Below, piece after piece: positions 1 through 46,251 of a stretch of DNA of 46,251 nucleotides. Within the stretch, counting starts at the first letter, position 1. Every line of letters starts with the position of its first letter. The stretch is from Verrucomicrobium sp. BvORR034. Its GTDB lineage: Bacteria > Verrucomicrobiota > Verrucomicrobiia > Verrucomicrobiales > Verrucomicrobiaceae. The notes beneath the pieces were generated by a model, which saw nothing but the letters and a program-made list of their open reading frames with translations, had not been told where the DNA came from and ran no database searches. A program made the position numbers and the translations under genes. The stretch covers positions 1-46,251 of the forward strand of contig NZ_BATQ01000131.1 in NCBI RefSeq assembly GCF_000739635.1. Direction: 5' to 3'.

Positions 1-453
1 GGTTATGACTTCCGCAGGGGCAACTGGACCTTTGGCCCCCAGGCCAGCCTGCAGTACAGCAGGGTCAGCATGGATAGTTTCCGCGAACGAGGGGCGGACA
101 GCCTCGACCTGCGGCTGGCGGATGCCGATTCAGAGAGCCTGCGCAGCTATCTGGGCGCCCGGGTTGCCTACACCATCGCCCTGAATGATCGGGTGACGCT
201 CATTCCCGAAATGCGCGCGTTCTGGCAGCATGAGTATCTGGATGGAGGTTCGTTGAACGCCAGCCTGAACGGCGGGCAGGGACCGGCCTTCCTCTATGAC
301 ATGGAACGCAATGAGAAGGATGCCCTGTTCCTGGGAGCAGGGATCGGTCTGCAGGTGGGTCCGCGGTTCTATGCCAATCTCTACTACAATGTAGAACTGG
401 GACGTGAAGATCCCAACCACAGAGTGAGCCTCAGTGCCACGTGGAGGTTCTAG
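1..453 (+). CDS. Autotransporter beta-barrel domain protein, C-terminal end (5' truncated by window)
   Basis: The reading frame is open from base 1 to the TAG at 451-453, so only the last 150 residues of a longer protein are present. The piece alternates hydrophobic and polar residues in amphipathic strands (for example LGARVAYTIAL, ALFLGAGIGLQVG, ANLYYNVEL). It ends in an aromatic C-terminal residue (SATWRF), the usual outer-membrane recognition signature of type V autotransporter barrels. The role of the missing passenger is unknown. The first ATG in frame, at 70, lies inside the barrel and is not a real start. A perfect terminator follows 33 bases downstream. Another outer-membrane barrel type is possible, but the strand spacing and C-terminal Phe favour an autotransporter. 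Confidence 0.75.
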   Translation, partial: GYDFRRGNWTFGPQASLQYSRVSMDSFRERGADSLDLRLADADSESLRSYLGARVAYTIALNDRVTLIPEMRAFWQHEYLDGGSLNASLNGGQGPAFLYDMERNEKDALFLGAGIGLQVGPRFYANLYYNVELGREDPNHRVSLSATWRF

Positions 454-485
454 GAACAGCAACATTCACAACTGCAATCCAAGCC

Positions 486-525
486 GTGGGCCTCTGTATT
501 CCTCATGCAGAGGCCCACTGTTTTT
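486..525 (+). terminator. Rho-independent terminator after the autotransporter gene
   Basis: A perfect 11-bp stem (GTGGGCCTCTG at 486-496 with CAGAGGCCCAC at 508-518) has an 11-nt loop and is followed by a T-run at 521-525. Confidence 0.85.
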
Positions 526-552
526 GGCCCGCCTGAGTCCGACGCGCTCTGA

Positions 553-1236
553 TCAATAGGCCACAGTAAATCTCTGGCGGAGGTGCGTCGGCTGCTCCAG
601 CTCATTGATGAAGGCGATGGCATAGTCCTCGGCAGAGATGCGGCTTTCACCTTTCTCATCCGTCAGCAACTGGTCGCCACCAAGGCGGAACTGTCCCGTC
701 CGTTCTCCCGGGAAAATGACCGCGGCGGGGCTGACGTAAGTCCAGTCCAGCGAGGTGTTGGCCTTGAGGGCATCGAGTACTTCGCGATGCGCTTCTGCGG
801 TGGCTCTGTAGGCTTCAGGGAAGCCGGGGGCATCCACCAACTGGACGCCCGGAGCGACCTCCAGCGAGCCGGCCCCTCCCACGCACAGGAGCCGCTTCAC
901 ACCGGCCTGGGTCAGGCCCTCAATCAACGCGGCAGTGGTCGGCTTGAAGCCTGCCGGGTCGCCACCGATGGAACTGATGGCCGCATCGTGGCCGACCGCT
1001 GCTGCGGCGATGCTTTCGGGATGGAGCGCATCACCCTGGATCACCGTCACGCTGCCGTTGATCGCGACAGGCTGCCCAGGAACATAGTCCTCGGCCGGAG
1101 TGGCGGTGTTGCGTGATTGCTGGAGGAATTTTTCGGGGTTGCGGGCGACCACTGTCACCGTGTGACCACGGGAGAGGGCTTCATTCAGAATGCGGCTGCC
1201 GAGGGTTCCGCCGGCGCCAAAAAATACGATTTTCAT
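553..1236 (-). CDS. NAD(P)H-binding NmrA/YwnB-like oxidoreductase
   Basis: A 227-residue protein with an N-terminal Rossmann fold: MKIVFFGAGGTLGSRI gives the GxxGxxG dinucleotide-binding loop at about residues 7-12, followed by a basic residue after the second strand (VVARNPEKF), which suggests NADPH. It lacks the YxxxK of classical SDRs and fits the atypical SDR group that includes NmrA, YwnB and quinone reductase 2 (YtfG). It is transcribed away from an HxlR regulator 152 bp away. In E. coli the analogous pair is ytfG/ytfH, a quinone reductase with an HxlR regulator, so a role in quinone or electrophile detoxification is a reasonable inference. The substrate is not readable from sequence. 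Confidence 0.82.
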   Translation of the reverse strand: MKIVFFGAGGTLGSRILNEALSRGHTVTVVARNPEKFLQQSRNTATPAEDYVPGQPVAINGSVTVIQGDALHPESIAAAAVGHDAAISSIGGDPAGFKPTTAALIEGLTQAGVKRLLCVGGAGSLEVAPGVQLVDAPGFPEAYRATAEAHREVLDALKANTSLDWTYVSPAAVIFPGERTGQFRLGGDQLLTDEKGESRISAEDYAIAFINELEQPTHLRQRFTVAY

Positions 1237-1270
1237 AGTGTTTGATTTGTGATTAGGTTCTGTTTCGAAT

Positions 1271-1348
1271 CCTGGTTACGAATGAATACTGAGATGCCAT
1301 TTTCCGCAAGAGGGGTTGTTTTTGTAACCTGGTTACGTCTGCGTAACC
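1271..1348. promoter_or_regulatory. Probable HxlR operator region (repeated GGTTACG / palindrome)
   Basis: The divergent intergenic space holds a perfect palindrome GTAACC-T-GGTTAC at 1324-1336. The 10-mer CCTGGTTACG occurs twice, at 1271-1280 and 1328-1337, and an inverted half-site (GCGTAACC) occurs at 1341-1348. Repeated half-sites between an HxlR gene and its divergent oxidoreductase are the expected arrangement for autoregulation and target repression. Binding is inferred. Confidence 0.6.
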
Positions 1349-1388
1349 GCCTTCGCAGTTCAGCCCAGGCCTCCCAGCATCTGGTTCT

Positions 1389-1775
1389 ATGAAAATGTCT
1401 CTTCCCCCTGTGCAACGCGGTAGCGACCAGGCGGAGCTCTGCCCCATCCGCGATGTGCTGGACCGCATCGGCGACCGGTGGAGTCTTCTGGTGCTCCTCC
1501 ATCTCACCCAGGGAACACAGCGCTTCTCCGTTCTGAAGCGGGCGGTGGGCGACATTTCGCAACGCATGCTGGCTCAGACCCTCCGCACGCTAGAACAGGA
1601 AGGCTTCGTCACCCGGCAGGTGCATCCCAGCGTACCTCCGAAAGTGGAATACACGCTTACCCCTCTTGGCCACTCGCTGATCGAGCATCTCGCACCTTTG
1701 GTCAGTTGGGCAGAAAGTCACCACCAAGCAATCAAAATGGCCCGCAAGGCCTATGTGCCACCTGTGTCAGCGTAG
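1389..1775 (+). CDS. HxlR-family winged-helix transcriptional regulator
   Basis: A 128-residue protein showing the HxlR signature in order: [19 protein letters not shown] near residues 18-36, the recognition region ([20 protein letters not shown], then LEQEGFVTR) and the wing ending [12 protein letters not shown]. Cys18 sits at the position of the conserved cysteine that some family members (YodB, HypR, QorR) use to sense quinones or oxidants. It is divergent from the NmrA-like reductase, with a palindromic site between them, so it probably represses that gene and itself. The ATG at 1389 starts just before the conserved fold; an in-frame ATG two codons later is an alternative. Confidence 0.9.
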
Positions 1776-1859
1776 TGCGCGTGTCCAAATGGCACCTTGG
1801 TTCTGGAGAGAGCTGTGTCCCCCGCTCGCTGCCATCTAAAAGACTGTCGAAACTAAAAC

Positions 1860-1875
1860 TTGACTGACTAGTCAA
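1860..1875. promoter_or_regulatory. Probable TetR operator upstream of the tetR-type gene
   Basis: TTGACTGACTAGTCAA contains the perfect 10-bp palindrome TGACTAGTCA (1865-1874) and an outer inverted repeat TTGAC/GTCAA. The 11-mer TGACTGACTAG recurs at 2519-2529 in front of the downstream SDR gene. The site ends 19 bp before the GTG start, as expected for autorepression. Confidence 0.65.
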
Positions 1876-1894
1876 TTCATGACACCTTCCATCG

Positions 1895-2479
1895 GTGAAA
1901 GAGAAAACCGACCAACCGAAGCGCTCGCAACTGATGCGAGCCGCCCTTGAACTTTTCGCGGCCAATGGCCTCGCTGTGCCGACAGCGAAGATCGCCGCCG
2001 TTGCGGGTGTGGCCAACGGCACTCTCTTCAACTATTTCCCCAACAAGCAGGATCTCGTCGATTCACTGTATCTCGACATCAAGAACGAGATCATCGACTT
2101 GTTCAACGAAAGTGGAGCGCAGCGCGCGGCAAACCTGCGGGACGCTTCCTTTTTGATCTGGAAGAGTTTTGTGGTGTGGGCATTGGCCAATCCCCTCAAG
2201 CAGCAGGTGATGAACCTTCTGATGAATGCCAACGCCCTCTCGCCAGAAGCACTCAAGCAGTCCGAGAGTATCTTCCGTCCGGTCAGAAAGCAGCTGGAAG
2301 CGGGCGTCAAGCGCGGCGAATTCATGTCGGGACTCGGCATCGATTCCATCCAGCAGATGAAGGGGGCGCTGATCACCGTTTGCATTGCCGATGCCCTGGC
2401 TCGCAGTCTCAAGGGCAAGGCGCTCGAAACCCACATCACCACGGGATTTGAGGTCTACTGGCGGGGCGTCGCCCGCTGA
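1895..2479 (+). CDS. TetR/AcrR-family transcriptional regulator
   Basis: A 194-residue protein with an N-terminal TetR helix-turn-helix: RAALELFAANGLAVPTAKIA, then VANGTLFNYFPNKQDLVDSLY at about residues 45-65, which is the classic G-T-(L/I)-F/Y-x-Y-F recognition helix. The remaining helical domain would bind an unknown ligand. The start is a GTG at 1895; the ATG at 1879 is out of frame. The gene is followed 85 bp later by an SDR in the same direction, and the two share an operator-like 11-mer. It therefore probably represses itself and the SDR. Confidence 0.9.
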   Translation: MKEKTDQPKRSQLMRAALELFAANGLAVPTAKIAAVAGVANGTLFNYFPNKQDLVDSLYLDIKNEIIDLFNESGAQRAANLRDASFLIWKSFVVWALANPLKQQVMNLLMNANALSPEALKQSESIFRPVRKQLEAGVKRGEFMSGLGIDSIQQMKGALITVCIADALARSLKGKALETHITTGFEVYWRGVAR

Positions 2480-2517
2480 TCGCCCCTATCCTTCTTACTC
2501 CAAGTCGGTTCCAAGAA

Positions 2518-2556
2518 CTGACTGACTAGACACTCTAAACCATCACAAGATATAAT
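2518..2556 (+). promoter_or_regulatory. Promoter with overlapping TetR-type operator for the SDR gene
   Basis: A -35-like TAGACA (2527-2532), an 18-bp spacer and a consensus -10 TATAAT (2551-2556) are visible. The -10 ends 8 bases before the ATG at 2565, so the transcript would be leaderless or nearly so. The operator 11-mer TGACTGACTAG (2519-2529) overlaps the -35 and is shared with the tetR-type upstream region. Confidence 0.6.
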
Positions 2557-2564
2557 CTAAATCC

Positions 2565-3416
2565 ATGAACAAACCACTCAATCAACGCACCGCGCTCGTC
2601 ACTGGCGCATCGTCCGGCATCGGCGAGGCCACGGCCCTGCGCCTGGCATCCCTGGGGATCACCACTTACGCGGCGGCGCGGCGGGTGGAGAAGATGGAGC
2701 CGCTCAAACAACACGGCATCCGCGTGATCAATCTGGATGTCACCGATGAAACCTCCATCAAGAGCTGTGTGGAGCAGATTGCCGCAGAAGCCGGCGGTAT
2801 TGACATCCTGGTCAACAACGCAGGCTACGGCTCCTATGGCTCCATTGAGGAGGTGCCACTGGCCGACGCACGTCGTCAGGTCGAGGTGAACCTGTTTGGC
2901 CTCGCAAGGCTTACGCAACTGGTCATTCCCCACATGCGCGGGCAACGGTGGGGAAAGATTCTCAACGTCACCTCCATTGGCGGTCTGCAGGCAGCCCCCT
3001 ACGGTGGTTGGTACCATGCCACAAAGTTTGCCGTGGAAGGCCTCACCTCTTCTTTGCGACAGGAACTGGCCCCTTTCGATGTGGACGCCATTCTCATTCG
3101 TCCGGGTGCCATCAAGACCGAGTGGAGCGGCATCGCCGCCGACAGCCTGCTGGCTGTTTCTGGCAACGGTCCCTACGCCCGCGCTGTGCGTGTGATGCAC
3201 TCCCTGTTCACCGGACCGAGTCTTGAGAAGATGGCCGCCGATCCTTCTGTGATCGCCGATGTGATTGAGGAAGCGATCACGGCGCGCCGTCCGAAGAGTG
3301 GTTACCTCGCACCTCTTGCGGCGAAGGTGATGATTGGGATTGGCAAGCTCGCTGGCGGTGACCGTCTGCGGGATGCCATCACTCGTTCCTTCATGAAGCT
3401 GCCGAAGAAGATGTGA
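2565..3416 (+). CDS. Short-chain dehydrogenase/reductase (SDR)
   Basis: A 283-residue classical SDR. The cofactor loop TGASSGIG is at residues 13-20, NNAG at 84-87, the catalytic Ser near 137 (NVTSIGG) and YHATK with Tyr150 and Lys154. Arg39/Arg40 after the second strand (AAARRVEKM) suggest NADPH preference. The sequence PGAIKTEWSG after the catalytic region resembles oxidoreductases annotated as acting on retinol or steroid-like alcohols, but the substrate cannot be read. A TATAAT box lies only 8 bases upstream of the ATG. The neighbouring TetR gene and shared operator suggest induction by a small hydrophobic molecule. Confidence 0.9.
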   Translation: MNKPLNQRTALVTGASSGIGEATALRLASLGITTYAAARRVEKMEPLKQHGIRVINLDVTDETSIKSCVEQIAAEAGGIDILVNNAGYGSYGSIEEVPLADARRQVEVNLFGLARLTQLVIPHMRGQRWGKILNVTSIGGLQAAPYGGWYHATKFAVEGLTSSLRQELAPFDVDAILIRPGAIKTEWSGIAADSLLAVSGNGPYARAVRVMHSLFTGPSLEKMAADPSVIADVIEEAITARRPKSGYLAPLAAKVMIGIGKLAGGDRLRDAITRSFMKLPKKM

Positions 3417-3461
3417 GATGAAGTACTGCGGAAAGCATGGCTGGAGCCAGCGCCCCCTCCG

Positions 3462-6227
3462 TTACCTGCCTTCATTCACCGGCCAGTCCATGCCAAGCAG
3501 GAGGAGCTCGCGTTGGATCGTGTTGAGGTTCCAGAGGATAACGGAACCATCTTCACGTTGCTCACCCAGCAACGATTCCTGTTTGTCAAAAGCGAGCGCA
3601 ACAGGACGGCTGCCCGGCTCCAGGGACGGGTTGGGAAGCTCGGCGATCACCGCCCCATCGTGAACACGATGCAAGCGTGTACGAGTGGCCGTTTGCACGG
3701 CAAGCAACCTGCCATCAGGCGACCAGGTGGCCATGTGGAAGGGGTCAGTGGCTGCAAGAGTAAGAACACATTGCCCACTGGACGTATTCCACAAGGTGAC
3801 AAGATGACGACCGACGACGGCGAGTGTGAGGCCATCAGGTGCGAAGGCCAGGTTGCACCCGGCCTCCTGAACAGGCAGATGACGTGGTGGAGAAGTGGAT
3901 GACAGAGACCACAGCTGTATGCTCCGCTCTTGAAAACTGCTGGTCGCGGCGAGCCGGGCATCCGGTGTGAGAGCAATGGAAAAGGGATCTTTTTGCGCCA
4001 GGACCTTCACTGGCCGTGTGGTGTTGGGATGGGTGAGCAAGAAGCGGTTGGCAGGACGCTCCAGCAATGCGAGCCAACCTGGAGGCTCCGCCGCCGCATC
4101 CAGAAGCACGGCACCCACATAAGGTGCCTGCCCACCTTCCGCTGCCAGATGTCGTCCGGCACTCAATGCCACGCCATCAAGACTTCTTAAACCAGAGGAC
4201 CAGCCACACGACTGGAGGCCGTCGGAGAGAAAGCGGGCTCCCATCCATTCCGTGCCGTACTTCGCAATGACCAGCCGATGAGCGCCGGTCTTAAGGTCCC
4301 ACAACCGCGCCCCTTCGTCGGTCACCCATGTAACACGCCCGAGCCTGGCATCCAGATCCAGTGTGCAGAAGGACTCGCGATGCCCCTCAGCACCAACGGG
4401 TCGAAGCATGCGGACGCCGGCTGGAAGGATGACCGCGATACGGCAGGGATTGTTGTCCACATCAGACCAAAGGATCTGGGCGCCGGCAGCATCCCACCGC
4501 GGAGGATGGTTCACAGGAACACCGCAGCGCTGCATGACAAGATCCTCGCGGCGCTCCAGATCCCAAAGATGCAAGGCTCCCTCCTCCGTCTGACAGGCAA
4601 TGAGTCGTTGGTCAGAATGCCAGGCGAAAGCGATCGCTGCGCTCTCCCGTCCGTGAACATGCGACACCGCACTAGCATCGCCAACCTTCCAGAGATAGGT
4701 GTTCTTAGCCAGGCAACCCACGGCGAGCTCGTTGCCAGCCTGATTCCACTGCAAAGCCGTAACGCTGTCTTCGAGTTGGAACACAGCTTCAGTCCCGCCA
4801 GATCGATCCATAATGCGCAGTTCGCGATCATGAGAACCACCGACAGTGGCGCTGCGCCCGCTTGCGGGTGCGAATGCACGCCTGTGGCGCTGAGGCTTGG
4901 CAAAGATGCCAGTCTTTTCGTTAAGGGGTCCCTCAGTGACAAAATCGCCATGCGCCAGGGCGCGGATTGCGAGGCTGCGCAGCAACTCACTGGGACGAAA
5001 TGTCCATTCCGCTTGCAACAGGTCCAACGCTTCGCGGCGGTGGCCTGCCCGATGAGAGTCGAGCAAAAGCCGCACATGGCCAAGCCGCTCCAGATGGCGG
5101 TGTTCAGCGCTCACTTGCTGGTCCGCCTGAAGTTGAACCGTGTCAGCCTGTTGAACGCGCTTCATTGAGATGAGCATGGAGCCCAGCGATGCAATGATGG
5201 CAAAAGCAGTGGTGAGAATGAGCGCTGTCACCAGAGGGTTGCGCCGGATGAGCCGGCTGAGGCGGACCAGGGGTGATAAAGGACGCACGCTCACACCACG
5301 CCCATCCAGCCAAGCCCGGAGGTCTCGTTCCAGCGCGGCGGCGGACGCATAGCGATCCTCCAACTCAGGCTCCAGGGACTTGCGGCAGATGCGCCATAGA
5401 TCCAGCGGCACACCGTAGTGCGTGAGCGGCACGGCCCTGCCATGGGCAACGAGTTCAAGTACCTGGGTGACACTGTCTCCCTTGAACGGCGGGCGCCCGG
5501 CTAGCAGGTGATAGAGAATGGCACCCAAGGAGAAAATATCAGCCGCCGGGGAGGGAGTCCGACCTTGTGACACCTCCGGAGCCGCGTAGCCCGGTGTTCC
5601 CAGAACGGCAAGGGTGTGGCTTAGCTCCGCACTGGCTCTGGCGGGCCTGGCCAGGCCAAAGTCCCCCAGCATCGGTTGGCCTTTCTCATCGAGCAGAATG
5701 TTGTGCGGCTTCAGGTCACGATGCAGGATGCCGTGATCGTGCGCGTACTGCACGGCCGAGGCAACGGTGGCGAGCATCTCCGCCGCCTTGCGTGGCGGTT
5801 GAGCCCCTGTCTCCTGCAGGCGGTCGGCCAGAGTGCCTCCTTCGGCCAGTTTCATGGCAAACCACGGCCGGTCTTGGAACTCACCCACCTCATAGATGGG
5901 CAGGATGCCGGGGTGGTCCAGTAACGACAACATCCGCGCTTCCTGGGCAAAACGCTTCAGCAGCGACGCGCGTTGAGAGCCTCCCCCGACCGCTGGCACC
6001 TTCAGAGCCACGGCACGGCCCGTGGCTTCGTGAAAGGCCAGAAACACTTCGCCCATGCCGCCCTCCCCCAATGGCGAATCGATGATGTAGGGGCCGATAC
6101 GGTCGAGGCCAGCCAAACTGGTGGATCTGAGAATGCAGGCCGCACAAAAGGCATGACCTTCCGCGGAAACAAGGGGCACCCCACAGTGCTCACAAACCTG
6201 CCCGGACATCGGCGGCGCCCCGCTCAT
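3462..6227 (-). CDS. Membrane-anchored Ser/Thr protein kinase with C-terminal WD40-type repeats
   Basis: A 921-residue protein. A small zinc-ribbon-like start (Cys12, Cys15, Cys28, Cys31) precedes a complete Hanks-type kinase domain at about residues 45-310. Visible kinase motifs are the glycine loop GEGGMG (54-59), Lys76 in VALKV, HRDLKPHN (169-176, catalytic Asp171), DFG (189-191) and APE (216-218). A single membrane segment at about 332-354 follows. Residues from about 430 to the end form WD40-like propeller repeats (HLWDLERRE, ARLWDLKTG, IQLWSLSS, VILWNLNT). The ATG overlaps the stop of the ECF sigma gene by 4 bases (ATGA), so the two are translationally coupled. Such kinases commonly sense extracytoplasmic signals; the ligand and substrate are unknown. 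Confidence 0.93.
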   Translation of the reverse strand: MSGAPPMSGQVCEHCGVPLVSAEGHAFCAACILRSTSLAGLDRIGPYIIDSPLGEGGMGEVFLAFHEATGRAVALKVPAVGGGSQRASLLKRFAQEARMLSLLDHPGILPIYEVGEFQDRPWFAMKLAEGGTLADRLQETGAQPPRKAAEMLATVASAVQYAHDHGILHRDLKPHNILLDEKGQPMLGDFGLARPARASAELSHTLAVLGTPGYAAPEVSQGRTPSPAADIFSLGAILYHLLAGRPPFKGDSVTQVLELVAHGRAVPLTHYGVPLDLWRICRKSLEPELEDRYASAAALERDLRAWLDGRGVSVRPLSPLVRLSRLIRRNPLVTALILTTAFAIIASLGSMLISMKRVQQADTVQLQADQQVSAEHRHLERLGHVRLLLDSHRAGHRREALDLLQAEWTFRPSELLRSLAIRALAHGDFVTEGPLNEKTGIFAKPQRHRRAFAPASGRSATVGGSHDRELRIMDRSGGTEAVFQLEDSVTALQWNQAGNELAVGCLAKNTYLWKVGDASAVSHVHGRESAAIAFAWHSDQRLIACQTEEGALHLWDLERREDLVMQRCGVPVNHPPRWDAAGAQILWSDVDNNPCRIAVILPAGVRMLRPVGAEGHRESFCTLDLDARLGRVTWVTDEGARLWDLKTGAHRLVIAKYGTEWMGARFLSDGLQSCGWSSGLRSLDGVALSAGRHLAAEGGQAPYVGAVLLDAAAEPPGWLALLERPANRFLLTHPNTTRPVKVLAQKDPFSIALTPDARLAATSSFQERSIQLWSLSSTSPPRHLPVQEAGCNLAFAPDGLTLAVVGRHLVTLWNTSSGQCVLTLAATDPFHMATWSPDGRLLAVQTATRTRLHRVHDGAVIAELPNPSLEPGSRPVALAFDKQESLLGEQREDGSVILWNLNTIQRELLLLGMDWPVNEGR

Positions 6228-6916
6228 GCAACCGGCCCCCCGAGTATCTCCGACAGATAGGCCATCTCGCCCTCAAGTTCGACAGCATTGGCCACAGTCC
6301 GGCTCACTTCCTCGCGCAGGATCTCCCGGAAGCGCCGCCGCAAGCGAAACACACGGGTCTTCATGGCCGTAACGCTGATGCCGAGTCGCGCCGCAATTTC
6401 CCGCTGAGGAATGGTCGCATCGCCATGAATCAATGCGGAAGTCTGCGCTGCATCCATGCCTTGCTCACTCGTCTCACTTTCCAGCCGGGCCATGCTGTGT
6501 GCCATCATGGTTTGAGCCCATTCCAGATCAAACAACCTTGCATGATCTGCCTCATGCGGGGCCGACTGATCCAGCGCATCGAGAGGCAGCGCCACATTGC
6601 CACCCCCACGCTTTTGCGCGCTGGCCTTGCGCCGCAGCTTTTGCACATGATGACGCAGCGCCCCCACAAGATAGGCACGAAAGCGGCCATGCTCGCTGTC
6701 TGCGCGATCCAGCGACTGGCTCTCGAAGAAACCAATAAAAAAATCCTGGGCCACATCTTCCACCTCGGATTCAGAAATACCCATCCGTCGCAAATAATCG
6801 CATATAGGCCGCCAGTAGAGCGTGTAGAGCTCGCTTAATGCTTCCCGGCGGGGTTCCGGGGAAAGCGAAGCGCTACGCACGAGAGACCACCGTGTCGTGG
6901 CAAAATGAGCGTTCAT
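6224..6916 (-). CDS. ECF-type RNA polymerase sigma factor
   Basis: A protein of 230 residues from the ATG at 6916 (a TTG two codons upstream is possible). Region 2 is visible as LYWRPICDYLRRMG followed by VEDVAQDFFIGFF and FRAYLVGALRHHVQ. Region 4 is IPQREIAARLGISVTAMKTR, with a conserved recognition helix. The linker is longer than in textbook ECF factors, which is typical of PVC-phylum ECFs encoded next to Ser/Thr kinases. It lies upstream of, and overlaps by 4 bases, the WD40 kinase, so the kinase probably controls its activity in place of an anti-sigma factor. A hairpin (CTATGCC/GGCATAG, 6974-6991) lies in its upstream region. Confidence 0.88.
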   Translation of the reverse strand: MNAHFATTRWSLVRSASLSPEPRREALSELYTLYWRPICDYLRRMGISESEVEDVAQDFFIGFFESQSLDRADSEHGRFRAYLVGALRHHVQKLRRKASAQKRGGGNVALPLDALDQSAPHEADHARLFDLEWAQTMMAHSMARLESETSEQGMDAAQTSALIHGDATIPQREIAARLGISVTAMKTRVFRLRRRFREILREEVSRTVANAVELEGEMAYLSEILGGPVA

Positions 6917-7075
6917 TGGCAAGGAGGGGGCTTGACCACCTGCCGGATAACCTGAACAAGGTGGTAGGTACTCCTATGCCATTGGGCATAGTCACGATCA
7001 ACATGTGATGTGTAGCTTTCACCGTCTTCGTTCATTTGAAAATGGGCCACCCCGAGTCGACAAGGACATGCGGCC

Positions 7076-7109
7076 AAAAGAAAAGGCCGCTTGGGATCAC
7101 CAAGCGGCC
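7076..7109 (-). terminator. Terminator of the FAD oxidoreductase gene
   Basis: A perfect 10-bp stem GGCCGCTTGG (7085-7094) with CCAAGCGGCC (7100-7109) has a 5-nt loop. Read on the minus strand it is followed by TTTTCTTTT (7084-7076). Confidence 0.88.
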
Positions 7110-7138
7110 ATCAAAGCTGGGAAAAGCTGATCTCCCTG

Positions 7139-9277
7139 TTACTTCTTGATCCACTGCACTGCGTCCACGATCACGTGGCCATCCGTGCCTTCGTTGGACA
7201 CTTCCACGACTGCGTCCTGACCCGCTTCAAACTTGAAGGTTCCCAGAGGATAGAGCACGCCGTCGATGGGGGCCTTCTCCTTCTGGTTCACCTTCACGGT
7301 CTTGACACCTTCCGCGCTGCGGATGGTAACAGGAACATTGCTGGCACGGTTGGCCAGGGCCTGGTAAGCCAGACGCACTTCATACTGGCCCGCTTCCTTG
7401 AGCTGGGTACGGAACACCGCCTTCTGATGGCCTTTTTCTGCATTGCCATCGTGGGCGTAGCCAGCACCGATGAACGGGGCAGCACTGGCACCATGCGACT
7501 CAAAGCCGGTCAGCACCGCGTCAACATCGTCCACCACCACGCCACCGAGCTTGGCCTTGTCGAGAGCCTCAATCATCGGCTTGGCTGGCGATTCAAAGTC
7601 CAGCACCTGCTTGTCGGCATCCAGCTTGGCCTTCAGTGTCGCATAATCCAGCTTCTGCAGATCCACCTTGGCATCGATGGCCAGGGAAGCGGCCGTGGCG
7701 GCGCTCTGCCCCAGCACCATGAACACCGGCTCCATGCGGATGGAACCAAAGGCAATGTGGGAGGAGCTCAGGCACACCGGCACGAGCACGTTCGTGCACT
7801 CCGATGCCTTGGGCACGATGGAGCGGTAGCTGATCGGATAAGGGCGGCTGCCCACCTGCACGTCGCCTTCATTGCGGACGAAACCTTCCTTCGTGATATA
7901 GCGCTGCACATGGTGGGAGTCCATGTTGTAGGCCCCCATGCCCACGGAGTCTGGCACGATCTCAAGACGGCGGCAGTTCTTCTCCGTCATCACGTAGTCG
8001 GACACCAGACGGCGGGCCTCACGCACATACATCTGGCGTGGAAAGTGGCCGCTGTCGGCGAACTCATCCTTGGCCAGCCCTAGCTTGGTGAAGTGCTCAC
8101 GAATCTTCTCCGGCACACGCGGGTGGTTGGCATAGGTCCACATGAGGCCCAGTTGGTAGTCACGATGCTGCTGAATGATCCGATCCCGGGTGGCATAGTC
8201 ACCATCCGGATAGTCGTAGTTCATGCCGATGTTGTCCGTGCTGATGGCGAAGTTGTTGTTCGTGTCCGTCTTGCGATTGGGCATCCAGACCGGATTCCAG
8301 GAAAGACGCCCATCCCCGGCCTCCACGTTGCGCAGAGCCAGTTCAAAGTTTTTCTCATCGTAGTTGGCCGGTTTGGGCCAGGGAAGACGGTTCTCCGGCA
8401 CATCGGTGGTGCACATGCGGAAGTTGTAGGCCTGAACCCGGTGGTCGCCGGCGAATTCTTCGCCAGGAGCTTCCTTCTGGACGCCGGGCAGCACCCCGCT
8501 CTTCGGATCGCCTGGTATCACGTAGGGATCCACGTCCTTGATGAACTGGTGGCTGCGGGCATGGCCGGTCTGCACGCCGTTGAGTTTTTCATCGTACTTG
8601 GCGTTGGCCTCGCGTCCCACATGGTACGAGACACCTGCCTTCGCGAAGAGGTCACCTTCATAGGTGGCGTCGATGAACATCTTGCCTGCGAACGTGCGGC
8701 CCGACTCCATGACGATTTCCGTGATACGAGTTCCATCTTTCTTGACCCCGTTCTTGAGGTCCAGGCGCTCGCCATAGACCACCGGCACCTTGGCTTCGGC
8801 AATCATCTCGTCGTAGATCTTCGTAGCCACGTGCGGCTCGAAGGTCCACATCGTCTCTTCGTTGGGCGTGTTCCCGCCGTGACGCTTGGCAGCATACTCC
8901 TCACGTTTCTGCTGCACCCAGGACTGGTCACGCTGATAGTGCTGCCACACACGGTGGTAGAACTCCCGGGACATGCCGCCGATGGCCTTCTTGTTCCCGA
9001 TGTCCGTAGCCCCCAGTCCGCCAGTGGTCAGGCCACCAAGGAACTTGGTTGGCTCGATGATCACCACAGTCTTCCCCATGTGGACCGCCTGGATGCCAGC
9101 CGTGATGCCACCGGAGGTGCCGCCATAGACGACGATGTCGTAAGTCTCGGTCTTGGCTTCAGCTTTCGCTTCGCCCTTGGTTTTTACCTTGGGCTTTTCC
9201 TTTTCCGCCTGCGCCGCCAGAGGCACGCCGCAAAGCGCCGTTAGGGTAAGTGTGAGGAGGGAACGTTGGAACGTCAT
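7139..9277 (-). CDS. Secreted FAD-dependent oxidoreductase (xanthan-lyase-associated type) with C-terminal beta-sandwich
   Basis: A protein of 712 residues from the ATG at 9277; an upstream in-frame start would add 18 residues before the obvious signal peptide MTFQRSLLTLTLTALCGVPL with AQA. After a Lys-rich linker comes an FAD-binding Rossmann motif VVYGGTSGGITAG (GGTSGG at 52-57) and FLGGLTTGGLGATD, the pattern of Pfam FAD_oxidored (PF12831). The last ~125 residues look like the golvesin/Xly carbohydrate-binding-like beta-sandwich (ending HVIVDAVQWIKK). Proteins of this build occur in polysaccharide-degradation loci of Verrucomicrobia and Planctomycetes, but their reaction is largely uncharacterised. 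The gene is followed by a strong terminator and lies downstream of an AraC regulator. Confidence 0.85.
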   Translation of the reverse strand: MTFQRSLLTLTLTALCGVPLAAQAEKEKPKVKTKGEAKAEAKTETYDIVVYGGTSGGITAGIQAVHMGKTVVIIEPTKFLGGLTTGGLGATDIGNKKAIGGMSREFYHRVWQHYQRDQSWVQQKREEYAAKRHGGNTPNEETMWTFEPHVATKIYDEMIAEAKVPVVYGERLDLKNGVKKDGTRITEIVMESGRTFAGKMFIDATYEGDLFAKAGVSYHVGREANAKYDEKLNGVQTGHARSHQFIKDVDPYVIPGDPKSGVLPGVQKEAPGEEFAGDHRVQAYNFRMCTTDVPENRLPWPKPANYDEKNFELALRNVEAGDGRLSWNPVWMPNRKTDTNNNFAISTDNIGMNYDYPDGDYATRDRIIQQHRDYQLGLMWTYANHPRVPEKIREHFTKLGLAKDEFADSGHFPRQMYVREARRLVSDYVMTEKNCRRLEIVPDSVGMGAYNMDSHHVQRYITKEGFVRNEGDVQVGSRPYPISYRSIVPKASECTNVLVPVCLSSSHIAFGSIRMEPVFMVLGQSAATAASLAIDAKVDLQKLDYATLKAKLDADKQVLDFESPAKPMIEALDKAKLGGVVVDDVDAVLTGFESHGASAAPFIGAGYAHDGNAEKGHQKAVFRTQLKEAGQYEVRLAYQALANRASNVPVTIRSAEGVKTVKVNQKEKAPIDGVLYPLGTFKFEAGQDAVVEVSNEGTDGHVIVDAVQWIKK

Positions 9278-9341
9278 GACAGGGTAAGGCCACGACTCCC
9301 TCTTTTGGACAAGAAATCGATCGAGGGACACAGCACCCCGG

Positions 9342-9527
9342 CTAGGGGGGCGCGTTTGCGGCCTGCCCAGCAGCGGCTGGTGTCGCGGGTGCCACCCCAG
9401 GTTTCAGCCCTTCCCGCTTGGCATTCTCCACCTTCCCCACCGCCCAGAAGATCCATCCTGCCAATGCCACCAGCGCGGCCAGCAGCAACCACATGATCCA
9501 GGTGAAAATCGTCTTGGGCGTGGACAT
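9342..9527 (-). CDS. Small single-pass membrane protein, hypothetical
   Basis: A protein of 61 residues from the ATG at 9527 (MSTPKTIFTWIMW). It has one hydrophobic helix (about residues 8-29, IMWLLLAALVALAGWIFWAV), a short charged segment (KVENAKREG) and an Ala/Pro-rich tail. The open frame extends upstream into the end of the AraC gene, but that extension reads as the antisense or other frame of a real gene and is excluded. It lies 38 bases after the AraC stop and 64 bases before the FAD oxidoreductase start, all on the minus strand, so the three may be cotranscribed. I do not recognise the family. Confidence 0.55.
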   Translation of the reverse strand: MSTPKTIFTWIMWLLLAALVALAGWIFWAVGKVENAKREGLKPGVAPATPAAAGQAANAPP

Positions 9528-9565
9528 GAACTCAATGAATAGAATAAGCAGGAATAAAACAGAGA

Positions 9566-10498
9566 CTACGCACGGTGAGTGCGGGCCCGATGCTCGCTGG
9601 GCCGCCACCCCGTCCATTTCTTGAAGGTGGTGGAAAACACAAACGCATTGTGATAGCCCACCGCAAGGGCGATGGACTCAATCTTGTCCTCCGTGCTGGA
9701 CAGCAGCTCTGCGGCATGCCGCATGCGCAGATAGGTGAGCTGGCGCATGGGCGACCGGCCCAGTTGCTGCGTGGTGAGTCTCCGGAGATGCTCTTCGCTC
9801 ATGTGCACCTCTTGGGCCAGTTGGCTCAGCGTCCACGGTTCTCCCAGCCGGTGGGCGATCTTCTCCCAGAGTCGGGAGAGGCGGTCATCCATCTGCCAGG
9901 GTTGGGCAAATCTCAGCACATAGGTCTGTACGAGCTCCACCCAGTGGTGCATGGCCACCGGGGCCGGGGTCGGCGGAGCGGAAGAAGGAACCTTGTCGCC
10001 GGTGGACTCAGCCTGTGAGCGCACGCACTCCGCATGCAGCCCCAGCATCGCCAGCCGCAAGGGCTCGGGGTCAAATTTGGCCAACACCGGCGAACTGGCC
10101 GAAACCAGGGGCCTCTGCTCCGGCACCGCCTGGTAGCGCACCCAGACAAAGTTCCAGGGCTTGCTGGGCACCGCATGAAAGGCGTTGAGCAGATGGGGAG
10201 GCAGGAGGCAGGCCATGCCCGCCCGGCATCTCTGCCAGCGTCCGTCCACGAGGATCCGCCCCTCCCCACCGTAGCAGGCCATGAAGTAGGTGCCGCTCTG
10301 CTTCATCCGCACGATGTTGTAGGGAGACTGGGCTTCGCAGATGCCGAGGTGAGCGATCCGATGCTGGGCCAAGGCGCTACAGGCAGGGGCTTTAGCCAGC
10401 CATTCCCGCCGGTCTCGCACGTCCACCCGCACCACCTTTTGCGTGGTCGCCTCCCCCAGGATGTGGGTTTCGGATAGGTCTTGGTGCGTCTTGCTCAT
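9566..10498 (-). CDS. AraC-family transcriptional regulator
   Basis: A 310-residue protein. The N-terminal ~170 residues form a cupin-like sensor (GTYFMACYGGEGRILVDG, then AGMACLLPPHLLNAFHAVP), the usual sugar-binding arm of AraC regulators. The C-terminal ~100 residues are the double helix-turn-helix: LSQLAQEVHMSEEHLRRL, then IESIALAVGYHNAFVFSTTF with the conserved GY...F..FKK..G..P signature. It is divergent from the PEP-hydrolase-family gene and upstream of the small membrane protein and FAD oxidoreductase, so it probably controls this carbohydrate-catabolic block. The effector is unknown. Confidence 0.9.
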   Translation of the reverse strand: MSKTHQDLSETHILGEATTQKVVRVDVRDRREWLAKAPACSALAQHRIAHLGICEAQSPYNIVRMKQSGTYFMACYGGEGRILVDGRWQRCRAGMACLLPPHLLNAFHAVPSKPWNFVWVRYQAVPEQRPLVSASSPVLAKFDPEPLRLAMLGLHAECVRSQAESTGDKVPSSAPPTPAPVAMHHWVELVQTYVLRFAQPWQMDDRLSRLWEKIAHRLGEPWTLSQLAQEVHMSEEHLRRLTTQQLGRSPMRQLTYLRMRHAAELLSSTEDKIESIALAVGYHNAFVFSTTFKKWTGWRPSEHRARTHRA

Positions 10499-10662
10499 GC
10501 GACGGTAAGTGAAAAAAGCGGGCAGGAGGCGTTGGTTTCTGAGATGCTAAATCCGCGTCGATCCACGCCTGCGATTCGGTCCAAAAGACATGAAGCGCGT
10601 GAATGGGTTCCGTCGCAACGCCAATCCGCAAACCAAAACCAAAAATCAGCAATTCCAAACTC

Positions 10663-11526
10663 ATGCCCAATCCCTGGACCGGAATCGGTAATCCCTACAC
10701 CCGCCAAGAAGTCGTCGATCGCTTCAATGCCACTCTGAAGCGCGGCGAGCCTCTCATCGTCGCCGGTGCCGGCACCGGGATCAGCGCCAAGTTCATTGAG
10801 CGCGGCGGGGCGGACATGATCATCATCTACAACAGCGGCCGCTTCCGCATGATGGGGCATGGCTCCACCTGCGGTCTCATGGCCTACGGTGATGCCAACG
10901 AGATCGCCATGGAGATCGGCGAGTACGAAGTGCTCCCCGTGGTGAATGAGATCCCCGTGGTCTGCGGGGTGCATGCCAGCGATCCCCGCCGCCGTATGTG
11001 GCACTGGCTGGGCAAGGTCAAGGACATGGGCTTCTCCGGCGTGAACAACTTCCCCACCCACACCATCGTGGACGGTCACTTCCGCCAGGTGCTGGAAGAG
11101 ACCGGCATGAGTGTGAAGAAGGAGTTCGAGATGATCGGTCTCGCCCGTCGCATGGACCTCTTCAGCATCGTCTACGTGGCCACCCCGGAGGAAGCCGTGG
11201 AGATGGCCAAGCAGGGGGCGGATTGCATCATCGCCCACGTCGGCACCACTGTTGGTGGCAGCATCGGAGTCACCAGCGCCGTTGTCTCCTGGGACCACAC
11301 CGTGGCCCGCACCCAGGAAATCATCGATGCCGCCAGCCAGGTGCGGAAGGACATCTTCTTCCTGACCCATGGCGGCCCCATCAACACACCCAAGGACGTG
11401 GAGTTCATCCTCGGCAAAACCACCGCCCACGGCTTCGTCGGTGCCAGCAGCCTGGAGCGCATGGGCGTGGAAGAAAGCCTGACGAACCTGACCAAAGAGT
11501 TCAAAAAGGTGCCGTTCAACCAGTAA
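10663..11526 (+). CDS. Phosphoenolpyruvate hydrolase family protein (TIM-barrel, PF09370 type)
   Basis: A protein of 287 residues from the ATG at 10663 (MPNPWTGIGNPYTR); a frame 20 codons longer has a low-complexity Lys/Pro-rich start and is unlikely. The sequence has the TIM-barrel strand pattern with PLIVAGAGTGISAKF, GGADMIIIYNSGRFRM, GFSGVNNFPTHTIVDG and CIIAHVGTTVGGSIG, which match the family once called TIM-barrel signal transduction protein and now PEP hydrolase/PEP mutase-like. In many genomes it sits beside or is fused to a Tm-1/UPF0261 protein; no such partner is present here. It is divergent from the AraC regulator. The true substrate is unproven. Confidence 0.8.
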   Translation: MPNPWTGIGNPYTRQEVVDRFNATLKRGEPLIVAGAGTGISAKFIERGGADMIIIYNSGRFRMMGHGSTCGLMAYGDANEIAMEIGEYEVLPVVNEIPVVCGVHASDPRRRMWHWLGKVKDMGFSGVNNFPTHTIVDGHFRQVLEETGMSVKKEFEMIGLARRMDLFSIVYVATPEEAVEMAKQGADCIIAHVGTTVGGSIGVTSAVVSWDHTVARTQEIIDAASQVRKDIFFLTHGGPINTPKDVEFILGKTTAHGFVGASSLERMGVEESLTNLTKEFKKVPFNQ

Positions 11527-11546
11527 AAAGACGCTCCCCGAAAGGC

Positions 11547-11578
11547 AACCGCTAACGGACGCTCATGAACGCTAACAG
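11547..11578 (+). repeat. Left inverted repeat flanking the GxxExxY gene
   Basis: AACCGCTAACGGACGCT (11547-11563) matches the reverse complement of 12061-12077 at 16 of 17 positions. A second unit CGCTAACAG (11570-11578) matches the reverse complement of 12056-12064 exactly. The start codon (11565) lies inside this repeat. Confidence 0.7.
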
Positions 11579-12020
11579 CTTCCCGGATCTACATCCAAAC
11601 CCGGACAAACCCTTCTCACAGGAAGGGTACGCCTTGGTAGGTGCAGCCATCGAGGTTCATCGAACCATCGGTGGAGGTCTTCTGGAGGAAGTTTACCAGG
11701 AATGCCTGGAGTTGGAGCTGAGCCGTCGCGGCATTCCTTTTGCTCGCCGACCTGAACTGGCCGTCTTCTACAAAGGCAGTGAACTGCGCAAGCGGTACAT
11801 TCCTGATCTTTATGTTCACGATGGCATCGTCGTGGAACTCAAGGCCACCAGCGAGATCATCCCAGAGCACGAAGCCCAGTTGATCAACTACATGCGTATT
11901 GCCCGCAAATCCGTGGGCTATCTCCTGAACTTTGCTCCAGTCGAGGGAGTCGAATGGAAGCGGATGGTCATCACAGATTTCGCATCTCGCGCTCGTCCAC
12001 GGATCAGCGGCAACTCTTGA
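11565..12020 (+). CDS. GxxExxY protein (PD-(D/E)XK nuclease-like fold)
   Basis: A 151-residue protein with the defining motif GLLEEVY (Gly38, Glu41, Tyr44) and a nuclease-like core P80-D81...E91-L-K93 (IPDLYVHDGIVVELKA), matching the GxxExxY/PDDEXK_3 family. This family is strongly amplified in some Planctomycetes and Verrucomicrobia genomes, and its function is unknown. The whole gene is bracketed by near-perfect inverted repeats (11547-11578 and 12056-12077). It sits between a PEP-hydrolase-family gene and the ThuA/dehydrogenase fusion, to which it has no evident functional relation. This suggests an inserted, self-contained element. Confidence 0.88.
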   Translation: MNANSFPDLHPNPDKPFSQEGYALVGAAIEVHRTIGGGLLEEVYQECLELELSRRGIPFARRPELAVFYKGSELRKRYIPDLYVHDGIVVELKATSEIIPEHEAQLINYMRIARKSVGYLLNFAPVEGVEWKRMVITDFASRARPRISGNS

Positions 12021-12055
12021 GCCCCTCTAAAGCCCGTGTTGGAAATTGTCAGCGC

Positions 12056-12077
12056 CTGTTAGCGTCAGTTAGCGGTT
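12056..12077 (-). repeat. Right inverted repeat flanking the GxxExxY gene
   Basis: AGCGTCAGTTAGCGGTT (12061-12077) is the near-perfect inverse of 11547-11563, and CTGTTAGCG (12056-12064) is the exact inverse of 11570-11578. It ends 23 bases before the next start codon. Confidence 0.7.
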
Positions 12078-12100
12078 TTCTCTCATTCTCATTGTTTATT

Positions 12101-15100
12101 ATGAAAGCACTCATCCTCCTCACCCTATGCGCCGTGCTGCCGTGCAGCATGCTCGCCGCGGCGGAAGCCCCTTTGCGGGTCTTCATCCGGGCGGGACAGA
12201 AATCCCACGCCCCGGGGGCCCATGACTATCCCCAGTTCTTGAAGGACTGGGTGCCGCTGCTCAAGGAGCGCGGCATCCAGGCCGATGGCGCGCTGGACTT
12301 CCCGACCAAGGAACAGCTCGACAACACCGACGTCCTGATCCTCCACTCTCAAGAGGCGGGGAACATCAAGATCGGTGAAGAACGCAAGAATCTCCTGGAG
12401 TTTCTGAAGCGCGGCGGCGGTCTGGTGACCCTGCACGCAGGGGCGGTCTCGCAGGATGCGGACTGGTTCAAGAGCATCATCGGCGGCTCCTGGCGTCAGG
12501 GCACCACGAAGTGGCTGGAGGGGCCGATGCACCTCTACTTCACGGATCGTGAAAACCCGATCACGAAGGACTGCTCCAACTTCGCGATGGACGATGAGAT
12601 CTACTATGACATGGACATCCTGCCGGAGGCCCGCATCCTTGCCGGTGCTTACACGCCCAAGCCAGCCGGGGCCCGAAATGCGCAGGCGGCCAAACGGGCT
12701 GAGGAGATAACAGGTGGCGGAAAAAAGGTCTCCATCTACGACATCCAGCCGCAGATGTGGACCTATGAAACCACGGCACCGGAAGGCCGCACCGCCTACC
12801 GCTCCTTTGTGAGCATTCCCGGCCACCTCTACATCAACTTCAACCGTCCCAACTACCGCGCCATCCTGCTGCGTGGCATCGCCTGGGCCGGGAAGAGGCA
12901 GAATGCAGATGAGTTCTGCAAGCCCGAGGAACTGGGCGACGGCCTCCGCTACGTGGAAGGCGGCCCCACCCGGCCAGACAAGGCCGCAGCCCTCATCGAG
13001 GTGCACCCGGAGTTTGAGATCTCCCTGGTCGCTGCCGAGCCACTCATCAACAAGGCGATGAATGTCGACTGGGATGAGAAAGGCCGTCTCTGGGTCTGCG
13101 AAACCCCAGAATATCCCAACGGTCGTCGCGTGCCCAACACCGATGCCTGGAAAGAGTCCGGCTCGATCTCCAAAGAAGGTTATGACCAGCGCGAGCCCCG
13201 CGATGTGATCTCCATCCTCACCGACACCAATGGCGACGGCGTGATGGACAAGAAGAAGATCTTTGCCGACAAGCTCGAGCTGGCCACTAGCTTCTGCTTC
13301 TACAAGAAGGGCGTCATCGTCTGCGCCGCCCCGGACATCTGGTATTTTGAGGACACCGACGGCGACGACGTGGCTGACAAGCGCACCAAGCTCTACAGCG
13401 GTCTCGGCAACGGCGACACCCATGCCGTGATGAACAACCTCCGCTGGGGACTCGATGGCTGGGTCTATGCCACTCATGGCTACTCCGCCGGCGACGTGAC
13501 CTCTCTCGGAGCCAAGTCACCCAAACCTCCCGTGCGCATCGCCTCCGGCGTCGTGCGCTTCAAGCCGGATGGCTCTGAGATCGAGATGTTCTCCTCCCGC
13601 GGTGGCAACACCTGGGGGCTCGACATCACCTGGGATGGTCAGGTCTTCTGGACCCAGCCCACCAGCGGCACCGTCTTCTTCCACACCGTGCTGCCGGAGT
13701 ATGTGCTGGCAAAGGGCAAGGTTCCTGGAACCAACTCTTGGAAAGGCATGATCACCGGACAGAAAACCTTCCCGCTCATGAGCTGGCCGGAGCAGGCCTA
13801 TGTGCAGATCGACCAGGTGGGCTCCTTTACCGCCGCCGCTGGCTGTGCCGTCTATGAAGGTGGGGCCTGGCCTGAGAAGTGGAACTACAGCTACTTCACC
13901 ACCGAGGCCACGCTCAACATCGTGCACCAGCAATTCGTGAAGCCCGACGGCGTGAGCTACACCGTTGAGAAGGAAAAGGGCCGTGAGGAAACCGAGTTCA
14001 TCCGCAGCAAGGACCTCTGGTTCCGCCCCATTGAGAACCGCGTGGGCCCCGATGGTGCCCTCTATGTCGTGGACTTCTACAACCAGGCCGTCATTCACAA
14101 TGACACCCGCGGCCCTCTCCATGGCCCAGCCAATGCCGCCGTCCGTCCGGACCGCGACCACTACTTCGGCCGCATCTGGAAAGTGCAGCACAAGCAGGCC
14201 AAAAAGCTGAAGGTACCCGTGCTGGATTCGACCAATCTCAAGAGTTTGACGACCGTCCTTGATACCAGTCCCAATGCCAAGGTGAAGCAGAACGCCTGGC
14301 GTCTCATTTCCGAAGGCACCCCGGCTGGCGCCGAGGCAAAGACGCTGGAAAAGGTGGCCCACATTCCCCAAATGGGCAGCAAGGTCCTGCGGCAGTATGA
14401 ACAGCTCCTGGCGCAACAAGGTGGCGCCAAGGCCATCTGCGACAAGGGGATCGCCGACTTCCTCGCTGCGTCCGATGACTGGACCCGGTCCGCCATGATC
14501 GCGGCCCTTTCCTCGTACCCTGTGGCCGCCGTTGCCGATGCCCTTCAACATCCACGCGCCGCAGGGCTCACAGTTCTGGTGGAGCCCCTCGTGGCCAAGG
14601 CACTGACGGGAGACGAAGTCAAAGTGGAGCTCAACGGCAAGAGCATCACGCTCACGCCCTCGCAGAACGCCACCCAACTTCTAAGCGCCTGCGCTGAGGC
14701 CCCGGCGACCTCCGACGCCCTCAAGATCGTCGTACTTCGATCCATCGGCTCCGCCAGCGACCTCAAGGTCAACCTTACTCCTGAACTGGCCGCCACACTG
14801 AAGAAGCTGATCAGCCAGCCAGCCCTCGCCTCCTCCACCCTTCCCCTCGTGGTGAAGTGGGATCAGGCCGGCACTCTGGCCAATGACGTGAAGTCCCTGG
14901 TCAGCCAGTTCTCCACCCAACTCGCCGACAAGGCCCAGTCCGTGGAGTCCCGCATCAATGCCGCCAAAGCGTTGATCGGCGTCGGTGGTGAAGGCCGGAA
15001 GGCCGTCGTCCCCGTGCTCACGGCCAGTGACAGTCCAGCACCGCTACTGTCCGCCATCATTGAGGCGCTGGGCAACAGCGGTGATGTGTCTGCCTTGGTG

Positions 15101-17131
15101 TCCACCTTCAGTTCCCTGCAAGGTGCCGTTCGCACTCAGGCCTTCGACCAGATCCTGCAACGTCCGGAAGCCACGCTCGCCTTCCTCGGTTCCGTGAAGG
15201 ATGGCAAGATCACGGTGACCGACCTCGGTCCCGGCAATGTCGCCCGACTGCGCACTCACCCGAACAAGGCCGTGGCCAAGCAGGCTGCCGCCCTGATGGA
15301 CACCCTGAGCCCGCAGACCAAGCAGAAGAACGAAGCCATCGCCGCTCTCACCCCCGAGGTGCTGAAGCCCGGCAACGTGGCCAACGGCAAGCTGATGTTC
15401 ACAGCCGCCTGCGCCATCTGCCACAAGTTGGGTGATGTGGGGACACGCGACGTCGGCCCACCGCTCACCGGCATGGGCGCTCATGGCCCTGCGGAACTGC
15501 TCGTGCACATTGTGGACCCCAACCGCGAGGTGGACCCCAGCTTCTGGCAGTGGAACATCACCACCACCAAGGGCGAAACCCTGGTCGGCGTGATCACCAG
15601 TGAAAACGCCGCCAGCGTCACCTTGCGCAGCCAGACAGGCGATGTGGAGATCCCTAAGGCGAACATCGCCAACCGCGAAAACACCCGCCGCTCCCTCATG
15701 CCAGAAGGCTTTGAGGCGCTCGGACCGGAAGTCATGCGCGACCTCCTCGCCTTCATCTGCGGTGGCAGCGATGCCAAATTCCGCATTGTGGACCTGGCCA
15801 AGGCTTACACCGCCGACACCCGTCGCGGTCTCTTCAACAAAGAAGAAGCCACGGGCGACACGGTGTTCCTTTCCAAGTTCGGCAACGTGACCGTGGACGG
15901 CATCCCCTTCTACATCATGGATCCCGCCAAGTCCTCCTCCGGGATGAACGTCGTCACCCTTAAGGGCGGCGGTGACAAGACCTTCGCCCACACCTTCCCC
16001 CAGAAGGTCGCGGCACCGGTCGGAGTGGCGGCCAAGAAGCTGCACCTCTTGAGCGGCATCGCCGGCTGGGGCTTCCCCGCCATCAAAGATGAGCGGCCAG
16101 TGCTGAAGCTGACCGTGACCTTTGCAGACGGCCAGACGGAGGTTCATGAAATGAAAAACGGCGTGGAATTCGCCGACTACAATCGTGAAATCGACGTGCC
16201 CAAGTCCGCTTTCGCGGAGGGTGTCGTGTCCCGTGGCCAGCTTCGCCTGATCAGCCTGAACATCTCCAAGGCCTCCGTGATCTCGAAGGTCGAGCTGGAA
16301 AGCTACAACAACGGGGTCACCCCTGTGATTGTGGCCATCACCGCCGATGTCGAAGGCAAGGCTGGAGCCAAGCTGAATGCCGCCCCGCGCCAGCCTGCTG
16401 CCGCAGCCGCCCCAGCCCCTGCTCCTGCCAAGAAGCCCGAAGACGAGATGCCAGCCCCCCTCCCCATCCAGTGGGAGGACGGCAAAATCAAAGTCCTCAT
16501 CGTCGCGGGCGGATCCTCCCACGACTTCCGGAAGTGGTTCGAGGAGTATGACAGCCAGTTCCTCAAGGCCGCAGGCTTCTCCGTGAACTACACGGAGAAC
16601 AGCCCCCAGGCCACGGCAGAGATCAAGAACGCGGATGTCGTGATCAGCAGCACCAACCGCACGTTCTTTGACACCCCCGCCTGGCGCAAGGCCCTCTTCG
16701 ACCACGTGGAGGCAGGCAAGGGCGTGATCATGCTCCATCCGGGCACCTGGTATGGTTTCCCCCGTTGGCCAGAGGTCAACGCGAAGATCGTGGGCGGTGG
16801 CTCCCGAGGCCATGACAAGATCCACCCGTACGATGTGAACACGCTCAAGAAGGATCACCCCGTCATGGCGGGCGTACCGGCTAGCTTCAAAGTTGAGGAC
16901 GAACTCTACTACATGAATGCGGAAGCCGTGCCGGAAGGCACGCTGCCGATCGAAGTCCTGGCGGAAACCTCCCCCAGCGACAAGTACAAGAAGCCCCACC
17001 CTGCCGTCTGGGTCACCCAGAATGACAAGGCCCGCATCGTCGGCATCACTATCGGTCACGATGGACGCACCCACGAACTGCCAGGCTATCAACAGATCCT
17101 CATCAATGCGGTGAAGTGGACCAAGAAATAA
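12101..17131 (+). CDS. ThuA - PVC membrane-bound dehydrogenase - HEAT-like - cytochrome c - ThuA fusion protein
   Basis: A protein of 1676 residues from the ATG at 12101 (signal peptide MKALILLTLCAVLPCSML with AAAEA); the frame extends upstream through the GxxExxY gene but the signal peptide fixes the start. Order: ThuA/trehalose-utilisation domain (about 24-270); PVC-type putative membrane-bound dehydrogenase beta-propeller (about 300-700, with FEISLVAAEPLINKAMN and DEKGRLWVCETPEYPNG); an alpha-helical repeat region (about 720-1080); a haem-binding module with CAICH at 1104-1108 and VDPNREVDPSFWQW; a beta-rich segment ending in an Ala/Pro linker; and a second ThuA domain (about 1460-1676, KVLIVAGGSSHDF). 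It is probably a periplasmic sugar or polyol dehydrogenase passing electrons to its own haem. A terminator follows. Confidence 0.9.
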   Translation: MKALILLTLCAVLPCSMLAAAEAPLRVFIRAGQKSHAPGAHDYPQFLKDWVPLLKERGIQADGALDFPTKEQLDNTDVLILHSQEAGNIKIGEERKNLLEFLKRGGGLVTLHAGAVSQDADWFKSIIGGSWRQGTTKWLEGPMHLYFTDRENPITKDCSNFAMDDEIYYDMDILPEARILAGAYTPKPAGARNAQAAKRAEEITGGGKKVSIYDIQPQMWTYETTAPEGRTAYRSFVSIPGHLYINFNRPNYRAILLRGIAWAGKRQNADEFCKPEELGDGLRYVEGGPTRPDKAAALIEVHPEFEISLVAAEPLINKAMNVDWDEKGRLWVCETPEYPNGRRVPNTDAWKESGSISKEGYDQREPRDVISILTDTNGDGVMDKKKIFADKLELATSFCFYKKGVIVCAAPDIWYFEDTDGDDVADKRTKLYSGLGNGDTHAVMNNLRWGLDGWVYATHGYSAGDVTSLGAKSPKPPVRIASGVVRFKPDGSEIEMFSSRGGNTWGLDITWDGQVFWTQPTSGTVFFHTVLPEYVLAKGKVPGTNSWKGMITGQKTFPLMSWPEQAYVQIDQVGSFTAAAGCAVYEGGAWPEKWNYSYFTTEATLNIVHQQFVKPDGVSYTVEKEKGREETEFIRSKDLWFRPIENRVGPDGALYVVDFYNQAVIHNDTRGPLHGPANAAVRPDRDHYFGRIWKVQHKQAKKLKVPVLDSTNLKSLTTVLDTSPNAKVKQNAWRLISEGTPAGAEAKTLEKVAHIPQMGSKVLRQYEQLLAQQGGAKAICDKGIADFLAASDDWTRSAMIAALSSYPVAAVADALQHPRAAGLTVLVEPLVAKALTGDEVKVELNGKSITLTPSQNATQLLSACAEAPATSDALKIVVLRSIGSASDLKVNLTPELAATLKKLISQPALASSTLPLVVKWDQAGTLANDVKSLVSQFSTQLADKAQSVESRINAAKALIGVGGEGRKAVVPVLTASDSPAPLLSAIIEALGNSGDVSALVSTFSSLQGAVRTQAFDQILQRPEATLAFLGSVKDGKITVTDLGPGNVARLRTHPNKAVAKQAAALMDTLSPQTKQKNEAIAALTPEVLKPGNVANGKLMFTAACAICHKLGDVGTRDVGPPLTGMGAHGPAELLVHIVDPNREVDPSFWQWNITTTKGETLVGVITSENAASVTLRSQTGDVEIPKANIANRENTRRSLMPEGFEALGPEVMRDLLAFICGGSDAKFRIVDLAKAYTADTRRGLFNKEEATGDTVFLSKFGNVTVDGIPFYIMDPAKSSSGMNVVTLKGGGDKTFAHTFPQKVAAPVGVAAKKLHLLSGIAGWGFPAIKDERPVLKLTVTFADGQTEVHEMKNGVEFADYNREIDVPKSAFAEGVVSRGQLRLISLNISKASVISKVELESYNNGVTPVIVAITADVEGKAGAKLNAAPRQPAAAAAPAPAPAKKPEDEMPAPLPIQWEDGKIKVLIVAGGSSHDFRKWFEEYDSQFLKAAGFSVNYTENSPQATAEIKNADVVISSTNRTFFDTPAWRKALFDHVEAGKGVIMLHPGTWYGFPRWPEVNAKIVGGGSRGHDKIHPYDVNTLKKDHPVMAGVPASFKVEDELYYMNAEAVPEGTLPIEVLAETSPSDKYKKPHPAVWVTQNDKARIVGITIGHDGRTHELPGYQQILINAVKWTKK

Positions 17132-17160
17132 CTTCCTGAGCCGCTTTAACCCCCGAGACC

Positions 17161-17193
17161 AAAAGGCCGTCAGCTCTGCTGGCGGCCTTTTTG
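17161..17193. terminator. Bidirectional terminator between convergent genes
   Basis: The inverted repeat GGCCGTCAGC (17165-17174) with GCTGGCGGCC (17178-17187) has one G-U wobble and a TCT loop. It is flanked by AAAA on the left and TTTTT on the right, so it can serve both the ThuA fusion gene and the convergent amidohydrolase gene. Confidence 0.85.
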
Positions 17194-17208
17194 CGTTTGA
17201 GGGGGCGA

Positions 17209-18168
17209 TCAGGAACGGTCAATCCACTTGTAAACTGCCTTCCCGTTGTCAGAGAAGTACTTCCTCGCCGCCGTCTTGCCCTTGCCCTCGATGTACTGCC
17301 GGACCAATTCCACCACTACGTGAAAGGGCGCCCCGCGATCGCTGACGGGCCAGTTGCTGCCGAACACCAGCCGGTCCTCGCCAAAGGCGTGCCAGACCAT
17401 GTCCAGCACCGGTGCGTAGTAGCCAGCATCCTTGGGGGCACTCCCCTTCCCGCCACTCGCACCTTCCACCAGGCCGCTTACCTTGCACCACACTTTGGGA
17501 TGTCGCGCCGAAGCCTTGATCCCTTCTTTCCAGGCGCTGCTGGGATTGGCGGCATCACCGGCCCCACCCACATGATCCACAACGATCCGCAGTTCGGGGA
17601 CCTTCACCGCAAGTTTGTCCACTGCCATCAGCAGGTCAGGACCACCGTTGACATCCAGCGAGAGATCCCGATCCACCAGACGCTTGATGCCCGCGAGAAA
17701 CTCCGGCTCCTCCACCCCTTTGATCAACCTCGACCCGCCCACACGAATGCCCCGGAACACCGGATTGGCCGCAAACCGCTTCAACTGGTCCCCAAACTCC
17801 GGCGTTCCCGGGTCCAGGTTGCCCACAAACCCAACGATGCATTTCTCCCGCTCCGCAAGTTCGAGGATCCACTGATTGTCCTCCACCCTCTTGCTGGCCT
17901 CAACGACCACCGTCTTGTGAATGCCCAGAGGATTGGCCAGAGCCTTCCAGTCGGAAGGCATCACTTTGCGGTAGAGCGACGTTCCCGGTTGGGGCCAGGG
18001 CACCCCTTCCGGCCGGGTGGGGTCATAGAAATGCGTGTGGGTGTCCACGATCTCTATCTCACCTGATGGACCCGCCTCCTGCGCAAAAGCGGGTGTCATC
18101 AAGGTAGCGGTGGTCGCACCCAAGAGTGTCCCCATCACCTGACGTCGATTGTAGTTCTCGCGCTTCAT
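17209..18168 (-). CDS. Amidohydrolase-family protein (lactonase-like) with Tat-type leader
   Basis: A 319-residue protein. The N-terminus carries a twin-arginine-like leader (NRRQVMGTLLGATTATLMT, cleavage near AFA). The mature part begins with the metal-binding motif VDTHTHFYD (His44, His46) of amidohydrolase-2 enzymes. Conserved downstream segments include VVVEASKR, GFVGNLDP, FRGIRVGG, IVVDHVGG and the terminal RLVFGSNWPVSD with the catalytic Asp. Relatives hydrolyse sugar lactones such as L-fuconolactone and L-rhamnonolactone, which fits the surrounding sugar-oxidation genes; the exact substrate is inferred only. It is downstream of the DUF1080 gene on the same strand, separated by a terminator-like hairpin. 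Confidence 0.88.
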   Translation of the reverse strand: MKRENYNRRQVMGTLLGATTATLMTPAFAQEAGPSGEIEIVDTHTHFYDPTRPEGVPWPQPGTSLYRKVMPSDWKALANPLGIHKTVVVEASKRVEDNQWILELAEREKCIVGFVGNLDPGTPEFGDQLKRFAANPVFRGIRVGGSRLIKGVEEPEFLAGIKRLVDRDLSLDVNGGPDLLMAVDKLAVKVPELRIVVDHVGGAGDAANPSSAWKEGIKASARHPKVWCKVSGLVEGASGGKGSAPKDAGYYAPVLDMVWHAFGEDRLVFGSNWPVSDRGAPFHVVVELVRQYIEGKGKTAARKYFSDNGKAVYKWIDRS

Positions 18169-18182
18169 CGGGATTCAAACGC

Positions 18183-18241
18183 AAAAAGGGGATGAGGTTG
18201 TTCGCCTATTGCAGAATTGCCTGCAGCGAAACCTCATCCCC
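18183..18241 (-). terminator. Terminator-like hairpin between the DUF1080 and amidohydrolase genes
   Basis: A perfect 12-bp stem GGGGATGAGGTT (18188-18199) with AACCTCATCCCC (18230-18241) has a 30-nt loop. On the minus strand it is followed by TTTTT (18187-18183). The T-run ends only 14 bases before the amidohydrolase ATG at 18168, so it could act as an attenuator or a partial terminator. Confidence 0.7.
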
Positions 18242-18260
18242 CAAAGATCCAGCGATCCGA

Positions 18261-18959
18261 CTACAGTTCTTTGATCTTCACATTCTTCCAGCGCACGCTG
18301 AACGGCCCGGTGCCCTTCTTGATGCCGTGGACCTGAAAGCCGATGTGGCCCTCAGGATCATTGGCCTGCTTAAAGTCGGCCGCCTTCACGCCGTTCACGA
18401 AGCTCTGGTAGTGGTCACCCTTCACCACGATGCGATACTGGTTCCACTCGCCCTTCTTGAAGGCGGCCTTGGCCGCCTCGGTGCGCACGGCGTCCTTGGT
18501 CTGGGTCAGTTCGCTCCACCAGGTGCCGCGGCGCGCTTCGTCGTAGAAGTCACCGGCGGTGCCGTTGACGGCAATCTCACACTGCGGGCCATAGAGTCGA
18601 CCAGCCGGGAGAGGCTTCTTGGCCCCTTCAGGAGCTGGATCACCTTCCTTGGCCAGATGGCTGCGCACCTGCACACCAGAGTTGAGGGCGTCGTCCACCT
18701 TCACTTCGAACTCCAGCTCGAAGTCCTTGAAGCTGGGGCTCATGAGGAATGAGTTGGGGCTTCCTTCCGTCGTCGTTCCCACCAGCACGCCGTCTTCGAT
18801 CTTGTAGCTCGCGGTTCCACTGACAATCGTGAAGCCGTCCAGCTTGCCGTCTGAGAACCACTGTTTCCAAGGTTTGCCTTCGGCGGCGGCCGGTTTTTTA
18901 TCTTCAGCTTGGGCCGTCATGAGGGCGGCCAGAAAGAGGGCAGGAAGCAGTTTCTTCAT
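18261..18959 (-). CDS. Secreted DUF1080 / 3-keto-disaccharide hydrolase-like protein
   Basis: A 232-residue protein with a signal peptide (MKKLLPALFLAALMTAQA) and a single concanavalin-like beta-sandwich domain. Diagnostic stretches are SDGKLDGFTIVSGTASYKI, LMSPSFKDFELEFEVKVDD, LNSGVQVRSH, YGPQCEIAV, GEWNQYRIVVKGDHYQSFVNG and GHIGFQVHG, which match DUF1080 (PF06439). Family members are now linked to 3-keto-glycoside hydrolysis, which would complement a periplasmic sugar dehydrogenase such as the neighbouring PVC-type protein. It is the first gene of a minus-strand pair with the amidohydrolase. Confidence 0.9.
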   Translation of the reverse strand: MKKLLPALFLAALMTAQAEDKKPAAAEGKPWKQWFSDGKLDGFTIVSGTASYKIEDGVLVGTTTEGSPNSFLMSPSFKDFELEFEVKVDDALNSGVQVRSHLAKEGDPAPEGAKKPLPAGRLYGPQCEIAVNGTAGDFYDEARRGTWWSELTQTKDAVRTEAAKAAFKKGEWNQYRIVVKGDHYQSFVNGVKAADFKQANDPEGHIGFQVHGIKKGTGPFSVRWKNVKIKEL

Positions 18960-19117
18960 GTGTGTGTATTGGGAATATCAGGTGAGTTCACTGTCTCCCC
19001 ATTGGTCGGAAAGACAGGCCAAGGGAAACGCTTCGGTGCAGGGACGATCTTTCGGCAAAATCCTCCTCATGCCCATTGCCACTCTGACACTCCATGACGT
19101 AAACTCGTCACGCCGTT

Positions 19118-19435
19118 ATGTCAGATCTCGAATCGCGCCCCTCTACCAGCTCTGGCATGGGCTGCACTGTCTGGTTTGGAGCAGTCGTGGCCTATCCATT
19201 GATCGCGCAGGCCCTCATCGACAAGCTTGATCTAGACCAAGGACTCGTCTTGGGAGTCTTGCCCGTTGGCTGCCTGCTGACACTCATTTCCAGTGTCGTG
19301 CTGGCCAGGGCACTGCAACTGGATTCTGAAACCAAATCCCCGGTTCTGCTTTCTCTCGGCCTTTTCTTCGGAGGGATGTTCCTCAGCGTCGCGGTGTTCT
19401 TCTTCGGCTGCTCCAACCTTGACTTGGGCCTCTAG
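19118..19435 (+). CDS. Small multi-pass membrane protein, hypothetical
   Basis: A 105-residue protein with three predicted hydrophobic segments (about residues 15-34, 43-64 and 77-100) and a Ser-rich N-terminus. The ATG at 19118 is preceded by a short inverted repeat (TGACG/CGTCA, 19095-19110). No homologous family is recognised. It stands alone between the DUF1080 gene and the giant PEP-CTERM gene. Confidence 0.55.
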   Translation: MSDLESRPSTSSGMGCTVWFGAVVAYPLIAQALIDKLDLDQGLVLGVLPVGCLLTLISSVVLARALQLDSETKSPVLLSLGLFFGGMFLSVAVFFFGCSNLDLGL

Positions 19436-19820
19436 GGCAAAGCCATCTTGGAAAAGAAGTTCCCACGCAAGCGACGTCCATATGCCGCCTGACTGAGGGC
19501 TGTAGGCCCGGAGTCATTCAGAGATCAGAAGCTCCATGCCAACGGCGTGATACAAAAGAGCCCGGGGTCAGACCGCGAAGCGGTCGCCACCCCGGGTTCC
19601 TGGCAGAGAGGTTGGAACTCCAAGGGAGTTCTACAAACCGTCCAAGCTACCCTGAAGGCATTCCTGGCAAGGAGCTTTAGCTTGCCAGTCGCGATGCATC
19701 ACGGCAGCCCCATTCGCATTCGGTTTTGATCGATTTCCGGCCAACCCGGTCGAAAGGCGGGTGGCGAGTAAAGAGCTATACACTCCCAGTTGGCGATCAC
19801 TAACCACACACCTGTAGCGC
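19436..19820. other. Gene-free stretch with three consecutive hairpins
   Basis: No credible coding frame is present. Between 19561 and 19688 there are three separate strong hairpins: an outer CCCGGGGT/ACCCCGGG enclosing GACCGC-GAA-GCGGTC (19561-19596); GAACTCC-AAG-GGAGTTC (19615-19631); and CTGGCAAG/CTTGCCAG (19664-19688). The rest shows nothing I can identify. The cluster could be a dispersed palindromic repeat or a structured RNA. Confidence 0.55.
19561..19688. repeat. Multi-hairpin palindromic element
   Basis: Three perfect or near-perfect hairpins in 128 bases (stems at 19561-19596, 19615-19631 and 19664-19688), none followed by a T-run, so they are not simple terminators. The arrangement resembles a REP/BIME-type dispersed repeat or a small structured RNA. 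Only one copy is seen in this window. Confidence 0.45.
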
Positions 19821-22800
19821 TCAAAGCCGTGAGATTCTCCGACGCCGAAAAATCGCCGCGCTCAATCCTGCCAACAACAACAACATGCGAGACGGCTCGG
19901 GCGTCACCACCAGCGTCCCGTGATTCAGGAACAAGGATGTGTCCCAAGTCAGGCCCGCACTCAGCGTGGGAAGATCCAGCATCAACCCTGCCACCGTCCC
20001 GTCGTCATAACGGTTCGGAACCGTGAACCCATTGTTGGCGAATCCCGTCCAGTCGATGAGGTTGAACACATCCCCGAAGACTCCCGTATATCCGTTGGTG
20101 GTCTGCACCGTGATCCCACCATTGGCATTCAGGGTTAAGGCCCCCTGCACGTCGATGAAATCGTGGTTGCCACCGCTGTCCTCCAAGAAGCTGGCATGAG
20201 CGGTGGGAATGGAATCCACCCATTCCCCAACCGTGGCAAAGGAACTGAACGTAGAGGCGATGTTGCGAGTGGTGCCTCCCACCTGCAGAATGGCCCGATC
20301 CACCCGGCTTGCGTCGCCAGCCAGATTCAGGCCTCCTAGAACCGTGAGAGTACCGGTGGCATCTCCGACGGTGCTCGCGGAGGCGGCACTGTTTGCCACA
20401 GTGGAGGCCCCAGGTCGCAGCACGCCCACCCGGGAAGTTCCCCCCACTCCCGTTCCGACAGTGAAAGTACCTCCTGTGGCATCGATCACGCCCGTGCCTG
20501 AAATGACAGCGTCCGTGGTGTAGCTCGAAGCAGTTCGGTTCTTCACGTCGAACGCGGCACCCGAATCCAGATTCACCCAGGCCACATCATCCATGGTGGC
20601 AGTGGAGCACAGGGAAACGCGACCCGCGACAATGCGCAGGTTACCTGAGTTCAGGTTGATTCCATTCAGAATGAGCTCTCCAAGACCGGCCTTGGTGAAC
20701 GAGCCGGTTCCAGCAAATTCCGCCGCAGCTTCAAACGTGGATTGCTGGTTCTCGCCTACCGAGAATGTACGCAGCCCTACATCGGTGGCAGCCCCGCTTC
20801 CATTGAGCATGATGGTGACATTCTGGTTGAGTTGATCCCGCCCTTGTAGGTTCTCAATGGTGCCCGCTTCCCAGTTGTAGGTGGCGGCACCAGTACCCTG
20901 GCTCATTTCCCCAAACCTGAACGTGGAGGCACCCCTTTGCGTGATCGTTCCTTTGGTGTTGGCCGGGGTGGTGGCCCCGGTGCCAGCTTGTGAGTAGTCG
21001 TGATCCGCCATGCGAATGCTGGTGGCTTCGATGATGCCTGTGCCGAAGATCAGACTGCCCTGCCCATAGCCGTTGGCCCCGTTGGCACTGCCGATGCGCC
21101 CAAGCACCAGGAGGTTCAGCTTCATGTCCACGGATGAAGCGCCTGTCAGATCCAAAGATGAGATGTTAGGTGTTCCCGTCGCCACCATATCGTTGTCGCC
21201 AATGAAAAGATTGGCACCGGTTTCCCCACCAGCCTGTCCTCTCACCGTCAGGCTTCCACCGCCACCGATCCATACCGTGGCCTTGGACCGCTCCCCCCCT
21301 ATCACCCAGGAATCCACGTTGATGGTGGTGGAGCCTGTTCCCAAATTCACCGCGGAGGCGGTATTTGTATTGACCACCGCAGTGGGAGCGAAGCCGATGA
21401 TGAAAGTGCCCGCGGTGATGGTGTTGGCTGTGTTGGACAGCACAAGGCCCCCAGTAGCCGTGTAGGAGTTGGTAGTGGGCACAATCCCTTGGTAGGCCCC
21501 AATCAGAATCCGGCTCACATTGATGTTCACCGAGCTGGCGGCCGAAAAATTCGCATCCCCTCGGGTGCTGCTCGTTGTGTCGACGCCTCCCAATGCAGAG
21601 GCGTCACGATAGCCGATGAGGAGGAAATCATCACTGCTGCCATCGCCGATGTTCACTGTGCCACCGTTCACGGTCAGCTGCCCCGTCATGCCTTGAGCCG
21701 TGCCGTACACTCCGCCCACAATCAGCGACTGCACATTCAGGCCGCTCTCAACGATGGAGGAGACCGTGCCACTGCTCGCCACCAGGTACAGAGCCTCCGT
21801 CGTGTTCGCAGCGATGGTCTGGAAATTCATTGCACCCTGGGCCACCACCGTCGCGCCCTTATAAGTGGGTGCCACAGAAAGTGAAAGGGTTCCAGCACCA
21901 ATCTTGGTCAGTCCTCCGTAGCCGTTGTTTCCAATCGCCCCACTCAAACTGACGTTGTTTGCCCCTACGTCGAACACATTGCCCACATTCAGAATGTTGC
22001 CTCCACCGGCTGGAGTGAGGAAGACGGAAGTCCCCAGCAGCTCCACCGAACGGCCGCTGCTGATGTCAGCATTGTTTCCCGAACCCCAGCGCAGCGTTCC
22101 TCCCGCCATGACAACGCCGCCACTGCCAAGGCTGCCCGCCGCTCCAAACTCCAGCACTCCCTGGTTGATGGTGGTGGGGCCCGAGTAAGTATTGTTTGCG
22201 TGGCTCAGCACCAGGGTGCCATTCCCGGCCTTGGTGATTGCGGTCGCCGCCGTGCCCTGGTTGGCAATCTGGGAAGCAATCGTGAGCGTCGCCCCTGCTG
22301 GGTTTGTCGCATGCGTGCTGGTGGTGAAGACGACCAGTTCATCCCCCACGGCGTCTGCAGTGCCCGCCAGAATTTGATCGTACCCGCTGATCGTGACGTC
22401 ATTGTCGGTGGCACCTGCCGTGAACAACAGTGCGCCGCTCGTCAGGGTCAGGACGTTGGTGCCTCCACCTGCCCCCGTCACACTGAAGCCTGCGGCGCTA
22501 GCATCCAATCTCAAAGCGTTGACTGTCGCCGTGCCCGCTGTCGCCACGGCGCTGTTGAGCGATACGTTGTCGCCCGCCACTGCTCCCGCATAGGAGACCA
22601 CGTATTCGGTGCCAACATCCAGTGCTCTTAGGCCATTCGTGTCCCGGGTGACAAAGGTGTTTCCAGCGCCAGTGGCCGAGCTGTCAGAGATGATGAACGG
22701 CAGAATCTTGCGTTTCGTACCACTGTTGCTCACATCCCCGATCAAGAAGCTGTCCAGCTTGGTGTAGCTGCCGAAGGTCACCCGTGTGGCGGTGGTGGTG

Positions 22801-25583
22801 GCACTGGCGGTGCCACCCAAGTTGGCACCTCGTACCAGGAGCGTGGCCCCGTTGTTGCGCACAAAGTTGCCCGTCGCCGTACTGCCAAACGCGAAGGTCG
22901 TCAGCACTGCGTTGTTCGTTGCGCTCGCCGTCAGAGAATGGCTCAAAGTAAAGGTGTTCGCCCCACCTTGGAGTTCAAGGATGTTCACCGTCTCCGTACG
23001 GGTGGCATTCTGGTTGCCCGTGATGCGGTAGCCGTCGCCCGACGTGCCTTCCAGAACGAGCGTCGCACTGTTATTTAGCTTGTTGACTTGAGCGGCTTGA
23101 TTCTGCTCCACCCGAAGCTGGCCACCCCGGAGGCGGATGGTATTGATGTTGATGAATCCTTCATTGCCTCCTGTGAGATCCAACAATCCTCCCAATACTC
23201 GCAGCTCTCCCGTCATGGTGTGGTTGCCATTTGTGGAAAGCGTCAAAGTACCGCTGCCCCGTTTGACCAGTGTGCCACTGCCGCTGATGCGGGCGTGAAA
23301 CGAGTTGCTCGAGGACTGGTTCACAATCAATGTGCCCCCGGTGCCCAACGACAGTTCACCTCGCCCCAACTCGGCATAGGTGTCATCCGTGGCCGCTCCG
23401 CCTTGGAGTGACCCCACGATTTCCGTGGAGCCATTAAGGTTCAACGTGGCCCCGAGGGTCGTCATCTGCCCGCTGGCCGCCATCACCAGTGCGGCGTAGT
23501 CGTTGAAGGCATTGCCCCCACTCACCCGCACGTTGCCCTGGATGTTGGTTATGCCGTTGTAGTAGTTGTTTCCGGCAATCTCAATCAGGCCCGTGCCAGC
23601 CAGCGTCAGATTGAGCGTGGCCGATTGCGTGGTGTTGCTGGCGCCGATATGCGAGGTCACTGAAAGAGTGCCTGTAGAATAGTTGGTGAGCACCAGCTCA
23701 GCGTTGGCGCCTTGAGTGGCATTGCGTACCAGCAGCTGGCCTCCCGAGATCGTCGTGGCATTGGCCCCCACATCGTCGCTCACGAGCACCCCGGCAGATC
23801 CCAACATGAGCGCTGCCGCCGCATTGTTGATGACCAGGTTGTTGGCGACTGGCGCGTCGAACACCAATGAGGACACCTCCGCTGTCCGCAATGTGCCCGT
23901 CAGCACCGAGTCCACCACCACATGATCCAGGGCCGCCCAGGCCGACTGATTGCTCTGTACCGTGCCCGCGTGGGCCACGATTTCATTGCTGCCGTTCTTC
24001 GTCGCCCAGCGATCTCCTCCCACCGTTGCCCACGCACCGAGAATGCCACGGGCGTCATTCCCCAAGCCCCCCACGGACACCACTTTGTTCAGACTTGCGC
24101 TACCCAGCTCAAAGTTCACCACGCCAGAGCCGCTGGACGAGCTGGGTGCGGCCCGGCTGATGCCCGCTGCAATTGTCAGCGTGACACCAAAGGCGCCATT
24201 CTCCACCAGCTTGACTCCGTTGGTTCCTGAACCGAGTGTCAATGAACCGACGGTCTCAGCCGAGGAGGCTGATCCATTCGCGAGCAGTTCCAAATTTCCT
24301 CCGCTCATGGATACGACCGCGGCATCCGCCAGCCGGCTGTTGCCGTTGTTCACGCTGTAGTCCAGCACCAGTTTGCCACGTGCGATCGAGGTGGTGCCGG
24401 TGTAGCTGTTCACCCCTTGCATCACCATGGTGCCGATCGACCGCTTGTTGAGGCTGCGTGCCGTGCCGTCACCGTTGGCAATCCCCACCTTGACCAGCAG
24501 ATCGATGTCCGACGCCGTTTCATTGACGATGAAGTCGCGAGTTGCGTTGAGGAAGAGGTTGGCGGCGAAGGCGCCGCCCGTGGATTGAATCACCGCTCCG
24601 TCGCTGGTGGGATGCACATAGAGCGTGGAGATGCGGTAGTTCACATCCGCCACCGTGTTGTCGAGTTCGAAGGTGCCAAATCCATTTGAGCCCGCCCCAC
24701 CTGAGGCGTTGCCAAAGATTAGCTGATGATTGGCGGTGTTTGAGGCTTTGACCACCACCTTGCCATCGAGGATGCGCAAGTTGCCGGTAAAGGTATTCGC
24801 TGCTGCGAAGGTCAGGGTTCCCACTCCATCCTTGTGATAGTTCGCCCCCGACACCACTCCATTCACCGTCGCCACCGCTCCTGATTGCACAGTGAAGGTC
24901 TGGGTGTTCGTCGTGCTCACCGCCCCCAAATTGACTGCGCCGCTGGTGTTGGAGATCGTGAGAGTCCGGTTGGTCGTGGCGGTGATCGGACCCGTCACAT
25001 TGATCCCCGTGTCACCCGCAAGGGTCAGGTTGGCACTCAATGTCACGTTTCCCGCCACCGTCAGCACCTTGTTGCTCCCCGCATTGTTCGTCCATGACTG
25101 AGTGCTCCCCACCGTCACTCCCGAATTGATCGCATGGCTCCCGCTGCCAGCTTGCACGGAGATCCCTGCCGTGCCCAACGTCACGACGAATTCATTCAAC
25201 GTACCGAGGGTGATGTTGCCTGACGCGTTGCTATTAAAGAGCATCCCCTGGAGGGCAAGCGACTGCCCGAGCGTGCTGATGGCATTCGTCACCGTCCCTT
25301 GGGCATTGAAGGTGGCGATGTCTGATGCCCCGGGGAGGGCCGACGCCGCCGTGGTCTGCGTCACATTCGTGTACCAGTTTCCCAAAGTCTGGAAGTTTCC
25401 GTCGCTCGTGCCACCCCAGTAGATGTTCGCCGCCGGAAGTTCCGAGCTCGTGGCCAACAGGAAGATTGCCGCACAGAACCCCTTCCACCAACCGGCGTAT
25501 CTGCCCGGGCCCTGGAGTGAATTTCCCTGCGAACCGATGGGTCGGCTGCACCGGGCATGGGCGTCAAAAGTGGTTGTTACCAT
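19821..25583 (-). CDS. Giant PEP-CTERM surface protein with autotransporter-associated beta-strand repeats
   Basis: A 1920-residue protein. A long leader with a hydrophobic core (GFCAAIFLLATSSELPAA) precedes IYWGGTSDGNFQTLGNW, a typical first repeat. The body is Gly/Thr/Ala/Asn-rich and contains many copies of the autotransporter-associated repeat (PF12951-like), for example GTMVMQGVNSYTGTTSI, KRGSGTLTLSTNGNHTMTG, KAGNGTLVLSHANNTYSG, KIGAGTLSLSVAPTYKG and KAGLGELILNGINLNSGN. The protein does not end in a barrel: it ends with a PEP-CTERM anchor, PEPSRMLLLLAGLSAAIF (from about residue 1895) followed by RRRR. It is therefore a probable substrate of the exosortase at 40.5 kb. Adhesin or matrix function is inferred. 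Confidence 0.9.
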   Translation of the reverse strand: MVTTTFDAHARCSRPIGSQGNSLQGPGRYAGWWKGFCAAIFLLATSSELPAANIYWGGTSDGNFQTLGNWYTNVTQTTAASALPGASDIATFNAQGTVTNAISTLGQSLALQGMLFNSNASGNITLGTLNEFVVTLGTAGISVQAGSGSHAINSGVTVGSTQSWTNNAGSNKVLTVAGNVTLSANLTLAGDTGINVTGPITATTNRTLTISNTSGAVNLGAVSTTNTQTFTVQSGAVATVNGVVSGANYHKDGVGTLTFAAANTFTGNLRILDGKVVVKASNTANHQLIFGNASGGAGSNGFGTFELDNTVADVNYRISTLYVHPTSDGAVIQSTGGAFAANLFLNATRDFIVNETASDIDLLVKVGIANGDGTARSLNKRSIGTMVMQGVNSYTGTTSIARGKLVLDYSVNNGNSRLADAAVVSMSGGNLELLANGSASSAETVGSLTLGSGTNGVKLVENGAFGVTLTIAAGISRAAPSSSSGSGVVNFELGSASLNKVVSVGGLGNDARGILGAWATVGGDRWATKNGSNEIVAHAGTVQSNQSAWAALDHVVVDSVLTGTLRTAEVSSLVFDAPVANNLVINNAAAALMLGSAGVLVSDDVGANATTISGGQLLVRNATQGANAELVLTNYSTGTLSVTSHIGASNTTQSATLNLTLAGTGLIEIAGNNYYNGITNIQGNVRVSGGNAFNDYAALVMAASGQMTTLGATLNLNGSTEIVGSLQGGAATDDTYAELGRGELSLGTGGTLIVNQSSSNSFHARISGSGTLVKRGSGTLTLSTNGNHTMTGELRVLGGLLDLTGGNEGFININTIRLRGGQLRVEQNQAAQVNKLNNSATLVLEGTSGDGYRITGNQNATRTETVNILELQGGANTFTLSHSLTASATNNAVLTTFAFGSTATGNFVRNNGATLLVRGANLGGTASATTTATRVTFGSYTKLDSFLIGDVSNSGTKRKILPFIISDSSATGAGNTFVTRDTNGLRALDVGTEYVVSYAGAVAGDNVSLNSAVATAGTATVNALRLDASAAGFSVTGAGGGTNVLTLTSGALLFTAGATDNDVTISGYDQILAGTADAVGDELVVFTTSTHATNPAGATLTIASQIANQGTAATAITKAGNGTLVLSHANNTYSGPTTINQGVLEFGAAGSLGSGGVVMAGGTLRWGSGNNADISSGRSVELLGTSVFLTPAGGGNILNVGNVFDVGANNVSLSGAIGNNGYGGLTKIGAGTLSLSVAPTYKGATVVAQGAMNFQTIAANTTEALYLVASSGTVSSIVESGLNVQSLIVGGVYGTAQGMTGQLTVNGGTVNIGDGSSDDFLLIGYRDASALGGVDTTSSTRGDANFSAASSVNINVSRILIGAYQGIVPTTNSYTATGGLVLSNTANTITAGTFIIGFAPTAVVNTNTASAVNLGTGSTTINVDSWVIGGERSKATVWIGGGGSLTVRGQAGGETGANLFIGDNDMVATGTPNISSLDLTGASSVDMKLNLLVLGRIGSANGANGYGQGSLIFGTGIIEATSIRMADHDYSQAGTGATTPANTKGTITQRGASTFRFGEMSQGTGAATYNWEAGTIENLQGRDQLNQNVTIMLNGSGAATDVGLRTFSVGENQQSTFEAAAEFAGTGSFTKAGLGELILNGINLNSGNLRIVAGRVSLCSTATMDDVAWVNLDSGAAFDVKNRTASSYTTDAVISGTGVIDATGGTFTVGTGVGGTSRVGVLRPGASTVANSAASASTVGDATGTLTVLGGLNLAGDASRVDRAILQVGGTTRNIASTFSSFATVGEWVDSIPTAHASFLEDSGGNHDFIDVQGALTLNANGGITVQTTNGYTGVFGDVFNLIDWTGFANNGFTVPNRYDDGTVAGLMLDLPTLSAGLTWDTSLFLNHGTLVVTPEPSRMLLLLAGLSAAIFRRRRISRL

Positions 25584-25649
25584 GTATGTACGAACTTAAA
25601 TCTCGGGACCTTAACGTGCGAAGGGATGGGGCTGTTGAACAAAAGGCAG

Positions 25650-25676
25650 AATATTTTGCCCGTTGGACAAAATATT
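25650..25676. promoter_or_regulatory. Inverted repeat in the PEP-CTERM / SdpR-like divergent region
   Basis: A perfect 9-bp inverted repeat AATATTTTG (25650-25658) with CAAAATATT (25668-25676) has a 9-base spacer. It is an AT-rich island in GC-rich surroundings, about 70 bp upstream of the giant gene's start, and could be a regulator site for either divergent gene. Confidence 0.45.
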
Positions 25677-25686
25677 TTTGGCCTCC

Positions 25687-25721
25687 TTGACATCGCCAAT
25701 CATTTCGATGATTGTCGAAAT
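25687..25721 (+). promoter_or_regulatory. Promoter and operator of the SdpR-like gene
   Basis: A consensus -35 TTGACA (25687-25692) is followed by the inverted repeat ATTTCGA-N6-TCGAAAT (25702-25721), which would cover the expected -10 region (about 25709-25715). The arrangement fits autorepression by the ArsR-type product encoded immediately downstream. Confidence 0.55.
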
Positions 25722-25735
25722 ATCGAATCAATCCT

Positions 25736-26107
25736 GTGACGACTCTCTTCCAAGCGCTGAATGACGACACCCGACGGGCTATTTTGGATCTGTTGCGGGG
25801 TGGTGACCTGCCCGCCGGAGCCATCGCAGAGCATTTCAAGCTGGGGCGCCCCACCGTCTCCCATCACCTGGATCTGCTGAAACGGGCGGGCCTCGTGACC
25901 TCCGAAAAACAGGGGCAATTCGTCATCTATTCCCTGGCCACGAGCGTGGTGGAAGACGCCGTCCGCTGGCTGCTAAGTCTCACGGCATCCAAACCTGCCG
26001 AGTCACCCAAATCCCATGAAAAAGCAACTGATCCAACACTGGCCCGAGATCGTGGTGCTCGCCGCTCCTCTCGTGTATCTCGCCGTCGTCTGGCCACAGA
26101 TCCCTGA
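25736..26107 (+). CDS. ArsR/SdpR-like transcriptional repressor
   Basis: A protein of 123 residues from the GTG at 25736. A TTG 24 bases upstream is in frame but lies within the operator-like repeat, and family members normally begin right at the TLFQALNDDTRRAIL helix. The winged helix is clear: LFQALNDDTRRAILDLLRGG, then AGAIAEHFKLGRPTVSHHLD as recognition helix, and LVTSEKQGQFVIYSL as wing. This matches the autorepressor SdpR group. The C-terminal ~30 residues are Arg-rich and overlap the next gene by 92 bases in another frame, an unusually long overlap. Confidence 0.85.
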   Translation: MTTLFQALNDDTRRAILDLLRGGDLPAGAIAEHFKLGRPTVSHHLDLLKRAGLVTSEKQGQFVIYSLATSVVEDAVRWLLSLTASKPAESPKSHEKATDPTLARDRGARRSSRVSRRRLATDP

Positions 26108-26693
26108 CCGGGTGCCCGTTCATTTCAACATCCACTTCCGTCCAGATGGTTTCATGAACCGCCTGCCGGGCGTGCTCCTGCTGCCGATCACCTCCATTCT
26201 GGTCACCGTGGCCACGCTAGTCTGGTTCCGTTTTGATCCCAAGATGGCCAAGTACGAACCGGACACCCGCGCCCAGGTTCGCAATGTGCTGCGCAAGTCA
26301 ATGCTGGCCGTGTGCACCTTTCTGGGTTCGTGCACCGTGGGCATCGTTTACGCCTCATGGGGCAACCTGGAGGTCATCAAAGGCACCATCTTCTATGGCA
26401 TTCCCCTGCTTTTCTTGTTTCTGGGAAACTACTTCGGCAAGCTGCGCCCCAACTATACCATCGGCATCCGTTGCCCATGGACCCTGGAGTCTCCCGAAGT
26501 CTGGAACCGGACGCATCGTTTCGCCGGCCGTATCCTCATGGGCATCAGCGTGCTCTTGATCGTCATCAAGCTCTCCGGTCTTGATGCCGTCCCCTATTTC
26601 TGGACGCTGCTGACTCTCTTGCTCGGCTGGTCCGCCCTGGCTCTTGGCTACGCATTCATCACCTCACGAAAACTACAGTCGAAGGCGTTGTGA
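26016..26693 (+). CDS. SdpI-family membrane protein (DUF1648 + SdpI)
   Basis: A 225-residue integral membrane protein. The N-terminal DUF1648 segment is recognisable (YLAVVWPQIPDRVPVHFNIH followed by PDGFMNR), then several hydrophobic helices, then the SdpI-type motif NYTIGIRCPWTLESPEVWNR and THRFAGR. In Bacillus, SdpI gives immunity to the SDP toxin and sequesters SdpR at the membrane. Here it immediately follows and overlaps an SdpR-like gene, so the same membrane-sequestration logic is plausible. No SDP toxin gene is visible, so the physiological signal is unknown. Confidence 0.87.
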   Translation: MKKQLIQHWPEIVVLAAPLVYLAVVWPQIPDRVPVHFNIHFRPDGFMNRLPGVLLLPITSILVTVATLVWFRFDPKMAKYEPDTRAQVRNVLRKSMLAVCTFLGSCTVGIVYASWGNLEVIKGTIFYGIPLLFLFLGNYFGKLRPNYTIGIRCPWTLESPEVWNRTHRFAGRILMGISVLLIVIKLSGLDAVPYFWTLLTLLLGWSALALGYAFITSRKLQSKAL

Positions 26694-26746
26694 AAAAGGG
26701 GCTGAAAACTTGAAAGTTCAAAACTCAAACTTCAAGCCTCAACCCC
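26693..26746 (-). terminator. Terminator of polA
   Basis: An imperfect long stem (GGGG...CTTGAAG on one side, CTTTCAAG...CCCC on the other, 26698-26746) is followed on the minus strand by TTTTT (26697-26693). It abuts the stop codon of the convergent sdpI-like gene. Confidence 0.65.
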
Positions 26747-26767
26747 ATAACTCATAACCCCGACTCC

Positions 26768-29683
<2,916 letters not shown>

Positions 29684-29800
29684 CCCGGCAGCATAGGCAG
29701 GAAGGGCGATCTGAGAAGCAGGAAGTCATGCCCAATGGCTGCCAGTTGCCACCTTCAACAAATCGCATTGCATGGAGGGCGAATCCGCCAACAGTGCGCC

Positions 29801-30502
29801 ATGCAAGAAGAGACCCCTGGAGGCATGGGAGCACGGCGCTATTTGAAGTCCCGTGAGAAACCATGGGCGCAACGTCTGGCCGTCAAAGTGGACGCGTGGG
29901 GCCTCACGCCCAACGCCATCTCCGTACTCAGCGTGGTCTTCGCCCTCATCAGCGTGGTCTGCATGATGACTGCCAGCGAGGCCTGCTGCCCCATTGCCGC
30001 CACGTTGCTCTGGATCGGTGCCGCCGTGGGGATCCAGATGCGTCTGCTCTGCAATCTTCTGGACGGCATGGTGGCAATCGAAGGGGGCAAAAAGAGCGTG
30101 GTCGGAGGACTCTACAACGAGGTGCCCGACCGCATTGCTGATCCCCTGATCCTCATGGCCGCAGGCTACAGCAGCGACTGGATCATCAAGCTCTGGGGCA
30201 TGCCTCTAGGCTGGGTGGCCGCCGTCCTGGCCGTGATGACAGCCTACATCCGGGTGCTGGGCGGAACGCTCACTGGGAATCAGTCCTTTGCCGGCCCCAT
30301 GGCCAAGCAACACCGCATGGCCGTGATCACCGTTGCCTGCCTGGGCAGCATCGCAGAGCTATGGATCCGACCTGACGGCAAGGCGGACATCGTCATGACC
30401 GCCGCCTTGACCATCATCGTGGTGGGCTGTGTTTTCACCTGCTGGAGGAGGCTGTGTATTATTTCGCGGGATCTTTACAAGAATACTCCAACGAACCCGT
30501 GA
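29801..30502 (+). CDS. CDP-alcohol phosphatidyltransferase family protein, YnbA-like
   Basis: A protein of 233 residues from the ATG at 29801; ATG 29825 is an alternative, and the longer open frame upstream is antisense to polA. About six hydrophobic helices surround the CDP-alcohol motif. With the canonical spacing D-x2-DG-x2-AR-x8-G-x3-D-x3-D this protein reads N-LL-DG-MV-A-I-x8-G-GLY-N-EVP-D. The first and third Asp are therefore Asn and the Arg is Ile, while the second and last Asp remain. As I recall it, E. coli YnbA has the same two Asn substitutions. It would transfer a phosphatidyl (or similar) group from CDP-diacylglycerol to an unidentified alcohol. It is coupled (TGATG) to a PlsC-like gene and followed by CdsA. 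Confidence 0.8.
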   Translation: MQEETPGGMGARRYLKSREKPWAQRLAVKVDAWGLTPNAISVLSVVFALISVVCMMTASEACCPIAATLLWIGAAVGIQMRLLCNLLDGMVAIEGGKKSVVGGLYNEVPDRIADPLILMAAGYSSDWIIKLWGMPLGWVAAVLAVMTAYIRVLGGTLTGNQSFAGPMAKQHRMAVITVACLGSIAELWIRPDGKADIVMTAALTIIVVGCVFTCWRRLCIISRDLYKNTPTNP

Positions 30503-31140
30503 TGCCCATGTTGAGACCCGCCTCAATCTTCCTGACCAAGCTGATCACCGGCGCCAACGCCGTGTGGGCAGGCTGTGACCCCAAGTGCGAAAAACTGCGC
30601 ATCTACTTCGCCAATCACGGGAGTCACCTGGACTTTGCCACCCTCTGGGCGGCCCTGCCATCCGCCGCCCGGGAGCGCACCCGCCCGGTGGCGGCCCGTG
30701 ACTACTGGGGGCGGACCCGCCTGACCCGCGGGATCGCCTGCGGCATCTTCAACTCCCTCCTCATCGCCCGGGAGGCCATTTCCCGCACGGAGAATCCGAT
30801 CTCCCAGATGGCGGATGCCCTGCGGGCCGGACAGTCTCTCATCATCTTCCCAGAAGGCACCCGCTGCCTGGACGGGAACATCACCGAGTTTAAACCTGGC
30901 CTGTATCACTTGGCGAACAAGGTGCCGGAAGCGGAACTGATCCCAGTTTACCTGCAGAATCTCAACCGCATCCTTCCCAAGGGCCACCTCCTTCCCATCC
31001 CACTCATCAGCACGGTGGTATTCGGAGCCCCCCTTCGTTTGGAGGAGGGGGAAAAGAAACCCGAGTTCCTTCGTCGCACTCGTGAAGCGGTGCTGAGTTT
31101 GATGCCCCATGCCCACGGGGGCAGCCCCAGCCCCGCCTGA
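30502..31140 (+). CDS. PlsC-like 1-acyl-glycerol-3-phosphate acyltransferase
   Basis: A protein of 212 residues from the ATG at 30502, which shares one base with the upstream stop (TGATG). A longer frame starting at 30454 runs inside the previous gene. Acyltransferase block I is NHGSHLDF (the HX4D catalytic pair) and block III is FPEGTR. Block IV is IPVYLQNLNRILPKG. It would acylate lysophosphatidic acid or another lysophospholipid at the inner membrane. The position between a CDP-alcohol phosphatidyltransferase and a CDP-diglyceride synthase indicates a phospholipid-making operon. Confidence 0.88.
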   Translation: MPMLRPASIFLTKLITGANAVWAGCDPKCEKLRIYFANHGSHLDFATLWAALPSAARERTRPVAARDYWGRTRLTRGIACGIFNSLLIAREAISRTENPISQMADALRAGQSLIIFPEGTRCLDGNITEFKPGLYHLANKVPEAELIPVYLQNLNRILPKGHLLPIPLISTVVFGAPLRLEEGEKKPEFLRRTREAVLSLMPHAHGGSPSPA

Positions 31141-31203
31141 GGACCCGTCTAACGAATTCCCGTCCCATCCGTTTCGAACCCAGCGCCTTTCCAGCCTCTT
31201 CCC

Positions 31204-32169
31204 GTGCCCCTCCTCAGTTCCATCAACTACAGCTCTGACGTCACCCGCAATCTCTTCATTGCGGTGTTCGGGGTGCTCTTTCTGGCCAGTGCCATCAGCT
31301 TCCTCCTGGGGCTCAGGGTGAAAAGCGAGGGGGGTAAAGCGACTGTGGCCAACCTGAAATCCCGCGTGAACAGCTGGTGGGTCATGGTGATTGTGCTTTT
31401 CACCGCGCTGTCCTTCAATCGAGCGGGCTCCACTATCATCTTCGCCTTGATCTCGTTTCTGGCATTGCGGGAGTTCATCACCGCCACCCCCACGCGCAGG
31501 GGTGACCACTGGGGCCTGTTTGCCGCCTTCTTTGTCATCCTTCCCTACCAGTATTGGCTGGTCGCCACCCAGTGGTACGGGATGTTCGCCATCATGATCC
31601 CTGTTTATGCGTTCATCCTGATCCCCATCGTCACGGTGCTCACGCCGGACGTGACGGAGTTTCTGGAGCGCAACGCGCGCACGCAATGGGGCCTCATGGT
31701 CTGCGTGTACTTCATCAGCCACATCCCCATGCTTGAGAATCTGGACAACCTGCCCCCTCTCAAGATGGGCAGCGCCGGACTCATCATCTTCCTCGTGGCC
31801 GTCATTCAGGGCAGCGATGTGCTCCAGTATGTGTGGGGCAAGCTGCTCGGGAAGACCCCGGTGTCAGCACTGAGCCCGAAAAAGACCCTGGAAGGTCTGA
31901 TTGGTGGAGTGCTCTCTGCTAGCCTGCTGGGGGCACTGATGCATCGCCTCACTCCTTTCTCTCCGCTTCAGGCGTTTGGAGTCTCCCTCCTGCTCTGCCT
32001 CGTCGCCTTCTTTGGCGGGCTGGTGATGTCTGCCATCAAGCGCGAACGAGGCATCAAAGACTGGGGAACTTTGATCGAGGGACACGGCGGCATGATGGAC
32101 CGGATCGATTCCCTCTGCTTTTCCGCCCCGTTGTACTACCATATCCTCCGCTATTTTTTCAACGGCTGA
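31204..32169 (+). CDS. cdsA: Phosphatidate cytidylyltransferase (CDP-diglyceride synthase)
   Basis: A 321-residue polytopic membrane protein starting with GTG at 31204. The C-terminal region contains the complete CDS signature: SAIKRERGIKDWG followed by HGGMMDRID, with the S-x-K-R-x4-K-D and HGG-x2-DR-x-D elements. It makes CDP-diacylglycerol from phosphatidate and CTP, the substrate for the phosphatidyltransferase encoded two genes upstream. The acyltransferase between them would make the phosphatidate. The trio recalls E. coli ynbA-ynbB, so this may be an accessory rather than the housekeeping CdsA. Confidence 0.92.
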   Translation: MPLLSSINYSSDVTRNLFIAVFGVLFLASAISFLLGLRVKSEGGKATVANLKSRVNSWWVMVIVLFTALSFNRAGSTIIFALISFLALREFITATPTRRGDHWGLFAAFFVILPYQYWLVATQWYGMFAIMIPVYAFILIPIVTVLTPDVTEFLERNARTQWGLMVCVYFISHIPMLENLDNLPPLKMGSAGLIIFLVAVIQGSDVLQYVWGKLLGKTPVSALSPKKTLEGLIGGVLSASLLGALMHRLTPFSPLQAFGVSLLLCLVAFFGGLVMSAIKRERGIKDWGTLIEGHGGMMDRIDSLCFSAPLYYHILRYFFNG

Positions 32170-32244
32170 ATATTGAAAACCTCCCAGCAAGCCGTACCTT
32201 TTCCCTCCCCCAACATCCGCTCAGTGCGCTGATCTAACCCACCC

Positions 32245-33198
32245 ATGAAAGCCCTTGGCATTCTAATCCTCCTCCTCGGCGTCGGCTTTGTCGGCTTCCA
32301 GTATGCCTATCCGCCCGTGGCGGACTACTTTGGTCTGGAAAAGCCCAAACCCCAGACCGTGGAGGTCAAGCAACCTGAACTGGTGGCGGTGGAACCACCC
32401 AAGCCGATGAAGGTTGAACCCAAGCCTGAGCCGCCCAAACCGGAGCCGCCCAAGCCAGAACCCATGCCCACCCCGCCCCCAATGACGGCAGGCCTGGGCG
32501 CTGAAGTGAAGAAGCCCGACGCTGACGGCTTCCTCGCCCCTGACTTCCCGCCGATCGAACAGGTGGTGAAAAACTGGGCGGAAATTCCGAAGTCAGCCTT
32601 CCCCCGTCCCATCAAGCTGATGAAGAACGTCGAGTTCATGGCGGAGATCAATGGCAACAAGTTCGGCTCCAAGATGACCGCCGGCGGCATCGCCACCGCC
32701 ATCGGCCAGAACGGTGAACACCTCACCGTCGCCCCCACCCCGACCTCGCCGGCCCGCGCCACGGTGTCCATGGATGACACGGACCTCAAGGCCGTGCTGA
32801 CGGATGTGTACGAGCGCTGGAAGGTGGACCGCACCGCCATGCTGAAGCGCCAGTTCCTCTTCGCCCAGAACTCCGCCAGCAACGCCAAGGCCACGGCCGC
32901 CTCCAGCCCTGCCGTCGCCACCCGTGGTGACAAGCCCGCGAAGAACGCCGAAGGCACCTACGACATCCTCCTCGCCAGCATGAAGGCCGGTCAGGTGACG
33001 GAAATCACTCCCACCAACATCAAGAAGTGGGGCGATGCCGCGCTCGAGAAGATCGACGAGAAGGAATACTGGACCATCATCGTGGACTACACGACCAAGA
33101 CGATGTTCGGCGACTTCGACACCCAGGCCCAAGCCCGTGTCTTCGGCGGCAAGGTCGAGAAGTGGATCTACACGGGTTCCGGCGAAGTGGTTCCCTAA
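32245..33198 (+). CDS. Membrane-anchored Pro-rich (TonB-like spacer) protein, hypothetical
   Basis: A 317-residue protein. One N-terminal membrane helix (about 3-22, LGILILLLGVGFVGFQYAY) is followed by a Pro/Lys/Glu-rich spacer (about 33-78, repeats of EPPKP) like the periplasm-spanning region of TonB. A folded C-terminal part then begins at about residue 100 (FPPIEQVVKNWAEIPKSAFP). There is no recognisable TonB C-terminal domain. Residues 180-250 are Ala/Ser-rich. The folded part resembles nothing I can name. A CCTTTTCCCTCCCC tract lies in the leader (32197-32210). A terminator follows the gene. Confidence 0.75.
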   Translation: MKALGILILLLGVGFVGFQYAYPPVADYFGLEKPKPQTVEVKQPELVAVEPPKPMKVEPKPEPPKPEPPKPEPMPTPPPMTAGLGAEVKKPDADGFLAPDFPPIEQVVKNWAEIPKSAFPRPIKLMKNVEFMAEINGNKFGSKMTAGGIATAIGQNGEHLTVAPTPTSPARATVSMDDTDLKAVLTDVYERWKVDRTAMLKRQFLFAQNSASNAKATAASSPAVATRGDKPAKNAEGTYDILLASMKAGQVTEITPTNIKKWGDAALEKIDEKEYWTIIVDYTTKTMFGDFDTQAQARVFGGKVEKWIYTGSGEVVP

Positions 33199-33223
33199 GC
33201 CGCCGCCTCAGCAATGCTCTTCT

Positions 33224-33258
33224 GGGCGTCCCGCGTGAATGCGCGAGACGCCTTTTTT
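33224..33258 (+). terminator. Terminator after the Pro-rich protein gene
   Basis: The stem GGCGTC-CCGCG (33225-33235) with GCGC-GA-GACGCC (33242-33252) has one mismatch and is followed by a six-base T-run (33253-33258). Confidence 0.85.
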
Positions 33259-33410
33259 GTCTCCTCCCTCAAGTCGACGCTTCGGGAGTAGTCCGACGGT
33301 CCCCGTCGGCTCAGTCGCCGTCGTGAAACACAAACACAAATCGAGGGTCAGGCCAAGCGGTCAATGGGTTCGCGCACTTGACGTACACAAACAACCTGGA
33401 GCCCCCAAAC
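33259..33410. other. Intergenic region with a small hairpin
   Basis: It contains a perfect 7-bp hairpin CCGACGG-TCC-CCGTCGG (33293-33309) without a T-run. No coding frame or other signal was recognised. Confidence 0.35.
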
Positions 33411-35036
33411 CTACCCCTGTATCCCCGCAATGATCTTCTCCGCCACGCGCATGCCATCCACGGCCGCAGAGATGATCCCACCTGCATACCCCGCGCCTTC
33501 ACCCGCCGGATAAAAATGCTTCACTCCCACGCACTCGCAGGTCTCCGAATCACGGGGAATCCTCACCGGCGAGGAACTGCGGGTCTCCACACCCGTCATC
33601 ACCGCGTCATCCAGCGTGAATCCCTTGAGCCCTTTTTCAATCATGGGCACCGCTTCCTTCAGCGTGTCACACACAAAGTCCGGCAACACTTCCCGGAGAT
33701 CCGTCCAGAACACGCCCGGCTCATAGGATGGCTTGACCTTCCCCGGACCCGTGCTGGTTTTACCACGCATGAAGTCACCGAGCAATTGGGCCGGAGCATG
33801 GTAGTTCCGTCCCCCGACTTCGAAGGCCCGACGCTCCAGGCTCCGCTGAAAGTCGATCCCACCCAGCACATTCTTGGCCGCGAAATCCTCTGGTCGGACA
33901 TCCACCATGAACCCTGAATTGGCATTGGACTCTGCACGGGCGTAGCTGCTCATCCCGTTGGTCACCACCATGTCGGGCTCTGAGTTGGCAGCTACCACCA
34001 GCCCACCGGGACACATGCAGAAGCTGTAGGCCGCCCGCCCGGTCGGCGCATGCGCCACAAATTTGTAAGCCGCAGCACCCAACTTGGGGTCCCCAGCCGA
34101 CTTCCCAAACTGGGAATGGTCCAAAAGATCCTGGGGATGCTCAATACGCACCCCCACAGAGAAGGGTTTGGCTTCAAAGGGGATCCCGCTCTTGTGAAGC
34201 GCCTCAAAGGTGTCGCGGGAGCTGTGCCCCACGGCAAAGACAAACCGCTCCGCCTCGATGATCTCGCCTGAGTCGGTTTTGACGGCGCGCATCACCCCGT
34301 TTTCCAGCACCACATCCGTCACCCGGGTTTCAAATCGGACGTCACCTCCCAGACTGATGATCTCCTCGCGAATGGTACGCACCACCTTGATCAAACGGTC
34401 AGTGCCGACGTGTGGCCGGCTCTTCACCAGGATGTCCTCAGGAGCTCCCGCCTTGGCGAGTTCCTTCAAGATCCAGGGGATGCGGTTCTCCCGGTCGCGG
34501 ATCTGCGTGTAGAGCTTGCCATCGGAAAAGGTGCCTGCGCCCCCCTCCCCGAACTGCACATTCGAGTTGGGATCGAACGCCCACCCACGCCGCCAGAAGC
34601 CGGTCACATCTCTTGCGCGGGGTCCCGCCGCCTTGCCCCTCTCCAGCAAGATGGGCTTGTACCCCTGTCGTGCGAGCAGCAAGCCACAGAAGAGTCCGCA
34701 TGGGCCCGTGCCCACCACCACGATCTTGGGCTTGGGAGCCGTGTCGCTGGCGGCCTCGGACGTCAGTCGATCCAGTTCCAAATAGCGTTCGTCCGGGGCC
34801 TTCTCAATGCGCCCCGGCTTGCCCACCCGCCGGAGAACGCGCTCTTCCTCCGGTACCTCGACGAGCAGTGTGTAGCAGAACAGGACCTCATTCTTCTTTC
34901 GGGCATCCACCGCCCGCTGCTTGATCTTGATCCTGCCCAGCCGGTCAGGACGCGTCTCCAACGCCTTGCAGACAGACTTTTTCAGGTCGTCGTCAGTGTG
35001 ATCGATGGGCAGGCGGAACTGGCTGATTTGAAGCAT
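33411..35036 (-). CDS. COG2509-type NAD(P)/FAD-dependent oxidoreductase
   Basis: A 541-residue cytoplasmic flavoprotein. An N-terminal ~95-residue domain (ISQFRLPIDH, then IKIKQRAVDARKK) precedes the FAD-binding loop VVVGTGPCGLFCGLLLA (GTGPCG at 109-114). Further family stretches are NVQFGEGGAGTFSDGKLYT, the second dinucleotide-binding segment RFVFAVGHSSRDTFEALHKSG, and VGVRIEHPQDLLD. The C-terminus VKHFYPAGEGAGYAGGI binds FAD. Members are annotated only as uncharacterised FAD-dependent dehydrogenases. There is no signal peptide. No operon partner is apparent. Confidence 0.9.
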   Translation of the reverse strand: MLQISQFRLPIDHTDDDLKKSVCKALETRPDRLGRIKIKQRAVDARKKNEVLFCYTLLVEVPEEERVLRRVGKPGRIEKAPDERYLELDRLTSEAASDTAPKPKIVVVGTGPCGLFCGLLLARQGYKPILLERGKAAGPRARDVTGFWRRGWAFDPNSNVQFGEGGAGTFSDGKLYTQIRDRENRIPWILKELAKAGAPEDILVKSRPHVGTDRLIKVVRTIREEIISLGGDVRFETRVTDVVLENGVMRAVKTDSGEIIEAERFVFAVGHSSRDTFEALHKSGIPFEAKPFSVGVRIEHPQDLLDHSQFGKSAGDPKLGAAAYKFVAHAPTGRAAYSFCMCPGGLVVAANSEPDMVVTNGMSSYARAESNANSGFMVDVRPEDFAAKNVLGGIDFQRSLERRAFEVGGRNYHAPAQLLGDFMRGKTSTGPGKVKPSYEPGVFWTDLREVLPDFVCDTLKEAVPMIEKGLKGFTLDDAVMTGVETRSSSPVRIPRDSETCECVGVKHFYPAGEGAGYAGGIISAAVDGMRVAEKIIAGIQG

Positions 35037-35112
35037 GAGATGATGCCTGCTCTAGCCCGATCCGGGCCAAAACTCCAGCTTCCTCTGCGGAGATTTCCCA
35101 GAAGAGCGCCCC

Positions 35113-35970
35113 TCAGGAGTCTGGAGGCATCAAGTGCTTGAGAGCCTCAGCCGTGGCATCGTCCGCCGGCAGGAAGGACTCGATGGCCATCTCAGACACC
35201 GTCACATCCAAAGCGGAGCCGAAGACGGTGGTGGTACTGACGAATGACAAATCCCCCACCGGGGTCCGGAGACGGAATGGCACGAGCACAGGCAGTTCCC
35301 CATTGGATTCACCACTCCGTTTTCGCTCGCTCGGGGCACGGGCCTTGGAGTTGGGAGAGACGTAGGATTCCAGCTCTGTCAGCAGCTTCTGAAGCTCGCG
35401 GTCACCCGTCATGGCGATATCACGGCGCAGCCGGCCCAAGACATAGGCATGCCACTCAGAGAGGTTCAGGATCTGCGAGGCCAGCCCTCGGGGATGCAGA
35501 CTCACCCTCAGGACGTTTACATCCCCTCGCAGAAGTTCCGCAGGCACTCCAGCCAGCAGCGCCTTGGCAGGGCGGTTCGCTTCCACGAGATTCCATCTCC
35601 GGTCCACCGCCAGGGCGGGACAGGGCTCCAGGCTGGAGAGCATGAGCCCTACCGCCCGCCGCACCTCACTGAGTGAGGAATCCGTCAAAGAACGCGTGCC
35701 ATACTCAGGCGCATGGCCTGCCGCTATTAGCAGATCGTTCCGCTCCCGGAACGGAATGTCCAGAAACTCTGCCAGCCGCAGGATCATCTCCCGACTGGCA
35801 CGGGAGCGGTCGTTTTCGATGAAGCTCAGGTGTCGGGCGGAAATCTCCACCTCCAGCGCCAGTTCCATCTGTCGGTAGCGGCGATGCTCACGCCAGCCAC
35901 GCAGCATGGCCCCGAAGGAGCCACCCGACGCCATGAAAGGTGGCGCAGAAGAAAGTGCGGAAACGCTCAT
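35113..35970 (-). CDS. XRE-family regulator with MmyB-like ligand-binding domain
   Basis: A protein of 285 residues from the ATG at 35970; a frame 27 codons longer would run through the operator-like palindrome and is rejected. The helix-turn-helix spans about residues 20-75 (MLRGWREHRRYRQMELALEV, then ARHLSFIENDRSRASREMI). The C-terminal part (LEPCPALAVDRRWNLVEANR, then VSLHPRGLASQILNLSEW and FRLRTPVGDLSFVSTTTVFG) matches the MmyB-type PAS-like domain that may bind fatty acids. A perfect palindrome lies 3 bases upstream of the start. It is divergent from a small membrane protein, its probable target. Confidence 0.92.
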   Translation of the reverse strand: MSVSALSSAPPFMASGGSFGAMLRGWREHRRYRQMELALEVEISARHLSFIENDRSRASREMILRLAEFLDIPFRERNDLLIAAGHAPEYGTRSLTDSSLSEVRRAVGLMLSSLEPCPALAVDRRWNLVEANRPAKALLAGVPAELLRGDVNVLRVSLHPRGLASQILNLSEWHAYVLGRLRRDIAMTGDRELQKLLTELESYVSPNSKARAPSERKRSGESNGELPVLVPFRLRTPVGDLSFVSTTTVFGSALDVTVSEMAIESFLPADDATAEALKHLMPPDS

Positions 35971-35973
35971 CTT

Positions 35974-35990
35974 ATTACCTCGCAGGTAAT
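35974..35990. promoter_or_regulatory. Palindromic operator of the XRE regulator
   Basis: ATTACCT-CGC-AGGTAAT is a perfect 7-bp inverted repeat in the divergent space between the XRE gene (start 35970) and the membrane protein gene (start 36080). The position suggests autoregulation and control of the divergent gene. Confidence 0.65.
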
Positions 35991-36079
35991 CGTGAAGGGG
36001 CGTGGCCGCAATAGAATCCCCCTGTCGCCAACGAATGCGACTCCCGGCCACACCGGGATCAAATCCAACCTATAAATCG

Positions 36080-36472
36080 ATGAACACGATCCCCCACCCT
36101 GCCGCCAACCAGAAAGCCCCAGCCATCTTCCTCCTCGATGCCATCGCCACGGGAGGTATGGCGCTGGGCTTGCTCTTCTTTGCTGATATGCTCTCGCCCC
36201 TGCTGGGTCTCCCAACCGGGCTGCTCCGCTGGGTCAGCTACATCTTGATCCCCTTCACCGCCGTCGTCGCCTGGATGTCGCTTCACCCTCGTTTCTCGCA
36301 GGGGCTGGCCTGGGCCATCGTGGGTATCAACCTGCTGTGGACAGTGGACAGCCTCGTGCTCGTCGCCACACGGTGGTTTCAACCCACAACTCTTGGCATC
36401 GCATTTATCCTGGGTCAGGCTGCCATTGTCGGAGCCTTCGCAGTGCTGCAGTACCGGAGCCTTGCGAGATAG
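36080..36472 (+). CDS. Four-helix membrane protein, hypothetical
   Basis: A protein of 130 residues from the ATG at 36080 (MNTIPHPAANQKAPAIFLLD); the longer frame begins in a Pro/Arg-rich segment with no coding character. There are four hydrophobic segments at about 16-35, 45-65, 73-93 and 103-125. No family is recognised. It is divergent from the XRE/MmyB-like regulator with a perfect palindrome between them, the usual place for a regulator's target. MmyB-type regulators often control neighbouring metabolic genes, but here the target would be a membrane protein. Confidence 0.7.
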   Translation: MNTIPHPAANQKAPAIFLLDAIATGGMALGLLFFADMLSPLLGLPTGLLRWVSYILIPFTAVVAWMSLHPRFSQGLAWAIVGINLLWTVDSLVLVATRWFQPTTLGIAFILGQAAIVGAFAVLQYRSLAR

Positions 36473-36549
36473 CCTCCCCCTCGCCAAGGAAAGCCCGATC
36501 AAAGAGGAGTCCGTCCCGGCACGTATAGAGAACCCGAACGGCTCCTCTC

Positions 36550-38301
36550 ATGACTCCTCCCTCCTTCTGGCATCGCACTGCCCTGCTACTCTCACTGGTC
36601 ACTGGGCTCATCAACCCCACGGGGTCCTTGCATGCGGAACCCGTGCTCAAAGAAGGCATCGAGTTCGCCAAGGTGGGGGAACAGCCCCTCCAACTCGATC
36701 TCTACCTGCCCGAAGGAAAAGCAAAGTCCCCTCTCATCGTGTACGTGCACGGCGGTGGCTGGCGATCTGGCTCCCGCTCGGACATGCCGCTGGGCAACCT
36801 TGTGGCGCAGGGATTCCCAGTCGCCAGTGTGGACTACCGCCTTTCCACCGTCGCCCCATTCCCCGCTCAGGCCCATGACATCAAGGCGGCGATTCGTTTC
36901 CTTCGTGCAAAAGGAAAAGAGCTGGGTCTCAGTGACACCTCCAAGATCGTGATCGCAGGAGGCTCCGCTGGCGGGCATCTCGCCGCCATTGTCGGGGTGA
37001 CCAACGGGAACAAAGCCCTTGAAGGCACCGTGGGCTCTGCCCAGTCTGCATCAAGCGATGTGCAGGGCATCATCAGCCACTTTGGGGCGTCGAACCTGCA
37101 GACCATTCTCTCCCAAAGCACCCCTCATGGATTGAAGGTCCGGGTGCCTGCTCTCGAGCTTCTGCTGGGCGGACAACCCGACCTCGCGCGGTTGGCGAGC
37201 CCGGTCGCCCAGCTCGACTCCCAGGATACTCCTCTCTTGCTGATTCATGGGGACGCTGATCCGCAGATGCCCTTTGCCCAGTCCGAAGAATTTCAACGCG
37301 CCTACCAGAAAGCAGGACTCAGCGTGGAGTTCGTCCCTGTGGCAGGCGGCAAGCACGGCGGACGGGAGTTCTATGATGAGGCTCGGACAAAGGTAATGGT
37401 GGAGTTTCTCAATCGAGTCGCCAGCAGCCCTGCCAGCCCGACACCCGCCAAGACATCGAAACCCGCCCCCTCTCATGCGGACGTCTCATATGGCCCTCAT
37501 CCACACCAGTTGCTGGATGTGTATCTTCCTTCCTCGAACCCATCTGGCGCCCCCTTTCCGGTTCTGCTGTGGTACGGCGGGCTCTGGAAACCGCTCAAGA
37601 ACCCACCCGATCTCAATCGTTTCCTCCCCCACCAAATCGCCGTGGTGGCAGTGGAGTCACGGACACTCACTGATGGTGTTGAAGACAAAACCAACCCGCC
37701 CGTTGCCTACCCCATGGAGGATGCCTGCCGTGCGGTGCAGTTTGTGCGGGCCCAAGCTTCAAAGTGGGGCCTAGATCCCACGCGCATCGCGGTGGGTGGC
37801 GGCTCTCAGGGTGCCCTGCCTGCCCTGTATGCAGGCTGCTCCGCTGACCGGGCTCGGCCAGATTCGGTCGATCCTGTCGAGCGACAGTCCAGCCGGGTCA
37901 CCTGCGTGGCGGCCTACCGCAGCCAGCCTTCCATCGATCCCGTACGCATGCAGGAGTGGGTCCCGGGAGTGATGTGGGGAGCCCCGGCCTTTGGCATCGG
38001 GTTTGAGGAGTCCCTCAAACGCCGCGAGGAACTTCTGCCAGTGATCCGCCAGTGGTCTCCAGAACACCTGCTACATTCGGGCGCCGCCCCCATGTACTTT
38101 GAAAACAACTGGGACCTCACCCAACCGGCAACCGTGACCGAGATGGACTACAAGGTCCATTCTCCCGCCTGGGCTCTGGGCTTCCAGAAGCTCGCGACAC
38201 AGGCAGGAGCGACCTGCCATGTGAAGTATCCCGGCCAGGAGACCAGCGGCTATGCCGATATCTGGGACTTCCTGGTGAAATCCCTCCAGCGGAGTCATTA
38301 G
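36550..38301 (+). CDS. Secreted tandem alpha/beta hydrolase (esterase/lipase-like)
   Basis: A 583-residue protein with a signal peptide (hydrophobic core ALLLSLVTGLI, cleavage near HAEP). The first hydrolase domain (about 40-295) has the oxyanion motif HGGGW (67-71), the nucleophile elbow GGSAG (Ser139), an acid region LLLIHGDADPQMP and a His in VAGGKHGGREF. This is the BD-FAE/carbohydrate-esterase-like pattern. After a Ser/Pro/Thr linker, a second domain (about 310-583) repeats the fold with LLWYGGLW and GGGSQG (Ser419), but its HGGGW equivalent is changed to WYGGLW. Possible activities are deacetylation of polysaccharides or ester cleavage. No operon partner is evident. Confidence 0.85.
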   Translation: MTPPSFWHRTALLLSLVTGLINPTGSLHAEPVLKEGIEFAKVGEQPLQLDLYLPEGKAKSPLIVYVHGGGWRSGSRSDMPLGNLVAQGFPVASVDYRLSTVAPFPAQAHDIKAAIRFLRAKGKELGLSDTSKIVIAGGSAGGHLAAIVGVTNGNKALEGTVGSAQSASSDVQGIISHFGASNLQTILSQSTPHGLKVRVPALELLLGGQPDLARLASPVAQLDSQDTPLLLIHGDADPQMPFAQSEEFQRAYQKAGLSVEFVPVAGGKHGGREFYDEARTKVMVEFLNRVASSPASPTPAKTSKPAPSHADVSYGPHPHQLLDVYLPSSNPSGAPFPVLLWYGGLWKPLKNPPDLNRFLPHQIAVVAVESRTLTDGVEDKTNPPVAYPMEDACRAVQFVRAQASKWGLDPTRIAVGGGSQGALPALYAGCSADRARPDSVDPVERQSSRVTCVAAYRSQPSIDPVRMQEWVPGVMWGAPAFGIGFEESLKRREELLPVIRQWSPEHLLHSGAAPMYFENNWDLTQPATVTEMDYKVHSPAWALGFQKLATQAGATCHVKYPGQETSGYADIWDFLVKSLQRSH

Positions 38302-38334
38302 GCTGGGCCCGTGACGGCATTTTTCGCCAGTGGG

Positions 38335-38389
38335 TTTCACAGGCAATTCACGCCGGTTTCACCAGCGGTTCACAAAGCCTTCATCTAGG
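38335..38389 (+). promoter_or_regulatory. Pho-box-like array: five TTCAC/T direct repeats at 11-bp period
   Basis: TTCAC occurs at 38336, 38347, 38358 and 38369, and TTCAT at 38380, each exactly 11 bases after the last. This is the spacing and core of PhoB/PhoP boxes: E. coli units are 7 bp with 4-bp gaps, and Streptomyces units are GTTCACC at 11 bp. A weak -10-like CAGGAT (38395-38400) follows about 10 bp after the last unit, where a PhoB-activated promoter would place it. The VIT/vWA gene starts at 38434. Confidence 0.65.
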
Positions 38390-38433
38390 GCGGGCAGGAT
38401 TCGGGAACGCAAACCCGGAACCTTCCCTCCCCT

Positions 38434-40461
38434 ATGAACAAGCGATTCATCCCGCTCGCAGCCGCCCTGCTGGCACTCTGTGCCACCCCCATGGCACTGG
38501 CCATCACCCAAGCTCACCCCTACGGCGACGGCCCGCCGGACAAGACGCTTGCACCAACCTTTCAAGTCAGCAGCACGAACTCCAGGCAGACAGACGTGCT
38601 GCCCCTGAGATCCACCCAGATCCAGGCCAAGATCTCTGGAGTGATCGCGGATGTCACGGTGGAGCAGGTTTACCAGAACACCGGCGACGCCTCCATTGAG
38701 GCCAAGTATGTCTTTCCAGCCTCCACCCGAGCAGCGGTACACGGGGTGGAGATGCGTCTGGGCCAACGCGTCATCAAGTCCGTCATTCAAGAGAAAGCCC
38801 AGGCCAAGGCCACCTACGAAAAGGCCAAAAGCCAGAACAAATCCGCCTCCCTGCTGGAGGAGCACCGGCCAAACGTGTTTGAGATGAGCGTGGCCAACAT
38901 CCTGCCTGGAGAGGTGGTGAAAGTCTCCCTCCACTACAGTGAGAAGCTGCTTCCCTCGAACCGCGTTTACGAGTTCGTCTTCCCTACGGTCGTAGGTCCC
39001 CGCTACCAAAGCGGTTCAGGAAATGACAGCGGCGAAGCGTGGGCGGAGAACCCCTACGTGGCCACGGGCACGGCCGGCGCGGCGACCTTTGCCATGAATC
39101 TGGAACTTCAGGCTGGCATGCCCCTGCAGTCCATCGCCTCCCCAAGCCATCAGGGACTGATGCAGTTCAGCGGCAAGAGCAGCGCCTCCTTCACGCTCTC
39201 CCCATCGGCGGACCACGCCAATCGCGACTTTGTCCTGCGCTACCAGCTCTCCGGCCGCGAGGTGGCCACCGGGCTTCTGTTGCATCAGGCTCCGGCCGGA
39301 GCCGGACCTGACGCGGAGAACTTCTTTCTCCTCAACGTGCAGCCTCCCGCCAAGATAGAAGCCGGGCAGATCCCTCCCCGGGACTATCTCTTCGTCCTGG
39401 ATGTAAGCGGTTCAATGAATGGCTTCCCAATAGAGACTTCCAAACGGCTGATGACCGACCTGCTCAAAGGTTTGAATCAAGGAGACACGTTTAACATCCT
39501 GCATTTCGCATCCGACAGTGCCGTGCTTTCGCCCAAGCCGCTGGCTGCGACTCCTGAGAACATTCAACTCGCCACGAAAGACCTCTCTGGGCATCGTGGC
39601 AATGGCGGCACTGAACTGCTGCCCGCCCTCAAGCGAGCCCTGGCCATGCCCCAAGAGGAAGGCGTGTCGCGAAGCATCGTCATCCTCACTGACGGGTATG
39701 TGACCATTGAAAAGGAAGCGTTCCGCCTCGTGAGGAAGGAACTGCAGAATGCCAACGTCTTCACCTTCGGGATTGGCACCGCCGTGAACCGCTGGCTCAT
39801 AGAAGGTCTTGCCCATGCCGGCCAGGGAGATCCCTTCGTCGTGCTCTCGGAAAAGGATGCGACAGCCGCTGCGGAACGGTTCAGGGAATACATCAGCCGG
39901 CCGGTGCTCACGGATGTACAAGTGGCCTACGAGGGCTTTGATGCCTATGATGCCGAACCTGCCAGTATCCCGGATGTGTTCGCGGACCGTCCCATCGAAC
40001 TGATTGGCAAATGGCGTGGCCAGCCACAGGGACGCATCATCGTTCGCGGAAAAACCGGTGGCTCGCCCTATGAGGCCAGCTTCAATGTCGCCCAGGAGTC
40101 TGCCAAAGGGCTGTCGAATCCTGCCCTGCGCCCCCTATGGGCCAAGGACCGGGTTCGGACTCTCAACTACGAGCTCCAGATCACGCCCGATGTGAAGACC
40201 ATCAAGACAGTCACCGACCTGGGGGTGGGCTACGCCTTGCTGACGCCTTACACCTCCTTCGTTGGCGTCGATGAGTCTCCTAAAGAAGTCCTCGCCCAGG
40301 CTCAGACCTCCAACCCGCCTACAGGCGCGGGCCAGCCTGTGGTGGTCGTGAGTTCATCCTCCAAGGGCGCCACGCCAGGAGCCGTACCAGAACCCGGGGT
40401 GACAGGTTTGATCCTGCTGGCCGCCGCCAGTCTGCTCATGAACCGCCAACGCCCCCGGTGA
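38434..40461 (+). CDS. VIT and von Willebrand A domain protein with PEP-CTERM anchor
   Basis: A 675-residue protein. A signal peptide (about 1-23, ending MALA) is followed by a VIT domain (about 52-180, VTVEQVYQNTGDASIEAKYVF). A vWA domain follows from about residue 317 with an intact MIDAS start DYLFVLDVSGSM (Asp323, Ser325, Ser327) and the later ILTDGYVTIE. The C-terminus carries a PEP-CTERM sorting signal: PEPG from residue 652, a hydrophobic helix (TGLILLAAASLLM) and an Arg-rich tail. The exosortase gene overlaps its stop by 4 bases (GTGA), so it is very likely the dedicated substrate. The leader has a pyrimidine tract (38421-38432) and a Pho-box-like array upstream. A role in surface adhesion or envelope stress is inferred. 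Confidence 0.92.
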   Translation: MNKRFIPLAAALLALCATPMALAITQAHPYGDGPPDKTLAPTFQVSSTNSRQTDVLPLRSTQIQAKISGVIADVTVEQVYQNTGDASIEAKYVFPASTRAAVHGVEMRLGQRVIKSVIQEKAQAKATYEKAKSQNKSASLLEEHRPNVFEMSVANILPGEVVKVSLHYSEKLLPSNRVYEFVFPTVVGPRYQSGSGNDSGEAWAENPYVATGTAGAATFAMNLELQAGMPLQSIASPSHQGLMQFSGKSSASFTLSPSADHANRDFVLRYQLSGREVATGLLLHQAPAGAGPDAENFFLLNVQPPAKIEAGQIPPRDYLFVLDVSGSMNGFPIETSKRLMTDLLKGLNQGDTFNILHFASDSAVLSPKPLAATPENIQLATKDLSGHRGNGGTELLPALKRALAMPQEEGVSRSIVILTDGYVTIEKEAFRLVRKELQNANVFTFGIGTAVNRWLIEGLAHAGQGDPFVVLSEKDATAAAERFREYISRPVLTDVQVAYEGFDAYDAEPASIPDVFADRPIELIGKWRGQPQGRIIVRGKTGGSPYEASFNVAQESAKGLSNPALRPLWAKDRVRTLNYELQITPDVKTIKTVTDLGVGYALLTPYTSFVGVDESPKEVLAQAQTSNPPTGAGQPVVVVSSSSKGATPGAVPEPGVTGLILLAAASLLMNRQRPR

Positions 40462-41813
40462 ATCCTGCGTCCCCCACGGATCTGGTCACCCGGGATGCCC
40501 TGCCGCTGCCAGTTCGACTCTGGCCCTTGGCGGGCTGGGGTCTCTTTCTCCTGGCGGCCTTCCCATCCTGTCGATGGTACTTCCATCGGATCTCGGACCA
40601 GTCTGATGAACCGCTTGGACTTTTGGCTCTTCTCGTCTTCACCGGACTGGTCTGGACACGACGCCAGGAAATCGAGTGGAGGCCCACGCTTTTGATCCGG
40701 GGCAGCGGCTTGCTGCTCGCCTGGACTTGGGCCGACAACTCCGCCTACCCCATGGTCATGACTGCGGGTGTGCTGGCGGTGCTCCTTTCATCCATGCAGC
40801 TCCGTGAGGGAAAGTCGGGCCTGGCTGCTCTTCTGCTCCTCTCACTGCCGCTCATGGCCTCGCTTGACTTTTATGCGGGCAGTCCCATGCGTCTGGCGGC
40901 CGCAGAGATGGCGCGCGTAACGCTTTCTACCATCGGCCTCACCGTCACTCGGGCGGGCACGCTTTTGATGGATGGCGACCGCATCGTGGGGGTAGACCCA
41001 CCCTGCTCTGGCGTGCGCATGCTTTGGACCACTTGGTTTGTCGGGGCCACCCTAGCGAGTCTCCGACGCCTTCACCTGCCAGGAACGCTGACCCTGCTCG
41101 GAATCGCCACCTTCCTTGTCACCGCAGGCAATGGTTTGCGAGCCACCGTATTGTACTTCCCGGAGTCTGGTCGCGCCCATTGGCCTCATTTGGCCCATGA
41201 AGGGGTGGGCCTTGCCTGTCAGGCGCTGGTGTTGGCAGGGGTGTATCTGGTCGCCGGGCAGGCAAGCGGCGCAAACCGGGTGCCCCCTACACATCGCAGC
41301 TTCACCTGGATGGCCGCAACGGCACCCTTCCTTGTCGCACTTGGCCTGCTGTGGCACTTCCTTCCCTCTGAGCGCTCCCAATCGAACACATTCGTCTGGC
41401 CTGCCACATGGGACGGAGTTCCCCTCCATTCCGTACCGCTATCGGAGCGCGAGTCCCGATTCGCCCAGTCCTTTCCGGGTCAGGTCGGCCGGTTTCATTG
41501 TGGCGAGGCCGAGGTGATACTCCGTCACGTCACCCAGGCCACCCGTCTCCTGCACAGCAGCGCGGACTGCCTGCGCGCCTCCGGCTATGAAATACGGTCG
41601 CAACTCGCCTGGCAGGACATCGATGGCCGGGTGTGGGGCTGCTACGAAGCCCGACACCGGGGGCAGTCCTACCGAGTGAGGGAACGCATCACCAACTCAT
41701 CGCAGTCGCAGTGCCACACCGACGTTTCCAGCTGGTACTGGTCCGCGTTCTGGAATCCTGAAACAGGGCCGTGGCTGGCCATGACCGTGATTGAAACCAT
41801 TCCGTCACGATGA
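40458..41813 (+). CDS. Exosortase/archaeosortase family transpeptidase with C-terminal soluble extension
   Basis: A 451-residue protein starting with GTG at 40458. About eight membrane helices occupy residues 20-310. The catalytic set is complete: Cys183 in DPPCSGVRM, Arg228 in GNGLRAT, and His244/His247 in WPHLAHEGVG. The enzyme should cleave PEP-CTERM tails of exported proteins at the inner membrane. Beyond residue ~310 lies a ~140-residue soluble extension with HSSADCLRASGY (His366, Cys371), which recalls the H-x-P-x-x-C-x-x-x-x-G region of EpsI/DUF3485 proteins often encoded beside or fused to exosortases. It is translationally coupled to the VIT/vWA gene. The exact exosortase subtype cannot be assigned here. 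Confidence 0.9.
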   Translation: MNPASPTDLVTRDALPLPVRLWPLAGWGLFLLAAFPSCRWYFHRISDQSDEPLGLLALLVFTGLVWTRRQEIEWRPTLLIRGSGLLLAWTWADNSAYPMVMTAGVLAVLLSSMQLREGKSGLAALLLLSLPLMASLDFYAGSPMRLAAAEMARVTLSTIGLTVTRAGTLLMDGDRIVGVDPPCSGVRMLWTTWFVGATLASLRRLHLPGTLTLLGIATFLVTAGNGLRATVLYFPESGRAHWPHLAHEGVGLACQALVLAGVYLVAGQASGANRVPPTHRSFTWMAATAPFLVALGLLWHFLPSERSQSNTFVWPATWDGVPLHSVPLSERESRFAQSFPGQVGRFHCGEAEVILRHVTQATRLLHSSADCLRASGYEIRSQLAWQDIDGRVWGCYEARHRGQSYRVRERITNSSQSQCHTDVSSWYWSAFWNPETGPWLAMTVIETIPSR

Positions 41814-41998
41814 TGCCGTGGCAGCCCCTCTTCCTGGCTTTTACACTGCGCCCAGACGCAATTGCTTTACCTGCGGCCAGACTGTGAGAAGTTGCGCGTT
41901 CCAGACATCTCGGTTTTCAGCCGGGTCACCGCTCCCTTTGCCTTGGGAGCCGCGTACCTCCCGTTGCGACCTTTGTGTCCTTTCCCTTTCTTTCTGCC

Positions 41999-42535
41999 AT
42001 GACCTCCAGCCGACTTTCCACCTGTGCCTTCCTGTTTCTGGGAGCGGGCTTGGTGGGACTGTCTCCAGCCGAGCCACGCGTGGCGCGTGACGGTGGGGAG
42101 GATCAGGCTGGCGTGGTGGCCATCAAGCTGCCACTTCGCTCCACGTCTGTCAGGCCCTCTACCGGTGAGCCTCACAGACAAAAGCGCACTCCGCTGGATC
42201 CCTCCAGCCCTGCGTCCCCCCTGAGGGTGACCCCGCCTGCGCTCGTCGCCATTCTGACCGGCAATCAGGAACGCCCCCGTGCCGCCGTCCAAGTGGCGCT
42301 GCCGTGGCAGAGTGCGGTTCCTGCCCTGTCCGAGTCTGACCAAGTCACCCACCGGCCGCTGCCTTTCGACCCTGCAGCGGCCCCTTTCGCCACCCAGATA
42401 GACCTTCAACGGCAGGCGAAAACGGAGCTGGCTTCGCGACGGGCCCAGTACCCAGACCATCAGCAATACCGGTTCACCGACAATTGGGAATTCATGAGGG
42501 GGTGCCTCCGGGCACCAGACGGGATCGAGGCCTGA
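41999..42535 (+). CDS. Small secreted protein downstream of the exosortase, hypothetical
   Basis: A protein of 178 residues from the ATG at 41999; the in-frame ATG at 41975 would put residues MSFPFLSA before the signal peptide. The hydrophobic core is LSTCAFLFLGAGLVGLS, with likely cleavage near SPAEP. The rest is Pro/Arg/Ala-rich and probably disordered, ending in an aromatic and charged segment (DHQQYRFTDNWEFMRG). A pyrimidine tract precedes the start (41979-41990). It lies 185 bases after the exosortase on the same strand and may be cotranscribed. A long opposing frame on the minus strand covers the same bases, but it is Arg/Gly-rich and shadow-like. No family is recognised. Confidence 0.5.
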   Translation: MTSSRLSTCAFLFLGAGLVGLSPAEPRVARDGGEDQAGVVAIKLPLRSTSVRPSTGEPHRQKRTPLDPSSPASPLRVTPPALVAILTGNQERPRAAVQVALPWQSAVPALSESDQVTHRPLPFDPAAAPFATQIDLQRQAKTELASRRAQYPDHQQYRFTDNWEFMRGCLRAPDGIEA

Positions 42536-42711
42536 GCCTCCTACGCACCCTGGGAGCCCTGCCCCTCCCTTGGGGAAGACAATGTACTCTTCCCTGACCT
42601 TCACCCTAGACTGGGTGACGGACGGCGCAGTTTTCCGGCAGATCCTGCCTTTGCGCAGCCTCTGCATTTTGCCCATCCCTTAATCGAGAAATTGATCTAG
42701 CGCACCACCCG

Positions 42712-42739
42712 GGCCCCCTCAGGATTGCCTGCGGGGGCC
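42712..42739. other. GC-rich hairpin upstream of secA
   Basis: GGCCCCC-T-CAGG (42712-42723) pairs with CCTG-C-GGGGGCC (42728-42739) across an ATTG loop, with one mismatch and no T-run. It lies in the 272-bp gap between the exosortase cluster and secA. It may be a U-less terminator or a leader structure of secA; nothing else was recognised in the gap. Confidence 0.4.
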
Positions 42740-42807
42740 TGCTCAACACTTACCTTGCGCAAAGTCAATCCTCAGCCATCCTACCGTCCCTTTTCCCTCC
42801 CCTTGCC

Positions 42808-45800
42808 ATGTTTGATTGGATCGTTCGAAAAATTATAGGCTCAAAGAACCAGCGCGCCGTGAAGCGGCTCTGGCCTCTGGTGCATCAGATCAACCAGATT
42901 GAAGCCAAACTTCAGAATGAACCTGAAGACGTGCTCCGCGAAAAAACTGCGGGCTGGCAGGAACGTTTCCGTGCCTTCCATGAACCCCAGTTCCTTGCTG
43001 GCGTCTGGCTGCGCGTGGCAGGTGAGGAGGAGGTGGATCACTGCCTCCGCATGGTTGCGGACCGCTTCAACCGTTTGAAGCCGCACTTCTCCAGCCTGGA
43101 CGTGAACCTGGTGAACGAAGATGCCTGGGCCAAGGAGCCGCTGGAAGCCCGCAAAGATCGCATCACCAGAGCCCGCGAAGCCTACACCGCAATCGCCCCC
43201 AGATTTGGCCAGATCGAAGCCAGCATCCTCGAGGAGATCCTTCCCGAAGTGTACGCCGTGGTGAAGAATGCCGCCCGCCGTCTGTGCGGTCGCGAAGTGC
43301 TCGTGTGTGACCAGCCCCTGCGGTGGGAAATGGTGCACTTCGACGTTCAGCTGATCGGCGGCGTCGCCCTGCATCGCGGTATGATCGCGGAAATGGCCAC
43401 GGGTGAAGGGAAAACGCTCGTGGGCACCCTGCCCGTCTTCCTCAACGCCCTGACCGGCCGCGGTGTGCACGTCATCACCGTAAACGACTACCTCGCCCGT
43501 CGTGACTCCGAGTGGATGGGCACCCTCTACAAGTTCCTGGGACTGACGGTGGGTTGCATTCAGAACGACCAGGCTCCCGATGTGCGTCGCGACCAGTATG
43601 TGGCCGACATCACCTACGGGACCAACAGTGAATTCGGCTTCGACTACCTGCGCGACAACGGCATGGCCCGGAGCAAGGACCATCAGGTGCAGCGCGGTCA
43701 CTACTTCGCCATCATTGACGAAGTGGACTCCGTCCTCATCGATGAAGCTCGTACGCCGCTGATCATCAGTGGCCCGGTGGCCACCAGCACGCACCAGTTC
43801 GATCGCTACAAGCCGCTCGTGGAGCAGCTCGTACGCCGCCAGAACACGCTGTGCAACCGCCTCATCCAGGAGGCCAACGAGCACTTCGAGAAGAAGGAAA
43901 ACGAGCAGGCCGGCCGCAAGCTCTTCCAGGTCCGCCTGGGTCAGCCCAAGAACCGCGGGTTGCTTCGCGCCCAGGAAGACGCAGACAAGCGTCGTGCCAT
44001 GGAGAAGGCCGAACTGAGCTTCTACCAGGACACACAGAAGACCGCCCTCTTCGAACTCAAGGAAGAACTTTACTACACCATCGATGAGAAGACGCATGAT
44101 GCGGATCTCAGCGAAATGGGCCGCACCTTCCTGAACCCAGACGAACCTGATGCGTTCGTGCTGCCCGACATCGCCTCTGCCTATGCAGACATCGATGCCG
44201 ACGCCGCGCTGAATGATGCCCAGCGTCTGGCCAGGAAGGAAGAAATGCAGGCCAAGTTGGACACCCAGGGCCAGCGCATTCACAACATCAACCAGCTCCT
44301 GCGCGCCTACTGCCTCTACGAGAAGGACAAGGAGTATGTCGTCGAGGAAAACAAGGTCATCATCGTGGATGAGCAGACGGGCCGCAAGATGCCCGGCCGC
44401 CGCTGGAGCGATGGTTTGCACCAGGCCGTGGAAGCCAAGGAAAGCGTCCACATCGACCACGAGACCCAGACGCTGGCGACCATCACCATTCAGAACTACT
44501 TCCGCCTCTACCAAAAGCTGGGCGGCATGACCGGTACCGCTGAAACGGATGCCGCTGAGTTCCACGACATCTATCGTCTGGACGTGCTCAGCATCCCGAC
44601 CAACCGCGTCATCAAGCGGAAGGATCACAACGACAGCATCTTCAAGACGCGTCGTGAGAAGTACCAGTCGGTGCTCAAACTCATCGTCGAGACCCACGCC
44701 ACAGGGCAGCCTCTGCTGATCGGTACGGCGAGCGTGGAGTCTTCCGAGACCCTCTCCCGTCTGCTCAAGCTGCAAAAGATCCCCCACTCCGTGCTCAACG
44801 CCAAGTATCACCGCCAGGAAGCGGAGATCGTGGCCCGCGCCGGTCAGAAGGGTTCCGTCACCGTGTCCACCAACATGGCCGGTCGTGGTACGGACATCAA
44901 ACTGGGCGAAGGCGTGGCCGAGCTCGGTGGACTCTTCGTGCTTGGCACAGAGCGCCATGAAAGCCGTCGCGTGGACCGCCAGCTTCGCGGTCGTTGCGCC
45001 CGTCAGGGTGACCCAGGGAACAGCAAGTTCTTCATCAGCTTCGAAGACGATCTCATGCGCAACTTCGGTGCGGCCGAGCGCATGACGAAGATCATGGAAC
45101 GCTTCGGCATGGAGGAAGGCCAGGAGCTGGAACACCCCTGGCTGAACCGCTCCGTCGAAACCGCCCAGAAGCGTGTGGAACAGCGCAACTACCTGTCCCG
45201 CAAACACGTGCTGGAATATGACGATGTCATGAACCAGCAGCGCGAGGTGGTGTACACCTACCGCAACGAAGTTCTGGAGAGCCCGGATCCCCGCCTGCTC
45301 CTGGATGAAGTGCTGGACAAGGTCATCCCCACCCGCCTTGAGGAGTTCATCCCCAAGGACGCCAGCAGCGACACCCAGCCGAACTATCAGGCCCTGCTCA
45401 ACTGGCTCAACACCTCCTTCCCGCTGGGCCTTACTGAAAAGGAATCCGCGCTGGAGACGAAGAGCTTCGACGAAATCGTCCAGTTTGTCATCGAACGCGT
45501 CCGCCGCGCCTACGACCTCAAGACCACCGGCGTGTTGCCTCAGCTCTTGCAAGAGAGCGAGCGCATCATCTTGTTGGAAGCGATCGATGAGCAGTGGCAG
45601 AACCACTTGTACGCCATTGACGGCCTTCGTGAAGGCGTCCGCCTGCGCTCCTACGGCCAGAAGGACCCCCTCGTGGAATACAAGTCCGAGGCGTACATCA
45701 TGTTCGAGGAGCTGATGACCAACATCTACAACAAGGTCGTCTCCAACCTCTTCAGCAGCCACCAGCGTCTCCAGGCGTTCATGGAGCATCTGCGCAACAG

Positions 45801-45999
45801 CATGCTCAACAACGCCCGTCAGATCGGGCCAGAGAACGCCCCACGCCAATCGGCCGCCCCCGAGTCCTCCGAGCAGGAAGACGAAGGCCCCAAGATCACC
45901 ATCCCGCTCAAGCGCGACATTCCCAAAGTAGGTCGCAATGACCTCTGCCCCTGCGGCAGTGGGAAGAAGTACAAGGCTTGCTGCGGTCGCGGCGCCTGA
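42808..45999 (+). CDS. secA: Preprotein translocase ATPase SecA
   Basis: A 1063-residue protein, longer than the ~900 of E. coli. NBD1 has Walker A ATGEGKT (197-203), the VITVNDYLARRD helicase segment and Walker B DEVD (304-307) followed by SVLIDEARTPLIISG. NBD2 shows STNMAGRGTDIKLG, GTERHESRR and QLRGRCARQGDPG. The scaffold and wing regions follow. The C-terminus carries the SEC-C zinc motif CPCGSGKKYKACC (Cys1047, Cys1049, Cys1058, Cys1059), used for SecB and phospholipid binding. Extra sequence lies between NBD1 and the preprotein-binding part (about 335-420, Lys/Glu/Gln-rich), as also seen in SecA of several related phyla. The start follows a CCCTTTTCCCTCCCC tract. Confidence 0.98.
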   Translation: MFDWIVRKIIGSKNQRAVKRLWPLVHQINQIEAKLQNEPEDVLREKTAGWQERFRAFHEPQFLAGVWLRVAGEEEVDHCLRMVADRFNRLKPHFSSLDVNLVNEDAWAKEPLEARKDRITRAREAYTAIAPRFGQIEASILEEILPEVYAVVKNAARRLCGREVLVCDQPLRWEMVHFDVQLIGGVALHRGMIAEMATGEGKTLVGTLPVFLNALTGRGVHVITVNDYLARRDSEWMGTLYKFLGLTVGCIQNDQAPDVRRDQYVADITYGTNSEFGFDYLRDNGMARSKDHQVQRGHYFAIIDEVDSVLIDEARTPLIISGPVATSTHQFDRYKPLVEQLVRRQNTLCNRLIQEANEHFEKKENEQAGRKLFQVRLGQPKNRGLLRAQEDADKRRAMEKAELSFYQDTQKTALFELKEELYYTIDEKTHDADLSEMGRTFLNPDEPDAFVLPDIASAYADIDADAALNDAQRLARKEEMQAKLDTQGQRIHNINQLLRAYCLYEKDKEYVVEENKVIIVDEQTGRKMPGRRWSDGLHQAVEAKESVHIDHETQTLATITIQNYFRLYQKLGGMTGTAETDAAEFHDIYRLDVLSIPTNRVIKRKDHNDSIFKTRREKYQSVLKLIVETHATGQPLLIGTASVESSETLSRLLKLQKIPHSVLNAKYHRQEAEIVARAGQKGSVTVSTNMAGRGTDIKLGEGVAELGGLFVLGTERHESRRVDRQLRGRCARQGDPGNSKFFISFEDDLMRNFGAAERMTKIMERFGMEEGQELEHPWLNRSVETAQKRVEQRNYLSRKHVLEYDDVMNQQREVVYTYRNEVLESPDPRLLLDEVLDKVIPTRLEEFIPKDASSDTQPNYQALLNWLNTSFPLGLTEKESALETKSFDEIVQFVIERVRRAYDLKTTGVLPQLLQESERIILLEAIDEQWQNHLYAIDGLREGVRLRSYGQKDPLVEYKSEAYIMFEELMTNIYNKVVSNLFSSHQRLQAFMEHLRNSMLNNARQIGPENAPRQSAAPESSEQEDEGPKITIPLKRDIPKVGRNDLCPCGSGKKYKACCGRGA

Positions 46000-46025
46000 T
46001 GCTCGCTGAAAGGTGATTGAGTCTG

Positions 46026-46058
46026 AAAGCCGGCCTTCGCGAGAGGGTCGGCTTTTTT
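46026..46058 (+). terminator. Terminator of secA
   Basis: AAAGCCGGCC (46026-46035) pairs with GGTCGGCT (46046-46053), with one G-U pair and a loop of about 10 nt. It is followed by TTTTTT (46053-46058). The remaining 190 bases of the window hold no feature I can support. Confidence 0.85.
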
Positions 46059-46251
46059 GTGTCTCTTTGAGGTCTTGGCCGGGTGTGGCAAGGCGTTTGA
46101 TGTTTCCCCCAATCTCACCACCACAGTATCCCCTGGGCACGCGGTTCTTCTCCACTTGTCTAATGGGCTCGGTGCCTGCTGGGGAACCTCGACGTCCGAT
46201 CTGTTCCCAAGCCTTGTCGCTGAAGGCACCTGGGCCCCGAGGACAGAGTCG

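Follow-up and report, generated by a model that had tools for sequence, protein, structure and literature searches.

A tandem array of predicted CreB boxes upstream of a VIT/vWA PEP-CTERM gene and its exosortase gene in Verrucomicrobium

Introduction

The direct repeat TTCACN6TTCAC is described, in the relevant passages of two reports, as the cre/blr tag of the response regulators CreB and BlrA (PMC3660660, PMC4689548), and one passage elsewhere describes CreB binding as possible without a typical tag as well (PMC7873081). According to the portions of the literature that deal with inputs, CreBC-type systems of E. coli respond to the carbon source, and those of Pseudomonas and Aeromonas to PBP4 losing its function (PMC4689548, PMC2654508, PMC3962086). 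The promoter of creD in E. coli K-12 carries a TTCACN6TTCAC tag 77 nt upstream of the start codon. Beyond a few proteobacteria, the sensing and role of CreBC are unsettled, and few inputs are known for exosortase systems. Here we describe an array of such repeats in Verrucomicrobium sp. BvORR034 that in all likelihood consists of CreB boxes, from which phosphorylated CreB would activate a VIT/vWA PEP-CTERM gene together with its own exosortase gene. In open-access full text we found no literature joining an exosortase with CreB or CreD, nor any earlier description of an exosortase as the target of a CreB array.

Results

The array and its downstream genes

The stretch of DNA analysed, hereafter the window, comprises 46,251 nt of contig NZ_BATQ01000131.1 (GCF_000739635.1). 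On its forward strand, four TTCAC units (starting at 38336, 38347, 38358 and 38369) and one TTCAT unit (starting at 38380) follow one another in exact 11-bp steps, forming a five-unit array of the cre-tag type at 38336..38384, the units of which are predicted CreB sites. The repeat is as the original prediction had it, and both the window scan and shuffling bear it out: with up to three mismatches allowed, the five-unit pattern has a single match in the window, and all four TTCAYN6TTCAY pairs of the window lie inside the array (0.26 expected). The array might in principle be a chance repeat, or a piece of a coding or structural repeat, and the sole point in favour of this is one true tandem-repeat family found in another genome (G050). 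Against it, none of 100 dinucleotide shuffles gave the five-unit pattern, and in 10/10 orthologues of the VIT gene the TTCAY cores are conserved while the spacers vary; since the array is conserved, we regard this explanation as refuted and give it practically no probability.

The array lies upstream of a gene for a 675-aa protein with VIT and vWA domains (38434..40461, forward strand; PF08487, PF13768), a putative CreB target and exosortase substrate. The position upstream of this gene stands as first proposed, but the spacing does not, as 49 nt separate the last TTCAT from the ATG at 38434, the earlier figure of 45 having been counted from 38389. The protein has a signal-like N-terminus and a C-terminal PEP-CTERM tail (VPEPG; TIGR02595, 20.7 bits, cut-off 16), and it scores 395.6 bits against TIGR03788, below the curated cut-off of 551.65. 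Its gene overlaps by 4 nt, as claimed, the gene of a 451-aa exosortase with a fused C-terminal domain (40458..41813, forward strand; PF09721, 84.2 bits, cut-off 25.7), and the two genes presumably share a transcript. The nearest named model for this exosortase is XrtQ (NF012182), with 149.6 bits, below the cut-off of 270. In the window, a single protein of 451 aa comprises exosortase and C-terminal domain, which are encoded by two genes in the MAG clusters L250 (6920-8214), L254 (6888-8221) and L257 (6997-8324). Elsewhere in the window, a 1920-aa gene on the reverse strand (19821-25583) has a PEP-CTERM tail at its end (C70:19836-19904).

Other arrays in the host genome

The host genome (8.58 Mb, 200 contigs) was scanned for TTCAYN6TTCAYN6TTCAY with at most one mismatch, which gave 29 overlapping hits at 16 places and none for the reversed pattern. 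One of these arrays precedes a response regulator gene and a histidine kinase gene, which are creB and creC; another stands before a gene for an undescribed 591-aa protein, behind which comes a creD-like gene; a PBP1A-type gene has a third array, with one mismatch, before it; and further ones precede small proteins without a Pfam match, several of which have hydrophobic stretches as judged by eye. For a number of the 16 places, no target is evident. The predicted CreB regulon of this lineage would thus include the creD-like operon and creBC, with the PBP1A-type gene and small membrane proteins as weaker members, their arrays having mismatches and their coding status being called by length.

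Three exosortases are encoded in the genome, along with 72 PEP-CTERM matches above the cut-off. None of the 29 array hits falls on the contigs of the other two exosortases (C186 and C63), and a hand comparison of the lists for this genome placed no other PEP-CTERM match closer than about 3 kb to any array. The array therefore appears to belong to one dedicated pair and not to sorting in general, and the proposal that surface protein sorting as such is induced was too broad, as only the VIT/exosortase pair has an array.

The regulator of the array

The window array contains the TTCACN6TTCAC direct repeat that defines the cre/blr tag. The host genome encodes a CreB (311 bits, curated cut-off 273; at most 188 bits against PhoB models, below their cut-offs) and a CreC (536 bits, curated cut-off 356), and an array is situated 87 nt upstream of its creB. 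The DNA-binding half of this CreB is 49% identical to that of E. coli CreB; for 11 further regulators of the genome that match the PhoB model the corresponding figure is 26-38%. The TTCAC units are very probably binding sites of CreB, an envelope-stress and metabolism regulator, and not PhoB sites. The regulators of the dedicated sortase system, PdsR/PdsS, were considered and rejected, their models scoring far lower than those for CreB and CreC.

It is improbable that a different OmpR-family regulator controls the VIT operon through the same box in place of CreB. Such a regulator could be sought among the at least 11 further PhoB-model regulators of the genome (E <= 1e-40), and array hits also occur in 10 of the 27 genomes in which CreC was not detected; yet the genome's own arrays precede both creB and the creD-like operon, and where regulator genes adjoin the VIT gene in clusters (L250, L254, L257 and L295, described below) they are creB and creC.

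The original prediction held that PhoB binds the array and that phosphate limitation induces the operon. It described the site class correctly, namely a direct-repeat array for a response regulator of the OmpR/PhoB type accompanied by a -10-like element. PhoB-type sites are likewise 11-bp direct repeats, and PhoB and CreB belong to the same regulator family, but the core of the E. coli Pho box is of the TGTCA type, whereas that of the array is TTCAC/T. The assignment to a phosphate regulator, for which the repeats were expected at the genome's own pst and pho promoters, fails at the 7 PstS-type and PhoU-type loci that made up the check: no TTCAY pair occurs within 1.5 kb of the four PF12849 (PstS-type) matches, three of them over the cut-off, or of the three PhoU-domain matches, all over the cut-off and two of them on one contig. 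On this ground the Pho box was rejected. In its favour, 2.8 kb downstream of a phoU match, and on its strand, there is a site with a single mismatch (C129:44205); phoM is, in the passage concerned, an earlier name of the E. coli cre locus (PMC3962086). As a phoU site, C129:44205 was discarded, the downstream neighbour on its strand being a gene for a PQQ-repeat protein and not phoU. The genome's best PhoB-model regulator is a different gene, on C71, and with 216 bits it too is below the PhoB cut-off; this and the arrays before creD-like operons in 25 of 27 genomes (see below) also argue against a Pho box, which we consider highly improbable.

Promoter layout

We aligned 62 arrays (52 non-redundant) from the genomes analysed, anchored on their last unit. 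An A at +6 in 39/52 and a T at +10 in 36/52 together form a -10-like nAnnnT (binomial p 6e-15 and 2e-11, without correction for ancestry). Compared with these 52 arrays, the -10-like hexamer that had been proposed downstream of the window array is best placed at CAGGAT (38395..38400, forward strand), 5-10 nt past the last 11-mer unit. No consensus sigma-70 promoter was found in 38200-42900, which fits an activator-dependent promoter without proving it. With CAGGAT as the -10, the last two units fall around the -35 region, a layout known from activators of this regulator family; since they overlap this region, CreB may well recruit RNA polymerase to the weak -10. Two observations could favour the alternative that CreB represses the operon, or needs another activator, rather than activating it alone: in the relevant passages, Stenotrophomonas creD goes up once creBC is removed (PMC4689548), and repression is described for one cre gene of E. 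coli, malE (PMC3962086). However, the array precedes a poor -10 with which it is in constant phase, and the lack of a consensus promoter likewise matches the layout of an activator at -35, so that we judge repression, or dependence on another activator, unlikely.

Among the strongest arrays of the genome is an exact four-unit one at C55:35863-35900 (L005 4864-4901, G000) that no gene faces; its two neighbours, a deaminase gene and a gene of 439 aa, are on the opposite strand, and its 38 nt are identical in G002. The nAnnnT is absent from its usual place at this array.

Arrays, CreC and creD-like operons across genomes

In a set of 57 genomes, own included and with species related to one another, 30 were CreC-positive (E <= 1e-60), 29 of these over the curated cut-off. 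Exact three-unit arrays were found in 30/30 CreC-positive versus 10/27 CreC-negative genomes (Fisher p 6e-8), with a mean of 5.1 versus 0.5 exact hits per genome. The array hits total 167, nine of them a single tandem repeat in G050, versus 3 with the reversed pattern. The 10 array-bearing CreC-negative genomes account for 14 array hits, and because at most 22 CreC candidates were scored per genome, some absences of CreC may be false. Four genomes of genus g12 (G043, G049, G052 and G055; L109-L112), in which CreC was not detected, share a near-identical three-unit site that stands directly before an ATG, unlike the usual promoter layout.

For all CreC and PF06123 (CreD) matches of the 57 genomes, about 5 kb upstream was read. 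PF06123 matches occur in 29 genomes, two of which (G002 and G022) are cut by a contig end. In 25 of the 27 assessable genomes an array precedes the creD-like operon on the operon strand (G018 is counted with one mismatch only); in G030 and G056 there is none in the ~5 kb upstream. Shuffled loci gave an array on the scanned strand in 0/159 cases. An array was present within ~5 kb upstream of 17/30 creC genes and lacking for 13/30, so autoregulation of creBC is not general.

Except in G056, the PF06123 match covers only the C-terminal third of the creD-like proteins; these are distant relatives, the one of the window genome scoring 26.7 bits (cut-off 23). G056 (L139/L330) has a canonical CreD (495.6 bits) with no array upstream, and no CreC was found in it. 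An undescribed protein of ~590 aa without a Pfam match (e.g. L038 2687-4462) adjoins the creD-like gene in most loci and is a constant companion of the group's cre regulon. At several of the arrays before its gene (e.g. L184, L185, L187 and L194), only a short distance separates the -10-like element from an ATG, and mRNA leaders may therefore be very short or absent.

The VIT promoter in relatives

Three or more exact units stand upstream of all 10 VIT orthologues, that of the window included; the original prediction had made the array's presence in close orthologues a test, and there it holds. The genomes that carry them are all CreC-positive (Fisher p 9e-4). Nine orthologues were aligned (46-92% protein identity), and PEP is kept in 9/9. 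Among more distant VIT/vWA homologues, 0/20 have even one pair upstream. Three orthologues, from genus g3, lack an exosortase behind the VIT gene while array and PEP tail remain; in G003 (L051), only residues 49-71 and 415-450 of the exosortase match, a remnant, next to an intact VIT gene with intact PEP tail and array. As array and PEP tail outlast the exosortase in these cases, the array appears to go with the VIT gene first.

A sample of 387 genomes of the phylum gave 14 matching loci (E <= 1e-120), 12 of them new. Allowing one mismatch, an array is present in 9/10 of the new loci with an exosortase and 0/2 without; at L296 it has one mismatch, and at L295 it stands before creB. L297 has an exosortase and no array within one mismatch, only units that look degenerate by eye. 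In named genomes we took the best 80 of at least 546 confirmed loci and dropped two with short upstream sequence; of the 78 used, 7/7 with an exosortase and 4/71 without have an array (at most one mismatch), as do 0/1560 shuffles. Two of these loci, L199 and L205, repeat G005 and G015.

In three MAGs, from Methylomonas (L250), Bdellovibrionales (L254) and Akkermansiaceae (L257), creB, creC, the VIT/vWA gene and the exosortase gene form one cluster with an array, and CreB and CreC score over their cut-offs. A fourth such cluster with an array, L295 (G261), comes from the same order as the window. At L291, creC lies close upstream and creB was not detected directly upstream; at L241 and L301, creC ends 4-5 kb upstream. 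In the window's family, creBC is situated elsewhere in the genome, unlinked to the VIT gene. These clusters raise the tentative possibility, to which we give less than even weight, that CreB-CreC, the VIT/vWA PEP-CTERM protein and a dedicated exosortase make up one self-contained module in several phyla, in which the VIT/vWA protein may feed back on CreC, and which in the window's family would be split yet still wired by the CreB array. In such a module, a two-component system for envelope stress would have as its own output a surface protein that is cleaved at the membrane.

Discussion

Observed here are the array and its conservation, the CreB and CreC genes, their co-occurrence with arrays, the arrays at creD-like operons, the creBC-VIT-exosortase clusters and the constant spacing to the -10; CreB binding, phosphorylation, activation as opposed to repression, the signal and exosortase cleavage are inferred. 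The sensor kinase CreC would phosphorylate CreB, dimers of which would occupy the 11-bp direct repeats in tandem and bring RNA polymerase to the weak -10 CAGGAT. The VIT/vWA PEP-CTERM protein would thereby be switched on, and the exosortase too, via translational overlap; the exosortase could then cut the PEP-CTERM tail, whereupon the VIT/vWA protein would be released or anchored in the envelope. By analogy with proteobacterial CreBC, the signal probably concerns the envelope or peptidoglycan, or else metabolism. The shared array and the creBC-VIT-exosortase clusters provide a testable link, in which a CreBC signal would switch on the processing of a surface protein.

Several described systems resemble parts of this arrangement. 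In the PrsK/PrsR system, as presented in the sections concerned (PMC9850573), a two-component system is likewise tied to PEP-CTERM genes together with RpoN, but the regulator is of the Fis type and acts with sigma-54, whereas here an OmpR-type regulator would act at a sigma-70-like -10. The dedicated sortase system of proteobacteria (NCBIfam TIGR03785/03787/03788) also couples a VIT/vWA target with a two-component system named for it, and the VIT protein of the window is a distant TIGR03788 relative; in the present case, however, an exosortase takes the place of the sortase, and the regulators score far under the TIGR03785/03787 cut-offs and over those for CreB and CreC. Exosortase Q (NF012182) is the best named model for the exosortases of the window, L241, L250 and L257, all of which, at 147 to 195 bits, stay below its cut-off of 270. 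The closest counterpart is the cre/blr regulon itself (CreBC in E. coli and Pseudomonas, BlrAB in Aeromonas), with which this genome shares the TTCACN6TTCAC repeat, a CreB and CreC equivalog pair and tags before creD-like genes. It differs in that the arrays mostly have 3-5 units instead of a single pair, that the creD-like gene is distant and lies behind the ~590-aa gene, and that the predicted targets include a VIT/vWA-exosortase pair, which is absent from the cre/blr papers that we found.
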